Positions 1-51,647 of a stretch of 51,647 bases of DNA are shown here, piece by piece; position 1 is the first letter of the stretch, and each line of letters opens with the position of its first letter. The stretch lies in IMG/VR virus record IMGVR_UViG_3300025978_000007, positions 1 to 51,647 of that record; one strand, written 5' to 3'. The notes under the pieces are model-generated. The model worked only from the letters and a program-made list of their open reading frames with translations. It did no database searches and was not told the origin of the DNA. The position numbers were made by a program, and so were the translations under genes. The stretch comes from a virus.

Positions 1-99
1 AAAAAATAAGGAATTTTCTACAGCTAAAGAAGCCTCTATTTTTTGTGGGTTATCATCATCTACTACAATATTAAAAGCAGCTAAAGGGCAAAGGAAAAC
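1..99. repeat. Terminal direct repeat, left copy (circular join)
   Basis: These 99 bases are identical to the last 99 bases of the window (51549-51647). An exact overlap of this size is typical of a circular assembly cut once and left with its k-mer overlap; a true short terminal repeat cannot be excluded from sequence alone. The endonuclease reading frame continues unbroken across the join, which supports circularity or circular permutation. Confidence 0.95.
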
Positions 100-133
100 T
101 GCTGGCGGATATACATGGAAACTATTAAATTAA
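2..133 (+). CDS. GIY-YIG homing endonuclease, 3' end (continues from 51031)
   Basis: This is the C-terminal 43 codons plus stop of the gene that begins at 51031. The two parts join in frame through the terminal repeat to give about 216 residues. The fragment encodes a NUMOD-type DNA-binding tail: a helix-turn-helix-like stretch (FSTAKEASIFCGLSSST) followed by a GGYTWKLLN end, which is common at the C-terminus of phage homing nucleases. No start codon is needed here because the gene is cut only by linearisation. The next gene begins 28 bp downstream. Confidence 0.88.
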   Translation, partial: KNKEFSTAKEASIFCGLSSSTTILKAAKGQRKTAGGYTWKLLN

Positions 134-161
134 TAACTCACATTTTAAAATTTATGAATAA

Positions 162-602
162 ATGAAACAAAAATTAATAGCATTAATATTCCTACTCTTA
201 TCTATCCCGGCATTGTCACAACTAAAGCCGAAAGTAGCGATATCATATAACTTTACAGATAATGTAATGGTATCTAGTAAGAGCTATACCGAGATTGGTA
301 ATACATACGTCAATAAGTGCTCTTATTCTCTCCCTAACACGGTTGTGTCAACGGGACTAGAATATATACATGGAAAACTTTCTGTGTATTACGACACTCG
401 TATATGGGTAAGGTTTATGAAAGATGATCATTCTTTCTCTCCAGAGGAAGCACGCTTTGAGTTGGGGATTAAATACCACCTGACTGATAAAATAGTTATC
501 TCCGCTAATCATGTATGTTGGCATCCGTTACAATCAGACGGGTTAAGTCATAATTCTATTTACGGAGGTAATGAGGGTATTTCAATAAGTTACGGATATT
601 AA
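162..602 (+). CDS. Secreted, outer-membrane beta-barrel-like small protein
   Basis: This 146-residue protein starts with a clear signal peptide: basic MKQK, a hydrophobic core LIALIFLLLSIPA, and probable cleavage after ALS. The mature part is made of alternating polar/hydrophobic strands rich in Tyr and aromatic residues (VAISYNF, LSVYYDTRIWVRF, FELGIKYHL) and ends SISYGY. A terminal aromatic residue is typical of outer-membrane beta-barrels, but 120 mature residues would make only a small barrel. As a phage early-region protein it could alter the host surface, for example in superinfection exclusion; that is inference. It is the first gene of the plus-strand accessory cluster. Confidence 0.7.
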   Translation: MKQKLIALIFLLLSIPALSQLKPKVAISYNFTDNVMVSSKSYTEIGNTYVNKCSYSLPNTVVSTGLEYIHGKLSVYYDTRIWVRFMKDDHSFSPEEARFELGIKYHLTDKIVISANHVCWHPLQSDGLSHNSIYGGNEGISISYGY

Positions 603-612
603 AATTATAATT

Positions 613-990
613 ATGGCAACAACACTATCTTCGAAAGAAAGAATAGCACGCAAGGAGCATAGATGTTCTTTTTGCGGCTGTATAATTCATAAAGGAGAAC
701 ACTATTTTAACTATGCAATGTTATATGATGGTTTTTATGAATGGAAAACTCACCTAGAGTGTGAAGAAATAGCATCGGAGTTGAATATGTATTCTGATTG
801 CGATAATGACGTGGGTGTAACTTCGGATGATTGGAAAGAGAGAGTATCTGATGAGTTTAACGATCGGTTCTATGATGAAGGGATCGATGATATTCGAAAA
901 GACATGCAACCTATTTATGATAATTATTATGAGATGGCAAAAGCTATTTTAGAGGATATTAAAAACAAAAATAAGAAGAAATGCGAGTAA
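613..990 (+). CDS. Small protein with N-terminal Cys/His zinc-finger-like motif
   Basis: The N-terminus of this 125-residue protein carries RCSFCGCIIHKGEHYF followed by HLECEEIA, giving CxxC...HxxC spacing that could bind one zinc ion. The rest is acidic and probably helical (YEMAKAILEDIKNKNKKK). Similar finger-bearing small proteins are common in Bacteroides phage early regions, but no function is assigned. It starts 10 bp after the preceding gene, and its end overlaps the 50-residue gene at 981. Confidence 0.7.
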   Translation: MATTLSSKERIARKEHRCSFCGCIIHKGEHYFNYAMLYDGFYEWKTHLECEEIASELNMYSDCDNDVGVTSDDWKERVSDEFNDRFYDEGIDDIRKDMQPIYDNYYEMAKAILEDIKNKNKKKCE

Positions 991-1133
991 CACGAATAAT
1001 AATCAGGTACCCCGATAATTACCAGATCGCATTGTCGGTGAATTTTGTAACCGAAAATATAGATTTAATTAAAAAAGTAGTAAAAGAATATTATGGTGCA
1101 CATCATGTATTCATAAATTATGAGGAGGAATAA
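981..1133 (+). CDS. Small hypothetical protein (50 aa)
   Basis: The frame runs from ATG at 981, overlapping the end of the previous gene by 10 bases, to TAA at 1131. The product MRVTRIIIRYPDNYQIALS... ends in NYEEE. It has a beta-alpha-beta feel and no recognised domain. The overlap with the gene before and the 3-bp gap to the gene after fit translational coupling in a tight operon. The final codons supply the Shine-Dalgarno-like sequence for the next gene. Confidence 0.6.
   Translation: MRVTRIIIRYPDNYQIALSVNFVTENIDLIKKVVKEYYGAHHVFINYEEE
1123..1128 (+). promoter_or_regulatory. Shine-Dalgarno-like AGGAGG before gene 1137
   Basis: AGGAGG lies 8 bases upstream of the ATG at 1137. Strong Shine-Dalgarno sites are rare in this genome and unusual for Bacteroidetes, so this one supports the chosen start. 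It overlaps the last Glu codons of the preceding 50-residue gene, so its presence may be partly coincidental. Confidence 0.45.
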
Positions 1134-1136
1134 ATC

Positions 1137-1445
1137 ATGGAAAAAGAATTAGATTTAATCAGAAAAGAAAGAGAACGCCAAATAAAGAAAGGATATACCA
1201 TAGATCATGACGACAACCATATAGACGGCGAATTAGTTTTGAAGTATGGAACTAGATTTTTAATTGATTACACGATAGGAATTGAAAAATGTATTCCAAA
1301 AGGAGATAAAAAGATTCTCCCGGATGATTATATAAATATTGATTTTGCTATTGATGATTTAACCAAATTATCTGCTTGTATTGTTGCTGAAATGGAAAGA
1401 TTAGAACGTTTAAAAATAAGGAATAATGAAGAAGATAATGTTTAA
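1137..1445 (+). CDS. Conserved phage protein with ERxRQ-x-KGYT-x2-HDD motif
   Basis: This 102-residue helical protein begins with RKERERQIKKGYTIDHDD, a signature found in many small phage proteins of unknown function. I associate it loosely with nucleotide-metabolism neighbourhoods such as MazG-like or dATP/dGTP pyrophosphohydrolase-linked proteins, but catalytic function cannot be shown. A C-terminal helix (CIVAEMERLERLKIR) follows. Its 3' end overlaps the start of the ASCH-like gene by 20 bp. Confidence 0.65.
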   Translation: MEKELDLIRKERERQIKKGYTIDHDDNHIDGELVLKYGTRFLIDYTIGIEKCIPKGDKKILPDDYINIDFAIDDLTKLSACIVAEMERLERLKIRNNEEDNV

Positions 1446-1992
1446 TGACAAATACGGCTTAACGAAATCCGTATTAGATGGAAGTAAGACTATAACAAGG
1501 AGAATAGCTAACCCAACTTACAGAACAACTTATTGTATACGAAATTGGAATAAAATAATTGACGATGCGCAATTTATATCTAAATATAATATTAATGATA
1601 TAGTTGCAATTGCTCAAAGTTATCAAGATGCGGGGTATCACGATGATGAAAGGGAAATACCGTTAATAACCAGCACGAGTGGTTGGACTAATAAAATGTT
1701 CGTTTGTGCAGATTTAATGCCGCATCATATTGAAATTACAAATATTAGGTTAGAAAGATTACAGGATATTTCGGATGAAGATTGCTTGAAAGAAGGAATT
1801 AAAATATTTAACCCAAATCCCAATTTTAAAAAATATATTGTAGAAGGTATGGGATATTGGAGGAGTTTCGGATGTATCAATTTTGATACTCCTCGTGAAG
1901 CATATGCATCCTTAATCGATAAAATATCAGGGAAAGGAACATGGGAAAGTAACCCGTACGTATTCGTTTACGAATTTAAACTAAAAGACTAG
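1426..1992 (+). CDS. ASCH-like domain protein
   Basis: This 188-residue protein begins MKKIMFNDKYGLTKSVLDGSKTITRR. The pattern of a short basic lead followed by VLxGxKTxTRR is typical of phage ASCH (PUA-like) proteins thought to bind RNA or modified nucleotides. The mid-region DIVAIAQSY and ITNIRLERLQDISDEDCLKEG, and the end NPYVFVYEFKL, fit the beta-barrel. A second, shorter ASCH protein lies at 5311. It overlaps the previous gene by 20 bp, and its stop is TAG at 1990, showing TAG is a normal stop in this phage. Confidence 0.7.
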   Translation: MKKIMFNDKYGLTKSVLDGSKTITRRIANPTYRTTYCIRNWNKIIDDAQFISKYNINDIVAIAQSYQDAGYHDDEREIPLITSTSGWTNKMFVCADLMPHHIEITNIRLERLQDISDEDCLKEGIKIFNPNPNFKKYIVEGMGYWRSFGCINFDTPREAYASLIDKISGKGTWESNPYVFVYEFKLKD

Positions 1993-1995
1993 AAA

Positions 1996-2214
1996 ATGGA
2001 AGCTGAAAAATTCAAACAAATTCTAATAAATAAGAATAATCTTGACATAATAGATAATCTTATTGACTGTCTCGAGAAATATCAGACTAGATTAATTGAT
2101 TCTGATATGCCATATTTGGAAGGTGCTCCAGACATTTACGAAGAACTGGATTATTACACAAAGGTGAGAGATCATATTATTAATGAATTAAAAGAACAAC
2201 AATTAAATCTTTAA
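1996..2214 (+). CDS. Small helical hypothetical protein (72 aa)
   Basis: A 72-residue acidic, mostly helical protein (FKQILINKNNLDIIDNLIDCLEKY...DYYTKVRDHIINELKEQQ). No domain is recognised. It sits 3 bp after the ASCH-like gene and 6 bp before the MazG-like gene, so it is clearly part of the same transcription unit. Confidence 0.6.
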   Translation: MEAEKFKQILINKNNLDIIDNLIDCLEKYQTRLIDSDMPYLEGAPDIYEELDYYTKVRDHIINELKEQQLNL

Positions 2215-2220
2215 ATTATT

Positions 2221-2763
2221 ATGAGTAAAATAAATTGGAACGAATTAAGAGATAAAGCTTATAAGTCAGCACGTGAACATGGATTCCATGAAGGTTTTGA
2301 AAGCAAGAAAGTAGCATTAATGCTTGTTATTACTGAACTATCAGAAGCTATTGAAGCTGATAGAAATGATAGGCACGCCGACTTGGATAAATTCAAGTCA
2401 TATATAACTAAAGGAGGTGAATTTTGGAGATTCTTTATCTTGTTTATAAAGGATTCAGTAGAGGATGAACTTGCAGATACTGCAATAAGATTATTTGATT
2501 TTGCAGGCCTAAATAAAATAGACTTATCTGATAGAATTATATTTTCTTATGTTGTATCAAAGAAGAAGTCTTTTATTGAAAATTGCTTCGATATCGTTCG
2601 TGATATCGTCAACTACAAATATACGAATGAAGAATTAGTAAATTATTCGATTAGGCAGGTATTTGAGCTAGCTTCGTTTTATGATATTGATCTACTTTGG
2701 CATATTAATCAAAAGATGAAATACAACGAACTACGACCATATAAAAACGGTAAAAAATATTAA
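2221..2763 (+). CDS. MazG-like nucleotide pyrophosphohydrolase family protein
   Basis: This 180-residue all-alpha protein has metal-binding-type motifs ELSEAIEADR (around residues 40-50) and DELADTAIRLFD (around 82-93), matching the ExxE...ExxD layout of the all-alpha NTP pyrophosphatase (MazG/dUTPase-like) superfamily. Such enzymes hydrolyse (d)NTPs to monophosphates, and in phages may shape nucleotide pools or alarmone levels. The C-terminal half (DIVRDIVNYKYTNEELVNYSIRQVFELA) is helical. The exact substrate cannot be read from sequence. Confidence 0.72.
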   Translation: MSKINWNELRDKAYKSAREHGFHEGFESKKVALMLVITELSEAIEADRNDRHADLDKFKSYITKGGEFWRFFILFIKDSVEDELADTAIRLFDFAGLNKIDLSDRIIFSYVVSKKKSFIENCFDIVRDIVNYKYTNEELVNYSIRQVFELASFYDIDLLWHINQKMKYNELRPYKNGKKY

Positions 2764-2765
2764 TT

Positions 2766-3014
2766 ATGAGTAAAGCAGAAAAATTTATAGAGGAACAAAG
2801 TCTACTTCCCGAACAATTCCCAACAGACGAAGAAGTCATTACTAATAAGGACGCTTTAAAGTCGATAGAGATGGCTAGAGAAGAGATAAAAGATAAAACT
2901 ATTGAATGTTTCAAATATTTTGTAAGAAACTATTGCGCTAAGCCAAACCAATGGAAAATATATGAAGAGGAGAAGCACTACATTGAAGTATTTATAGAAA
3001 TGCTAAACAAATAA
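2766..3014 (+). CDS. Small helical protein, MSKAEKF family copy 1
   Basis: This 82-residue protein begins MSKAEKFIEE and ends FIEMLNK. It is paralogous to the gene at 3924, which begins MSKAEEYLEK and ends FTEMLNK; both share a central EMxxKTIEC/EMKEKAIEC block. Function is unknown. It lies 2 bp after the MazG-like gene. Confidence 0.62.
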   Translation: MSKAEKFIEEQSLLPEQFPTDEEVITNKDALKSIEMAREEIKDKTIECFKYFVRNYCAKPNQWKIYEEEKHYIEVFIEMLNK

Positions 3015-3018
3015 AATT

Positions 3019-3219
3019 ATGGTTGAACCAACAATTACCATTTCGGTCGAACAATATAATTTTTTTATAAAATTAAGATATTCTTATTATTGCGAAATGT
3101 ATGATACCTTACATGAAGTTTTGTTGCAAAATTGTAGAAATTGGGGTGAGGCGCAACAGATATTGAATAAATATAAAGAGTTTGCTCTAATTGAACAATC
3201 TAAAATAATAAAGGAATGA
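3019..3219 (+). CDS. Small hypothetical protein (66 aa)
   Basis: The 66-residue product MVEPTITISVEQYNFFIKLRYSYYCEMYDTL... is followed by an amphipathic helix. There is no recognised domain. It is spaced 4 bp from the preceding gene, and its TGA overlaps the ATG of the next gene (ATGA), implying coupled translation. Confidence 0.58.
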   Translation: MVEPTITISVEQYNFFIKLRYSYYCEMYDTLHEVLLQNCRNWGEAQQILNKYKEFALIEQSKIIKE

Positions 3220-3641
3220 AGACAAATATTTTGGGTCTTAAAAAGTGGAAATGGAAAGAGAATTTATCTGGTTTCTTTACATGTAATGGAAAAAGTCTTA
3301 CTGATTCGGAGGCAAGAAAAGTAATTGAATACGGAATATCAAAAGGATATAAGTATGATTCAGAAATTACCAATGAAGACGTAAAGAAAATTTTAAATGG
3401 GGAATATATGAGTAAAGAAATAATAGAAGTAAAAGCTTTTCAAGTTCCATGCTGTGAAAATGTTTTTAAAACAATGAAAGGTGCAAGAATACACATGTCT
3501 TTGTGTTGCTCTAATGTTGAAAATCGAGCTTGCAAAACATGTAAAACTTTTGAAAGTAGTCTAGGTTGTGATCATATATCTTGCGAAGGTGGATATCTTG
3601 AAGGTATTACAATTCATTGCTCGGACTGGGAAAGAAAATAA
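3216..3641 (+). CDS. Cysteine-rich putative zinc-binding protein
   Basis: The C-terminal half of this 141-residue protein has many cysteines: VPCCENVF...HMSLCC, then RACKTCKTFESSLGCDH, C, and IHCSDWERK at the end. The CxxC and final C-x-x-W pattern is seen in small Cys-rich phage proteins and suggests one or two zinc sites. An internal MSKEIIEVKAF after residue 64 could be a second start. Function is unknown. It overlaps the preceding gene by 4 bp. Confidence 0.62.
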   Translation: MKTNILGLKKWKWKENLSGFFTCNGKSLTDSEARKVIEYGISKGYKYDSEITNEDVKKILNGEYMSKEIIEVKAFQVPCCENVFKTMKGARIHMSLCCSNVENRACKTCKTFESSLGCDHISCEGGYLEGITIHCSDWERK

Positions 3642-3642
3642 A

Positions 3643-3885
3643 ATGATTATGAAAACAAATCTTTTAGGATTCTTTATTCGCAATAAAAAATCAAATGTCA
3701 ATTATTATTTTGTTTCTTATGTATATTCCAAAATTGGTGAAATACATTTTGCAAGTACGAATATTAGAGTTGATGGGGTATTTTCACTGAGACAAGTGAA
3801 AGAACTTATAGAACTTCACTTAAAATGCTCTAATTTAGCCATTTTAAATTATCATAAGATTGAAAATTATGAGTATGAAGAATAA
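3643..3885 (+). CDS. Small protein paralogous to the C-terminus of gene 5691
   Basis: I start this at ATG 3643, one base after the previous stop, rather than the longer frame from 3568, because the upstream part lies wholly inside the previous gene. The 80-residue product contains YYFVSYVYSKIGEIHFAST, IRVDGVFS and NLAILNYHKIENYEYEE. These match FISYVYNKEGEFNFGST, IKVNGVFL and NLTILNYHPIKPCEYEE in gene 5691. It therefore represents a stand-alone copy of that C-terminal module. Function is unknown. Confidence 0.65.
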   Translation: MIMKTNLLGFFIRNKKSNVNYYFVSYVYSKIGEIHFASTNIRVDGVFSLRQVKELIELHLKCSNLAILNYHKIENYEYEE

Positions 3886-3923
3886 TGGAATAATAAACAT
3901 AACAATATTAAAGAAGTTAAGAC

Positions 3924-4181
3924 ATGAGTAAAGCAGAAGAATATTTAGAGAAACATTTAATAGGGGCTGGTAATATTCCTCCCCAATGTCATGCATATTA
4001 CGCGGGAGATGCTAGCGAGGCAGTAGATATAGCCGATAAAGAAATGAAAGAAAAAGCAATCGAATGCCATAAAAGATGTTGCTCTTTTTACGACTTTTAT
4101 TGTAATGGATATGGCGCACGTATTCTATGCGAAGGAGATTGTCAATACATGACGGATTTTACAGAAATGCTAAACAAATAA
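3924..4181 (+). CDS. Small Cys-containing protein, MSKAEKF family copy 2
   Basis: This 85-residue protein is paralogous to the gene at 2766 (MSKAE start, EMKEKAIEC core, FTEMLNK end). This copy has extra cysteines (HKRCCSFYDFYCN, ILCEGDCQY), so it may bind metal, unlike copy 1. Function is unknown. A 38-bp gap separates it from the previous gene. Confidence 0.6.
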   Translation: MSKAEEYLEKHLIGAGNIPPQCHAYYAGDASEAVDIADKEMKEKAIECHKRCCSFYDFYCNGYGARILCEGDCQYMTDFTEMLNK

Positions 4182-4196
4182 ATTAATAAAATTATT

Positions 4197-4751
4197 ATGG
4201 GAAAAGAAAGAAAAGTAGGTAGCTTATTTATAGATAAAAAAGGAACTTGTACTACTGTATTTAAAAGTGAATTAGGATGTTTAGGATGCTTTTATCTAAA
4301 AAATGGTGGATGCACAGCTGGAAAAGAAAAGGGCGAATGTTATTGGGTAAATAGAGAAGATATGGAGAGTATAATATTTGTAAGAGAAAAAATTATGGAA
4401 AATAAAATTATGAAAAAAGAATTAGTAAAAAGTTACGAGGATGCGCTTACCTTATTAGGTAAATCAGCGCCTAGCTATTTGAATGAGATGCCAGCTAACG
4501 AGCAGGCATATCATAAGCTTTGCATTATTTGTGAGGCTTTGAACGTTGGACATGAAAAAAAAGATCGTATATATTATCCTTGGTGGTGGAAAGAAGATTT
4601 AAAAGCGGGTGTCGCGGCTCGTTATTCGTATATCGTCTTTGCGCGTGCGCCTGCGTTCTCGGGGTTTCGGCTTTGCTGTTTCGATCGAGTAACAGCACTC
4701 TATTTTGGAAGCAAACCGTTCGTAAAACTATGGCAAGATTACCTATTATGA
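4197..4751 (+). CDS. Cys-rich module fused to hypervariable lectin-type (DGR-like target) domain
   Basis: The 184-residue product has two parts. Residues 1-65 form a Cys-rich module (ELGCLGCFYLKNGGCTAGKEKGEC). Residues 72-184 match gene 41272 throughout (SYEDALTLL, YLNEMP, YHKLCIICEALNVGH, IYYPWW). Residues 137-160 (4605-4676) are the variable segment GVAARYSYIVFARAPAFSGF, followed by RLC. Its DNA is near-identical to that of gene 41272 except at NNY codons. Internal ATGs at 4395 and 4410 could start the second module alone. The fold is expected to be C-type-lectin-like, as in DGR targets; ligand and role are unknown. The stop overlaps the next ATG. Confidence 0.75.
   Translation: MGKERKVGSLFIDKKGTCTTVFKSELGCLGCFYLKNGGCTAGKEKGECYWVNREDMESIIFVREKIMENKIMKKELVKSYEDALTLLGKSAPSYLNEMPANEQAYHKLCIICEALNVGHEKKDRIYYPWWWKEDLKAGVAARYSYIVFARAPAFSGFRLCCFDRVTALYFGSKPFVKLWQDYLL
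4605..4676 (+). repeat. Variable repeat VR1 (24 codons, DGR-like)
   Basis: This is a GC-rich island in AT-rich surroundings. Aligned codon by codon with 41548-41619 it differs at 8 of 24 codons. Thirteen of the 14 base differences fall in codon positions 1-2 of NNY codons, as expected if the template has AAY there. The 3' end GGGTTTCGGCTTTGCT is identical in all three copies, resembling an initiation-of-mutagenic-homing site. Confidence 0.72.
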
Positions 4752-5044
4752 TAACCATATTATTGATATTATCTTATCTACTAGGATATGTTACGTGCTT
4801 GATGATATTCCCAATATTTAATAAAATGTTGATTCATCAAAAGGATACAGTTCATTCGATATTTGTAGTATTCAAATATGTATTGAAAAGATGTAGATAC
4901 ACATGTTGGAGAATCGCATGTAATGATGAGATGCGTGCAGAGAATGCTATATTAAGAACTATATTAAGAGGTTGTTTCAAAAAGAAAAATTATTATGAAA
5001 AAAGAAGCACCAATCAAAACGGAAAAAGTGATTCGATTTCTTAA
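4748..5044 (+). CDS. Membrane-anchored small protein
   Basis: The start is taken at ATG 4748, which overlaps the previous stop (ATGA); the longer frame is only a shadow of the variable gene. The 98-residue product opens with a strong transmembrane segment (MITILLILSYLLGYVTCLMIFPIF). A basic, Cys-containing cytoplasmic part follows (KYVLKRCRYTCWRIACNDEMRAE). No family is recognised. Its 3' end overlaps the next gene by 50 bp, so the extreme C-terminus is uncertain. Confidence 0.5.
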   Translation: MITILLILSYLLGYVTCLMIFPIFNKMLIHQKDTVHSIFVVFKYVLKRCRYTCWRIACNDEMRAENAILRTILRGCFKKKNYYEKRSTNQNGKSDSIS

Positions 5045-5231
5045 AGTCTATAATAAATGGAGGAGAGGGTCTATCGAAGAGATGCCTGATCAAAAAGAAA
5101 TGGGAATAATTATTGATAGAGCTATTGAGCTATTGGATGGAATGTTAAATAGAAATAGAAATGGAAACAAAAGAAAGAAAAGCATATCGAATGAATTGCC
5201 AATATTACGGAATGAACGACAACTGTTATAA
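4995..5231 (+). CDS. Small conserved phage protein with IRFLKxYNKWRRG motif
   Basis: The core VIRFLKVYNKWRRG...MPDQKEMGIIIDRAIELLDGML resembles a small helical protein widespread in Bacteroides phages and prophages, where it usually ends soon after the IDRAIELL helix. Here the frame runs on to 78 residues with a basic tail that overlaps the next small ORF. Function is unknown. Confidence 0.62.
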   Translation: MKKEAPIKTEKVIRFLKVYNKWRRGSIEEMPDQKEMGIIIDRAIELLDGMLNRNRNGNKRKKSISNELPILRNERQLL

Positions 5232-5283
5232 ACACTCGAAACGTCTGAATTTTATACGAATGGAGTACAAAGACCTTTTATAA
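5161..5283 (+). CDS. Small Cys-containing protein (40 aa)
   Basis: ATG at 5161 to TAA at 5281 encodes METKERKAYRMNCQYYGMNDN and then CYKHSKRL...KDLL. It overlaps the 3' part of the previous gene in another frame. Cys and His placement suggests a mini zinc-binding peptide, but this is weak. It is included because short ORFs of this kind commonly follow the WRRG-family gene. Confidence 0.42.
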   Translation: METKERKAYRMNCQYYGMNDNCYKHSKRLNFIRMEYKDLL

Positions 5284-5310
5284 TTTTGAACACTTAATAA
5301 TAAAAATAAA

Positions 5311-5685
5311 ATGAAAGTATTAAGCATAAAACAGCCTTGGGCATCATTGATCGTTCAAGGATTAAAAGACATTGAGAACAGAACGTGGAAAACAAACTTT
5401 CGTGGTAGGATACTGATACATGCGTCTCAAAATGACTTTGATTTTAGAGGAAAAATGACAAGCGAATATCAACGTGAATATATCAATAAAATTCAGAAAC
5501 CATATATTCATGGTGCTATTATTGGAAGTGTAGAAATAGTAGATTGTATAGAATCTACTTCAGATCAAAACCAATCATGGGGAGATCTATATTGTTACCA
5601 TTGGAAATTAAGAAACGCAAAGATATTAAGAGAACCTATATTTGATGTAAAAGGAAAACTAGGACTTTGGGAGTATAACAAATAA
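5311..5685 (+). CDS. ASCH domain protein
   Basis: This 124-residue protein begins MKVLSIKQPWASLIVQGLKDIENRTWKT and continues RGRILIHASQ, GAIIGSVEIVDC and LGLWEY. This is the classic ASCH/PUA-like signature (SIKQPWASLI-x-G-KxIENRxW). The family is thought to bind RNA or hydrolyse modified nucleosides; in phages it may act in nucleotide or RNA metabolism. It lies 27 bp downstream of the 40-residue ORF and 5 bp upstream of the next gene. Confidence 0.88.
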   Translation: MKVLSIKQPWASLIVQGLKDIENRTWKTNFRGRILIHASQNDFDFRGKMTSEYQREYINKIQKPYIHGAIIGSVEIVDCIESTSDQNQSWGDLYCYHWKLRNAKILREPIFDVKGKLGLWEYNK

Positions 5686-5690
5686 TTATC

Positions 5691-6116
5691 ATGAAAAAAT
5701 ACAAAGTAAAAAAGTCTGATTTAAAAGGGAAGATAAGTAACTTCCCTTTAGATATCGTCCAAAGAATGGTAGATTACCAATCTGAACCATGTGTCGAAGC
5801 ATTCCAACTAAAAGAAGATGCTAGCCCCGAAGATGGAGGCTTCTCGTGGGGAGATACGAAAGAAGGGAAAGAATATTGGGATTTGGTTATCAATCACCAA
5901 AAATTTGATTTGGAGAAACAGGATCATTTCACGCCCTATTTCATTTCTTATGTTTACAATAAAGAGGGTGAGTTTAATTTTGGTAGCACTAATATTAAAG
6001 TCAATGGGGTATTCTTACTTAGCAAAGTGATGAAAGCTTTAGCTCTTAAGTTTAAATGTCCGAATTTGACCATTTTAAACTATCATCCGATAAAACCTTG
6101 TGAATATGAAGAATGA
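5691..6116 (+). CDS. Conserved phage protein with KISNFPLDIVQRMVDYQ motif
   Basis: The N-terminus KISNFPLDIVQRMVDYQ...GGFSWGDTKEGKEYWDLVI is a recurring module in Bacteroides phage proteins of unknown function. The C-terminal 60 residues (FISYVYNKEGEFNFGST...EYEE) are duplicated as the stand-alone gene at 3643. This therefore looks like a two-module protein of 141 residues. Its last bases overlap the next gene. Confidence 0.68.
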   Translation: MKKYKVKKSDLKGKISNFPLDIVQRMVDYQSEPCVEAFQLKEDASPEDGGFSWGDTKEGKEYWDLVINHQKFDLEKQDHFTPYFISYVYNKEGEFNFGSTNIKVNGVFLLSKVMKALALKFKCPNLTILNYHPIKPCEYEE

Positions 6117-6294
6117 ACCGATAAGCTGTAAGGATTGCATTTACTTTGGCGTATTGCAGCCAAAAAGGTCAGTTAACGACCCTGATACAAATTCATGTAA
6201 AATTATTAAAAATAAAAATTTTGTAACTAATAGTTTAATTAGATGTTCAGTAGCAGAAGTAAGAAAAGGATTAAGGAACTCGAAGAAGAAGTAA
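6106..6294 (+). CDS. Small four-cysteine protein
   Basis: I choose ATG 6106, which overlaps the previous stop by 11 bases, over GTG 6100. The 62-residue product has ISCKDCIYFG, SCKII and RCSVAEV. Four cysteines in CxxC...C...C spacing suggest a small zinc-binding fold. The C-terminal tail is basic (RKGLRNSKKK). Function is unknown. Confidence 0.6.
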   Translation: MKNEPISCKDCIYFGVLQPKRSVNDPDTNSCKIIKNKNFVTNSLIRCSVAEVRKGLRNSKKK

Positions 6295-6365
6295 GGTTGC
6301 TTAAGGCGCAGATATCTGTTAGAGATAAGTCTACAGGTAAGTTCATTAAAAGAGAGGCTAAGTAA
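6243..6365 (+). CDS. Short basic coiled-coil protein (40 aa)
   Basis: ATG 6243 to TAA 6363 encodes MFSSRSKKRIKELEEEVRLL followed by KAQISVRDKSTG and KFIKREAK. The heptad-like KRIKELEEEVRLLKAQI predicts a short coiled coil with basic ends. It overlaps the 3' end of the previous gene in another frame, and its stop lies inside the terminator stem, as expected for the last gene of the plus-strand unit. Confidence 0.55.
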   Translation: MFSSRSKKRIKELEEEVRLLKAQISVRDKSTGKFIKREAK

Positions 6366-6373
6366 GCCTCTCT
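6351..6373. terminator. Bidirectional terminator between early and late units
   Basis: AGAGAGGCT (6351-6359) and AGCCTCTCT (6365-6373) form a perfect 9-bp stem with a 5-base loop. Flanking A and T bases extend the pairing, and T-rich tracts occur on both strands. It sits exactly where plus-strand and minus-strand transcription converge. Confidence 0.85.
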
Positions 6374-6375
6374 TT

Positions 6376-6969
6376 CTATTTGATAATTTTTATTGAATGG
6401 AAGTATGTTATTTTTGAGTGGGGATTGAAACTCTCCACTTGAATCTTATTCTGTTTTGTTTTCCATTTTATTAGTCCAAAAAGATACCGGTGTTCTTTGT
6501 AGTAATCTACGATCATGAAACTATCTTTGAGTTCATAAGTTATCAAGGCTTTACTATTTCTGAATATTATAGCTTGTATAGTAGCCCAATTATCCACATA
6601 GGACGCGTGTAGTGAACTTAAACTATCAATATATACAATTGCATCAACCGTATCTTTAATTGCGCTAGAAACGTTTTCTATCTGATTAGGTGAACCTATC
6701 TTATTTGCATAGATATATTCTTTCTTATAGATAGTCTTCACATTCTCTTTCTTCATGGACAGCACGTTTACTTGCGCAATATTTTTACCATATTTTACAG
6801 AATCAGTCAAAGAGTTTATGCTTTGTGATAATGCGAATGATACGGTTTTCTCGTGTTCATATTTGGCTTTATATTTAGTTGCTATGTAGCCTACTATGCT
6901 TAAAACCAAAAGAAGCACAGCAATTAATGCCGTGCCACCTTTATTTTGTATTTTTATCTCTTTCGACAT
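6376..6969 (-). CDS. Inner-membrane-anchored protein, spanin-like position
   Basis: This 197-residue protein has one N-terminal transmembrane helix (ALIAVLLLVLSIVGYIATKY, about residues 14-33). A long coiled-coil/linker region and a beta-rich C-terminus (DSFMIVDYYKEHRYLFGLIKWKTK) follow. It resembles the DUF6549-type proteins I recall from Bacteroides phages. The topology fits an i-spanin-like or other cell-envelope role in lysis, but no experimental family link can be shown. It is the last gene of the late unit. Confidence 0.58.
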   Translation of the reverse strand: MSKEIKIQNKGGTALIAVLLLVLSIVGYIATKYKAKYEHEKTVSFALSQSINSLTDSVKYGKNIAQVNVLSMKKENVKTIYKKEYIYANKIGSPNQIENVSSAIKDTVDAIVYIDSLSSLHASYVDNWATIQAIIFRNSKALITYELKDSFMIVDYYKEHRYLFGLIKWKTKQNKIQVESFNPHSKITYFHSIKIIK

Positions 6970-6970
6970 A

Positions 6971-7447
6971 TCACCCAGCTTTATATACCGTAGTAACGAT
7001 CACAGCTATTTCAGCAAGTGAAAGTTTACCATCAGAGAAGTCTTTTGCAAGTAACGAAGCTATTTCGGTAAGCGTAACCGATTTATTATCTAACTCCAAT
7101 GTAGAAATATAGTTGCTTATCAAAACTATCTTTTCAGATACCGTAGTAGCGTTTGCCGATTCGTCCGCAATGTTTAAACCTGAAATTACCTTATCAATAT
7201 TATTGGTAATCCAATTTCGAACCAATACAGCAATGGTACTTCCCCATTTAGTGGCAATAACACTTACAATTGTTTCAACTGCATCTGCCTGAGATGATGC
7301 ATTGAATTTCTTTATCACATTACATACATCAATCGCAATTGGTGCGTACTTCTTTACTATCTCATCATTCATAGTCAACAAATTTGAGAACCATGAAACC
7401 ACCTTATCAAAAAGGCTTGTAATCTTTTTCCAAAAACTCATAATCAT
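6971..7447 (-). CDS. Helical late protein of unknown function
   Basis: This 158-residue, largely alpha-helical protein starts with an amphipathic stretch (FWKKITSLFDKVVSWFSNLL). The rest alternates hydrophobic and polar helices (AVETIVSVIATKWGSTIAVLV; LAEIAVIVTTVYKAG). ATG 7447 overlaps the preceding stop (ATGA); ATG 7441 (MSFWKK) is an alternative. Its position among small late proteins suggests a lysis-cluster or virion-associated role, but this is inference. Confidence 0.55.
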   Translation of the reverse strand: MIMSFWKKITSLFDKVVSWFSNLLTMNDEIVKKYAPIAIDVCNVIKKFNASSQADAVETIVSVIATKWGSTIAVLVRNWITNNIDKVISGLNIADESANATTVSEKIVLISNYISTLELDNKSVTLTEIASLLAKDFSDGKLSLAEIAVIVTTVYKAG

Positions 7448-7668
7448 TTTTTATTTTTACGTCCTTGTGCAGCCAATGCGGCAGCACCTTTATTACCATA
7501 TTTCTCTCTAGCAATTTTTCCGACTATCGCTCCGGCATAATCAGAAGAATATCCTTTCTTTGTTAAAGCGGATTTTATTTTCTTTGAACCGACATACGTA
7601 CCCGCTTTCTTTGCAGCAGCACGTTTTTTTAATGCCGATTTCAATGCAGGGGATTGAGTTGTTGCCAT
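7444..7668 (-). CDS. Small basic Ala/Lys-rich protein (74 aa)
   Basis: I use ATG 7668, which overlaps the preceding stop (TGATG), rather than GTG 7671. The product is very basic (LKSALKKRAAAKKAGTYVG, KIAREKYGNKGAAALAAQG) and is likely to bind nucleic acid or be packaged in the virion. Small basic proteins like this recur in Bacteroides phage late regions. No domain is recognised. Confidence 0.62.
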   Translation of the reverse strand: MATTQSPALKSALKKRAAAKKAGTYVGSKKIKSALTKKGYSSDYAGAIVGKIAREKYGNKGAAALAAQGRKNKK

Positions 7669-7808
7669 CACTTACCTTTTTTAGCCATTTTGTTCTGCAT
7701 GTAGGCACCTAACCCACCCTTAAGGTTACCTAGTTTTGAGCTAGTTGCTTTCTTTGTAGGAGTTGCTTTCTTTGGGGCAACAACCTTCTTTGTTACTTTT
7801 GCTTTCAT
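7668..7808 (-). CDS. Small basic Lys-rich protein (46 aa)
   Basis: ATG at 7808 to TGA at 7668 encodes MKAKVTKKVVAPKKATPTKK followed by ATSSKLGNLKGGLGAY and MQNKMAKKGK. Like its downstream neighbour it is strongly basic with PKKAT-type repeats resembling histone-tail-like or nucleoid-binding peptides. Its start overlaps the previous stop by 4 bases and its stop overlaps the next start. Confidence 0.62.
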   Translation of the reverse strand: MKAKVTKKVVAPKKATPTKKATSSKLGNLKGGLGAYMQNKMAKKGK

Positions 7809-8125
7809 TTTAATTTATTTTTTAATTGTTCTCTCTTTTTTATGATAGGACATTCTTCCCTATCACATAATATTACAGCGTTAAAAGCCATTTGATCTAC
7901 ATTTAAGTATCCATCTTGCTTAATTTCTTTTTCCTCTAAGTATTTCACTTTAGTTTCTAATCTATCTACTCTTACAATAAGAGTTTCTCTTTCTGTTCTT
8001 AGACCATCAACTACGGTCATTAAATTTTTTACATTCTTACTTTCTCGTTCTGTGGAAAAGTAAAGAACTAATGCCACTATACCAGAGGAAGATCCTATTA
8101 GACCTACAATCGAACCTATATCCAT
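7805..8125 (-). CDS. Membrane protein with coiled coil, holin/spanin-like
   Basis: This 106-residue protein has a single N-terminal transmembrane helix (IGSIVGLIGSSSGIVALVLYF). A coiled coil follows (VDGLRTERETLIVRVDRLETKVKYLEEKEIKQ), then a short Cys-containing tail. A short phage late protein with this architecture is commonly holin-like or spanin-like. The start is supported by the strong GGAGG at 8131-8140. Confidence 0.6.
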   Translation of the reverse strand: MDIGSIVGLIGSSSGIVALVLYFSTERESKNVKNLMTVVDGLRTERETLIVRVDRLETKVKYLEEKEIKQDGYLNVDQMAFNAVILCDREECPIIKKREQLKNKLK

Positions 8126-8279
8126 TATTAACCTCCTTTTCTACTTTTAATATTTTATCGAATCCTTTTTCTAATTCTTCTAACTGTTCAGGAGTTAGAT
8201 GGTCGCAATATCCGCTCTCCAATTCTCTAATAAGCCTTTTTAGAGCTTTTATTATTTTCTTTATCAGATCGTTTTCCAT
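8037..8279 (-). CDS. Small amphipathic helical protein overlapping its neighbours
   Basis: From ATG 8279 this encodes an 80-residue protein. Its first 50 residues (MENDLIKKIIKALKRLIREL, then DHLTPEQLEELEKGFDKILK) are clearly protein-like. The last 30 residues lie over the start of gene 7805 in another frame, and its first 53 bases overlap the end of gene 8227. The C-terminal part may therefore be accidental or a read-on. The basic amphipathic helix could associate with membranes. Confidence 0.5.
   Translation of the reverse strand: MENDLIKKIIKALKRLIRELESGYCDHLTPEQLEELEKGFDKILKVEKEVNNGYRFDCRSNRIFLWYSGISSLLFHRTRK
8131..8140 (-). promoter_or_regulatory. Strong Shine-Dalgarno before gene 7805-8125
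   Basis: On the minus strand AAAAGGAGGT precedes ATG 8125 by 5 bases. This is one of the strongest ribosome-binding sites in the genome and fixes the start of the membrane/coiled-coil protein despite the gene lying inside the upstream reading frame. Confidence 0.6.
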
Positions 8280-8622
8280 ATACAAATAATATTAATGATA
8301 CAAATAGTCCTAAAATAACTACTCCTTGTATGGCGTAAAGATAATAATTAATTTTGACAATGTTTATATCAATATACTCTAAAATAAGACTTATAATAGA
8401 GGAAATGCATAAAACCCTATACCATATACAAAATTTAAAAACAAATGAAGAAATAAAACAAATAACCATAACATACATACTAGTTCCTGTTAAGCAATAA
8501 ATCCAATTAGAAATATCAATACCAATAGAATATAGTTGTACATTCAGTAGTAATTGAATATTTAGTATTATTGGGAAATATTTTAATAACCGAATTAGCA
8601 GTATGGTACAGAATTTATTCAT
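8227..8622 (-). CDS. Multi-pass membrane protein, holin candidate
   Basis: This 131-residue protein has about four hydrophobic segments (TILLIRLLKYFPIILNIQLLL; MYVMVICFISSFVFKFCIWY; VLCISSIISLILEYIDI; YAIQGVVILGLFVSLILFVY). A charged tail follows (GKRSDKENNKSSKK). Size and topology suit a holin, but holins share no diagnostic motif. The start overlaps the stop of the 29-residue gene upstream (ATGA). Confidence 0.55.
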   Translation of the reverse strand: MNKFCTILLIRLLKYFPIILNIQLLLNVQLYSIGIDISNWIYCLTGTSMYVMVICFISSFVFKFCIWYRVLCISSIISLILEYIDINIVKINYYLYAIQGVVILGLFVSLILFVYGKRSDKENNKSSKKAY

Positions 8623-8708
8623 TTCCCTATTGCTCCTCCACTTCTAGGTCCTCCCGATTCCATGTCTTCTAATTGTTCTTCATCAAATAATTTTTCTAAA
8701 TTTTTCAT
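8619..8708 (-). CDS. 29-residue peptide gene
   Basis: ATG 8708 to TGA 8619 encodes MKNLEKLFDEEQLEDMESGG followed by PRSGGAIGK. An acidic helix is followed by a Gly/Ser-rich tail. It is exactly nested between the large tail gene and the membrane protein, with an ATGA overlap to the latter, so it is probably translated. Function is unknown. Confidence 0.5.
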   Translation of the reverse strand: MKNLEKLFDEEQLEDMESGGPRSGGAIGK

Positions 8709-8724
8709 TTTGTTTTATTTTTAA

Positions 8725-11700
8725 TTAATAACCTAAATAACTCCAAGCCCAATGCGTTCCATTCCAACGCACGATACATCCATCTCCATTTCCTAAAACT
8801 TTATATATTACTCCATTATCACTAGAATTTGCTCTTATGTGGTCTGTTCCATTCGTGGATACAGTGACATCTCCTCCATACATCTTTTTAAAGATAAAAG
8901 TCAATCCAACATCAGATCCGTTAGTACTAGGAGTTGGCAAAGTAAGTGTAATAGCTGAATCGGCATAACTATCTACAAAACAATCAGTCTTTAGTACCTG
9001 ATAGTTTGCTGTTACCTTTTTTGAATTGGGTATAATACCCAATACTTTAAGTCTATTGAAATAACCACCATAAGACTTACTTGCATTCACTGTGTCGGAA
9101 TCAGATGTTTGGTCTAATCCGAATATCGCTGCTGATATTCCAGATGAATCAGAGTTCCTCTTTTGCAAAAGCATAGCCAAAGTGAAATTAGATGTAAATC
9201 CCGTTGTTCCGGATAATCCCTTTATATTACTACCATTAGAGAACAATCCCTCACACCCTACTTCGCTGTAACTTCCTCCACCCAAGTCACCTGAATCCAA
9301 TGAATCCCAATAAGTAATATCTGTAGGAAGTAAACCTGATGTAGGAGTTTCTGTTTCTAACCAATCATACGTAAATATATAAGTATATCCGGTTGTTGAA
9401 TAATATACTCTATCATCTTTATAATAAATAGTTGATGAAGAGTAATTCCCCTTCCATTGTTTATCCCGTATCACCATTGCCGGCTTCTGTTGGCCAGATG
9501 ATTGCATCGCTGATATATCTTTTCCTAATCCAATTATTGCATTACTTATAGATGCTGCGTCTGCTTTATTCCTAAATATACCAAGCGACGAATCAAGAAT
9601 AGAAAGAAGTAAATTATATGGGTTGGAGCTAGTAGAAAGTTTTGAAACAATCAAATTATTGATATATGCTTCCTGTGCAAGTAATAATCCCGTTGCAATG
9701 CTAGAGAATGATGCACCAAAACTGTTCCAATGCGTGGTATCGCTATTAGGAGTTGTTGCAGAAGAGAATGAACCTCCTACGTCATATCTAGCAATATAGT
9801 AAACATTACTGTAAAGAACTACTGATACAACTGTAGCGCTACCTGTATAAGTATCCGATGCAGACCATGTTCCATAGAATGACATCGCTGGTCCCGTATT
9901 TCCTGTTGACCCTGTTGCACCTGTTGCTCCCGTATCTCCTTGCGCTCCACTAAATCTTTGAGGAGTGCTCCATGTATCTACCAATGCATCTGCCGAAGTC
10001 TTTTCCGCAGTCGTTATCCACATATATTGGTAAAGATTCATTGACGGAAGATCTGTTGTCCATCCACTAGGCACATCTTCGGTATTATCTAATGCAGGGG
10101 CTATGGTATCAGATCCGTTTACAGCATAACGATGTTCGTAATAATTTCCCGTTGCTCCTGTTGCTCCTGTGCTTCCTGTTGCTCCTGTGCTTCCTGTTGC
10201 TCCTGTGCTTCCTGTTGCTCCTGTATCTCCTTGCGCAGAAACAACCGTCCAATTCGTTCCTTCCATAGGAGTAACGTTTTGTGCCGCCGTAGAGTTAATG
10301 AATCTCCATGTAGACCCTCCATAAGTTACGGTATCTCCATTATAATAGAGAGTATTTGTAGCATATGCGCCTCTGAAAACGCTTACGGCACTTTCAATAC
10401 CTGAAGGAGAAACAGTTAACCCACCTTTTATTTTCAGTAAGTCTTCATCAGTGTCCCAATCCAAATATTTCTCGGTATTTCCTACATGTACTTTATTGTT
10501 ATCTAAATCTAAGTAGGTATTTCCATCCTGACTTTGTATTTTACCTGTAACAATAGTATTTCCATTGATAAAAGTAAATCCATTTGAGGTATAGAACTGT
10601 CTAATAGAATTAGTCAATGCCGTTAATGTTCCTAACAAGAAATAATAGTAGTTCGAATCTGAATTTACCTTATATACTGTTTCGGTAAACAATATGATAG
10701 CATCTGAACTGCCTGTTGTTGCATTGCATCTGATATAAGCATAGTATGCAGTATCAGCATCCGAAGCAGTGAAACTGCCACTAACAATGTTCCAAGTTCT
10801 ATCGGTGCTCTGTTGAGTACTATCGACAATCGTTCCCGCACTCCACGATACAACATTAGGCGTATTTGAATAAGTTGTAACACTTACCCCTGTAAGCGTA
10901 TATTGTTGAGTTTCCGTCCCAAATAAAGCCATAGCCGTTTTTACAAATAATGGGGCTATTCCATCAGTGAAATAACTGCTTTCAGGGTCAAATGCCATAG
11001 ATATAGCTTCGGACGCACTCTTATAAGTACGCACCTTAGCCATTTGAGTATTCAGATTGCTATATTGGACATAAGTGGAATTTTGATTTGTTGAGTTTAT
11101 TATTGATTGAATCTTACTAGGAACATAAGGAGTATTATCAAGCGTAATCTCATATTTATATGCTTCGGTAATATATCTCTTTAAATCGGTTACTCTATAC
11201 ATTAAATCAATCCCGAAATCAGTATCAATCACTTGAATAACATCACCAATACTTATATTTATCAGATTATTTGTTGCCCAAACAGTATCGACATCGCCTT
11301 TGTATGTAACCTGATCCACGCAATACTGATTCAAATATACTTGCGCCTTCGCTTTCAAGTAATTCTCATTCTTACTAATGTAAGATTGTGGCATATAGAA
11401 ATCAACGATATTGAATTGATCACCTGCAGCAAAAGTATATCCCGCTGTTGGTAAGGTCGAATCGTTTCCATCTTGTATGGATTCAATCGTCATTTGTTTG
11501 GTAGTCTTATCAAAATCAGAAATTGGAAACTCGTATCCTGCCAAGTTACCGGTAATGAAATGAACTTTAGGCAATGTCCCGTCTTGCATGACTAGATCCG
11601 CATCACGAGGATTAAAAGATAAGTTTTTATCAATCAACTTATATTCCCCAACTGCTGTCGTTACAGTGCCTTCGGTAATCTGCCAATAAGAACCTTCAGC

Positions 11701-12924
11701 GGGCGTTATATTAACTCCGCTAACTCCTATGAATGTCCATGAATAGTTATTATAAACAACCATGCTACCACTTACATAAGTGACGGTTGAATCATAATCA
11801 TCCGTTGCATGAAGCATAGCTGGGTAAATATCGTCCCAAGTTTGAATCGTTTCAAGCGGATGTTTCAAATCTATATTATCTGCATCCAAATAATATTTGT
11901 CAGGAAGCATCAACCTCTTTGAACCTCCTCGATAGGTTGAACGTATATTCTTCGTTCCCCCTAAAGCGATAAGACGGGTAACCTTTTTTGATTGAGTTAC
12001 TTCGTCACGTTCGATATTTTGAAAACCATTCCCGCTGCCATACTTCATTACTAAAGAAGTAGTGTTAGAACGTTTACCTATATTTATTGTGTAATTGTCG
12101 TGTGATGTTTGACCTATCCAAAACTCTGTATCGTATAAGTCAGCCGTAGTGCCTAAAGCTGAGAGAACTGATACATTGGAGAATGCTTGTTCTTTTGGTT
12201 GGTCTGTAATAGTATATCCAACTGTCCAATTCTGATCAGGGCGACCACGATTCATATTGTCGCAGAATAACTGTGCCCATCTGCCTGGAGTAAGTACGGA
12301 AGAGAAGTCCCATTTAGGAGCCGTTGCTATTAAAGTCCAATAATTGCCTTCTTCGGGATGTGTATTGGTTGTATCAACCGAACCTATATGTTTCCAAATG
12401 CAATCATCATAGACTACTTCATCTCCATAAGTATAAGTAGTTGAAGCTACGTATTGAGCTACCTCATGCGTTACATTTGATTTAAGTTGCCAATAACTTC
12501 CTTCTTCAGGTGAGATTCCATTAATTGAAGTTGTTGAAATACACTCCCAATAAAGAGTATGATAAGAAACAACCATACCCTTAGAATAAGTCGTTGCACT
12601 ATTATATGCGGGAGTGATAGAAGAGGTCGTATTGTCAAATAGTTGCAAATTTACATCATCCATATCAGCCCTGGGGCTTTCAAATTTCAATGTATATTCG
12701 TAATGAACAGAAGAATACTTTTTTACGGGTGCAGGTTTCTTTAGAATCGTATAATACATTCCATAAAGTTCCACATAATCACCTATATCGAAAGGGATAT
12801 ATTCTCCTAAGACAAATTTTATCTGTGCATATTCCTCATCAGATATTTTGTTTTCTATATAACTATCCGCACTCTCATGAATGGCTGTGCGGATAGTATT
12901 GTCTGCTTTATATACCGTTATCAT
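8725..12924 (-). CDS. Large modular tail tip/receptor-binding protein with CBM-like and collagen-like repeats
   Basis: The N-terminal region of this 1,399-residue protein resembles distal-tail/tail-endopeptidase-type baseplate proteins. At least five short modules of the form YxxGDxVxYxGxxWxxI...PxxGxxW occur at about residues 111-142, 151-195, 375-411, 851-893 and 1161-1205; they resemble CBM5/12 carbohydrate-binding units. Collagen-like Gly-x-y repeats (GATGST) span about 898-925, with a second patch near 991-1008. The C-terminus is beta-rich, like a tail-spike knob. It probably contacts host surface glycans. It overlaps the upstream gene by one base (TAATG). Confidence 0.8.
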   Translation of the reverse strand: MITVYKADNTIRTAIHESADSYIENKISDEEYAQIKFVLGEYIPFDIGDYVELYGMYYTILKKPAPVKKYSSVHYEYTLKFESPRADMDDVNLQLFDNTTSSITPAYNSATTYSKGMVVSYHTLYWECISTTSINGISPEEGSYWQLKSNVTHEVAQYVASTTYTYGDEVVYDDCIWKHIGSVDTTNTHPEEGNYWTLIATAPKWDFSSVLTPGRWAQLFCDNMNRGRPDQNWTVGYTITDQPKEQAFSNVSVLSALGTTADLYDTEFWIGQTSHDNYTINIGKRSNTTSLVMKYGSGNGFQNIERDEVTQSKKVTRLIALGGTKNIRSTYRGGSKRLMLPDKYYLDADNIDLKHPLETIQTWDDIYPAMLHATDDYDSTVTYVSGSMVVYNNYSWTFIGVSGVNITPAEGSYWQITEGTVTTAVGEYKLIDKNLSFNPRDADLVMQDGTLPKVHFITGNLAGYEFPISDFDKTTKQMTIESIQDGNDSTLPTAGYTFAAGDQFNIVDFYMPQSYISKNENYLKAKAQVYLNQYCVDQVTYKGDVDTVWATNNLINISIGDVIQVIDTDFGIDLMYRVTDLKRYITEAYKYEITLDNTPYVPSKIQSIINSTNQNSTYVQYSNLNTQMAKVRTYKSASEAISMAFDPESSYFTDGIAPLFVKTAMALFGTETQQYTLTGVSVTTYSNTPNVVSWSAGTIVDSTQQSTDRTWNIVSGSFTASDADTAYYAYIRCNATTGSSDAIILFTETVYKVNSDSNYYYFLLGTLTALTNSIRQFYTSNGFTFINGNTIVTGKIQSQDGNTYLDLDNNKVHVGNTEKYLDWDTDEDLLKIKGGLTVSPSGIESAVSVFRGAYATNTLYYNGDTVTYGGSTWRFINSTAAQNVTPMEGTNWTVVSAQGDTGATGSTGATGSTGATGSTGATGATGNYYEHRYAVNGSDTIAPALDNTEDVPSGWTTDLPSMNLYQYMWITTAEKTSADALVDTWSTPQRFSGAQGDTGATGATGSTGNTGPAMSFYGTWSASDTYTGSATVVSVVLYSNVYYIARYDVGGSFSSATTPNSDTTHWNSFGASFSSIATGLLLAQEAYINNLIVSKLSTSSNPYNLLLSILDSSLGIFRNKADAASISNAIIGLGKDISAMQSSGQQKPAMVIRDKQWKGNYSSSTIYYKDDRVYYSTTGYTYIFTYDWLETETPTSGLLPTDITYWDSLDSGDLGGGSYSEVGCEGLFSNGSNIKGLSGTTGFTSNFTLAMLLQKRNSDSSGISAAIFGLDQTSDSDTVNASKSYGGYFNRLKVLGIIPNSKKVTANYQVLKTDCFVDSYADSAITLTLPTPSTNGSDVGLTFIFKKMYGGDVTVSTNGTDHIRANSSDNGVIYKVLGNGDGCIVRWNGTHWAWSYLGY
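10150..10233 (-). repeat. 18-bp tandem repeat encoding GATGST
   Basis: Near-identical 18-base units, read on the plus strand as TTGCTCCTGTGCTTCCTG, repeat about four times within the large tail gene and encode a collagen-like Gly-x-y stalk. High DNA identity between units implies recent slippage, so stalk length may vary between relatives. Confidence 0.85.
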
Positions 12925-13244
12925 TATGCTAATATTTCATCAGCCCATACTTTAGAATTAGCTACTAAAGTTTCATGCGCTGCTTTCTCGGCTGTATCAG
13001 AATCACGCGAGAATGCTAATTTAATCTCATCAGCATAAGAATATCTTTCAGCGATTATTGCCTTGATTATCTCATCTTTAGTTAACTCGGTGATGATATA
13101 TTGAGTATTATACTCATACGTATATTCTGTACGTGTACTTCCATCATCCAATGTTTTTGTCACTTCCTGTATGTTCCATCTTATTTGGAACTTACCATCT
13201 AAAAATTCAGACATAGATGGCTTTTCAATGCTATTTCCTATCAT
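12924..13244 (-). CDS. Small tail-region protein (106 aa)
   Basis: The first half is strand-rich (FLDGKFQIRWNIQEVTKTL...YEYNTQYIITEL) and the second half helical (KDEIIKAIIAERYSYADEIKLAF; AAHETLVANSKVWADEIL). Small proteins of this size between fibre genes often act as fibre chaperones or adaptors, but nothing here proves that. It lies 18 bp after the fibre gene and overlaps the next gene by one base. Confidence 0.55.
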   Translation of the reverse strand: MIGNSIEKPSMSEFLDGKFQIRWNIQEVTKTLDDGSTRTEYTYEYNTQYIITELTKDEIIKAIIAERYSYADEIKLAFSRDSDTAEKAAHETLVANSKVWADEILA

Positions 13245-13261
13245 AATTTTTTAATTTTTAT

Positions 13262-15271
13262 TCATTTTCTTTCAAAGCAAAGCCGAAACCCGAAACTCAA
13301 ATTCGTATTCGCAAGGCCGTAAGCCGAATAACGAGCCGCAATACCCGCCGTCGCCGAAAAATACAAGACGCCACCAGCGAGCAACAGGCGACAATAATCT
13401 TTAGTAGCATCAGCCAAATAAGACCAATTATAATCAGTTACATAAGTGGAAGAGCTTCCTCCTAAAGTAATTGGATTACTATATACCCCAATAGAACTTA
13501 TATATGATTCATTAGAAGAAGATGCCATCGGAATTCCCAAATCAGTATAAGTAGATAATATTGTTGCTTGATCTGATGAAAATAAGTCAGGATTCGGTGT
13601 AGCGAACATATGCTTTGATCCTGCTACTCTTCCATCAGGAGAGCAACCATCTATCATTTTCCATACATGCCCAAACATATTTTCTATCCAAAAAAATCTA
13701 TTTGCTATATATTTATTTGTATCATTCCATGTCGCTCCTACCGATGTAACAGCAATTGTTCCTGTTGCTCCTGTTGTCGCTGCATTATAAGTATGCGTAT
13801 TAACTGTTCCGATAGTAGTTGCTATAAAATCTACATAAGCATTACCTGCTGTATAAGATACCGTATATCCTGTAAAAGTTAATGTAGCTATATAAGCTGC
13901 TAACAGCACTGATGTCGAATAGGATGTAGTTACCGGGATAGTATTTACATGAGTACCTAACGTGATTACTATACTATCATTAGCAGAAACTCCAGCTGTA
14001 AAAGTTAATCTTACATGCTCCGCAACTCCTGAATAGATATCAGAATCATTCGTTGCATCAGCCGCTACGCTACCGTTTATTCCTGTAAGTACTTTTGTTC
14101 GTCCTGTAGTTCTTCTATAACTATCTGCATAGGTTGATAATTCTGTGTATCCAGGCAAACTTACCTGTGAATTTAACTCAGCGAAATATAAATACCAAAG
14201 TGATTGAATTACATCTTGTGTGTAAAAATCATACGTATGCCATCCTGTTCCTCTTGCTACTGCCTGTGCTCTGGCGGTTGCTAAAGTTACTCCAGAATAA
14301 ATAGAACCACCAACAATGCTTTGCATAAGCGTTCCCGAAGTAGACGCTTCAAACATGCCTACGAATATTTCATCTCTGCCATTTCCCCAAGTAAATTTTT
14401 CATGTAAGGTAAACCCAGGTAATGGAATTAGCGAGAATTGAAGTTTAGTTAATCTATTTTGAGCGTCAACAGTACGTTTGATATAGAATTTCTTAATACC
14501 AACCATACATTGCCCACTTGCTCCTGTCAAATCAGATGCTTGACCATTAGTCTTATAATTGATATTAGTAGCCAATTCTTGCGTTACAACACCCGAATCA
14601 TTTAACGTAACAGGACGAATGCAAGTTGAAAATATTTCATTTTTAATATTATCATTGCCTATTCGAGTTAATGCCGTTGCCGGTGCATCGAAATTAAATT
14701 GGATGCCGCAAGATAAGACATTTTCTTGCACTTGTTGAGCAAAAGAAGTCCATGCACCCCATACCGAATTTATCTTTGTCCTTTCATAAACAATGATAGT
14801 AGTAGAATACGCAACTGCTCTTTGATAAGCACTGATATTACCTGTATTGCTATTTACATGATTAACAAACCATGAATATGCAGAATCAGGGACATTTGAA
14901 GCCGTTCCTAAAGCCGTATAATATCCCGAAGAAACAGGGGTATTCAAATCTGTTAAAACACTACCTCCATAGAAACCGCCTGATACCCTATTCCATGAAG
15001 AAGCAGATGCAGTAACTGAGGTTGCTTGCCATATCTCAAGAGAAGTCAAATTTAAAGCAATATCTCCTATCCTATGTGGAGAAATAGAAGAGGTATATGG
15101 ATTAGTTAAAGATACAGCCGAAAAAGTTTGTACGGCTATATCTCCTTGAACTTTCGTAGATATTTGGCTAGTCAATATTTTCACAGGGGTTGTTCCTTGT
15201 GTTGCCGGTATCATCTCTGCTCCATTAAGAGTTGAAGCTTGAGGAAATGCACTTATTTTTATATCACTCAT
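13262..15271 (-). CDS. Tail fibre with C-terminal C-type-lectin-like variable domain (DGR-like target)
   Basis: This 669-residue protein begins MSDIKISAFPQASTLNGAEM, a phage tail-fibre-type N-terminus. A long beta-rich shaft follows, and the C-terminal domain resembles the formylglycine-generating/C-type-lectin fold of DGR targets. The end has RLLLAGGVLYFSATAG, then IAARYSAYGLANTNLSFGF and RLCFERK. Codons 642-665 (13277-13348) are the variable repeat, sharing GCGGGT, GCGGCTCGT and GGGTTTCGGCTTTGCT with VR1 and VR2. It is likely the main receptor-binding fibre. Confidence 0.82.
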   Translation of the reverse strand: MSDIKISAFPQASTLNGAEMIPATQGTTPVKILTSQISTKVQGDIAVQTFSAVSLTNPYTSSISPHRIGDIALNLTSLEIWQATSVTASASSWNRVSGGFYGGSVLTDLNTPVSSGYYTALGTASNVPDSAYSWFVNHVNSNTGNISAYQRAVAYSTTIIVYERTKINSVWGAWTSFAQQVQENVLSCGIQFNFDAPATALTRIGNDNIKNEIFSTCIRPVTLNDSGVVTQELATNINYKTNGQASDLTGASGQCMVGIKKFYIKRTVDAQNRLTKLQFSLIPLPGFTLHEKFTWGNGRDEIFVGMFEASTSGTLMQSIVGGSIYSGVTLATARAQAVARGTGWHTYDFYTQDVIQSLWYLYFAELNSQVSLPGYTELSTYADSYRRTTGRTKVLTGINGSVAADATNDSDIYSGVAEHVRLTFTAGVSANDSIVITLGTHVNTIPVTTSYSTSVLLAAYIATLTFTGYTVSYTAGNAYVDFIATTIGTVNTHTYNAATTGATGTIAVTSVGATWNDTNKYIANRFFWIENMFGHVWKMIDGCSPDGRVAGSKHMFATPNPDLFSSDQATILSTYTDLGIPMASSSNESYISSIGVYSNPITLGGSSSTYVTDYNWSYLADATKDYCRLLLAGGVLYFSATAGIAARYSAYGLANTNLSFGFRLCFERK
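13277..13348 (-). repeat. Variable repeat VR3 (24 codons, DGR-like)
   Basis: On the minus strand this segment aligns codon by codon with 4605-4676 and 41548-41619. Variation again affects the first two bases of NNY codons (7, 9, 10, 11, 14, 16, 18). A few extra differences (codons 3, 12, 15, 17, 19) show it is more diverged. It ends with the same GGGTTTCGGCTTTGCT and lies at the extreme 3' end of the fibre gene, the usual place for a DGR variable repeat. Confidence 0.72.
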
Positions 15272-15275
15272 AATT

Positions 15276-15404
15276 TTAAAATATTATATAATTTCCATTT
15301 TCGTCTGTAATTCTATTCATTAGTTCATCACATAAGTAAAATATGATAGGGGTTCCAACTCCAACCATATCTACATCAATTCCTATTCCAATTCCTATAT
15401 TCAT
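15276..15404 (-). CDS. Small protein with CDELMNRI motif (42 aa)
   Basis: ATG 15404 (overlapping the previous stop, TAATG) to TAA 15276 encodes MNIGIGIGIDVDMVG, then PIIFYLCDELMNRI and TDENGNYIIF. The CDELMNRI and DENGN strings also occur at the end of the 153-residue tail gene upstream (15710), so this may be a duplicated tail-protein C-terminus retained as its own gene. Function is unknown. Confidence 0.5.
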   Translation of the reverse strand: MNIGIGIGIDVDMVGVGTPIIFYLCDELMNRITDENGNYIIF

Positions 15405-15706
15405 TATCGTCCTGCTCCAATATAAATGTCGTACAAGGTCAATATTGTAGGATTAGCAGATATTTTTTGTATGATACATGGAGACCATTGATTAACCAAA
15501 AAAGGTAAATCGCTAGATATGTCATCTTCCAATAATTGCACACTAAGAATTACACTAGTATCATAAGAGCTATTCTTAGGTCTTATGAATATTGTGTATG
15601 GGCTACCTCCATTATCAAAATCACTAGATAATGAAGTCAATTGCGAATGCTTTAATACTCTTGTATTCTCAGCCGTTTGTAGGGGGTAAAATTTAAGCCA
15701 TGACAT
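15404..15706 (-). CDS. Small tail-region protein (100 aa)
   Basis: This 100-residue, beta-rich protein (MSWLKFYPLQTAENTRVL...YTIFIRPKNSSYDTSVILSVQLL...PTILTLYDIYIGAGR) lies between the paired distal-tail genes and the fibre. No domain is recognised. Its composition suits a virion component. Confidence 0.52.
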   Translation of the reverse strand: MSWLKFYPLQTAENTRVLKHSQLTSLSSDFDNGGSPYTIFIRPKNSSYDTSVILSVQLLEDDISSDLPFLVNQWSPCIIQKISANPTILTLYDIYIGAGR

Positions 15707-15709
15707 AAT

Positions 15710-16171
15710 TTATACTATTATTCTGTTCATTAATTCGTCACAAATATTATTGCCATTCTCATCTAACAAATAAATATTCGTTCTATTTAAGAAGTTAGCT
15801 TCACGTAACTTGATAGCGAATGTGCTACCTGTCACATAAAAACTAAATTCAGAGTGCGAAATATACTCATAATTAATCTTTTTATCAACTAAAAATGAAA
15901 AAAGTTCAAAAGTCGGATGCGCTACCATATATCTGCAAAATGCCAAATAGTTGGCGTATGTGTCTACACCGAATGAAATAGTAGGCTCAACGCTCTTTAA
16001 AAATGGTGTTCCATGTATTTCTTCTATTCCGTCTTCATCTTCAAAGTCTACAGATATTTTATCCTTCGCATCAGGATATTTCATGATGGTTGAATAGAAT
16101 TTACTATATAGAGGAACTAGACCCCATGTAGATTGTATTTCTTGTCCATCTATGTAAACTTTATCTATCAT
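15710..16171 (-). CDS. Distal tail-like protein, copy 2
   Basis: This 153-residue protein begins MIDKVYIDGQEIQSTWGLVPLYSKFYSTIM. It is paralogous to the gene at 16161 (DTVYIDGKEIKSTWGLNPLYEKFYSSLM), and both continue with IDTYAxYLxF-type sequence. Tandem position directly after the tape measure suggests Dit-like or distal-tail components. The C-terminus ENGNNICDELMNRIIV recurs in the 42-residue gene downstream. It overlaps copy 1 by 11 bp. Confidence 0.6.
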   Translation of the reverse strand: MIDKVYIDGQEIQSTWGLVPLYSKFYSTIMKYPDAKDKISVDFEDEDGIEEIHGTPFLKSVEPTISFGVDTYANYLAFCRYMVAHPTFELFSFLVDKKINYEYISHSEFSFYVTGSTFAIKLREANFLNRTNIYLLDENGNNICDELMNRIIV

Positions 16172-16541
16172 TGAAATTCCTTTCTTTTACTTTTATCTCA
16201 AAGGTTATCCCTTGTGAATCAAAATCACTTGTAGATACATATTCCAAAGTAATACTCCCTATAATACTTGACGATAGAACGAATGTATCTTTTGAGGTGA
16301 TATAATCCATAAATGTCAAGTAATGTGCGTAGGTATCTATCCCTAAAGAAATAGATGGTTCACGTGGCTTTAAATATCCTTTAGTATAATAAATCTCGAT
16401 ACCGTTTTCGTCCGTATAGTCGTTTGATACCCTATCTTTGATGTCAGGAAATTGCATCAACGAGGAATAGAATTTCTCATATAAAGGGTTCAATCCCCAA
16501 GTTGACTTAATTTCCTTACCGTCTATATATACCGTATCCAT
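16161..16541 (-). CDS. Distal tail-like protein, copy 1
   Basis: This is the 126-residue tandem paralogue of 15710-16171, sharing VYIDGKEIKSTWGL, a PxISxGIDTYAHYL-type core and a beta-rich remainder. It directly follows the tape-measure gene, the usual place for the distal tail protein in siphoviruses. Duplication implies two related rings or a specialised second copy. Assignment is from context. Confidence 0.6.
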   Translation of the reverse strand: MDTVYIDGKEIKSTWGLNPLYEKFYSSLMQFPDIKDRVSNDYTDENGIEIYYTKGYLKPREPSISLGIDTYAHYLTFMDYITSKDTFVLSSSIIGSITLEYVSTSDFDSQGITFEIKVKERNFNDR

Positions 16542-16542
16542 A

Positions 16543-19500
16543 TTATCTTGCTATTACACCCTTCGAATACATATCACTAACAACTGACTTAATGTCTGCT
16601 ATAAGTGCCGTATATCCCTTTATTGCTGATATGTCACTTGCTATTAAGTCTATTTTATTATTATTATCTTTCAAAGATACTAAAATATCAGAAACATTCA
16701 AACGAATTGCGCTAAATTGTGCACTTAGAACATCCGCTTGATCTTCACTCATTGATTGGAAAGAAGAGGTAATGGTATTCGAAGAAGTATCTGTTTTACT
16801 CACATCGGCTAATGCAAGCAAAGCATCTATCTTATCGCTTGCAGTGGTATATATATTTTCATATTCATCCTTTAATGTAGCTGCCTCATCAGCTGACAAT
16901 GTATCATCGTTCAAATCAGTTGCAAATTCAGTATACCATGTTTCTAGCGCGCTAGATAGATAATTAGTCTTGACTAAGTTAAGAATAGCTTTACGCATAT
17001 ACGTTTCAAAGTTGTCAGATATATCCGACATAGTTGTATCTGCCGAAAGAAGTAGATCATCCAATCCATCTTTCAGATCGCTCCAATCTACACCGGTAGC
17101 CGAAGCATATATTTCATTTAAAGTGTCTTGTAGGCTATTTGCATCAGAGATTATTTCATCGAAATAACCTGTTACCGTGCTGTCTAGCCTACTCCATGCT
17201 TCAGGATCTTCAGTCTTTAGGGTTTCTAGCTGCTCTCCTGTCAATGTGGAAAGATCGGTAATGTTGTCTATTGATATTCCATAAGTATCTTTAAGGGTAT
17301 TATAGAATGTGAGAAGATCTTGATTATTTTGAGCTAAATCACTTGTAGAATACCCCTCGGCTAATGTCGCTTTAATATCGCTTATTGTCCCATATTTATA
17401 TTCAATAGAATGATGCCCGGTTCCCGAATCTTCCATCTTAGCCTTAGCCAAAGCTTGATAGTTCTCTACTTCTTCTTTGATGGATGCTATTTCGGCTGCA
17501 CCTGTTGTCAATGATGCGCTTCCCGATTCAGTCTCTAATAAAGTCTTATAAAGGCTTACCGTACCCTCTAAAGTTTTATTTAAAGAAGTAAGTTGTTTCT
17601 CTAGCTTTTGGAAATTTGATTCTTTAGAAAATAAGGATGCGACTTTCTCTGCTAATTGGATTGCAGTAGTAATAACAGATAGAATAATACTAGCTTTCTC
17701 GATAGTAGAAATTGTGCTAGAACCTGCCTTAGATGCTGTATCCATTCCTGTTATGGCAGTAGTTACCGTTGTTGAGATGCTACCTACTAATGAAATTATA
17801 CCACCTGTTACACCGCCAATTGAATCTCCTACAGAAGTAATTGATTTGCCTAAATCTCCTAGTGCGCCAGTCAATGTTTTTTCTGCTGTATCTATTTCTT
17901 TATGTATAGCCACCACTTTAGAACCAGAAATGGCATTTTTATTTTGCGCAGCCGTCAACTTATTATAAGCAGCAGTTGTTTTATCCGTGCTTGTTGAGGT
18001 GTTATCCTTTGTCGAAGAAAGTTTAGTCTTCCCTTTTATCTTAGGAGTAGAAATCTCTTCAGGAGTATAAGAAAGAGTTGGAGTTGTAATTGATTCGGCA
18101 AGTATATCGTCATATTCTTTTTTAGCCTTTACTAATTCATCTTCTGATTGTTTAAGTTCTTGTTTTGCTTTCACCAAATCCTTATTTCCCTTGGATATAA
18201 CCGTAAAAGGATCTTTCTTAGATAACTTATCAAATACCTTATTTATCTCCTCGGTATAAGTTTTTATATCTTCGGGATTATAAGCTTCGACTGCTACCTT
18301 ACGATATTCTTTCAACATATCCATCAAGTTCCATAGTCCTTGTGTAGAGACCTTATTCAAATCATCAAAAGCTAATTGATAAGTTGGTGTTTCCTTTACT
18401 TGTTTGAAAGATAAGTTAGATTGATCTAGAACGCGCTCTTTTTCATTTTGTGCTATTCGGGAAGTCATACTACCATATTCGGGTGATCCTTCCTTATATT
18501 GGCTTCTTACGTCTTCTAGGGCTTGTTTGTCTGCATAGTACTTCCTATCTATCTCCTGTTTTTGTTGAGTATAGTCATTATAGGATCTAAGCAATTCATT
18601 TTGTAACTGATGCTCTTTTGCTAAACGTACATCATTGGCAGCTTGAGTAGCATCATTTACTCCTACCTTAGAAGCCTCTGGAACATCATTCCATGTTTGT
18701 ATCTTTGGATTATATGTTCCTCTTTGCTTAACGGGGGTATTCAGATATTCTGATTTCTCATTTTGTTGAGAAAGCTTCAATATCTTATCTTTCTCATTAT
18801 CTATATCATTAATTTTCTTATTATATTCATTTTCAATTACTTGTTTGTCATGTATATAACCCTTATCCATACTATCTGCATAAGCTTCTTGCCTCATTTG
18901 TTCAGCCTGAGCTTCATAGTCTGTTATCTCTTTATTGTTCGACCTGATCTGTTCTTTGCGCGTTTTTACCCCTGAATCAAATGCGTTCTTTTGTTCGCGT
19001 TCACGTTCAGCCTTTGTTTGAGCAGATTTTGCCTTTCTATCAAGTTGGCTAGATTTTTCATATTTATCAAGTTCTTCTTGCGCCTTACGTTCCATTTCCA
19101 AGTCATGATTCCATTCGGTAGATCCGGAAGAAGATGAAGGAATAACTGATCTTTTCTGTTGCCAATAGGCTACTTGTTTCTTCCAATAATCCTCATTTTT
19201 TGGCATATTAGCTTCTGCTGATGATGCTTTTCGCATATTGGAATTAATCTCCAATACCATTTTGCTCATCTTATTCGCATAGTCTTGTGCAATCTTCAAA
19301 TCACTTTCTAATTTAATAACAACAGCCTCCATACCAGGATTGTATGATTGAGTATTTTTATTGCTTATTTCTAGTGAACTTTTTGCATCATTAAGATTAC
19401 TTTTAGTTGTAATTACTTGTCTTTGCGCTTGAAAATAGGCAATACGCGTTTGAATATCCGCATTGTATAAAGCCTGTGAAGCAACTTGTTTCTGCCAATA

Positions 19501-21558
19501 TAGCCCATCTTTATTTAATGCAGTTTCAAGTTTCATATTCCCAAAAACCTGTGGCATTAATTTTTGAAGTTGGGATAATGCATTTTGTTTCATATTTATG
19601 GAAGAAGTTTCCTGTTCCATAGTATTGATCAAATCACTCGCAGCAGATGTTTGCTTTTGTTGGTCGTCCTTTATCTTATTGATAGTCTTATCATATTCCT
19701 GTTGGGCTTTAGTTGCATCATCTACTGCTTGCGAACATTTGTAAAGAACATAAATAACACCAGCAATAGCAGCAGCAATCAATGCAAACTCATTGGCTTT
19801 CATAAACGCACTTAGTTTCATCCATGCGTTACCCAAAACTCCCGTTGCAATAGCTCCTGCTCCTTTTGCAGCAGTATTTCCCTCTTCTACTGCTGTATTC
19901 ATAGTAGTAGCAATAGTATTCTCGGTCTGTTTAGCACTACTCAACTCTAGTTGTGCTTTATTTAATGATTCGGCTGCTGTATTTTTATCTGTTTCGAGTG
20001 TATTCAACTCTTTCTGTGCACTATTTAAAGAAACCTGTGCAGTTTCCACTTCGGTTGCGCTCCCGTTTGCTACAGACGCCTCTACCTCTAGTTCTTTGGC
20101 TGCTACATTCTTTTGAGAATCAGCAATCAATATTTCTTTCTCGGCAATAAGTTCAGTATTCCTTGTTATCTCTGCTTCTGCTCCAGCAACAGCTATACTT
20201 GATTTCCTTAATTCCAAAGCTAGTTCTTTCTCTAACTCTCTTTGATAAGCAACAGATCCTTCAATTAATTCTGCTTTAGATGCTTGTTCTTTCCATTCAG
20301 GAGAAACAACACTAACAGCCGATTTGGTATAAGCACCTGCATAAGCGACTTCACTCCCCTTGCTCATTGCGCTAACTGCAATTTGTGAAGCCTTATATGC
20401 CCCGGCTACCACAATTACCTCTTTAATAGTATCAGCTACTTTCTGCCAATTACCTATTAAAGAAGAAGTCATTTCGATACCGCTATTCATTATACCCTCA
20501 TTGGCATCACCTATTTGGTCTAAGGCTACTTTCCATTTATCCTCTAAGTTGGATAATTTTCCATAAGTAGTTTGTGCGATTTTATCTGACATACCGTAGT
20601 ATCTACCTCCTGCGGCAGACATACTTTGTAATGCTTTCTCTAGTTGAGGGAATCCCACTTGACCTGACTTAACCATCTTAAGCAGTTGCTCGTTATTTAC
20701 ACCTAACTCTTTAGATAAAGCCTGATAGATAGGTATTCCGCGTGTGGCGAACTGGTATAACTCACGTTGATAAACTCTTCCACGCGTCATTGAGGTACCA
20801 TATAAGTAAGTCAAATCCTCAATCCTTTGTCCTGAACCTGATGCAATGTTTGATAGCATTTCAAGAGTTCCCATGACATTTTTGGCATTTACTCCATAAG
20901 AAAGTAATTCCTTTGACGACTTTGTGATGTCAAGAAGTTGGAATGGTGAACGTACCGCAAAAGAAGTGATATCGTTAAATAACTCTTTTGATTTCTCTGC
21001 GTTATTGACAAACGCATCAATGCCGGCACGTAATTGGTCAAATTCTCCTTTCGTCTTTACGACATTGACAGCAAAGTTTCTAGCCCAATCGATAGATCCA
21101 TAAACCAACATGTAGCTTACTCCACGTTTGAATATACGTTCCAAATACCCCATTTCATTATCTGCCTGTTGCACACTGTTATGTATGTTCCTAACAGTAG
21201 ATGCTAGCGGATTTGATTCGGGGACTGAAGGTATCTTTGATGCGGATGTTTTTATCTTATTCATTGCCTTATCATACTGATAGGCTAGATTGGATAACTT
21301 ACCTATTTCCGAATCAATAACTTTTCCCAGATCAGCTATTTGTTTCCTGACTGATTCGAATGTACCGGAATCAACAGGATTAGTAAATTTGAAATTGCTT
21401 TTTTCTTTTAATTGGGCATACTGATTTTCTATCTTTTGAAGTTCTGCCATAACTCCCGAAGAGAGTTGCTTGAATATCTGCAAAGCTTTTTCTTTGTCAG
21501 CACTCAATCCCGAATTATCTATACCTGTAGCCCAAAAGAGCTGATCTTGGCTTGCCAT
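16543..21558 (-). CDS. Tape measure protein
   Basis: This 1,671-residue protein, long for the window and lying between the chaperone-position genes and distal tail genes, has the conserved tape-measure domain at about residues 145-350 (FAVRSPFQLLDITKSSKELL, MTRGRVYQRELYQFATRGIP, YYGMSDKIAQTTYGKLSNLE). Hydrophobic segments occur near 565-610 and 1215-1310, and extensive coiled coils fill the middle. Tape measure length sets tail length; at roughly 0.15 nm per residue this predicts a tail of about 250 nm (inference). The hydrophobic parts may form the channel for DNA entry. Confidence 0.93.
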   Translation of the reverse strand: MASQDQLFWATGIDNSGLSADKEKALQIFKQLSSGVMAELQKIENQYAQLKEKSNFKFTNPVDSGTFESVRKQIADLGKVIDSEIGKLSNLAYQYDKAMNKIKTSASKIPSVPESNPLASTVRNIHNSVQQADNEMGYLERIFKRGVSYMLVYGSIDWARNFAVNVVKTKGEFDQLRAGIDAFVNNAEKSKELFNDITSFAVRSPFQLLDITKSSKELLSYGVNAKNVMGTLEMLSNIASGSGQRIEDLTYLYGTSMTRGRVYQRELYQFATRGIPIYQALSKELGVNNEQLLKMVKSGQVGFPQLEKALQSMSAAGGRYYGMSDKIAQTTYGKLSNLEDKWKVALDQIGDANEGIMNSGIEMTSSLIGNWQKVADTIKEVIVVAGAYKASQIAVSAMSKGSEVAYAGAYTKSAVSVVSPEWKEQASKAELIEGSVAYQRELEKELALELRKSSIAVAGAEAEITRNTELIAEKEILIADSQKNVAAKELEVEASVANGSATEVETAQVSLNSAQKELNTLETDKNTAAESLNKAQLELSSAKQTENTIATTMNTAVEEGNTAAKGAGAIATGVLGNAWMKLSAFMKANEFALIAAAIAGVIYVLYKCSQAVDDATKAQQEYDKTINKIKDDQQKQTSAASDLINTMEQETSSINMKQNALSQLQKLMPQVFGNMKLETALNKDGLYWQKQVASQALYNADIQTRIAYFQAQRQVITTKSNLNDAKSSLEISNKNTQSYNPGMEAVVIKLESDLKIAQDYANKMSKMVLEINSNMRKASSAEANMPKNEDYWKKQVAYWQQKRSVIPSSSSGSTEWNHDLEMERKAQEELDKYEKSSQLDRKAKSAQTKAEREREQKNAFDSGVKTRKEQIRSNNKEITDYEAQAEQMRQEAYADSMDKGYIHDKQVIENEYNKKINDIDNEKDKILKLSQQNEKSEYLNTPVKQRGTYNPKIQTWNDVPEASKVGVNDATQAANDVRLAKEHQLQNELLRSYNDYTQQKQEIDRKYYADKQALEDVRSQYKEGSPEYGSMTSRIAQNEKERVLDQSNLSFKQVKETPTYQLAFDDLNKVSTQGLWNLMDMLKEYRKVAVEAYNPEDIKTYTEEINKVFDKLSKKDPFTVISKGNKDLVKAKQELKQSEDELVKAKKEYDDILAESITTPTLSYTPEEISTPKIKGKTKLSSTKDNTSTSTDKTTAAYNKLTAAQNKNAISGSKVVAIHKEIDTAEKTLTGALGDLGKSITSVGDSIGGVTGGIISLVGSISTTVTTAITGMDTASKAGSSTISTIEKASIILSVITTAIQLAEKVASLFSKESNFQKLEKQLTSLNKTLEGTVSLYKTLLETESGSASLTTGAAEIASIKEEVENYQALAKAKMEDSGTGHHSIEYKYGTISDIKATLAEGYSTSDLAQNNQDLLTFYNTLKDTYGISIDNITDLSTLTGEQLETLKTEDPEAWSRLDSTVTGYFDEIISDANSLQDTLNEIYASATGVDWSDLKDGLDDLLLSADTTMSDISDNFETYMRKAILNLVKTNYLSSALETWYTEFATDLNDDTLSADEAATLKDEYENIYTTASDKIDALLALADVSKTDTSSNTITSSFQSMSEDQADVLSAQFSAIRLNVSDILVSLKDNNNKIDLIASDISAIKGYTALIADIKSVVSDMYSKGVIAR

Positions 21559-21560
21559 AA

Positions 21561-21752
21561 TTATGTAAAATTAAATCCCGGCATACTTGCTACTTTTGGA
21601 TCAATCGACCCATCATTATTGCCGGTAGTTGTTTTATCTTTTTCCTTATCTTTGTCGTAAGAGTTCATGTCGTTGTATTCTTCATTCATTCGCATAATCT
21701 CCAAGAACGAACTATCCAGTACCTCTTGTTTGCTCATGTTGAATGTTGCCAT
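21561..21752 (-). CDS. Small acidic protein in tail-chaperone position
   Basis: I choose ATG 21752; the frame could extend to TTG 21767, overlapping the upstream stop. The 63-residue product MATFNMSKQEVLDSSFLEIM has an acidic/Lys-rich low-complexity middle (YDKDKEKDKTTTGNNDG). It lies between the larger chaperone-position gene and the tape measure, where the downstream half of a gpG/gpGT-type chaperone would be. No canonical slippery site in the right frame was found. Confidence 0.6.
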   Translation of the reverse strand: MATFNMSKQEVLDSSFLEIMRMNEEYNDMNSYDKDKEKDKTTTGNNDGSIDPKVASMPGFNFT

Positions 21753-21763
21753 ACAACTAACGA

Positions 21764-22213
21764 TCAATCTTTCCCAATTGTAGATTCGGAGGCTATTATT
21801 TCCTCCTTGCGGTTTAGGCTCATTCCTGTTGCCTGAATGATAGATTTTAAAAAAGACTTTACTTGAATACGTTTTATCAAAGCAACAAACGTAATCAATA
21901 CTTCATCGGGAGTTAATTCTTTTGCATTTCCCTTACCTATCACTATTTCTATGATATTCATGAAAATAGGTAAGTATTTTTGAGTATATTTTAATGCCTC
22001 ATTAAAACTTCCTTCATCCGATATCTTAGATAGCTTATCTAACTCATCTTCTTTCTGTATAGCAATCAAATAAGGATTTATCTCTATCATTTGACCAATT
22101 GTCAAAGGATAGATTTTTATTTTATCATCATGTCCTTCGAGGGTGAAAGGCTTACGCAATATAGCCTGTTCCTCAAATCTTATAATGTCTTCCAAACTTT
22201 CCATAACAACCAT
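21764..22213 (-). CDS. Tail assembly chaperone candidate
   Basis: I start at ATG 22213 (MVVMESLEDIIRFEEQAILR), downstream of the terminator hairpin; the longer GTG-initiated frame would translate through the hairpin. The 149-residue protein is helical (IYPLTIGQMIEINPYLIAIQ...LPIFMNIIEIVIGKG...VLITFVALIKRIQVKSFLKS). Position between major tail protein and tape measure is diagnostic of a tail assembly chaperone. Its stop precedes the next gene's ATG by 11 bases. Confidence 0.65.
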   Translation of the reverse strand: MVVMESLEDIIRFEEQAILRKPFTLEGHDDKIKIYPLTIGQMIEINPYLIAIQKEDELDKLSKISDEGSFNEALKYTQKYLPIFMNIIEIVIGKGNAKELTPDEVLITFVALIKRIQVKSFLKSIIQATGMSLNRKEEIIASESTIGKD

Positions 22214-22217
22214 TTTT

Positions 22218-22250
22218 ATTAAAAAGGGCAGTGGTTTACCACCATTGCCC
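22218..22250 (-). terminator. Rho-independent terminator after the major tail gene
   Basis: On the minus strand a GC-rich imperfect hairpin (GGGCAATGGTGG, loop TAAA, CCACTGCCC) is followed directly by TTTTTAATAAAA. It would attenuate transcription after the abundant capsid and tail-tube genes, a common way to lower chaperone and tape-measure expression. Confidence 0.78.
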
Positions 22251-22333
22251 CTTACTATTTTCACCTGTAATTATTCTGTCTCCGTCTTCAGTGACTATAT
22301 AATTGGAATCTTCATCGACTAGAAGATCCCAAA

Positions 22334-22876
22334 TTAAAAAGCCCCCTTAAAGTCAGCGATCTTCTTAGCTGCACTATTGTCTTGCAATAGAGTAAATACT
22401 ACCTGCAAAGGAATAGTTGCCTGATTGGCACCTACTGCGCCCGTCCATGATGCCGTAACCCTCGTATTGTATGCTGTTGCCGTAACAATTTTACCCATAT
22501 TGTTCAAACCTGTGATAAGAACATATTTGTTTGTTGGCACTGTAGCCGCACCTGCGATCAAAAAATCATCAGGGGTTGTTCCTGCTGCACCTGCTGTAAA
22601 TGTACCTTCTAAGAAGTCAGCCAAAGTATTCATATATGCTTGAGGAAGATCCACTGTAATCTTGTTAGATACAGGAGCCGTTCTCACCCTGAATGTTTGC
22701 TGTGTCAATTCATCTACCTCTTCAGTTGTTGAAGGAATAGGAAAATCGGGACTGAACTTACCATCCGCTACTATATTGATATTTTTCAATGTAGATGGTA
22801 TCGTCCCATCGGCTGTTGCATCCGCATATTGAATAGCAGATACAGAAACCATATTAAAAAATGCTGATGCACTCAT
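22334..22876 (-). CDS. Major tail protein (tail tube)
   Basis: The ATG at 22876 (MSASAFFNMVSVSAIQYA) is preferred because the longer frame overlaps the upstream gene and lacks support. The 180-residue beta-rich protein has ITVDLPQAYMNTLADFLEGT, KYVLITGLNNMGKIVTATAY and VTASWTGAVGANQ, and it lies between tail-completion genes and a terminator before the chaperone. All of this fits a siphovirus tail-tube protein. The stop is followed in the -1 frame by 30 open codons (see findings), raising the possibility of a frameshifted longer form. Confidence 0.78.
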   Translation of the reverse strand: MSASAFFNMVSVSAIQYADATADGTIPSTLKNINIVADGKFSPDFPIPSTTEEVDELTQQTFRVRTAPVSNKITVDLPQAYMNTLADFLEGTFTAGAAGTTPDDFLIAGAATVPTNKYVLITGLNNMGKIVTATAYNTRVTASWTGAVGANQATIPLQVVFTLLQDNSAAKKIADFKGAF

Positions 22877-22887
22877 AATTTTTATTT

Positions 22888-23253
22888 TTAATGCGTTATT
22901 GTTCTGAATGTAAATTCTGATACCGTCCAAGTATCATCTAAATTCAATGTATTCGTGTCCAATTTCTCGGTGACCGTTACCAATGAATCTTGTATGACCA
23001 AATCTTTTAAGGATGATCTAACTTGATCAAATAATGACTTAGCCGTCAAGAAATCAAACTCCGAATTCACTTTATTTATGTATAGATAAACGATAATATC
23101 GTTGACCGTATTGACATTGTTCTTTGATATAGGTATGCTGTTGATTACCAAACAATTCTCTTTTTTAGAGGTAGGTTTTAGCTCCTTGTAAATAGACAAT
23201 CCTATTGGCTTCAACTGTTGCTGTATCGCTGTATAAATGTCAAGTATGTTCAT
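22888..23253 (-). CDS. Tail terminator/completion-like protein
   Basis: This 121-residue protein begins MNILDIYTAIQQQLKPIGLS and has strands with IIVYLYINKVNSEFDF and a helix LFDQVRSSLKDLVIQ. The alpha/beta pattern and its position directly before the tail tube gene match tail terminator proteins of the gpU type. The start overlaps the previous stop (ATGA). Confidence 0.6.
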   Translation of the reverse strand: MNILDIYTAIQQQLKPIGLSIYKELKPTSKKENCLVINSIPISKNNVNTVNDIIVYLYINKVNSEFDFLTAKSLFDQVRSSLKDLVIQDSLVTVTEKLDTNTLNLDDTWTVSEFTFRTITH

Positions 23254-23759
23254 TGTATTACTGTTTTAAGTACCTTGAATATCTCACTTGATGTTGGAGT
23301 GAAAGAATTTAATACTTTCTTCCCTCCTAATCCACCTCTTCCAAGCATGTGCTCTATATCTGTTTGTCCTGTTTCCACTGCATACGAATAAGGAGCTGCT
23401 GCAAAGACTATCCCTACAATACTATTTGCGGGAATAAATGTTCCATCAGGTAAGCTTTCTTTACCTAATATATAGGTTGAAAGAACATCTTTGTAATCTT
23501 CCAATCCACGTGTCGGGTCTGTTCCGTCTGAAGACATTGCACTCCATTCTTTTATTTCATTCCTATCTTTAAGGATCACTACACCAACGGAAGATTCAAG
23601 TTCACCTTTGTAGTTTTTGTAGGTATGTTTATTCTTTGCACGTCTAGCAAATGACAAACATTTTTTGTAAAGAATATTCACTACTTTATTTATATCTGAT
23701 TCGGTTCGTTTGTCGATCCGTTTAGATATGTTTTCTATCTTCCAAAGTTGTTTCATCAT
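23250..23759 (-). CDS. HK97 gp10-like head-tail joining protein
   Basis: This 169-residue protein has a helical basic N-terminus (IDKRTESDINKVVNILYKKC, RRAKNKHTYKNY) and a region VFAAAPYSYAVETGQTDIEH that recalls the YAxxxExG-type motif of the HK97 gp10 family. Two adjacent ATGs (23759, 23756) are possible starts. It belongs to the connector module between capsid and tail tube. Confidence 0.66.
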   Translation of the reverse strand: MMKQLWKIENISKRIDKRTESDINKVVNILYKKCLSFARRAKNKHTYKNYKGELESSVGVVILKDRNEIKEWSAMSSDGTDPTRGLEDYKDVLSTYILGKESLPDGTFIPANSIVGIVFAAAPYSYAVETGQTDIEHMLGRGGLGGKKVLNSFTPTSSEIFKVLKTVIQ

Positions 23760-24049
23760 CCTTTTACATATATTTCAGTTCCGAACTTACCTAATACGGA
23801 AAGAGCTATACTCCCTTTGCTTCCATTGCATATAACATCCGTACCGATAGGAAATTCATAGGTCACTGACTTAGGAACGAATAACTGATAAGCAATAGGC
23901 ACATTACTACCTGCAACATTGATCGAAGTATTATTTACGTTCGGTTGATAGTCGCAAGCAAAAGATACCTCGGATGATCCTGTTATGTTATCATCTGAAT
24001 CTCTTGCGACTTGCGTCATTGTTGCTGTGTATGAATATCTGAATGCCAT
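23756..24049 (-). CDS. Head closure/head-tail adaptor protein
   Basis: This 97-residue beta-rich protein (MAFRYSYTATMTQVARDSDD...VSFACDYQPN...YEFPIGTDVICNG...LSVLGKFGTEIYVKG) sits second after the capsid gene, where head-closure (SPP1 gp16-like) proteins are found. The assignment rests on order and size. Confidence 0.58.
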   Translation of the reverse strand: MAFRYSYTATMTQVARDSDDNITGSSEVSFACDYQPNVNNTSINVAGSNVPIAYQLFVPKSVTYEFPIGTDVICNGSKGSIALSVLGKFGTEIYVKG

Positions 24050-24348
24050 TAGAAACCACTCCCATATATTATAGTGTCCTGTTCAGGTTGGATGTAATCA
24101 ATGCCAAACTTATTTAATATTCCCAATCCCCTTTTCCGCAAACTCTTACGAGATGTTTCAGAGAGTGTTTCGGAAGTATCCAATTGTTTGTAGTCAATAT
24201 CATCAGCTCTTTCAATCATCCCTAATGCCATACTCACCTCTAACTTATCCGATAAGGTCGGATTAATAGAATACATGGATAGGATAAGGTTCCCCCTATC
24301 CTGATCATCCATGTAGTTCTGAAATGCTGAAAGGTTGGTATATGACAT
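24049..24348 (-). CDS. Head-tail connector protein
   Basis: This 99-residue, mainly helical protein (LSAFQNYMDDQDRGNLILSM...LEVSMALGMIERADDIDY) immediately follows the capsid gene, as gp6/gp15-type connectors do. The product ends before a one-base overlap with the closure gene. Family membership is inferred from position and helical make-up. Confidence 0.58.
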   Translation of the reverse strand: MSYTNLSAFQNYMDDQDRGNLILSMYSINPTLSDKLEVSMALGMIERADDIDYKQLDTSETLSETSRKSLRKRGLGILNKFGIDYIQPEQDTIIYGSGF

Positions 24349-24359
24349 GATAGTTATGA

Positions 24360-25514
24360 TTAATATAAAGCTGTACCAGTTGATGTGTCGTCTGTGACTA
24401 AGATAGCCATTGATTTACGGCAAGTAAGCATAGGAAGTCCACTTAAATCAGATTCAATACTCAACTCACCTTTTTTAGAAAGAACAGAAAGTAATACATT
24501 ACCTGCTGAAGTAGCATAGTTATAATCACTATCCGGCAATCTTTGTTCAGGTGACAAAGTATACATGTAATCTCCTAAGTTTGTTCCAATTGTGGCTGCC
24601 ACACGACCATCCAAGAATGCGTTATCGCTTTCCATAGGAGTGTCAATATCACCATTTGCACTTGCAATATCAATAACTGCATCAATTTCCGTAAGAGCCG
24701 GTATCTTATACTGACCCTCCAATTTGATATTTATATCATCAATAGAAGGAGCATCTGAACTCTTGATCTTCTTATTTCCTGTTGTAATATAGGTAGTCAA
24801 TGCGTTTTGTGTACTTGACTGTGCAAGAATTTTACGAACCTCATCAGGATTGATAGCTAAAGTATCTATTCTGATATGCAAGTCTTTCCAAACTCGATAA
24901 ACGAATGTACTTAAATCTTTCAATGCAGTTGCATTTGTTTCATCGCTCCAAACGTAAGGAACATGGTACTTCTTTACTTGAAAATCAATTGCAAAAGGAA
25001 TTTGGGATAAGTTTTTCGTCTTATCAATGGTAGCCGTACCATTACTCCACTCTTCGAATGCCAATTTATCCATAGTGGTTAAAGGCATACGAGCGATAGG
25101 ATCAAATTTTTTTCTTAACATCTGTGTACGTTGGTCAGTTAACTGATCAATGACAGTTTGATTTATCGCACCACCATTCGAGTTGGTCACATAATTAGAG
25201 ATATAATCTTCTAATTTCTGCAATTCTACCAATTCATCCGAAGTCATAGGGAATATATTACCAAAGTGAGGAAGTTGACCATACGTAAATGCAGGTTTAC
25301 TCGTATTGATAATTGGTTTCCCTGAATGACGATCAACAAGTGATGCCATAGGCACACGACCGATAGCTTTTTCTATTCCTTTCCAATCCTTTGTTTCATT
25401 GAAACGTGGAGTAAAGTACTTAGAATATTGAGGTTGCGTCATTAGCGGTTCAAGCATAGTAATCATTGCTTGAAACTTACCGCTATCTGTTACTAAATCT
25501 ATAAATGGTATCAT
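24360..25514 (-). CDS. Major capsid protein (gpE-like)
   Basis: The 384-residue protein has sequence features of the lambda gpE-type HK97-fold capsid family: an N-terminal MIPFIDLVTDSGKFQAMITM, the central MPLTTMDKLAFEEWSNGTAT, LHIRIDTLAINPDEVRKILA, and a C-terminal LSGLPMLTCRKSMAILVTDD. Its location after scaffold and decoration-like genes and before connectors supports it. No protease gene is evident nearby. Confidence 0.85.
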   Translation of the reverse strand: MIPFIDLVTDSGKFQAMITMLEPLMTQPQYSKYFTPRFNETKDWKGIEKAIGRVPMASLVDRHSGKPIINTSKPAFTYGQLPHFGNIFPMTSDELVELQKLEDYISNYVTNSNGGAINQTVIDQLTDQRTQMLRKKFDPIARMPLTTMDKLAFEEWSNGTATIDKTKNLSQIPFAIDFQVKKYHVPYVWSDETNATALKDLSTFVYRVWKDLHIRIDTLAINPDEVRKILAQSSTQNALTTYITTGNKKIKSSDAPSIDDINIKLEGQYKIPALTEIDAVIDIASANGDIDTPMESDNAFLDGRVAATIGTNLGDYMYTLSPEQRLPDSDYNYATSAGNVLLSVLSKKGELSIESDLSGLPMLTCRKSMAILVTDDTSTGTALY

Positions 25515-25525
25515 AGTTCTTTATT

Positions 25526-26116
25526 TTAATATAACAGGAATCTTCCTGTTGCGTTCAATATTCCAATCTGTTTAGCAGAAAGTGGAGCAGCGAAATAAGT
25601 AGTATCCACATCCTGAAATATCCATCCTACAGCGGTTATTCTCTCCCCACCTTCAACATTATGCACTCTCTCTCCTAAAAGAGCATTTGCAGAATATTTC
25701 AATGTAGGTGTCGCACCTGCTGCAACTGCATTTTCTAAAGATTGACCTGCTATAGCTCCATCACAAGCTGCTGATAATGTAAGAACATCATAAGCTGTAT
25801 TTGTTGTTACAATAGCATTAATAGTCACTGCTGTTCCTGATACATATACTGCATCACCAACTTGAAAAAAATGTCCTTTATTAACTTCGGGAGCACTAGA
25901 AGTACCTCCGATAATATCAGCATTTTTTACAACGACAGCAATACGTGTGGTAAGATCAACATACAAAGGTGTGCCTATAGGTAGATCCACTCCTGCATTC
26001 ACATTAAAAGGGGACGCAATGTAAGCACCACCATTTGATAGCGTACGTTGCATATTATAGTTCCAACAAGCTTTTTGTGGAGCTGTCCCATCAACTATAC
26101 CGAAATCTTTTGACAT
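25526..26116 (-). CDS. Head decoration/head fibre-like protein
   Basis: This 196-residue Ala/Thr/Val-rich beta protein includes LPIGTPLYVDLTTRIAVVVK, FFQVGDAVYVSGTAVTINAI and FAAPLSAKQIGILNATGRF. Proteins of this type between scaffold and major capsid genes are usually capsid decoration or head-fibre proteins in Bacteroides phages. It starts 2 bp after the scaffold gene. Confidence 0.68.
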   Translation of the reverse strand: MSKDFGIVDGTAPQKACWNYNMQRTLSNGGAYIASPFNVNAGVDLPIGTPLYVDLTTRIAVVVKNADIIGGTSSAPEVNKGHFFQVGDAVYVSGTAVTINAIVTTNTAYDVLTLSAACDGAIAGQSLENAVAAGATPTLKYSANALLGERVHNVEGGERITAVGWIFQDVDTTYFAAPLSAKQIGILNATGRFLLY

Positions 26117-26118
26117 AA

Positions 26119-26778
26119 TTATTTCTTTTTATTGTTTTCTAGGATTCTTTTTATAGAATTATCCAAATCCTTATCGGTTACATCTTTGGACTTATGAGAA
26201 GGATCACCTGATCCAAAATCTTTAAATCCTCGTTTCGCCATTAAAGACTTGTAGGTGGCAACAGCTTTCTTTATGTCTTCTTCGGAAGAATCAATTTTCA
26301 ATGTAGCACGTACATATTTCTTATCTTCCGCTTCCAAACCTTTAGAATTCAAATCAAACAATTCCTCAAAAGACTTTTCTTTTTTGGTCTGTTCATTCTC
26401 TTTCTTTGAAGCCTCGAACTCTGCTTTGAGTTGATCAATCTCCGCTAACTTAGCCTTTATTTCCTCAGGAAGTTCTTTGGGTTTTTCTGGAGGATCTTTA
26501 GACTTATCCTTTTCCTCTAGTTTCTTCCTAGTTTCCGTACGAATCTTATCTGCAAGGGCTTGAAGACCCTTAGCGGTCGGCGTTGGATTTTTCAACTCAT
26601 TTTCTAACTCTTCTGTTGTATATTCCCTTAATGACTTTGGTTTATCCATAAATGTTTTGGCTTTACCAACCCACTTATTCAGATCCTCCTCTGTTTCAAA
26701 AGAAATCCCATCTCCGAGTGTTTCATCAATACCCTCAGCTTTGAGTTTACCGATTACTTGTTCTTTTTCTATTGCCAT
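26119..26778 (-). CDS. Capsid scaffolding protein
   Basis: This 219-residue, highly charged, coiled-coil protein (LRTETRKKLEEKDKSK-type stretches, KAKLAEIDQLKAEFEASKKE) has a basic C-terminus (DNSIKRILENNKKK). It lies between portal and capsid genes, as scaffold proteins do. A Bacteroidetes-type promoter lies directly upstream (26800-26830), marking it as the first gene of the structural transcript. Confidence 0.78.
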   Translation of the reverse strand: MAIEKEQVIGKLKAEGIDETLGDGISFETEEDLNKWVGKAKTFMDKPKSLREYTTEELENELKNPTPTAKGLQALADKIRTETRKKLEEKDKSKDPPEKPKELPEEIKAKLAEIDQLKAEFEASKKENEQTKKEKSFEELFDLNSKGLEAEDKKYVRATLKIDSSEEDIKKAVATYKSLMAKRGFKDFGSGDPSHKSKDVTDKDLDNSIKRILENNKKK

Positions 26779-26799
26779 TAGTATAAAAATTTTATATTA

Positions 26800-26830
26800 C
26801 AAATATATTATTTAATCTTAAACAAACAAA
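26800..26830 (-). promoter_or_regulatory. Bacteroidetes-type promoter for scaffold/capsid genes
   Basis: On the minus strand TTTG (26827-26830), a 19-base spacer and TATATTTG (26800-26807) match the -33/-7 consensus of the Bacteroidetes primary sigma factor. The -33 box lies inside a perfect palindrome (AAACAAAA, C, TTTTGTTT; 26824-26840), which may be an operator or a small hairpin ending the portal transcript. Confidence 0.72.
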
Positions 26831-26854
26831 ACTTTTGTTTATTTTTAATATCCA

Positions 26855-28327
26855 TTATCCTCCATTGACACCATTAGGATTAGGCAAACTATTATCAATT
26901 GGCTTAGTGGTAGTTGAGGCTGTTGCTTCTTGTTGTGTCACATCAAACTTTTCTTTAATAGCTTTTACCGTTGCAGGGTCATTGAAATCAATTTGACTTG
27001 CTGCACGTTCATACGTAGTCAAATGCGCACCAACTGCAACTGACAAAGTATTTATCAAATCATCAATTGAACTGGGAAGCAACGAATTATAGGTAAATGA
27101 TATATCCAAATTAAGGATATTTTCATCTTCAAGTATGACCGCCCCCATAGATTTAAGTATAGAGATGCATCTACGTATCATATCGTCCCATACAGCCTGT
27201 TTTTCTGCCATCTTGGCGAATACATGGGTAAACATAAGGGACATTGATTTGCTGCTTAAATTGCCCGATACCGCTTTAGTAAGCAACTCATATAAATCAG
27301 GATAAGTAAAACGATAAATATCTTTCTCGTTATTCTCCATTTCAAGTTTTACACTTTCGGGGGCACTGGATATTTCCAAATATTTCATATCTGCCGTTCC
27401 CGAAGTCGTACCTTCCAAGGAAGATCCCGAAGATTGTATCTCATAAATCTTTACCGCATCATTTATTTTTGGTTTGGTTGCCAATTTACCATGAACGACT
27501 AATGCCGGGTTACCAATTCTAACATTCACATCTGAATGTTGCGATCTAGCATAATCCTGCTTATCAATCAGATCGCGGACAAACCAATATTCGGGATAGT
27601 CCTGCTCAAAGTAAGCGAAAAGAAGTTTATCTTTTATAGGTGATTCCTTTGGATAACCTGCAACCAATTCAAGACCTTCATATCTGTACCATTTATCCTG
27701 CAAGTATAATTCGGTAGTATCTACATCCTGATATAGAACGCCATCTACTATTTTATCTCTAAGGTAACGAATAACAATGCAGTCCATCTTCCCATTTTCA
27801 TCCTTATGCCGGTATATCTCATATCCCTTACCGATAGATAAGACTTTGCCTTTTATCTTCTGTGATTCTTCATCATAAAAGAATTGAATGGCTGCACGCG
27901 TTTCAATACCTGTGATCTTAGCTACCTCCCGAAGCAACGTAATAATATTTGATTTATTCCAAACATTATCCATCCAATTTTGATAAGACTTGATATCCTT
28001 ATCTACGTCTGAGGTAAATACGATATTCAATCCTTTTCCCATAAGCCAAGAAGAGGCTGTCATAATTATTTGTTGCTGATAGGGTAAAGCCAAACGGGTA
28101 TGTGTCTTTTTGTGAGGTATCCATTCAGATTTATTCGTTTCAGGGTCAATCTCTTTCTCCTTTATCCATTCGTCCCTAAGTTCAGGATCATGCAAGATCT
28201 TATGGTCGTTATTATAGAATCGGATGCTCTTTCTAACGTCCCCTAAAGTAAGTCGACTTTGGTTCTTTTTCAATAGATTCAATTCTTGACCTATATCGTT
28301 CAGTGTTAATATCTCTTCTGCTTTCAT
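26855..28327 (-). CDS. Portal protein (SPP1 gp6-like)
   Basis: This 490-residue protein lies next to terminase. It starts MKAEEILTLNDIGQELNLLK and has YNNDHKIL, ETRAAIQFFYDEESQ, DLIDKQDYARSQHSDVNVRI, YEIQSSGSSLEG and a long helical C-terminus (LINTLSVAVGAHLTTYERAA) ending in a Thr/Asn/Pro tail. These are typical of SPP1-type portals that form the dodecameric DNA gate. A 76-bp promoter region separates it from the scaffold gene. Confidence 0.88.
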   Translation of the reverse strand: MKAEEILTLNDIGQELNLLKKNQSRLTLGDVRKSIRFYNNDHKILHDPELRDEWIKEKEIDPETNKSEWIPHKKTHTRLALPYQQQIIMTASSWLMGKGLNIVFTSDVDKDIKSYQNWMDNVWNKSNIITLLREVAKITGIETRAAIQFFYDEESQKIKGKVLSIGKGYEIYRHKDENGKMDCIVIRYLRDKIVDGVLYQDVDTTELYLQDKWYRYEGLELVAGYPKESPIKDKLLFAYFEQDYPEYWFVRDLIDKQDYARSQHSDVNVRIGNPALVVHGKLATKPKINDAVKIYEIQSSGSSLEGTTSGTADMKYLEISSAPESVKLEMENNEKDIYRFTYPDLYELLTKAVSGNLSSKSMSLMFTHVFAKMAEKQAVWDDMIRRCISILKSMGAVILEDENILNLDISFTYNSLLPSSIDDLINTLSVAVGAHLTTYERAASQIDFNDPATVKAIKEKFDVTQQEATASTTTKPIDNSLPNPNGVNGG

Positions 28328-28329
28328 GA

Positions 28330-29790
28330 TTATAATTTTATTTGTTCAACTCCTATTTCATCAGATGGCCATGCATCCTCATCCGATAATTCATTTCCCT
28401 CATATCCTATTTCATTTATCAATCTTCTCAACATTGATAATGAATCAGGTGCATCATCATGTTGATCTTTCTTTCCCTTGACATAAGCGGTTACTTGCTG
28501 CATGAACAAATCATAATCACTCCCGTCTTTATATCCTGTCGGATTGGTTTCTTTATTATAAGGCGAACGGAATACGATATGTTTCTTTATCCAAAAGGCA
28601 TCAGTCAATATTCTTGTTTCCTTGTTTGAGGTTGTTTGCTTCCAATAGAATGAAGTGTTAGGAACATCTTTCTCAATATTCTTTGCAAACAACTTACCTC
28701 CATTATTACTTTCAAATCTAGCAATATCTACTTTATTATCAATGAAGGCACCCTTAAGCATAGGTTCGGTAAGCTCCATCTCCATTTGGGTAAATATCAC
28801 ATCGGATAAGTAATACAAATTTCCTTTTTTCTTTGCCATCGGGCAAGATAAGTAATCCGTTCCCGTATCAGCCGTATCGCATACACATATATTAGATTCC
28901 CACATGGTAGGTTCGTCCGTGTAGAACATTAATTCTGATGCCTTGAATAGTTGACCCTTGATATCTATAGGTTTCTGCATGTATTCAGCCGACCAAGTCA
29001 TGGGAGATATCTTTCTTTTTGTTTTTAGATATTGATCAGTGCTTTGTACCTCTTCGCAAAAAGACTTGTTATCCTTATTCAGTGCAGGTATACTAACAAT
29101 ATAGTCGTAATCGCTTATATTACGACCTATTACATCGTTTTTAGTCCAACGGGTACCAATGTCTATCCTACAGCAATTACCCTCTAAACGTGATCCCATT
29201 GCAGACTCATCCCATGATACTATTCGCTCATTTGTCAAGTCCGACAAGGCATCTTCCATCTTTTTAAACAAGTCATCTGTTATTGCTAGTAAAGAAGAAC
29301 CAAAACCAATAATTGACCCCCCAACTCCGGCACCGAAATAAGAGGTTTGCTTTGCGGTATCTAAAGATATTTGTTTTGCATTGTTTATTTTAAGTGATAT
29401 TGAGTTTTCAAAGCATTCATGCCACTTAGAATCAGTCAACATCTTGCTCACATCTTTAGTAAGTTTCATATGTAGGTCAGCCGTACAGGTATTTCGCATA
29501 ATTGACCCTTCTGGGAAGTGACCCAACATAAAAGAGCAAAAAAGAGATGTTAAATAGCTTTTCCCGGCACGTGGCGGAGTAGATATAGCTATTCTTATCT
29601 GATTGCCAGTACTATAAGCATCATAAACCATTTGGAATGCCTTTATAGCTTCTCCTAATGCCTTGCGTTTAGAGAAAAAATCAACATCCCAATAAAGACA
29701 ATAAGACCTGAAAGAACCCTTTTTTGCTTCACGCCTCCAAATTTCTTTCTGTGCTTTAATGGCTAGTTCTATGTTTTCCCTATTATTCAT
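28330..29790 (-). CDS. terL: Terminase large subunit
   Basis: This 486-residue packaging ATPase/nuclease has Walker A PPRAGKS at residues 72-78, Walker B LLAITDD at about 167-173, and nuclease acidic motifs CDTADTGTDY (near 303), FESNNGG (near 355) and HDDAPDSLSML (near 450). The order and spacing match HK97/T4-type TerL. It overlaps the small-subunit gene by 8 bp and is 2 bp from portal. Confidence 0.96.
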   Translation of the reverse strand: MNNRENIELAIKAQKEIWRREAKKGSFRSYCLYWDVDFFSKRKALGEAIKAFQMVYDAYSTGNQIRIAISTPPRAGKSYLTSLFCSFMLGHFPEGSIMRNTCTADLHMKLTKDVSKMLTDSKWHECFENSISLKINNAKQISLDTAKQTSYFGAGVGGSIIGFGSSLLAITDDLFKKMEDALSDLTNERIVSWDESAMGSRLEGNCCRIDIGTRWTKNDVIGRNISDYDYIVSIPALNKDNKSFCEEVQSTDQYLKTKRKISPMTWSAEYMQKPIDIKGQLFKASELMFYTDEPTMWESNICVCDTADTGTDYLSCPMAKKKGNLYYLSDVIFTQMEMELTEPMLKGAFIDNKVDIARFESNNGGKLFAKNIEKDVPNTSFYWKQTTSNKETRILTDAFWIKKHIVFRSPYNKETNPTGYKDGSDYDLFMQQVTAYVKGKKDQHDDAPDSLSMLRRLINEIGYEGNELSDEDAWPSDEIGVEQIKL

Positions 29791-30349
29791 CTTTCACTAT
29801 TTGTGCGTCTTCTACATTACTTGCCAATTCCTTTAGTTGTTCATCGCTGAAATTACTCATATCGTTGGATTTTTGGTTGTTTTCAGGCGTTTTATCCCAT
29901 CCCATAAGTCCGATAAGGGCATTTGCGGCACTAATTTTGTCATACAACAGTAATTCCTGCCCTGAACGAGAGTATTTTATGCCCCTGAAAGCCGTACGCA
30001 TCGATCTGCTCCACTCTTTCATCGGTTTGAATATAATCCTGCCCATCTCGTCCTCTTTATAATAATCAACCGCCTCAACGTCGATTACCCTTTTTAATGT
30101 AATAGCTACGTCTTGTCGGTTAATAGTCTTCAATACTCGTCTATCGTCGTAGTATTGGTTTATTTTTTTGATAACAAAATCATCTGTGCATAAGGATGAG
30201 GCTTTCTCCATTGCGTCCACGTCTGGCAATATATCATTGAACGCAATATTATAAGCCTTCGCAGGGTCTTTGCCTGAAGCAACTAACCTTGCGAAGGTAT
30301 CTCTCTTTTCATCGAGAGAGTATTTAGTTATGGAATTAAGAGTTGCCAT
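29783..30349 (-). CDS. terS: Terminase small subunit
   Basis: This 188-residue protein overlaps terL. Its N-terminal region (YSLDEKRDTFARLVASGKDPAKAYNIAF) is a terminase-2/HTH-like DNA-recognition helix region, with a middle segment (TLKRVIDVEAVDYYKEDEMG) and an acidic, flexible tail. It would recognise the packaging site and load TerL. The structured non-coding segment at 30370-30463 lies just upstream. Confidence 0.82.
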   Translation of the reverse strand: MATLNSITKYSLDEKRDTFARLVASGKDPAKAYNIAFNDILPDVDAMEKASSLCTDDFVIKKINQYYDDRRVLKTINRQDVAITLKRVIDVEAVDYYKEDEMGRIIFKPMKEWSRSMRTAFRGIKYSRSGQELLLYDKISAANALIGLMGWDKTPENNQKSNDMSNFSDEQLKELASNVEDAQIVKDE

Positions 30350-30369
30350 ATTTTATCCTTTTTAAAAGA

Positions 30370-30463
30370 TGCCCCTCCAAGCTAGTAGTCCAACGTACAT
30401 ATTTCAATTTTTAGCCGTTGGCGTGCATTTGCTACTTTTAAACTACAACGGGAAACAGGGGCA
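30370..30463 (-). other. Structured non-coding element upstream of terS
   Basis: The 94-base segment is closed by a 7-bp stem (TGCCCCT 30370-30376 with AGGGGCA 30457-30463). Inside, GTAGT (30385-30389) pairs with ACTAC (30442-30446), and CCAACG (30390-30395) with CGTTGG (30416-30421). It contains no plausible ORF. It could be a tRNA-like or regulatory RNA in the terS leader, or a DNA packaging site. It does not fit a normal tRNA. Confidence 0.42.
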
Positions 30464-30482
30464 ATGCGCTTTCCATCTAGAG

Positions 30483-30555
30483 CGGAAAATATAGGATTCG
30501 AACCTATGACCCTTCGCTTAACAGGCGAACGCTCTAACCTCTGAGCTAATTATCC
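30483..30555 (-). tRNA. tRNA-Asn (anticodon GTT)
   Basis: A 73-base cloverleaf on the minus strand: D-arm GCTCAGAGGTTAGAGC, anticodon stem TTCGC/GCGAA around loop CTGTTAA (anticodon GTT), and T-arm ATAGGTTCGAATCCTAT. The acceptor GGATAAT/ATTTTCC has one T-T mismatch. CCA is not encoded. It lies in the gap between the lipoprotein gene and terS, and probably supports AAC/AAU decoding in this Asn-rich phage. Confidence 0.9.
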
Positions 30556-30652
30556 TTCTGCACCAACTTATATTTCTCGTGGTGCCAGAGTTTTGTTACA
30601 CTTATGTTCCCTAACAGTAACTTCTAGGAGCTTATCGCTCGAGCTACACCAA

Positions 30653-30829
30653 TTATTTTAGATGTGGCATCTCATTATATCCTTTGCACAGAAAGTCATA
30701 CTCGCTATAAGTCAACTCACCTTTGATATATTCTTGATAATATCTAGGTTTTGGACTTTGATTTACTTCTCTTATCGAACTACATGAGCACATAAGAGAA
30801 CAAATTCCGAAAAATATAAGTTTTTTCAT
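30653..30829 (-). CDS. Small lipoprotein (58 aa)
   Basis: ATG 30829 to TAA 30653 encodes MKKLIFFGICSLMCSCSS followed by a short soluble part (REVNQSPKPRYYQEY, ...MPHLK). A basic N-terminus, hydrophobic core and cysteines near residue 14 form a lipobox-like signal (lipidation probable at Cys14 or Cys16). A small lipoprotein beside the endolysin gene could be an o-spanin or an exclusion factor; neither can be proven. It is upstream of the tRNA. Confidence 0.66.
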   Translation of the reverse strand: MKKLIFFGICSLMCSCSSIREVNQSPKPRYYQEYIKGELTYSEYDFLCKGYNEMPHLK

Positions 30830-30879
30830 TTGACAAATATACTTATTAATCTCAAATAATGATATTTTTTCACAAACTT

Positions 30880-31380
30880 TTATCTTATACCCAATCTTGC
30901 CAACGTCTTATACATTGACTTGATATTTTCTGCATAGTTCGGGTCAGTGGCATATTTCTTTGTCCCTGATTGCAATAACTCTACAAACTTAATAGGATCG
31001 TTTCGATACTTCCAAGCTTCGGTAAATCCTTCCAATACCTTATTGTGGTCTAAGATAGCCTCGTGTAAAGAATCATAATCCCTAAACCATAACTCTGCCA
31101 CGTATTTATTGTTTCCTGTCTTCAATTTGACACAAGAAACGATTCTTTCTCCTACTTGAAGAACAGGTTGTTTCTTAAGTATCTCGGTCGTTCTTATCAA
31201 TACCCGTTTCCCTTTCCATGAAGAGGTTGCCTTGACACCCCAAAGATTGAATTCACCTATCTTACTTCTCATCCAACCTGTCTCCCAGCATGCTTGTGCC
31301 GTAATGAACAATGGGGATACTCCACAACCGACCGCCTCATTGTAAATTCCTTGTGCTATTTGCTTATTCTTTTCACTCAT
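30880..31380 (-). CDS. Endolysin: GH73-type N-acetylglucosaminidase
   Basis: The start is ATG 31380; the frame extends to a TTG at 31386 that overlaps the upstream gene. The 166-residue single-domain enzyme has LFITAQACWETGWMRSKIGE with the likely catalytic Glu33, then FNLWGVKATSSWKGKRVL. This is the GH73/FlgJ-type (LYZ2) layout. It would cleave the GlcNAc-MurNAc backbone of peptidoglycan. No signal peptide is seen, so it needs a holin. It is far from the membrane-protein cluster at 7-8.6 kb. Confidence 0.86.
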   Translation of the reverse strand: MSEKNKQIAQGIYNEAVGCGVSPLFITAQACWETGWMRSKIGEFNLWGVKATSSWKGKRVLIRTTEILKKQPVLQVGERIVSCVKLKTGNNKYVAELWFRDYDSLHEAILDHNKVLEGFTEAWKYRNDPIKFVELLQSGTKKYATDPNYAENIKSMYKTLARLGIR

Positions 31381-31382
31381 AA

Positions 31383-32132
31383 TCAATATCCAATTTGTTT
31401 TTTAATTTTACTAATATCACCTTCGTAAGGGAGTATCACCATTTTACCTCCATCTGGTAACTTAATATGATAATTTTTTCCCTGATATTTTAAATCTGCA
31501 AAAGTCTTACACTCATACCACTCTTTAGATAAATATCCATCACTATAATGGCATATATCCAACGAGTACGTTACGCCCACTCCTACGTCTGACATCATAT
31601 TGTCAACCGCAAACATAACGTCATAAAAGTGAAATCCTTTTAAGCATTCATCAAACTTCTCTTTTATTCTATCACGTCTTATCGCAATAAACATTCCATC
31701 AACAGTACATACAGGTACCAAATCATTATTTCTGAATGCAGGAGAGAATAAGATATATTTAGGAGGACCTGGTTTATACTTATTATACTGAACCAACGTC
31801 CCGATACTTTGACCGCCTTTACCCAACCAACCCGATCTATCCCAAACGTTACTGCCCACCACTCCGATCACTCCATATTTCGGATGTTTCTCGAATAAGT
31901 CATAAATGATCTTATCAAATCCATTCGTTAAGATGTTTACGTCATTATGGCAAAGGATAATTGTATCGTTCTTACTTTCTTTAATCGCTTCATTATATGC
32001 CTTACAAATAGAGGTATATCCTAACTTAGGAATTACTTCTAAGTTAGTAATGCTCTTTTCATTGATATTATCCAGGAATTTTTTATCCTTTGATTCGTCC
32101 AAAGTGCAATATGCCAAACTAACTCCTATCAT
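31383..32132 (-). CDS. Glycosyltransferase, GT-A fold (StrF-like)
   Basis: I choose ATG 32132 (MIGVSLAYCTLDESKD), which overlaps the upstream gene by 14 bases; the longer frame lies within that gene. The 249-residue protein has SICKAYNEAI, IILCHNDVNIL (in place of DxD), PVCTVDGMFIAIRRD and FHFYDVMFA, as in Glyco_tranf_2_5/StrF proteins. Substrate is unknown. With its neighbour it may glycosylate virion proteins or host surface molecules, since it sits in the late operon. Confidence 0.82.
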   Translation of the reverse strand: MIGVSLAYCTLDESKDKKFLDNINEKSITNLEVIPKLGYTSICKAYNEAIKESKNDTIILCHNDVNILTNGFDKIIYDLFEKHPKYGVIGVVGSNVWDRSGWLGKGGQSIGTLVQYNKYKPGPPKYILFSPAFRNNDLVPVCTVDGMFIAIRRDRIKEKFDECLKGFHFYDVMFAVDNMMSDVGVGVTYSLDICHYSDGYLSKEWYECKTFADLKYQGKNYHIKLPDGGKMVILPYEGDISKIKKQIGY

Positions 32133-32763
32133 ATCCAATGTAATTTCCACCGTTAACCTCTTCCTGAAATAATGGTTCATTCTTTTTAATGAGCCTATTC
32201 TTCTCTTCTTGCGTCATGTTCGGAATACTAGCCTCTGCATACATATCCATTGAGTGAAGATACATATTGATCCAAACAGGAGTAGGATAACCGGTTCCAC
32301 AATGACCTAGCAGCCCAGCTTTTTTTGCCCTAATCGAATAGCCTACATCTTCCCATCCATACCTGTCATACTTCTCGTTATAATATCCAATCGTTTCAAT
32401 GCATTTTCTATCCATAAAGAAGTATGCACCTATATAAGGGTTACGAGAGACTACCGTATCTCCTGAACCTGAAACAATATCTATTCCTTTAAAATCCAAC
32501 CCTGCCAAGTAATGTACGTCATATCTATTAGACCATTCAATGATTTTCTCTTGCCAACCATCAATAACAGGAATGCAGTCGTCATCAAATAGGAATATAT
32601 ATTCTTTTCCATCTTCATAGAACTTATGAATCAACTCATTCTTTGAATATGAAGATCCACGTCTTTCCTTATCTACAAAAATAGTTGGGAAATACTCAAT
32701 TAACCTAGGATCTACTTTACGTATCCCGCAAGTAACTACTCCAATTCCTACGTTACTTTCCAT
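32119..32763 (-). CDS. Glycosyltransferase, GT-A fold (family 2-like)
   Basis: This 214-residue enzyme has the nucleotide-sugar-binding DDD (residues 60-62, FLFDDDCIP), a downstream YIGAYFFMDRKCIETIGYY and the acceptor-side GWEDVGYSIRAKKAG (ED motif), typical of GT2-like transferases. It overlaps both neighbours. Paired glycosyltransferases in a late phage operon suggest capsid or tail glycosylation or serotype alteration (inference). Confidence 0.85.
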   Translation of the reverse strand: MESNVGIGVVTCGIRKVDPRLIEYFPTIFVDKERRGSSYSKNELIHKFYEDGKEYIFLFDDDCIPVIDGWQEKIIEWSNRYDVHYLAGLDFKGIDIVSGSGDTVVSRNPYIGAYFFMDRKCIETIGYYNEKYDRYGWEDVGYSIRAKKAGLLGHCGTGYPTPVWINMYLHSMDMYAEASIPNMTQEEKNRLIKKNEPLFQEEVNGGNYIGYDRS

Positions 32764-33124
32764 TTATTACCTCCTCTACCAACATTTTAAATTCTTCAAA
32801 ACTCATTATCTCTCTTCCTTCACCACCTTGACCTTTCACTTTAGCAATGAACTCTAATTGCTCAGGGCGAAGTTTATCTGCTCCAACCTTTATATCCCAC
32901 GCGTGAAGTACTCCTTTAAAATAGAATACCAAGTCGGTTGTTCCTTTCATAACACCAATAGCCTTAAGACCTGCCATCCTTGCAGCACCAGCCGATCCTT
33001 GCATTGCCGTAGTCAAGTTATTATTCACTGCAAACATTAACCCCCTATATTCAGGGTATGTATTGTGAAACCAAAGAAAGCATTCGCTTTGCAGTTGGTT
33101 ATGGTTTTGCTTCTTCGGTTGCAT
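32753..33124 (-). CDS. VRR-NUC domain nuclease
   Basis: This 123-residue protein has the VRR-NUC (PD-(D/E)XK) pattern: NQLQSECFLWFHNTYPEYRG, FAVNNN, GVMKGTTDLVFYFKG, LHAWDIKVGADKLRPEQLEF. The D of TDL, followed by D and K of WDIKVG, form the catalytic core. It could resolve branched DNA before packaging. It overlaps the genes on both sides. Confidence 0.86.
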   Translation of the reverse strand: MQPKKQNHNQLQSECFLWFHNTYPEYRGLMFAVNNNLTTAMQGSAGAARMAGLKAIGVMKGTTDLVFYFKGVLHAWDIKVGADKLRPEQLEFIAKVKGQGGEGREIMSFEEFKMLVEEVINGK

Positions 33125-33521
33125 TTTTTTCTTCTTTTAAATTCCAAACTTCTGCTATTTTATTTGCGTACCACTCTGTCGTATATGCCCGATACTCATT
33201 CGAACTACTCTCTAGCCCGAAATAGTCCTCCATATGTTTGCATATGTGAGTACCTTCGTGGGTACATTCTCCTGCGTCAAACTTATCTGAGTTAAGAATT
33301 ACTAGATAACCAAAATGCTCACTTATTTTATCCTTTACTAAATATACAGTGGCATTAATATTACTAGAAAATGTACTAGCATTAAAATCTCTTTCATCCT
33401 CCTTATTTTCTTCTTCCGAAGTAGGATAGTAGATTTTAAACTTTTCCGTCAACTCTTTGTAATTCGTATTCTTTGCCACGAACAAGCACCGAGGGAACAT
33501 GGTTTCAAACTCTTTAATCAT
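33099..33521 (-). CDS. Metallopeptidase-like protein with HEGTH motif
   Basis: This 140-residue protein contains a zincin-type HEGTH at residues 88-92 (ECTHEGTHICKHMEDYF), followed by NEYRAYTTEWYANKIAE, whose Glu109 could be the third zinc ligand as in gluzincins. Small phage proteins with this layout exist in Bacteroides phages without known substrate. It is the first minus-strand gene next to the divergent control region, so it is probably transcribed first in the late unit. Confidence 0.62.
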   Translation of the reverse strand: MIKEFETMFPRCLFVAKNTNYKELTEKFKIYYPTSEEENKEDERDFNASTFSSNINATVYLVKDKISEHFGYLVILNSDKFDAGECTHEGTHICKHMEDYFGLESSSNEYRAYTTEWYANKIAEVWNLKEEKNATEEAKP

Positions 33522-33544
33522 CTTTTTCTAATTTTTAATTACAA

Positions 33545-33552
33545 CAAAGATA
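33545..33552 (-). promoter_or_regulatory. Candidate -7 box for the rightmost minus-strand operon
   Basis: TATCTTTG on the minus strand matches TAnnTTTG and lies 23 bases before ATG 33521. No clear TTTG exists at the -33 distance; instead an operator-like sequence (GTTAATCTATGGTTAAAC, 33574-33591) sits there, so this promoter may need an activator. Confidence 0.42.
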
Positions 33553-33573
33553 ATTATTTATTTGTAAGCTAAA

Positions 33574-33591
33574 GTTAATCTATGGTTAAAC
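33574..33591. promoter_or_regulatory. Operator-like sequence, copy 1
   Basis: GTTAATCTATGGTTAAAC is nearly the same as GTTAATCTACGTTAAAC at 38694-38710, next to another promoter candidate. Both copies are A/T-rich with partial dyad symmetry (GTTTAAC-like halves). A common regulator binding both is a reasonable inference. Confidence 0.4.
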
Positions 33592-33721
33592 TTGATTAAT
33601 AGAAACGGTTTTCTATTTTTTGAAATATTTTTTCGGGGATGGATGCTCGATTCTCAAAAATCTGAAAAGGGTAAGCACCCCACATCAATTAACTATTGTT
33701 AACATCAATTGGCTATAATAG

Positions 33722-33753
33722 TTTGGCGACGTAGTTATAATGTAGTATATTTG
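33722..33753 (+). promoter_or_regulatory. Near-consensus Bacteroidetes promoter for the early cassette
   Basis: TTTG (33722-33725), a 20-base spacer and TATATTTG (33746-33753) match the -33/-7 consensus. It drives the plus-strand genes from 33984 through a leader of about 220 bases that contains GC-rich stretches unlike the flanking DNA. Confidence 0.78.
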
Positions 33754-33790
33754 TAGTGTTGATGAGATAGGGGTTCGCCGGTGGGCGGCC

Positions 33791-33958
33791 ATGGTGGGCG
33801 GGATTTATCAACGGGTATTATAGATTAGTCGAGAGAGAAAGGATGCGAAAGCAAAACAGTTAAGACGGCTTTCGGCTAATCATTGTAATGCAGTCTACGA
33901 AGACGGTTACAAGACGTTGAATGATGCAGAGTACAATATGAATATTATAAACAATTAA
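33791..33958 (+). other. Leader region with an amber-interrupted small reading frame
   Basis: ATG 33791 encodes ten residues (MVGGIYQRVL), then TAG (33821-33823), and the same frame stays open for 44 more codons to TAA 33956-33958. The downstream part has protein-like composition (RERKDAKAKQLRRLSANHC, ...EYNMNIINN) but no ATG near its start. It may be a decayed gene, a gene starting at ATT 33824, or chance. Confidence 0.35.
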
Positions 33959-33983
33959 AAAAAGTCCCGCAAGGGCAAATGGA

Positions 33984-34211
33984 ATGAAAAAAGAAGGAAT
34001 TGAATTAGAAAGAGAAATAAGCAAGAGCTATTTTGCTTATGAAATATTAAAAAATCACGGCATCAATACAAAACGTGTTGGTGCTGAATTGTTTGCAGAA
34101 CAAATTTCTGCAAACACAAACAATGGATTGACCTTCAGCGAATGGCTGAAGGTTGACGAAGCACACAACATGGTGGGAGATGAAGAATTAATGGATTGGT
34201 TAGGATATTAA
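33984..34211 (+). CDS. Small helical early protein (75 aa)
   Basis: This is the first complete ORF after the strong promoter. The 75-residue acidic protein MKKEGIELEREISKSYFAYE... ends in EEHNMVG-like acidic sequence and LMDWLGY. No domain is recognised. Position suggests an early host-interaction protein (inference). Confidence 0.6.
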   Translation: MKKEGIELEREISKSYFAYEILKNHGINTKRVGAELFAEQISANTNNGLTFSEWLKVDEAHNMVGDEELMDWLGY

Positions 34212-34231
34212 TTAATTAAATACATAAAGAT

Positions 34232-34435
34232 ATGAAGACGAAGACTTTAAGTGCTTATAAAGCGTCTTATAGACGCGCAAAAACCCAAACTGGTAAACAA
34301 AAAATCATGAATGAAGCAGTCAACAATTTGACTGCTAAAGATAGTAGAGCATTTGTCACCTGGCAACAGGATAGACAGGCTCAAGGTGTCGAAGAAGACC
34401 ATCAAAGCCATATTAACAATTCTTATTTTAAATAA
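34232..34435 (+). CDS. Small basic/polar early protein (67 aa)
   Basis: The 67-residue product MKTKTLSAYKASYRRAKTQT...MNEAVNNLTAKDSRAFVTWQ is basic in its first half and polar at the end. No known family. It lies 20 bp after the preceding gene. Confidence 0.55.
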   Translation: MKTKTLSAYKASYRRAKTQTGKQKIMNEAVNNLTAKDSRAFVTWQQDRQAQGVEEDHQSHINNSYFK

Positions 34436-34472
34436 TTTTAACGCTTCGCTATCGGCATGACGGGCAAAAATT

Positions 34473-34853
34473 ATGGGGAAAATATTAAGCAAGGAAAACA
34501 CTCTTATTCTGAGAGCATGGGTAGAATTAAGTCATTTAATAGATTCTGATTTTGAACTAGAATCAGAACAAATAATCTCTCTTTTAAATAAAGAGGGGAA
34601 AAAGGCTTATTATTTGGAAAATAAGTTGGGAGCCTCTATTATTGTAATAGAGGGAGAAGAAAAATCAACAGTGGTATGCTGCTGGAATTTATTTGATACT
34701 ATATTTAATGATAGTGATTTTTATGTAGTAATAGGCGTAGACACCTCTCTGTTGAAAGATTTTGCTTTTTCGATAGAGACAAATTATTATGCAATAAGGG
34801 ATGCGTTTCACGCTTCCCTTGAAACTCATACTTATGAGATATTGGAGTATTGA
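34473..34853 (+). CDS. Hypothetical early protein (126 aa)
   Basis: The 126-residue acidic protein has a helical N-terminus (LILRAWVELSHLIDSDFELE) and strands (ASIIVIEGEEKSTVVCCW; FYVVIGVDTSLL). It is probably an alpha/beta domain. No family is recognised. The 37-bp upstream spacer contains GACGGGCAAAAATT, resembling the spacers before the flanking genes. Confidence 0.55.
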   Translation: MGKILSKENTLILRAWVELSHLIDSDFELESEQIISLLNKEGKKAYYLENKLGASIIVIEGEEKSTVVCCWNLFDTIFNDSDFYVVIGVDTSLLKDFAFSIETNYYAIRDAFHASLETHTYEILEY

Positions 34854-34929
34854 TGAAAATATAGAAAAAGAATAAATAAAACGGCGTGCTAGATGCCAAC
34901 AACAAGTCCGTGGGCAGCGGCAAAAAAAT

Positions 34930-35082
34930 ATGAGTAATTTTATATGGTATAAAGGAATTCGCATTGAGCGAGTAGGAACTTTTAACAAGATGTATAAAGT
35001 TCCTGGTCTTCTAATAACCGAGTTTTTTACTTTAGCTAAGGCTAAGAGATATATAGATAAGTCTTATGAAAAAGATCGCTAA
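34930..35082 (+). CDS. Small basic protein (50 aa)
   Basis: ATG 34930 to TAA 35080 encodes MSNFIWYKGIRIERVGTFNK, then MYKVPGLLITEFFTLAKAKRY and IDKSYEKDR. The pattern (short strands followed by FTLAKAKRYID) resembles small phage proteins of unknown function. It overlaps the next gene by 17 bp. Confidence 0.55.
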   Translation: MSNFIWYKGIRIERVGTFNKMYKVPGLLITEFFTLAKAKRYIDKSYEKDR

Positions 35083-35272
35083 TTGTAAAAGCAAAGCAGG
35101 CATCATTTACGGGTGCCTGTATTATTGTAGCGTTACAAGACGTTACGTGTATTTCCCGAAAGGGAGATACGCGGATGTCTACGAAAGTACAGAGATTGAT
35201 GGAATCGAAAGCTATCTATCAACTCTATCAATTCCATTATTTTTGAATTACTTAAAATTTTATAAAAAGTAA
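35066..35272 (+). CDS. Small basic protein (68 aa)
   Basis: The 68-residue product MKKIANCKSKAGIIYGCLYY...RRYVYFPKGRYADVYE... is basic and beta-rich at first, then a helical, hydrophobic end (IPLFLNYLKFYKK). Unknown family; overlaps its upstream neighbour, suggesting translational coupling. Confidence 0.52.
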   Translation: MKKIANCKSKAGIIYGCLYYCSVTRRYVYFPKGRYADVYESTEIDGIESYLSTLSIPLFLNYLKFYKK

Positions 35273-35276
35273 AACT

Positions 35277-35405
35277 ATGAATAAAGAAACTAAAATGAGT
35301 TTGAAAGAACTTCGCTCGTTTTTGAACATTCAATCTGTGTATACAGATACGATGCTTCGGAATTTAATTCTGCGTAACGGATATTTGTGCAATAAAAAAA
35401 CGTAA
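35277..35405 (+). CDS. Small protein (42 aa), possible DNA-binding helix
   Basis: ATG 35277 to TAA 35403 encodes MNKETKMSLKELRSFLNIQS, then VYTDTMLRNLILRNGY and LCNKKT. SLKELRSFLNIQSVYTD resembles a short helix-turn-helix segment, but the protein is too small to be sure. It starts 4 bp after the previous stop. Confidence 0.5.
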   Translation: MNKETKMSLKELRSFLNIQSVYTDTMLRNLILRNGYLCNKKT

Positions 35406-35461
35406 GTAATTTGTGTTATCGATATATATAACGAAGTAACAATTTTCGAAATAAAGGAACT

Positions 35462-35659
35462 ATGAGAAGAAAAGAAGATTCGATGCGGGTTATTATGCTA
35501 GCATTAAAATGGATGTTTATCGCTATGCTGGCAATATGGATCTACTTAAATGTAGACCTATGTATAATAATAATGAGTTCTGGAATATCTCTTATTATTT
35601 TAATAAGTGTAATTCTTGGTCGCTGGCTTACTAAAAAAGGACATAATTTAATAAAATAA
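35462..35659 (+). CDS. Small two-helix membrane protein (65 aa)
   Basis: Two transmembrane helices (MLALKWMFIAMLAIWIYL and CIIIMSSGISLIILISVILG) are flanked by basic ends (MRRKEDSMR; RWLTKKGHNLIK). This is typical of a phage early inner-membrane protein, but no family is recognised. A second ATG at 35486 could also start it. Confidence 0.6.
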   Translation: MRRKEDSMRVIMLALKWMFIAMLAIWIYLNVDLCIIIMSSGISLIILISVILGRWLTKKGHNLIK

Positions 35660-35661
35660 CT

Positions 35662-35835
35662 ATGAAGAGAATTGACAAGACGGGCGGATTACGCCCATAT
35701 AGGGGAGGTTTATACTTATTCATAATAAGTTATACCTCCGGACGGATTGAATACGCCACAGGGCGCCTAAAAAGACAAATACGGCAATACACTGATAAAG
35801 ATATTGAATCAATAACAATCGACTTGGAATTATGA
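35662..35835 (+). CDS. Small basic protein (57 aa)
   Basis: ATG 35662 to TGA 35833 encodes a 57-residue protein (MKRIDKTGGLRPYRGGLYLF, ...SGRIEYATGRLKRQIRQY). Its stop overlaps the ATG of the next gene (ATGA). It is strongly basic with a strand-rich centre. Function is unknown. Confidence 0.55.
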   Translation: MKRIDKTGGLRPYRGGLYLFIISYTSGRIEYATGRLKRQIRQYTDKDIESITIDLEL

Positions 35836-36047
35836 ATATACACAGATTCATTATAATAGTAGAAGGCAAACATGTTGCCTTTTGCCAATACCCAGCGAAA
35901 TTGTATGGCTACAACACAATCGAACAAGCCGAAAAGGCATTTACCGAATGCTTAGGCAATTTACAAATAGGAAGATATACGGGTGCCGATCTTACTATCT
36001 ATGATACAGAGGAGTGGCACTATACTAAAATGGAAAAAATATTATGA
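35832..36047 (+). CDS. Small hypothetical protein (71 aa)
   Basis: The 71-residue product MNIHRFIIIVEGKHVAFCQY...NTIEQAEKAFTECLGNLQIG appears to be a small alpha/beta domain. Both ends overlap neighbouring genes by 4 bp, so it is firmly within the operon. No family is recognised. Confidence 0.57.
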   Translation: MNIHRFIIIVEGKHVAFCQYPAKLYGYNTIEQAEKAFTECLGNLQIGRYTGADLTIYDTEEWHYTKMEKIL

Positions 36048-36658
36048 GAACTGGTACACCAATTGAACATTTCCCCGAACTCGTTAATCCGAAGCTACTA
36101 AACAAGGATTATTTCTTTAATATAGTGACTTCGGGAATATCAAGATTCGATTTTAGAAACATTGTATATAAACTTCCATCTGATGCAATAGATGTCTTGA
36201 TGGAAGGGTCAAGACGTTGGTATATCTGCACGCGTGGCATCCTTTGTTACGCGTGCAGTCTGTATGGTTATGTGAGGAAGACTAAAATTACTTACTATAG
36301 CAAATCTGTTCCTCCCTCCGAAAATAACTTGGGCGCAAAACTGTATTTTCTTCCTTGGGATAAGATCAAACAATATAAGGAGCCGCGTATTTGGTTTCTG
36401 AATAGACGGACGAAGCCATCTATGAAACAAGCTTACAAATGGTTTATAGCTGATAGGCTTAAGGCAAAGAGATTATATGACAATCCTTTATACTCCCCGA
36501 TGGATTATAGAGAAGAAGTGAAATATAACCAATGCAAGGACGGAATTTTTGTAGATTCGTCAGGAATTATATGGATCATCAAGGTAAATCAGAGCCATCA
36601 CTACTTTTTTGTACAGTGGCTATCCATATCTACTCATAATATACTAATAAAAAGGTGA
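36044..36658 (+). CDS. Hypothetical early protein (204 aa)
   Basis: This is the longest gene in the cassette. The 204-residue protein is basic and rich in Tyr/Trp (SRRWYICTRGILCYACSLYG, KQAYKWFIADRLKAKRLYDN). I checked it for reverse-transcriptase motifs (YxDD, QG) and found none. It ends next to an inverted repeat (AAAAGTGGCTA 36696-36706 / TAGCCACTTTT 36758-36768) at the edge of the origin-like region. Confidence 0.58.
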   Translation: MRTGTPIEHFPELVNPKLLNKDYFFNIVTSGISRFDFRNIVYKLPSDAIDVLMEGSRRWYICTRGILCYACSLYGYVRKTKITYYSKSVPPSENNLGAKLYFLPWDKIKQYKEPRIWFLNRRTKPSMKQAYKWFIADRLKAKRLYDNPLYSPMDYREEVKYNQCKDGIFVDSSGIIWIIKVNQSHHYFFVQWLSISTHNILIKR

Positions 36659-37316
36659 TATTTGATAAAACATCAAGTATCAACGAAACCTCAAAAAAAG
36701 TGGCTAATTTGTTAATATTCACTTAATATTAAAGTTTTGGTGTTTATTTTATTAATATAGCCACTTTTATTACTATTTGTGAATAAAGCTTATCCTAAAA
36801 CCCACTACCCTATAGGTATTTGATAATCAATAGGTTGTATTAAATAACCTTTTTAAACACTCTCTATTAAGAGCTTATTATCAATTAGTTGTATTACTTT
36901 ATGCACTTTTTCTACTTTCAGAAATAACGTAAACTTTACATACAAAAAACAAGTATATCTCTCTATTAAATAAAGCTTTTTAACTTAATATATATCTATT
37001 ACTATTTCTATATACTTTACTAATACTATATATAATATATAATATATAATATATAATATAATATACTTATTATAAGGTAGTTACAGGGTAGTGGTTTTTA
37101 AGATGTTAAAATATATACATTAAAATATGTTTTTTAATGTTAAGTCACTGATTATCAGCTAGTTAGCTTTGTTAAAAATTAAAAAAATTAAGAATTACGG
37201 TTTTGGTGATTTTATTAAGTTACTGATTTAGAGATGGTTAGTTATTTTCTGATTATGATTCACTTAGATTATTTAGGTTTTATTTTTTCAGAAAACGATT
37301 ATCAAAAAAAATAAAT
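36659..37316. other. AT-rich repeat region, candidate replication origin
   Basis: About 660 bases with no supported gene. It holds a 20-base imperfect direct repeat (36823-36842 and 36877-36896, 17/20 identical), four exact TATATAA units (37029-37056), a second direct repeat pair (37142-37166 and 37217-37241, 19/25), and a long-range inverted repeat (36797-36811 with 37085-37099). Direct repeats beside an easily melted AT tract are typical of origins. It lies upstream of the antirepressor and replication genes. Confidence 0.5.
37029..37056. repeat. TATATAA x4 tandem repeat (DNA-unwinding-like tract)
   Basis: Four perfect 7-base TATATAA units followed by a partial unit form a tract with no G or C, inside the larger AT-rich intergenic region. 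Such a tract would melt readily and is consistent with a DNA-unwinding element. Confidence 0.7.
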
Positions 37317-38174
37317 ATGAAACATATGGAAGCAAAAAAAAATGAATTAATCAAAGTCACTCAGAAAGGCGACAGAGAGGTAGTATCTGCTAGAGATCTG
37401 TACACCGGGTTGGGTATGGAAAAATCGAATTGGTCTAGATGGTCAAAGGCGAACATTGAAGATAACCCTTACTTTAAAGAATTAGAGGATTGGGAGGGGT
37501 TCGTCATAATGACGAACGGTAATGAGATTAAAAATTACGCGATCACTTTGGACTTTGCAAAACATCTTGCAATGATGGCAAATACCGAAGTTAGTAAAAA
37601 ATACCGTGACTATTTCATCGCGTGCGAAAAGAAACTGAAAGAGGTATATAAGGAAATAGAAGAAGGAATCAAGAGCGGGGATTACATCAAGTTATCCCCA
37701 ACCATTAAATTCCGATTGATGTACGCTCTTGCTGTCGAGGAAACTTTTAGCGTTGCCGAGATGCAGGAAGTCCTTATGAAAACGGATGCGATGGTTAAGT
37801 ATTCGGACATAATGTGGTGGATGGCCCAATATGGCTTTTGGAATGCCAAAAAACGAGAGATAACCAGTCACGGCAAGGATTATATCACTTACACAAGAAA
37901 CCTGCTCACACATGAATATGAGTTGCGTTTTACAAAAAAAGGCGTTCTTTGGTTTTCAAAGCATTTCAGGGACATCAATTTTGAAATACATGACATACCG
38001 GAATGCGGAATACTAGAACGGGAAATTGAGGATCTGAAGAGATGGGAAGAACTTACCTCCAAAGCCAATTCGTATGATAGGTTTTTGGATGCGCGTAATC
38101 AATATCTGCTGAAGCATGAAATCAGTCAGGAAGTAGAACATAAGGAATTGATCGAAAAACATACACAAATATGA
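37317..38174 (+). CDS. AntA/AntB-type phage antirepressor
   Basis: This 285-residue protein has an N-terminal AntA/AntB domain: VVSARDLYTGLGMEKSNWSRW, NPYFKELEDWEGF and YAITLDFAKHLAMMANTEVS. A long C-terminal region follows, with a DNA-binding-like portion and helical end (ILEREIEDLKRWEEL). The family binds and inactivates phage repressors. No repressor is evident here, so it may act on a resident prophage or have another regulatory role. ATG 37326 (MEAKKNE) is an alternative start. Confidence 0.82.
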   Translation: MKHMEAKKNELIKVTQKGDREVVSARDLYTGLGMEKSNWSRWSKANIEDNPYFKELEDWEGFVIMTNGNEIKNYAITLDFAKHLAMMANTEVSKKYRDYFIACEKKLKEVYKEIEEGIKSGDYIKLSPTIKFRLMYALAVEETFSVAEMQEVLMKTDAMVKYSDIMWWMAQYGFWNAKKREITSHGKDYITYTRNLLTHEYELRFTKKGVLWFSKHFRDINFEIHDIPECGILEREIEDLKRWEELTSKANSYDRFLDARNQYLLKHEISQEVEHKELIEKHTQI

Positions 38175-38500
38175 ATAAAAAAGAAATTACATCAAAGCGA
38201 TTAGTTGCTGCTAGCTTAATATTTGCAGCTATTGTAATAATTTTCTTATTTGGATTTGGGCTTATTTTTTGTTCCTGCGAGCAAAATAACGAGCCGGTAA
38301 CAAAACATACGTTGTGGCTTACGAGTGTTGACATAGAGAAACAAAATGTCTACATGTATGACATTAATCTCAATAAAGAGGTTACGATTAAATACAACAA
38401 AGACTTATTTAAATTCTCCCTTATTAAACTTTACGAATGTGCAGTAGCTCATCCGGAGTTTACCTTTTATTATTTGAATTATTTTTATTACTCAATTTAA
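38171..38500 (+). CDS. Membrane/lipoprotein-like small protein (109 aa)
   Basis: A strong hydrophobic segment (LVAASLIFAAIVIIFLFGFGLIF) ends in CSCEQNN, resembling a lipobox, although the lead is long. The remainder (TLWLTSVDIEKQNVYMYDIN...KDLFKFSLIKLYECAV) is likely exported. It overlaps the antirepressor stop (ATGA). Function is unknown. Confidence 0.6.
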   Translation: MNKKEITSKRLVAASLIFAAIVIIFLFGFGLIFCSCEQNNEPVTKHTLWLTSVDIEKQNVYMYDINLNKEVTIKYNKDLFKFSLIKLYECAVAHPEFTFYYLNYFYYSI

Positions 38501-38504
38501 AAAC

Positions 38505-38636
38505 ATGAAAACATTTATAATTATATATGTAGCATTTTTGCTCATGTTTTGGTTGATGATAGGAGGTTTTAAAATGGACGATTTACTAGTAGCTTTAATA
38601 GCAGGCTTTCTTCCTATTTATAGGATTTATATGTAA
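38505..38636 (+). CDS. Small two-helix membrane peptide (43 aa)
   Basis: ATG 38505 to TAA 38634 encodes MKTFIIIYVAFLLMFWLMIG followed by GFKMDDLLVALIAGFLPIYR and IYM. Two hydrophobic helices are separated by KMDD. It starts 4 bp after the preceding membrane protein, so the two may form a pair. Confidence 0.52.
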   Translation: MKTFIIIYVAFLLMFWLMIGGFKMDDLLVALIAGFLPIYRIYM

Positions 38637-38693
38637 AAAGATAGGTGAACACGCCGGGAGAAATGATTTTTGGTATAAAAAATAGAAATTCGG

Positions 38694-38725
38694 GTTAATC
38701 TACGTTAAACGTAGTACATATGTAG
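38694..38725 (+). promoter_or_regulatory. Candidate promoter with operator palindrome
   Basis: A perfect 7-bp dyad (CTACGTT, A, AACGTAG; 38700-38714) is followed directly by TACATATG (38715-38722), a degenerate -7 box. The 15 bases GTAGTACATATGTAG match 13 of 15 in the strong promoter at 33742-33756. GTTAATCTACGTTAAAC also recurs at 33574. It would drive the pentapeptide-repeat gene and the recombination/replication operon. Confidence 0.5.
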
Positions 38726-38749
38726 AAATAATGTATTAATTTTGAAGAT

Positions 38750-39418
38750 ATGAAAGAAAAAATTGAAATTAAATCAGTATCAGGAAGTGTGTTATTTACT
38801 TACGAATGTGAGAATAATACGATTTGCAAAACGGTAGAAAAAGCAATTTCTAGTTATGAGAACTTGCGTGGTGCGAACTTGCGTAGTGCGAACTTGCGTG
38901 GTGCGGACTTGAGTGGTGCGAACTTGAGTGGTGCGGACTTGAGTGGTGCGGACTTGAGTGGTGCGGAATTGAGTGGTGCGGACTTGCGTAGTGCGAACTT
39001 GCGTGGTGCGGACTTGAGTGGTGCGGACTTGAGTGGTGCGGAATTGAGTGGTGCGGACTTGAGTTATGCGGACTTTAATGAAGGAACATCATTTCTTTTA
39101 TCTCAATGTCCAGAAGGAAGTTTCATTGGATGGAAAAAATGTGGTAACTATATCGTTAAGTTATTAATTACAGAGAATTCAAAAAGATCATCTTCCACCT
39201 CACTTAAATGTAGATGCTCCAAAGCTAAAACTTTGGAAATTCAGGAAATTGATGGTTCTAAATCAGAAATAACCGAAATATGTTCGAATAGAGATAGCGA
39301 ATTTATTTATAAAGTAGGTGAACTTTCAGAAGTACCTGATTTTGATGAAGATAGATGGAACGAATGTTCTTCTGGAATACACTTCTTTATATCTAGGGAA
39401 ATGGCAGTTAAATATTAA
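38750..39418 (+). CDS. Pentapeptide-repeat protein
   Basis: This 222-residue protein begins with a short beta region ([16 protein letters not shown]), then about 14 pentapeptide units of the type A(D/N)LSG/RGAN. A C-terminal domain resembling DUF5758 follows ([20 protein letters not shown]...[13 protein letters not shown]). Pentapeptide repeats form a right-handed quadrilateral helix that can mimic DNA and inhibit gyrase in some proteins; that role is only possible here. Repeat units are almost identical in DNA. Confidence 0.85.
38862..39075 (+). repeat. 15-bp tandem repeats encoding pentapeptides
   Basis: About 14 nearly identical 15-base units (such as GGTGCGGACTTGAGT) are arranged head to tail. 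Their high identity indicates recent expansion and a likelihood of copy-number variation between relatives. Confidence 0.88.
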
Positions 39419-39422
39419 TCAA

Positions 39423-39551
39423 ATGAATGCAAAAGTAAAGAACATAGTAGTACGTGTGAATCTTAAGGAGCTGGGAATCATTAAGAAGAAGGCGAATGAA
39501 AAAGGGTTGCCTATGTCAACCTTCTTAAGGTTGCTAGCCCTTAAAGAATGA
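39423..39551 (+). CDS. Ribbon-helix-helix DNA-binding protein (42 aa)
   Basis: I choose ATG 39423, just after the pentapeptide gene; the longer frame from 39318 lies inside that gene. The 42-residue product (KNIVVRVNLKELGIIKKKANEKGLPMSTFLRLLALKE) matches a CopG/Arc-type ribbon-helix-helix: a beta-strand with alternating residues, then two helices. It is a candidate regulator of the operon. Confidence 0.7.
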   Translation: MNAKVKNIVVRVNLKELGIIKKKANEKGLPMSTFLRLLALKE

Positions 39552-39570
39552 AATTTAAAATAAAATAGAA

Positions 39571-41265
39571 ATGAGTAAATTAATAGGTTTAACGCTCAAC
39601 AACAAGTTGGGCATCTTACAAGCGCAGTCTTGCGAGTTTTCAACATCATCCGATAAGCTGATCACTATCAAGGGAGGCGTTGGAACAGGTAAAACGACAT
39701 TGAATAAGGCAAGCCAAATTGCTTTGGGTGCCGGGAGTGAACGCGAAACACCGGTAGATATGAAGGCTTATAACGGTGCAGACGTAGAAATACAAATCAC
39801 ATATGGGGAAACGCCAATATTTATGCGTACCGTTTACAAAGACAATAGCATGACTTCTACGCTATACATCAAAGATGTTGACGGGAAGAAAGTTACTAAT
39901 CCTGTAATCAATGGGAAGAAGATCACAGCAGCTGGGATGCGAGATATATTGAAAACACAGCTTACTTTTGGAATATCCGAGTTTATCTCCGAAGATCCTC
40001 GCGTCCAAATGTCGTGGATGATGGAGGTATACAAAGATAAGTTGAAAGAAAAGGGAGTTGTCTTTGATAAAAAATCACCTAACTATCAAGGATCGTTACT
40101 TTATCAATTGGAACAGGCAAAGATGAAACGCTCACATCTTTACGAGCACATGCGTGGATTGAATGGTTTTCGCGCTGCACTTGAATCAGAAGGATTGCGA
40201 GAAACATCTATTCCTGATTATATTGATATTGCTTCAATTGAGAAAGAAAAAGCGTTATCGACAAAGAAGTATTATGAAACCTTGCAAGGGCTTGAAAGTA
40301 AGTTGAATGACATCAAGGTAAAGTCAAAGGGAAGCACTTCTTTCATGGATAGCTATAATTCCTCACTAGAAGAGAAAAAGAAGATTGTAGACGACCGCAA
40401 CCGCTTTAACGTGGATGCATTCAATAAGGACATTGATTCACAAATAGAAAAAAGGAATGAAATTCATAAAAACATCCAATTTTTATCTGAAGCAGGCGCA
40501 CCTATCAAAGAGTTGAACGATTGGTTTGAAAAATTACCTGCAGTTCCTAAAAAGAAGGAATTTGAGGAATCGGAGGTATTGGCTATCCGTAAAAATGAGA
40601 GAGGTAACTATATTCACGACAAACAATATCCCGATGAAGTGGAAAAGTTTTTCAATGATTTGGAATCTTATCGTAAAGAATACTTAGCCATTGAAAAAGA
40701 GAAATCGGAAGTCAAAGAGCCTGAAGATGTTTTCACTTCTCAAATTGATGCAGCCAAAGCAAGCAATCGTATTGCAGAACGTTGGGCGTCCTTCTTCGAC
40801 CATCAGAAGGCGGACGAAGAAGTAAAGAAAATATTTTCTGAATATAGAAAGATATTCACATCAATAAATCTCGGTGTTGAAGGTTTGAGGATTGACATTG
40901 TGGGCAATGAAGACGACATGAATTTGAGGACGGTTTATAACGGTTCGCATAATCCTAAGTTGTTCGGCAATTTGAAAGCCGAGTATCGTCCCATCAGTTC
41001 TTATTCGGAAACGCAAAAAAACATATTGGCAATTTTGATGCAAATCCATCTGCTGGATGAGAAGAAGAAGGCGGGTGATGATGCATTGCGATACATGTTT
41101 ATCGAGAGTCCGATGGACACGAAAACAAGAGACATGCTTATTGAGTATCAAAAGAAGTACGATCTTCAATTATTATGCACCGTTACCTGTGATGTAGATG
41201 TGCAGGATATTAAGGACGGTGAGATCGTTATCGAGAACGGATATTTATTAACTAATAAAAAATAA
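39571..41265 (+). CDS. SbcC/Rad50-like ATPase
   Basis: This 564-residue protein has Walker A GGVGTGKTT near residue 36, a central coiled-coil region and, at the C-terminus, an ABC-type signature-like SYSETQKNILAILMQIHLL and a YMFIESPMDTKTRDML Walker B/D-loop region. This is the split ATPase layout of SMC/Rad50/RecF-type proteins. In phages such ATPases accompany recombination or DNA-end processing genes, consistent with the Rad52-like and exonuclease genes downstream. Confidence 0.78.
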   Translation: MSKLIGLTLNNKLGILQAQSCEFSTSSDKLITIKGGVGTGKTTLNKASQIALGAGSERETPVDMKAYNGADVEIQITYGETPIFMRTVYKDNSMTSTLYIKDVDGKKVTNPVINGKKITAAGMRDILKTQLTFGISEFISEDPRVQMSWMMEVYKDKLKEKGVVFDKKSPNYQGSLLYQLEQAKMKRSHLYEHMRGLNGFRAALESEGLRETSIPDYIDIASIEKEKALSTKKYYETLQGLESKLNDIKVKSKGSTSFMDSYNSSLEEKKKIVDDRNRFNVDAFNKDIDSQIEKRNEIHKNIQFLSEAGAPIKELNDWFEKLPAVPKKKEFEESEVLAIRKNERGNYIHDKQYPDEVEKFFNDLESYRKEYLAIEKEKSEVKEPEDVFTSQIDAAKASNRIAERWASFFDHQKADEEVKKIFSEYRKIFTSINLGVEGLRIDIVGNEDDMNLRTVYNGSHNPKLFGNLKAEYRPISSYSETQKNILAILMQIHLLDEKKKAGDDALRYMFIESPMDTKTRDMLIEYQKKYDLQLLCTVTCDVDVQDIKDGEIVIENGYLLTNKK

Positions 41266-41271
41266 AATGAT

Positions 41272-41694
41272 ATGAGAAAGAAAGTTCCTGAAGGAAGTGA
41301 ATATGTAGATTTCTCGATTGAAGGGGATAGAGTAATCACGGAATGGATTCCAAAAGAAAGTGAGAGAGTCACTAACTACGAAGATGCACTAATGGTTCTA
41401 CAAAAGAAGGAACCGACTTATTTAAAAGATATGCCTAAACATGTGCAAGCATATTATAAGCTTTGCACGATTTGTGAAGCATTGAATCTTGGACATACGA
41501 AAGAAGAGAGAGTATACTATTCTTGGTGGTATACGAAAGAACTTCATGCGGGTGTCGCGGCTCGTGCTTCGGTTGGCGGCTTGGCGTTTGCGAGTGCGAG
41601 CTCGGGGTTTCGGCTTTGCTCTTTCGACAAAGCAACAGCTCTCTATTTAGGGAGCGAAAGATTTATCAAACTATGGAAAGAATATTTATTATAA
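41272..41694 (+). CDS. Hypervariable lectin-type (DGR-like target) protein, copy 2
   Basis: This 140-residue paralogue of gene 4197 lacks the Cys-rich module. Shared blocks are NYEDALMVLQ, YLKDMP, YYKLCTICEALNLGH and VYYSWW. The variable segment, residues 93-116 (41548-41619), reads GVAARASVGGLAFASASSGF and is followed by RLC; the conserved tail is TALYLGSERFIKLWKEYLL. It lies in the recombination operon, between the ATPase and DUF6948-like genes, so it is unlikely to be a virion fibre. The ligand is unknown. Confidence 0.76.
   Translation: MRKKVPEGSEYVDFSIEGDRVITEWIPKESERVTNYEDALMVLQKKEPTYLKDMPKHVQAYYKLCTICEALNLGHTKEERVYYSWWYTKELHAGVAARASVGGLAFASASSGFRLCSFDKATALYLGSERFIKLWKEYLL
41548..41619 (+). 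repeat. Variable repeat VR2 (24 codons, DGR-like)
   Basis: This copy aligns without gaps to VR1 (4605-4676): 16 of 24 codons are identical and 13 of 14 base differences are in positions 1-2 of NNY codons. The fixed 3' end GGGTTTCGGCTTTGCT is shared with both other copies. Flanking DNA is far less similar, showing the segment itself has been homogenised or copied. Confidence 0.74.
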
Positions 41695-41705
41695 ATTTTA
41701 AAATT

Positions 41706-42005
41706 ATGAAAACAAAATTTTTAGGAAAGAAAGTAATTGTACGCGGCGACAGAAGTGGCGTATATTTTGGCACGTTGAAAGCAAAAGAGGGTCATGCAGT
41801 AAGATTAGTGAATGCAAGAAAGATATGGTACTGGGATGGTGCTGCTGCTATTAATCAATTGGCGGTTGACGGAACATCAAAAAAAGACAATTGCAAATTT
41901 ACCGTTTACGTGGATTCTATCGAAACATCAGACGAAATAGAAACAATACCTTGCACGGACAAGGCTATCAAATCAATTGAATCAGTAGAATTATGGAAAG
42001 CTTAA
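41706..42005 (+). CDS. DUF6948-like small protein
   Basis: I choose ATG 41706 (MKTKFLGKKVIVRGDRSGVY); the longer frame is a shadow of the variable gene. The 99-residue product (FGTLKAKEGHAVRLVNARKI, WYWDGAAAINQLAVDG, CKFTVYVDSIE) matches a family I recall as DUF6948 from Bacteroides phages, often next to the gene that follows here. It probably has a small beta-barrel fold. Function is unknown. Confidence 0.75.
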   Translation: MKTKFLGKKVIVRGDRSGVYFGTLKAKEGHAVRLVNARKIWYWDGAAAINQLAVDGTSKKDNCKFTVYVDSIETSDEIETIPCTDKAIKSIESVELWKA

Positions 42006-42537
42006 TTGAAGAATTTGTAAAAATAAGATCTGGATATGGCGATGGCTATGGCTATGGCGATGGCTCTGGCTATGGCTATGGCGATGGCTCTGGTATAATA
42101 TCTGTAAACAACAAAAAAGTTTATAAGATAGATGGATTGCAAACGATAATCACCTCTGTGAGAGATAATGTAGCGAAAGGTTATATCTTACAGAGTGATC
42201 TGACATTAACTCCTTGCTTTATAGTTAAGGAAGATGATAAATTTGCTCACGGTTCAACTTTGCATGAGGCATTTGCATCTTTGCAGGAAAAGTTGTACAA
42301 TGATTCTTCCGAAGAAGAACGCATTAGCAAGTTCAAAGAACATTTTATCGACTTCGACAAGGCATATCCTGTGACAGAATTGTTCATCATGTTCTTACAG
42401 GCAGCTGCAAGGCAGGACGGGAATCATTCGCAAAGGATCATGAAATCGACATTAAGAACGATGCTATGACGATACATGAGTTTATTAATATCACTAAAGA
42501 TTCCTTTGGTGGAGATATAATTAAAAAACTATTATGA
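41993..42537 (+). pseudogene. Gly-Tyr-Asp repeat protein, probably frameshifted
   Basis: The 158-residue frame from ATG 41993 to 42469 has a Gly/Tyr/Asp repeat (GYGDGYGYGDGSGYGYGDGS), then VYKIDGLQTIITSVRDNVAK and SDLTLTPCFIVKED, a known Bacteroides phage family. Its last residues (LQAAARQDGNHSQRIMKS) do not look like the family. From about 42382 a second frame to TGA 42537 restores family-like sequence (LTGSCKAGRESFAKDHEID, ...EFINITKDSFGGDIIKKLL). That stop overlaps the next ATG (42534), as an intact gene would. A small deletion or recoding event near 42380-42392 is likely. Confidence 0.65.
42033..42095 (+). repeat. Gly-Tyr/Gly-Asp coding repeat
   Basis: Degenerate 6-base units (GGCTAT, GGCGAT, GGCTCT) repeat through this stretch and encode a Gly/Tyr/Asp/Ser low-complexity segment. 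Slippage is likely between relatives. Confidence 0.75.
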
Positions 42538-42758
42538 AAGAATTTGATTTATCAAAAGTAAAAACGCCATCCAATCCTACGGGGTTGAAGGTGTGTAACA
42601 GAAATGGTGGAAATATTGAGATTACAAAAGTAATTGAAAACACCAATTGTTTTTTTCCGATTGTCGCTAGAGGTGATCAAGGATTGACTATGTGTTATAT
42701 GAAAGATGGGAAATGGGGCGCTTCTGAAAGTGGTTTGGACTTAATGATTAAAGATTGA
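42534..42758 (+). CDS. Small beta-rich protein (74 aa)
   Basis: The 74-residue product MKEFDLSKVKTPSNPTGLKV...FPIVARGDQGLTMCYMKDGK is a small beta-rich domain reminiscent of short phage proteins of unknown function. Its ATG overlaps the restored-frame stop of the preceding gene, and 5 bases separate it from the Rad52-like gene. Confidence 0.58.
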   Translation: MKEFDLSKVKTPSNPTGLKVCNRNGGNIEITKVIENTNCFFPIVARGDQGLTMCYMKDGKWGASESGLDLMIKD

Positions 42759-42763
42759 AAGTT

Positions 42764-43345
42764 ATGGAAGAAAAAGAGTTGACATTGAAAGAACGGTTAG
42801 CGATATTAACCGCTCCAATAAGTAATATCAGATGGAGGATACAAGCCAAATATCCTAAAACCGGTAAGAAAACATACTGCATTATCATCCCGTATGTAGA
42901 TGCAAGAATGGTTCAAGAGCGTTTCGACCAGGCATTCGGGGCAGAGAATTGGCAAAATACGTATAACCCAGAAGATGGAAGTGGCTCTATTTCCGTTAAG
43001 ATCAATGGTGAGTGGGTAACCAAATCGGATGTCGGTGTTGAATCACAATCAGATGGTGTTAAAGGGAGAGCATCAGATGCCTTCAAACGTTCCGCAGTTC
43101 TTTGGGGAGTTGGTCGTGATTTATATTTGGTTGGTCAAAAAACATTGCATCTAAATGATAAGGAAATACCTATTAGCGAAGATGGCAAAATCGAACTTCG
43201 TACACCCACAGCTATTACGAATTACATGAACAAGATGTCTACCTCCGTAGGTCTTCTTTACCAAATATGCAACCTGAATAAAAACTTGCAGGTTGATGAC
43301 AATTTTATGGAACTTCTTAAACAATTGAAAGAATATGTCAAGTAA
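42764..43345 (+). CDS. Rad52-type single-strand annealing protein
   Basis: ATG 42764 is preferred over TTG 42755. The 193-residue protein matches phage Rad52/Rad22-like annealing proteins: YVDARMVQERFDQAFGAENW, GSISVKINGEWVTKSDVGVE and SDAFKRSAVLWGVGRDLYLV. It would bind ssDNA and anneal complementary strands, probably with the exonuclease encoded next. The two genes overlap by 11 bp. Confidence 0.9.
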   Translation: MEEKELTLKERLAILTAPISNIRWRIQAKYPKTGKKTYCIIIPYVDARMVQERFDQAFGAENWQNTYNPEDGSGSISVKINGEWVTKSDVGVESQSDGVKGRASDAFKRSAVLWGVGRDLYLVGQKTLHLNDKEIPISEDGKIELRTPTAITNYMNKMSTSVGLLYQICNLNKNLQVDDNFMELLKQLKEYVK

Positions 43346-44081
43346 AGGTATTTTTGATGATTTTGTTGAAGAAACGGCTCAGGTAGTCAAGAATATTCCC
43401 GAATCTGAAAAGGAAGAATTAGCATCCAATGAGAAAGTTGAACGTTGGAAGCAAAAAAGGATAGGACTTATTACCTCGTCAAATTTAGGTAAATTGATGA
43501 ACCTTGATAAAAAAGGTCATATCAAAACTAAAGCAGGAATTGATTATTTGCTTGAGGTAATGCATCAAAGGCAAACAGGAATTGACGAACAGGAAGCATT
43601 CGCGAAGGCTTTTGAGTGGGGGCATCAATACGAGGAAGAAGCACTTGATTATTACAATAAAATAACAGGTAATAATGTTCTATCGGCTACATATGGCTTT
43701 GATGATATAGTATTCCGTACACCCATTGATGGCTTTGGTGATAGTCCTGACGGAATTACAGAAGACGAAAAAGGGGTTATAGAAATTAAATGCCCATACA
43801 ATGGAGCTAACCATTTACGTAATTGCGCCTTGTTAGAGTACCATGATGGATTGGATTACTTTTGGCAAATAATAGGGCATTTCATTCCTTCGTACGTTGA
43901 ATGGTGCGACTTTGTTTCTTACGATCCGCGTTATGCAGATGGTGATCCAAATAAGATTAAGATCATTCGTATTAATCGGGAAGACGTTCAAACAAGAACA
44001 GATGAACTGATTAACAAGCTTGACTATTGGAATGGATTGATCAATGAAGGGGATATTACTAAAATAATCGAGGAGGGATAA
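43335..44081 (+). CDS. YqaJ/lambda-type exonuclease
   Basis: This 248-residue protein has the YqaJ-like viral recombinase pattern: RIGLITSSNLGKLMN, EWGHQYEEEALDYY, FGDSPDGITEDEKGVIEIKC (catalytic D, E and K) and YFWQIIGHF. It would resect 5' strands at double-strand ends to provide substrate for the Rad52-type protein, forming a two-component recombination system. Confidence 0.92.
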   Translation: MSSKGIFDDFVEETAQVVKNIPESEKEELASNEKVERWKQKRIGLITSSNLGKLMNLDKKGHIKTKAGIDYLLEVMHQRQTGIDEQEAFAKAFEWGHQYEEEALDYYNKITGNNVLSATYGFDDIVFRTPIDGFGDSPDGITEDEKGVIEIKCPYNGANHLRNCALLEYHDGLDYFWQIIGHFIPSYVEWCDFVSYDPRYADGDPNKIKIIRINREDVQTRTDELINKLDYWNGLINEGDITKIIEEG

Positions 44082-44083
44082 AA

Positions 44084-44620
44084 ATGAGGTATAATTTTAA
44101 TAAAGGAATAAATTTATATAAGTGTTGTTCTTACGACGATCTTCGACCCGTTATGAATTGCATTCTATTTCAAGATAACAATGCAATTGCTTCAGACGGG
44201 AGAATAATAGTCGTTGCTCCATTATCTGAAATATCCAATTTAGTTAAAGAGGATATGGAAAAATTAAACGGTAAACTTATTTATAGAGATGCATTCAAAG
44301 AGATCCTTAGATATGATAGGATAAAAGAAATAGACAATGAAGGGATTATTCTATCAAGAGAATCGAATGAATTTTCCATTAAGGTACTTTTTAATCATTC
44401 AGATATTTCAAAATATCCTGATTATAAAAAAGCGATGGAAATAGAGAATAATTATTTAAAAGGTGAAATAGGTTTTTCTATTACATTACTATCTAATATC
44501 TGTGATTCAGTTAATAAAAGGCAACCTATTGTTACACCAAACGGAGAGGGTAGGGCACTTAAAGTTAGATTCACTAATAGTAAAATAAAAGCATTAATTA
44601 TGCCATTCTTATTTGATTAA
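44084..44620 (+). CDS. Sliding-clamp-like protein (tentative)
   Basis: This 178-residue protein has features reminiscent of DNA polymerase beta-clamp domains: RPVMNCILFQDNNAIASDGR, IIVVAPLSEI and a terminal FTNSKIKALIMPFLFD resembling the clamp C-terminal P-M-x-L segment. It is half the length of a bacterial clamp, so it might trimerise like phage or archaeal clamps, or use only the fold. Similarity is weak and needs structural comparison. Confidence 0.45.
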   Translation: MRYNFNKGINLYKCCSYDDLRPVMNCILFQDNNAIASDGRIIVVAPLSEISNLVKEDMEKLNGKLIYRDAFKEILRYDRIKEIDNEGIILSRESNEFSIKVLFNHSDISKYPDYKKAMEIENNYLKGEIGFSITLLSNICDSVNKRQPIVTPNGEGRALKVRFTNSKIKALIMPFLFD

Positions 44621-44631
44621 AAACATGCATC

Positions 44632-44820
44632 ATGGGAATTGATAACGCTCACATTGAGTTATTAGCATTATCTGTAGAATATCTAGGTGTATTCCTAGGA
44701 ATGCAGGCTGATAATGAAGATTGCAAAGTCAGAGGATTCAGACCTGCATATCTGGGATCTACCTTCGAGAAACAGGTATTAGAGTTTCAGAAAGAGAAAA
44801 GTAAAATTTTAAATAAATAA
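44632..44820 (+). CDS. Small hypothetical protein (62 aa)
   Basis: The 62-residue helical product MGIDNAHIELLALSVEYLGV...STFEKQVLEFQKEKSKILNK has no recognised family. It is spaced 11 bp after the clamp-like gene and 5 bp before the OB-fold gene, so it belongs to the replication operon. Confidence 0.55.
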   Translation: MGIDNAHIELLALSVEYLGVFLGMQADNEDCKVRGFRPAYLGSTFEKQVLEFQKEKSKILNK

Positions 44821-44825
44821 AAGTT

Positions 44826-45176
44826 ATGGAAATTACAGGAAAAGTGACGGCTATCCTACCGATAAAAACAGGAACAAGTAAATCAACGGGTAATGCGTGG
44901 GCAACACAGGACTACGTGATTGAAACGGAAGGTCAATATCCGAAGCATATATGTTTCAATATCTTCGGAGATGACAAGATCAAGGCATGCAATATCCAAA
45001 TGGGTGAAAATATTACTGTTTCGATTGATATTGATGCACGAGAGTACGATGGACGTTGGTTCAATACAATCAGAGGATGGAAAGTTGAAAGACAAGGTGC
45101 TACGAGTAATGCTAGTGCTTCGCAATCGAATCAGCCTAACCCACCTATTGAGGCCGGGTCTGATCTTCCTTTTTAA
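44826..45176 (+). CDS. DUF3127 OB-fold protein with SSB-like C-terminal tip
   Basis: This 116-residue protein (MEITGKVTAILPIKTGTSKS...WATQDYVIET...HICFNIFGDDKI...VSIDIDAREYDGRWFNTIRG) matches the DUF3127 OB-fold family of Bacteroidetes. A disordered Ser/Asn/Pro linker and an acidic-hydrophobic tip SDLPF follow, as in single-stranded DNA-binding proteins (DDIPF-type). It may serve as the phage SSB, recruiting partners through the tip. Confidence 0.78.
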   Translation: MEITGKVTAILPIKTGTSKSTGNAWATQDYVIETEGQYPKHICFNIFGDDKIKACNIQMGENITVSIDIDAREYDGRWFNTIRGWKVERQGATSNASASQSNQPNPPIEAGSDLPF

Positions 45177-45190
45177 TATTAGTTAACCTC

Positions 45191-45214
45191 GGCTGCTCTT
45201 TAATTAGAGCAGCC
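45191..45214 (+). other. Intergenic hairpin after the OB-fold gene
   Basis: GGCTGCTCT (45191-45199) and AGAGCAGCC (45206-45214) form a perfect 9-bp stem with a 6-base loop. It is followed by ATTAAAAAATTT, not a U tract on this strand, so it is more likely an mRNA-stabilising or processing hairpin, or a weak terminator, than a strong intrinsic terminator. Confidence 0.6.
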
Positions 45215-45232
45215 ATTAAAAAATTTAAAGTT

Positions 45233-45499
45233 ATGGATATTAATAAAGAGATTAAAAAAGTTCAGAATTACTTCATTAGAAAGATTCTGAAAGGTGAATT
45301 TGAAGAAAAGAAAAGAGATTCTTATTGTGTTACTATTCTCATTGATGGATATCAATTTATTATTTGGACAGGATCTTGCGGATATAAATTTGTATCAACT
45401 TACAATAATTGCTTTGGAGAAGAATCAACTTTAATCCAACTGGAATTTGACGATACTCAAAAGAAGAAGATATATGATTTATTATGTTCGAAGAAATAA
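45233..45499 (+). CDS. Small hypothetical protein (88 aa)
   Basis: The 88-residue alpha/beta product has a helix (NKEIKKVQNYFIRKILKGEF), strands (YCVTILIDGYQFIIWTG; CGYKFVSTYNN) and a C-terminal helix (DDTQKKKIYDLLCSKK). No family is recognised. It overlaps the helicase start by 16 bp. Confidence 0.6.
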   Translation: MDINKEIKKVQNYFIRKILKGEFEEKKRDSYCVTILIDGYQFIIWTGSCGYKFVSTYNNCFGEESTLIQLEFDDTQKKKIYDLLCSKK

Positions 45500-47031
45500 A
45501 GCTTCGCCCCTACCAAAAAGAGTTGGTAAATGCAGTACGTGGGTCATGGAGAAAAGGGAATAAACATGTAATCATGCAACTTCCTGTAGGTGGAGGAAAA
45601 ACTATTTGCTTTTCTTACATGGCTCAAAAAGCCTCGTTGAAAGGTAATAAAATACTCATTTTAACGCATCGCCAAGAACTAATGGGACAGACTAGTGGAG
45701 CTCTTACAAAGTTTCATCTTAATCCGAAACTTATTGATGCGAAAACTAGGGAAATCCCCGAATCAAGTTGTTATGTATGCATGACCAATTCTTTACGCAA
45801 TAGGTTGAAGCATGATAGATGGAAGAAGTGGTTTGAATCAATTTCCTTAATAATAATAGATGAAATCCATATGCAGGACTTCAATTGGATATTTGATATT
45901 ACACGAGTAAAAGATATGTATGTAATTGGTGCGACAGCTACACCAAAGCGATCAAATAATCAAGTTGAACTAGCGAAACAATACCAAGACATAGTTTATG
46001 GGCCCGATGTGCAAGAGATGATAAACATGGGATATCTTTGTACGGATAAATATTTTTCTGTGCCTATAGACATGAAGGGGGTATCAATTAAAGGAGGTGA
46101 TTATGATTCCGAGCAAATGTACTCACGATACAATAAGAGTGAGTTATATGCGGGAGTAATAGATAATTGGAAGCGTATATGTCCCGATACGATTACTCTA
46201 TGCTTTTGCGTAAACATACAACACACGATAAATACATGCCGGGCATTCAATGAAGCTGGGGTAAAATCCAAATTCATTGTTTCAGATTTATCAAAGCCGA
46301 AGTTGAAGTCAAATAGTAAAGGAGATTTAAGTTTGTTTAATATTAAGCAACAAGAATATCAGAATTATTTGTCTAATTTTAGACTTTATGGCGGTGAGAG
46401 AAAAAAGGTGATTAGCGAATGGGAGCATGGAGAGTTCAAAGTACTTATCAATGCCGGTATAGCGACAACAGGTTTTGATTTTCCACCAATACAGACAGTT
46501 ATTATCAACAGATCAACAACATCTGATAATTTATTGATCCAAATGATTGGAAGATCTGCTCGTATTTCGGAAGGAAAAGAGTATTTTAATATTCTTGACT
46601 TCGGTGATAACTGCTCACGTTTGGGTTATTTTAGGCAGCAACGTGAATATTCACTTTATCACGACAAAAGTAAATCAGGAGGTGGCGTTCCACCTGTTAA
46701 AGAATGCCCACATTGCAAGGCGCTAGTTTTCGCATCATCAACCGTTTGTAAATATTGCGGTTATGTATTTCCTCAAACGCATGAACAAAAAATTGTTCAG
46801 TTGACGGAGATACAATACAAGGAAGCCGTTACGAAGTTAGAAACCATATCTGACTATGAACTTTTTGCCAAAGAAAAGGGATATAAGAAAGCATGGGTTT
46901 GGAGGCAGATATATATTAGGTTCGGAATGGAAGGTCTTAAGAGTTATGGGAAAATGCATAATATGTCACCTAGATGGGCATATATGATGCAAGGAAAGTA
47001 CAACGTTCAAGGATTAAGAAAGGAAATATGA
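45484..47031 (+). CDS. SF2 DEAD/DEAH-type helicase with C-terminal zinc ribbon
   Basis: This 515-residue helicase has the Q-like LRPYQKELVNAV, Walker A LPVGGGKT (residues 33-40), ILILTHRQEL, DEIH (126-129), GATATP, and helicase C motifs (INAGIATTGFDFPPIQ, MIGRSARI). A four-Cys zinc ribbon lies near residues 408-427 (CPHCKALVFASSTVCKYCGY), followed by a basic helical end. It probably unwinds DNA at the origin or during recombination. It ends 4 bases into the primase gene. Confidence 0.93.
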   Translation: MFEEIKLRPYQKELVNAVRGSWRKGNKHVIMQLPVGGGKTICFSYMAQKASLKGNKILILTHRQELMGQTSGALTKFHLNPKLIDAKTREIPESSCYVCMTNSLRNRLKHDRWKKWFESISLIIIDEIHMQDFNWIFDITRVKDMYVIGATATPKRSNNQVELAKQYQDIVYGPDVQEMINMGYLCTDKYFSVPIDMKGVSIKGGDYDSEQMYSRYNKSELYAGVIDNWKRICPDTITLCFCVNIQHTINTCRAFNEAGVKSKFIVSDLSKPKLKSNSKGDLSLFNIKQQEYQNYLSNFRLYGGERKKVISEWEHGEFKVLINAGIATTGFDFPPIQTVIINRSTTSDNLLIQMIGRSARISEGKEYFNILDFGDNCSRLGYFRQQREYSLYHDKSKSGGGVPPVKECPHCKALVFASSTVCKYCGYVFPQTHEQKIVQLTEIQYKEAVTKLETISDYELFAKEKGYKKAWVWRQIYIRFGMEGLKSYGKMHNMSPRWAYMMQGKYNVQGLRKEI

Positions 47032-49190
47032 TTGATAAAGAAATAATAACATCTTATCTAAATTCAGGTATATCGGTTATTCCTGTTTGGGGAGATAATG
47101 CTACGGACGAAAAGTCTAAAAAAGCACCAGCTATTCCGGGATGGATAGCTCTCCAAACAAAAATGATTGATATCCCTGATATTGATAAGATGTTCAACAA
47201 GTCGGGTTCTATTGGAGCGATTGGCGGTAAGGTTTCAGGAGGTCTTGAAATTATTGATTTTGATAATCATGATGGAGATGCAAGTGATAGATTCCGCCAA
47301 TTCTGCACTATAATAAGATCACTTATTGATAGCTATGATATTCCTTACGAGAAAACCGTTTCAGGAGGGTATCACTTATTCTTCAGGTCTGATAAATCAG
47401 CGGGTAATCAGAAACTTGCTGTAAAATTAATTGCTGGAAAGAGAGATACTATAATTGAAACGAGAGGAGAAGGAGGGTATGTCGTATGCTCCCCATCAAA
47501 GGGATATATATTGAAACATGGTTCACTTACCAATATTCCACGAGTGACTAATGATGAAAGGGATTATATTATCAAACTATGCAAGTCTTTCAATGAGATT
47601 GAAGAGAATACTACTGATGGAGCGACTAAATACCCTCAAATGGGAGATAGGCGTCCAGGCGATGAATATAATACATCCGATAGAGGAAGTGAGGAAGCTA
47701 AAGCTCTCTTGAAACATGCAGGTTGGAAAAACACTTATGGAGTTTATTGGGTTCGACCTGATAAAAGTGCCAAAGATGGGATATCCGCAACATTCGGACG
47801 CGTTAAGAAGGACGATGGAACGCCTTTATTGCATGTTTTTTCTTCGAACGCATATCCATTCGAGGATGGTAAAAATTACACCCCATTTGCCATATTTACG
47901 CTTTTAGAAAAAGACGGGGATTATAAAGCAGCAGCAAAAGAACTTTCTCAGGATGGGTTCGGAGATCAAAGAGATATGGCGAAAGATAAGCCTACAGAAC
48001 TAACAAAAAGTATTAAAGAGAAGTTTGAATCAAAAGTAGAGGTAGAAGTTGAAGAAAGAAAGAAAGGGAAAAAATCACCGATTACCGAAGCAAAAGAATA
48101 TCTATCACAAGGTTGGGACTTTAGAATCAATGTAATAAATAATGTATGTGAATCAAGGCGTATCGGAGAATCTAAATGGACGCAGATCAACGAGAATGAT
48201 ATTTGGTCGGAGATAAATGAGTACGGAATAAAAATGTCTAAGGATAACGTCAAGTCCATCTTAGGATCTTCATTTGTTCCTGAATATAACGCCTTCAAGG
48301 AATATTTTAACAAGTTGTATTCTTGGGACGGGATAGACTATTTTCACGAGGTAACAAAGTTTATGGATATTGACGATCCTGCGTTCTTTGAAAAGATGCT
48401 TGAAAAACAGTTTGTAAGGGCTATTAAATGCGCTTTGGATGATGATTACTATAATCGTATGGTATTTGTTTTGCAATCGAAAAATCAAGAGATTGGTAAG
48501 TCTAGGTTCATCCATTATCTTAACCCTTTCGGAAAGCTATATTTCTCTGAGCAACCTCTTTCAGATAATAAGGATAAGCAGATAGCACTCGCAGAAACAT
48601 TCATTTATAATTTGGAAGAGTTGGACGAGATGAAAAGCAATCGGATCTCGTCCATTAAGGCAATACTTGCCAAATCAATGATACTCGAGAGGCGTCCTTA
48701 CGGTTCGCAAAATATTGCAATGCCTAGACGTTGTACATTCTTCGCCAGTACAAACTACAGTGAGTTTTTGACGGATGATACCAATACTAGATGGATCATT
48801 TTTCGAGTGGACGCAATTAACGATGAATTGTTTGCATCGGTAAATAAGACTGATCTATGGGCGCAGGCATGGGCTTTATATAACGATCCTACTTATGAAT
48901 ACGAGCTTACACCGGAAGAGAAAGTTACTCGTGAAGAAAGAAATAAGACATTCAGGGAAAGTTCAGTAGAAGAAGGTATTATAGCTCAATATTTCAAACC
49001 TTCTGAAACTAATTTCGTATATGTATCAGACATCATAAAAAAATTGGTATTGTATGCCGGACCGGGCGTAAGGATTAATCAAAGTACATCAGCAATATCA
49101 CAACAACTTGATGGACTAGGATTTAAATATAAAGAAGAAGAACTGTATAACATAAAATTTAAGAAATATGGAATTGAAACAAAAAATTGA
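47028..49190 (+). CDS. Primase-polymerase/VirE-like helicase fusion
   Basis: I choose ATG 47028 (overlapping the helicase stop) rather than the longer frame. The 720-residue protein has an N-terminal PrimPol domain with GLEIIDFDNHDG (acidic motif near residues 77-79) and TVSGGYHLFF. A C-terminal virulence-associated E (VirE) helicase domain follows (YLNPFGKLYFSEQPLSDNKD, FIYNLEELDEM, RRCTFFASTNYSEFL, TRWIIFRVD). The P-loop reads QSKNQEIGKSRF, lacking the usual first Gly. It would prime and unwind DNA for phage replication. Confidence 0.88.
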   Translation: MIDKEIITSYLNSGISVIPVWGDNATDEKSKKAPAIPGWIALQTKMIDIPDIDKMFNKSGSIGAIGGKVSGGLEIIDFDNHDGDASDRFRQFCTIIRSLIDSYDIPYEKTVSGGYHLFFRSDKSAGNQKLAVKLIAGKRDTIIETRGEGGYVVCSPSKGYILKHGSLTNIPRVTNDERDYIIKLCKSFNEIEENTTDGATKYPQMGDRRPGDEYNTSDRGSEEAKALLKHAGWKNTYGVYWVRPDKSAKDGISATFGRVKKDDGTPLLHVFSSNAYPFEDGKNYTPFAIFTLLEKDGDYKAAAKELSQDGFGDQRDMAKDKPTELTKSIKEKFESKVEVEVEERKKGKKSPITEAKEYLSQGWDFRINVINNVCESRRIGESKWTQINENDIWSEINEYGIKMSKDNVKSILGSSFVPEYNAFKEYFNKLYSWDGIDYFHEVTKFMDIDDPAFFEKMLEKQFVRAIKCALDDDYYNRMVFVLQSKNQEIGKSRFIHYLNPFGKLYFSEQPLSDNKDKQIALAETFIYNLEELDEMKSNRISSIKAILAKSMILERRPYGSQNIAMPRRCTFFASTNYSEFLTDDTNTRWIIFRVDAINDELFASVNKTDLWAQAWALYNDPTYEYELTPEEKVTREERNKTFRESSVEEGIIAQYFKPSETNFVYVSDIIKKLVLYAGPGVRINQSTSAISQQLDGLGFKYKEEELYNIKFKKYGIETKN

Positions 49191-49518
49191 GTTGGAAACA
49201 GAAAGAGTATGTAAATACTTGAATATCAAAAGTCTTAATGATAAGTATTCAGCTCCTTTCTTTGTGGCTCGTGAACTATTCAATAGCGGATATAAATTGA
49301 TAACAATTCGTGACGCTATGCACCTAGATAACACAGTCAATCAATTGGCATCAATCATACGTAAATTAAAACCAATTGAAGAAGAAGTTATCCCCGTTAA
49401 AAGGAATTACAAGGTTGAGGCTGCTATGTTTCTTGAATCCATGCAGATGATGACAAAAAAAGAAAAGAGTGAATATTTAGGATTTACCGTTGAATGTTTA
49501 AAATGGGGAGAGAAATGA
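49168..49518 (+). CDS. Small helical protein (116 aa)
   Basis: The 116-residue product is mostly helical (LKQKIELETERVCKYLNIKS, FFVARELFNSGYKLITIRDA). A C-terminal sequence (EKSEYLGFTVECLKWGEK) could be a DNA-binding segment. It overlaps the end of the primase gene by 23 bp. Function is unknown. Confidence 0.58.
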   Translation: MELKQKIELETERVCKYLNIKSLNDKYSAPFFVARELFNSGYKLITIRDAMHLDNTVNQLASIIRKLKPIEEEVIPVKRNYKVEAAMFLESMQMMTKKEKSEYLGFTVECLKWGEK

Positions 49519-49519
49519 A

Positions 49520-49813
49520 ATGAAAAAGAAGATATACATAAGTATTCCGATAACAGGGAAAGACATTGATCTTGTTAAAGATCTTGCTAATTTCAATAGA
49601 AAAATGCTAACAAATTGTGTTTGGGATGCAATTACTCCATTTGATATTTGCGATGAAAAAAATAAGCCTTATTCTTATTATATGGGTAAGGATATTGAGT
49701 GTTTACTTGAGTGTGACGCAATCTACATGTGCAAAGGTTGGCAAGATTCTAAGGGATGTATGGCTGAATTTGAGGTAGCTAGAATTTACGGGAAAGAAAT
49801 AATATTTGAATGA
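49520..49813 (+). CDS. DUF4406/nucleoside 2-deoxyribosyltransferase-like protein
   Basis: This 97-residue protein begins KKKIYISIPITGKDIDLVKD and has ITPFDICDEKNKPYSYYMGK, IECLLECDAIYMCKGWQDSK and GCMAEFEVARIYGKEI. This is the DUF4406 pattern, related to nucleoside 2-deoxyribosyltransferases. A role in modified-nucleotide or pool metabolism is possible. It overlaps the methyltransferase start by 4 bp. Confidence 0.86.
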   Translation: MKKKIYISIPITGKDIDLVKDLANFNRKMLTNCVWDAITPFDICDEKNKPYSYYMGKDIECLLECDAIYMCKGWQDSKGCMAEFEVARIYGKEIIFE

Positions 49814-51006
49814 AAGATAAGGTATTTTTATCCGTATGTGATGGTATGTCCTGTATGCAAATTGCTTTAAAGCAATTAGGCATTAAGCCTAAAAAATACT
49901 ATGCAAGTGAAATAGATAAGTTCGCTATTAAACAAACTCAACTCAATTTCCCTGATACTATTCAGTTGGGTGATATTTGCAATGTTAACGTTAAAAATCT
50001 TGATAAGATAGATTTTATTTCAGGAGGTACGCCCTGTACAAACTTTTCCTTTGCAGGAAATAGAAAAGGGATGGCAACAAAAGAGAATGAAAAAATATAT
50101 ACGTTTGACCGGTATCTTGAATTAAAAGAACAAGAATTCAAGTTTGAAGGGGAATCTTATCTGTTTTGGGAGTTTATCAGAATCCTTACGGATATTAGAA
50201 AATACAATAATCCGGATGTAAAGTTTCTTCTTGAAAATGTTGAAATGGGTAGTAAATGGGAGGGTGTACTTTCAAAAGCAATTGGGTTATTTGGAGTTCA
50301 TATAAATTCGGCTTTAGTTTCGGCCCAAAATCGTAGGCGCATTTATTGGACTAATATTAAAACTCGAAAAGAGGGATTATTCGGCGAACTTCATTCGGAT
50401 ATTCCGCAACCTGTAGATAGGGGAATATTTCTTAAGGACATACTCGAAAATGATGTTGATGAGAAATACTACTTAAGTAAAAAGGGATATTCTAGATTAA
50501 TAAAAGAAAATCCATTATTAAACCCCGATAAATCATATTGTTTAAGTACGCATAATAACACCGAATCAGGTTCTAGGAGTAGAACTATGACTTTGGTAAA
50601 AATAGACAAAAAGGGAAATGTAAAATCAGATCAAAATAAAGCTTCATGCTTTACAGCTGGCGCACATTCAGGGGGAAATCATTCTGATATGGATTTAATT
50701 TGTATTGCTATTCGTGGAAGAAATTGCAATAATTCAGATGGATTACAACAAAATATTGAGCCGAATATAACGGGTAAAACCAATTGTATTACAACCGTAC
50801 AGAAAGACAATATGATTTTTGAAAATCAAGAATATATCCGCCGTTTAACTCCCATCGAATGTGCAAGGCTTCAAACTATCCCTGAATGGTATAAATGGAA
50901 TTGCAGCGAAAAACAGCAATATAAAATGCTAGGGAATGGCTGGAGTATTGATGTAATAGTCCATATACTTTCTTTTTATAAAAAGGATGGACTGTTTGGA
51001 AAATAG
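49810..51006 (+). CDS. DNA cytosine-5 methyltransferase
   Basis: This 398-residue enzyme has all main C5-MTase motifs: DGMSCMQIALKQLG (motif I), SGGTPCTNFSF with the catalytic Cys at about 76 (IV), LLENVEMG (VI), SAQNRRRIYW (VIII), and the C-terminal LTPIECARLQTIPEWY plus MLGNGWSIDV (IX/X). The target-recognition region between VIII and IX sets specificity, which cannot be read here. No partner restriction enzyme is present, so it probably protects phage DNA. It ends 24 bp before the GIY-YIG gene. Confidence 0.94.
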   Translation: MKDKVFLSVCDGMSCMQIALKQLGIKPKKYYASEIDKFAIKQTQLNFPDTIQLGDICNVNVKNLDKIDFISGGTPCTNFSFAGNRKGMATKENEKIYTFDRYLELKEQEFKFEGESYLFWEFIRILTDIRKYNNPDVKFLLENVEMGSKWEGVLSKAIGLFGVHINSALVSAQNRRRIYWTNIKTRKEGLFGELHSDIPQPVDRGIFLKDILENDVDEKYYLSKKGYSRLIKENPLLNPDKSYCLSTHNNTESGSRSRTMTLVKIDKKGNVKSDQNKASCFTAGAHSGGNHSDMDLICIAIRGRNCNNSDGLQQNIEPNITGKTNCITTVQKDNMIFENQEYIRRLTPIECARLQTIPEWYKWNCSEKQQYKMLGNGWSIDVIVHILSFYKKDGLFGK

Positions 51007-51026
51007 TAAACTATTAATTATATTTG
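50995..51026 (+). promoter_or_regulatory. Bacteroidetes-type promoter abutting the homing endonuclease gene
   Basis: TTTG (50995-50998), a 20-base spacer and TATATTTG (51019-51026) match the consensus perfectly, with the same spacing as the 33722 promoter. The -7 box ends 4 bases before ATG 51031, so transcripts would start at or very near the start codon. It may give a leaderless endonuclease mRNA or mainly serve the downstream early genes from 162. Part of it is inside the methyltransferase 3' end. Confidence 0.68.
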
Positions 51027-51030
51027 CAGA

Positions 51031-51647
51031 ATGGGAAAAATATTATATGTTTATAGGATAACAAATTTGCTAAATAATAAAATATATATTGGCAAACATT
51101 CAAGTGATAGATTAGATGACCTATACTATGGGTCTGGGTATGCAATAAAAAAATCAATAAAAAAATATGGTAAAAATAATTTTAAAAAAGAGGTAATATG
51201 TATTTGCAAATCTGAAAAAGAATGGAATGAAAAGGAAATTTTTTATATAAAAAAAGAGAATTCTTTTATTAATGGATATAATATGACTAAAGGAGGAGAA
51301 GGTAAGCTAGGATTTATTCAATCTTTGGAATCCATAGAAAAATCTTCTATTTCTAGAAAAAAATATTACAAAAATCACCCTGAGGCTAGAAAATATTTAT
51401 CAGATTTAGCAAAAAAAAGAACAGGTAAAAATAATTCATTTTTTGGTAAAAAACTTTCTGAAAATCATATAATAAAAATGACTGAAGCAAGGATTAAAGC
51501 AATAAGAGGTTCTAATAATCCATCAGCTAGAAAATTATTATGTATAGAAAAAAATAAGGAATTTTCTACAGCTAAAGAAGCCTCTATTTTTTGTGGGTTA
51601 TCATCATCTACTACAATATTAAAAGCAGCTAAAGGGCAAAGGAAAAC
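51031..51647 (+). CDS. GIY-YIG homing endonuclease, 5' part
   Basis: The N-terminal 205 codons of a 216-residue protein that ends at 133 after the circular join. The GIY-YIG core is KILYVYRITNLLNNKIYIGK with the catalytic-type YGSGYAIKKSIKKYG and Glu in KEWNEKEIFYI. NUMOD-type DNA-binding modules follow (GKNNSFFGKKLSENHIIKMT; FSTAKEASIFCGL). This is a free-standing homing nuclease inserted after the methyltransferase gene. It is even richer in A/T than its neighbours. Confidence 0.92.
   Translation, partial: MGKILYVYRITNLLNNKIYIGKHSSDRLDDLYYGSGYAIKKSIKKYGKNNFKKEVICICKSEKEWNEKEIFYIKKENSFINGYNMTKGGEGKLGFIQSLESIEKSSISRKKYYKNHPEARKYLSDLAKKRTGKNNSFFGKKLSENHIIKMTEARIKAIRGSNNPSARKLLCIEKNKEFSTAKEASIFCGLSSSTTILKAAKGQRK
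51549..51647. repeat. Terminal direct repeat, right copy (circular join)
   Basis: Exact duplicate of bases 1-99, inside the endonuclease reading frame. Removing one copy gives a closed circle of 51,548 bp. Confidence 0.95.

Follow-up and report, generated by a model that had tools for sequence, protein, structure and literature searches.

How does a phage genome come to hold three repeats of the kind that a DGR rewrites when neither the reverse transcriptase (RT) nor the template repeat (TR) is found in it? A DGR (diversity-generating retroelement) is a virus-encoded mutation machine that normally scrambles a short cassette on purpose. The window, by which we mean the whole stretch of DNA analysed, is a phage genome of 51,647 bases (35% GC, 32.5% A) that carries the tailed-phage genes terminase, portal, capsid and tape measure. 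Direct repeats of 99 bp at both of its ends suggest that the genome is complete, and we infer that the host belongs to the Bacteroidota. An earlier note on this DNA described the three variable repeats (VRs); that RT and template are absent from the genome, which is the unusual part of the case, went unnoticed there.

Three variable repeats in two gene families

VR1 (4605 to 4676, plus strand), VR2 (41548 to 41619, plus strand) and VR3 (13277 to 13348, minus strand) align without gaps along 72 nt, or 24 codons. VR1 and VR2 differ at 14 of the 72 bases, with 6, 7 and 1 differences at codon positions 1, 2 and 3. Our alignment confirmed the earlier account of these differences: 13 of them lie at positions 1 and 2 of codons 7, 9, 10, 11, 14, 16 and 18, whose third base is a fixed pyrimidine, and the remaining one is TTT/TTG at position 3 of codon 12. 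The flanks of this paralogue pair show the ordinary coding pattern (18, 10 and 29 differences by codon position), and third-position identity is 23/24 inside the VR vs 38/67 outside it (p = 2.8e-4). A is absent from the 58 bases that VR1 and VR2 have in common and from the 49 bases invariant in all three repeats; for the latter, the chance of zero A is 2.6e-8 by a naive binomial with A taken as 30%. The differences of VR3 extend beyond the NNY codons to codons 3, 12, 15, 17 and 19, third positions included.

All three repeats lie near the C-terminus of their target and, as had been claimed, end in the same conserved segment. This segment, GGGTTTCGGCTTTGCT, is a VR-type 3’ end resembling an initiation-of-mutagenic-homing site; it occupies 4662 to 4677 (plus strand) in VR1, and identical copies close VR2 and VR3. 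VR3 sits at the extreme C-terminus of its protein, 4 codons before the stop, while VR1 and VR2 finish about 24 codons before theirs. The VRs of related DGRs finish at the same place with a CGGCTTTGC-type sequence, and several related TRs have altered ends.

The targets had been presented as three unlinked genes. The repeat is indeed present in all three, but the VR1 and VR2 genes are paralogues, so that there are two gene families. The VR1 gene (4197 to 4751, plus strand) encodes a small protein of the phrog_11581 family (E 5e-13), and the VR2 gene (41272 to 41694, plus strand) encodes a member of the same family with 54% identity to the VR1 protein; both proteins are small and probably non-structural. 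For the VR2 protein, AlphaFold gave a model of insufficient quality for a fold search, and a single-protein search of viral contigs for VR2 relatives returned zero.

The VR3 gene (13262 to 15271, minus strand) encodes a tail protein of phrog_5302 (E 2.9e-41). Its residues 189-666 match the primary targets that immediately precede TR and RT in loci from IMG/VR, with E values down to 2e-23, and we consider the protein a receptor-binding candidate. The domain gave zero matches by sequence against PDB and Pfam. When its predicted structure, a model with a mean pLDDT of 48, was examined for the C-type-lectin (FGE-like) fold of DGR targets, the best solved match (E 8e-4) was the DGR variable protein TaqVP, and the same low-confidence model matched phage tail fibres in BFVD.

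Other repetitive sequences were noticed in the window. Collagen-like Gly-X-Y repeats (10144 to 10236) lie in a 1399-aa tail protein beside the VR3 module, and a 15-base tandem array (38807 to 39106) encodes a pentapeptide-repeat protein with DUF5758. A Gly-Tyr-Gly-Asp repeat (42031 to 42090) is found close to the N-terminus of a protein encoded two genes downstream of VR2; it is longer (L017, 10641 to 11441) in G001 (IMGVR_UViG_3300001279_000031), a diverged phage that shares the tail module with the window.

The AAY register and the target families in RT-bearing genomes

We collected RT loci from IMG/VR using two Bacteroidaceae DGR RTs as queries and obtained 75 TR/VR pairs in 68 loci. In these pairs 1274 of the 1323 mismatches fall at TR adenines, a proportion to be read with the pair finder's demand for at least 80% of mismatches at TR adenines. 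When the 43 distinct TRs of RT-bearing loci were aligned without gaps to the window repeat, codons 7, 9, 10, 14, 16 and 18 were AAY in 41 to 43 of the 43, and the same register was present in five further templates, from four Bacteroidaceae genomes and phage BT-TP2. The register is set by the invariant bases and not by the variable codons, and its 12 mutable sites are independent of the sites that vary in the window.

Between VR1 and VR2, all 12/12 of these sites differ vs 2/60 other sites (p = 6e-12), which in an independently set register makes the DGR reading secure. Apart from those two sites, their changes are confined to template-A positions, with the register taken from related templates. 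The corresponding counts are 10/12 and 10/60 for VR1 and VR3, and 8/12 and 10/60 for VR2 and VR3. The proposal that these are DGR-type repeats is borne out by the register of the 43 TRs, by the 12/12 vs 2/60 contrast and by the occurrence of both gene families as DGR targets in other genomes; on this comparison the window segments can securely be read as genuine DGR variable repeats, and they belong to a DGR lineage of Bacteroidota phages. The statement that VR3 varies at the same codons holds for 10 and 8 of the 12 AAY sites, but VR3 changes at its five additional codons as well. Likewise, the idea that one template fed all three genes fits VR1 and VR2 but not VR3, which differs from each of them at 10/60 non-AAY sites and was therefore last written from another or an older version of the template.

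The phrog_11581 family was present in 14 of 301 Bacteroidaceae genomes, and most of the 14 contain a DGR-type RT. In the family member of one genome (G302), the VR differs from the TR of that genome by 13 mismatches, all at A. Judged by such sequences, phrog_11581 is a family of remote DGR targets in RT-bearing genomes, and the window genes match its profile and carry the VR at the same place as the TR-served members. Small proteins like those of VR1 and VR2 are also encoded immediately upstream of a DGR RT in four loci (L146, 3400-3783; L148, 3371-3775; L149, 2103-2489; L151, 3406-3792), which suggests that phrog_11581-type proteins can serve as a primary target too.

Another Bacteroidaceae genome (G115, C6) contains two phrog_11581 paralogues, L159 and L166, whose VRs repeat this pattern, differing at 7/12 AAY-register sites vs 3/60 others (p = 5e-5). 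A DGR RT and a template were not found in G115. This pair hints that the situation in the window is not unique and is a lead only, as G115 may be incomplete.

An empty cassette slot and the search for a template

No RT was found in the window by Pfam RVT_1, by a six-frame profile of 63 DGR RTs with positive controls included, or by RT alignment. A template was not found in the window either; outside the three VRs, no stretch matches more than 26 of the 46 invariant bases. Two components of a complete DGR cassette, the RT gene and a template repeat in the same genome, are therefore missing.

The gene order in the relatives is target, TR, RT and a small gene, with 275-738 nt between the target end and the RT start, and the small gene abuts or overlaps the RT end. 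In the window, the VR3 target is followed after 17 nt (13245 to 13261, minus strand) by a 106-aa gene (12924 to 13244, minus strand; phrog_11557), a homologue of the gene that immediately follows the RT in DGR cassettes. It matches ORFs whose start lies at the 3’ end of the RT, with phmmer E values of 1e-6 to 2e-3, and homologues of both the target and the 106-aa gene are present at 13 RT loci. An assignment of this gene as a DUF4376 protein was unsupported by Pfam. The TR–RT cassette is thus missing from exactly its expected slot as well as from the rest of the window. G001 has an equivalent empty slot, with 87% identity across the junction of target and small gene, and in contig L004 this junction is identical to that of the window. 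The window and G001 are compatible either with loss of the cassette at this slot or with its never having been gained in this branch.

L004 was the only near-identical contig seen, with 1 difference across 13.9 kb; its VRs are identical to those of the window, and ongoing VR variation was not seen in this comparison. The tail module of G001 has 87% identity to that of the window, and elsewhere DNA-level sharing is limited to the VR2-gene region, a pattern that could stem either from strong exchange of modules or from a contig that is chimeric. A leucyl-tRNA ligase gene was also noticed in G001 (contigs L053 and L017). VR3 and its G001 orthologue differ at 3/12 mutable sites and 11/60 others, so that the tail target, with no excess at mutable sites, is without sign of recent rewriting. 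In G001, the VR2 gene has its orthologue at 10007 to 10342 of L017. Its VR-equivalent segment has 56% identity to the window vs 79% in the flanks, contains 15 A at 35% GC and has a one-codon deletion; from its composition, this A-rich segment looks like a decayed variable repeat. Against this decay, the intact VR1 and VR2 look maintained.

The earlier note had advised a search for an adenine-rich template, and this search, made in phages and bacterial genomes, found related DGRs but not the cognate template. No template matching VR1 and VR2 was found in IMG/VR, in one GTDB contig scan, or in samples of Bacteroidaceae, Bacteroidales and Bacteroidota genomes. A 75-base template guess run against 399 Bacteroidaceae, 393 Bacteroidales, 19 + 61 genus-level and 395 Bacteroidota genomes likewise retrieved related DGRs without a cognate, and among the templates from 80 RT loci, none of them cognate, the best shares 32 of the 46 invariant bases. 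The exact 5’ and 3’ repeat pattern, a type of scan that could overlook templates whose 3’ end is altered, recovered the same phage only in viral contigs and chance matches only in genome contigs; template-like patterns in viral contigs gave chance matches or none. Short matches in L041 and L042 were rejected, as they are located in ordinary genes.

Origin of the repeats and relation to known DGRs

In the working relatives, the RT copies the adenine-rich template sited between the target and the small downstream gene and randomises the template adenines, so that six fixed codons change from AAY to NNY; the resulting cDNA then replaces the VR. The gene flanks of VR1 and VR2 have diverged by 28%, and their near-identity at non-mutable bases despite this divergence strongly supports a rewriting of both from one common template after the gene duplication. 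The alternative that there is no DGR at all, and that a shared lectin-like motif was shaped by diversifying selection with gene conversion between the copies, is largely refuted, and we give it hardly any weight. Conversion would be possible between the paralogous VR1 and VR2 genes, but VR3 shows identity at the DNA level although the gene that contains it is unrelated, and selection predicts neither zero A in the 58 shared bases nor a match at 12/12 sites to the AAY register seen in independent template repeats. We also consider it improbable that the phage has its own RT and template and that these fell out when the contig broke or collapsed at a hypervariable region during assembly. The record is a metagenomic contig, and contig assembly can fail at variable loci, DGR repeats among them (PMC8008677); however, the 99-bp terminal repeats suggest completeness, and the junction of target and small gene is continuous, with its counterparts in G001 (87% identity) and L004 (identical).

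The source of the RT and template that wrote the repeats is more evenly balanced. We lean slightly toward VR1 and VR2 having last been rewritten by an RT and template supplied in trans, the supplier being a DGR of a host prophage or of a co-infecting phage. Should the common ancestor of the window and G001 already have had the empty slot, the rewriting of VR1 and VR2 would be younger than the RT loss, and hence in trans. The timing argument compares the same non-mutable sites, 2/60 between VR1 and VR2 vs 11/60 between VR3 and its G001 orthologue, and gives a P of about 0.0005-0.004 under equal rates; it assumes these rates and that the tail module is not a recent import, and the second assumption is doubtful given the modular sharing with G001. 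The wider proposal, that this phage lineage dropped its own mutator and template and keeps three targets that DGRs of resident prophages or of co-infecting phages rewrite in trans, we hold tentatively, at a little under an even chance. Supply in trans is opposed by the failure to find the cognate template in the collections searched, by the identical VRs of L004 with no variation seen, and by the tail module, which is common to G001 when most else is not and may be a recent import, allowing loss in cis. A real but smaller chance belongs to an ancestor that had TR and RT in cis, diversified the three targets and then lost the cassette by deletion or a tail-module swap, leaving the VRs frozen. 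The empty slot at the canonical position, the lack of mutable-site excess between VR3 and its G001 orthologue (3/12 vs 11/60), the identical VRs of L004 and the modular exchange with G001 all agree with such a frozen state, but VR1 and VR2 have barely changed at non-mutable sites (2/60) and retain intact 3’ ends, whereas their counterpart in G001 has decayed.

Each of the closest known systems resembles the window in part. Quimbyvirus (Quimbyviridae) is a Bacteroidota phage with a two-target DGR (PMC8008677). Likened by description and not by sequence, it also has one VR on the tail side, in a gene adjacent to the tail fibre genes, and another in a distal, presumably non-structural gene, which in Quimbyvirus is on the opposite strand (PMC8008677); unlike the window, which has two copies of the distal-type target, it encodes RT and template. 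Four gut prophages also carry a distal second VR away from the tail target, but genomes in that study were scored DGR-positive only with an RT (PMC12629997), so the window phage would be missed. The template of Bacteroides phage BT-TP2 (PQ571279.1) has AAY at codons 7, 9, 10, 14, 16 and 18 in the same register, although its repeat is only distantly similar to that of the window; BT-TP2 and the hankyphage (PMC6199706), the latter likened by description, differ from the window in having a complete target-TR-RT cassette in cis. The Bacuni phages of Bacteroides uniformis have two targets, one remote from the RT, but possess RT and template (PMC8143477). Thiohalocapsa PB-PSB1 has VRs without full local machinery and a distant template matching all non-A sites, from which diversification in trans was inferred; its trans DGRs act within one bacterial genome and not from another element on a phage (PMC10907252). 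Multi-target and remote-target DGRs are therefore known, and what is new is an RT-less phage that keeps three targets.

Surveys tend to require an RT for a DGR-positive call (e.g. PMC12629997), which renders RT-less phages with targets invisible. The AAY register provides a test applicable to any read set, with 12 named sites to be scored against 60 controls. The present case suggests that targeted hypermutation can outlive its machine or be uncoupled from it. If rewriting in trans is true, a second element sharing the cell with a phage could diversify that phage's tail and accessory proteins, co-resident phages would become linked in their evolution, and hypermutation would be shared between mobile elements.
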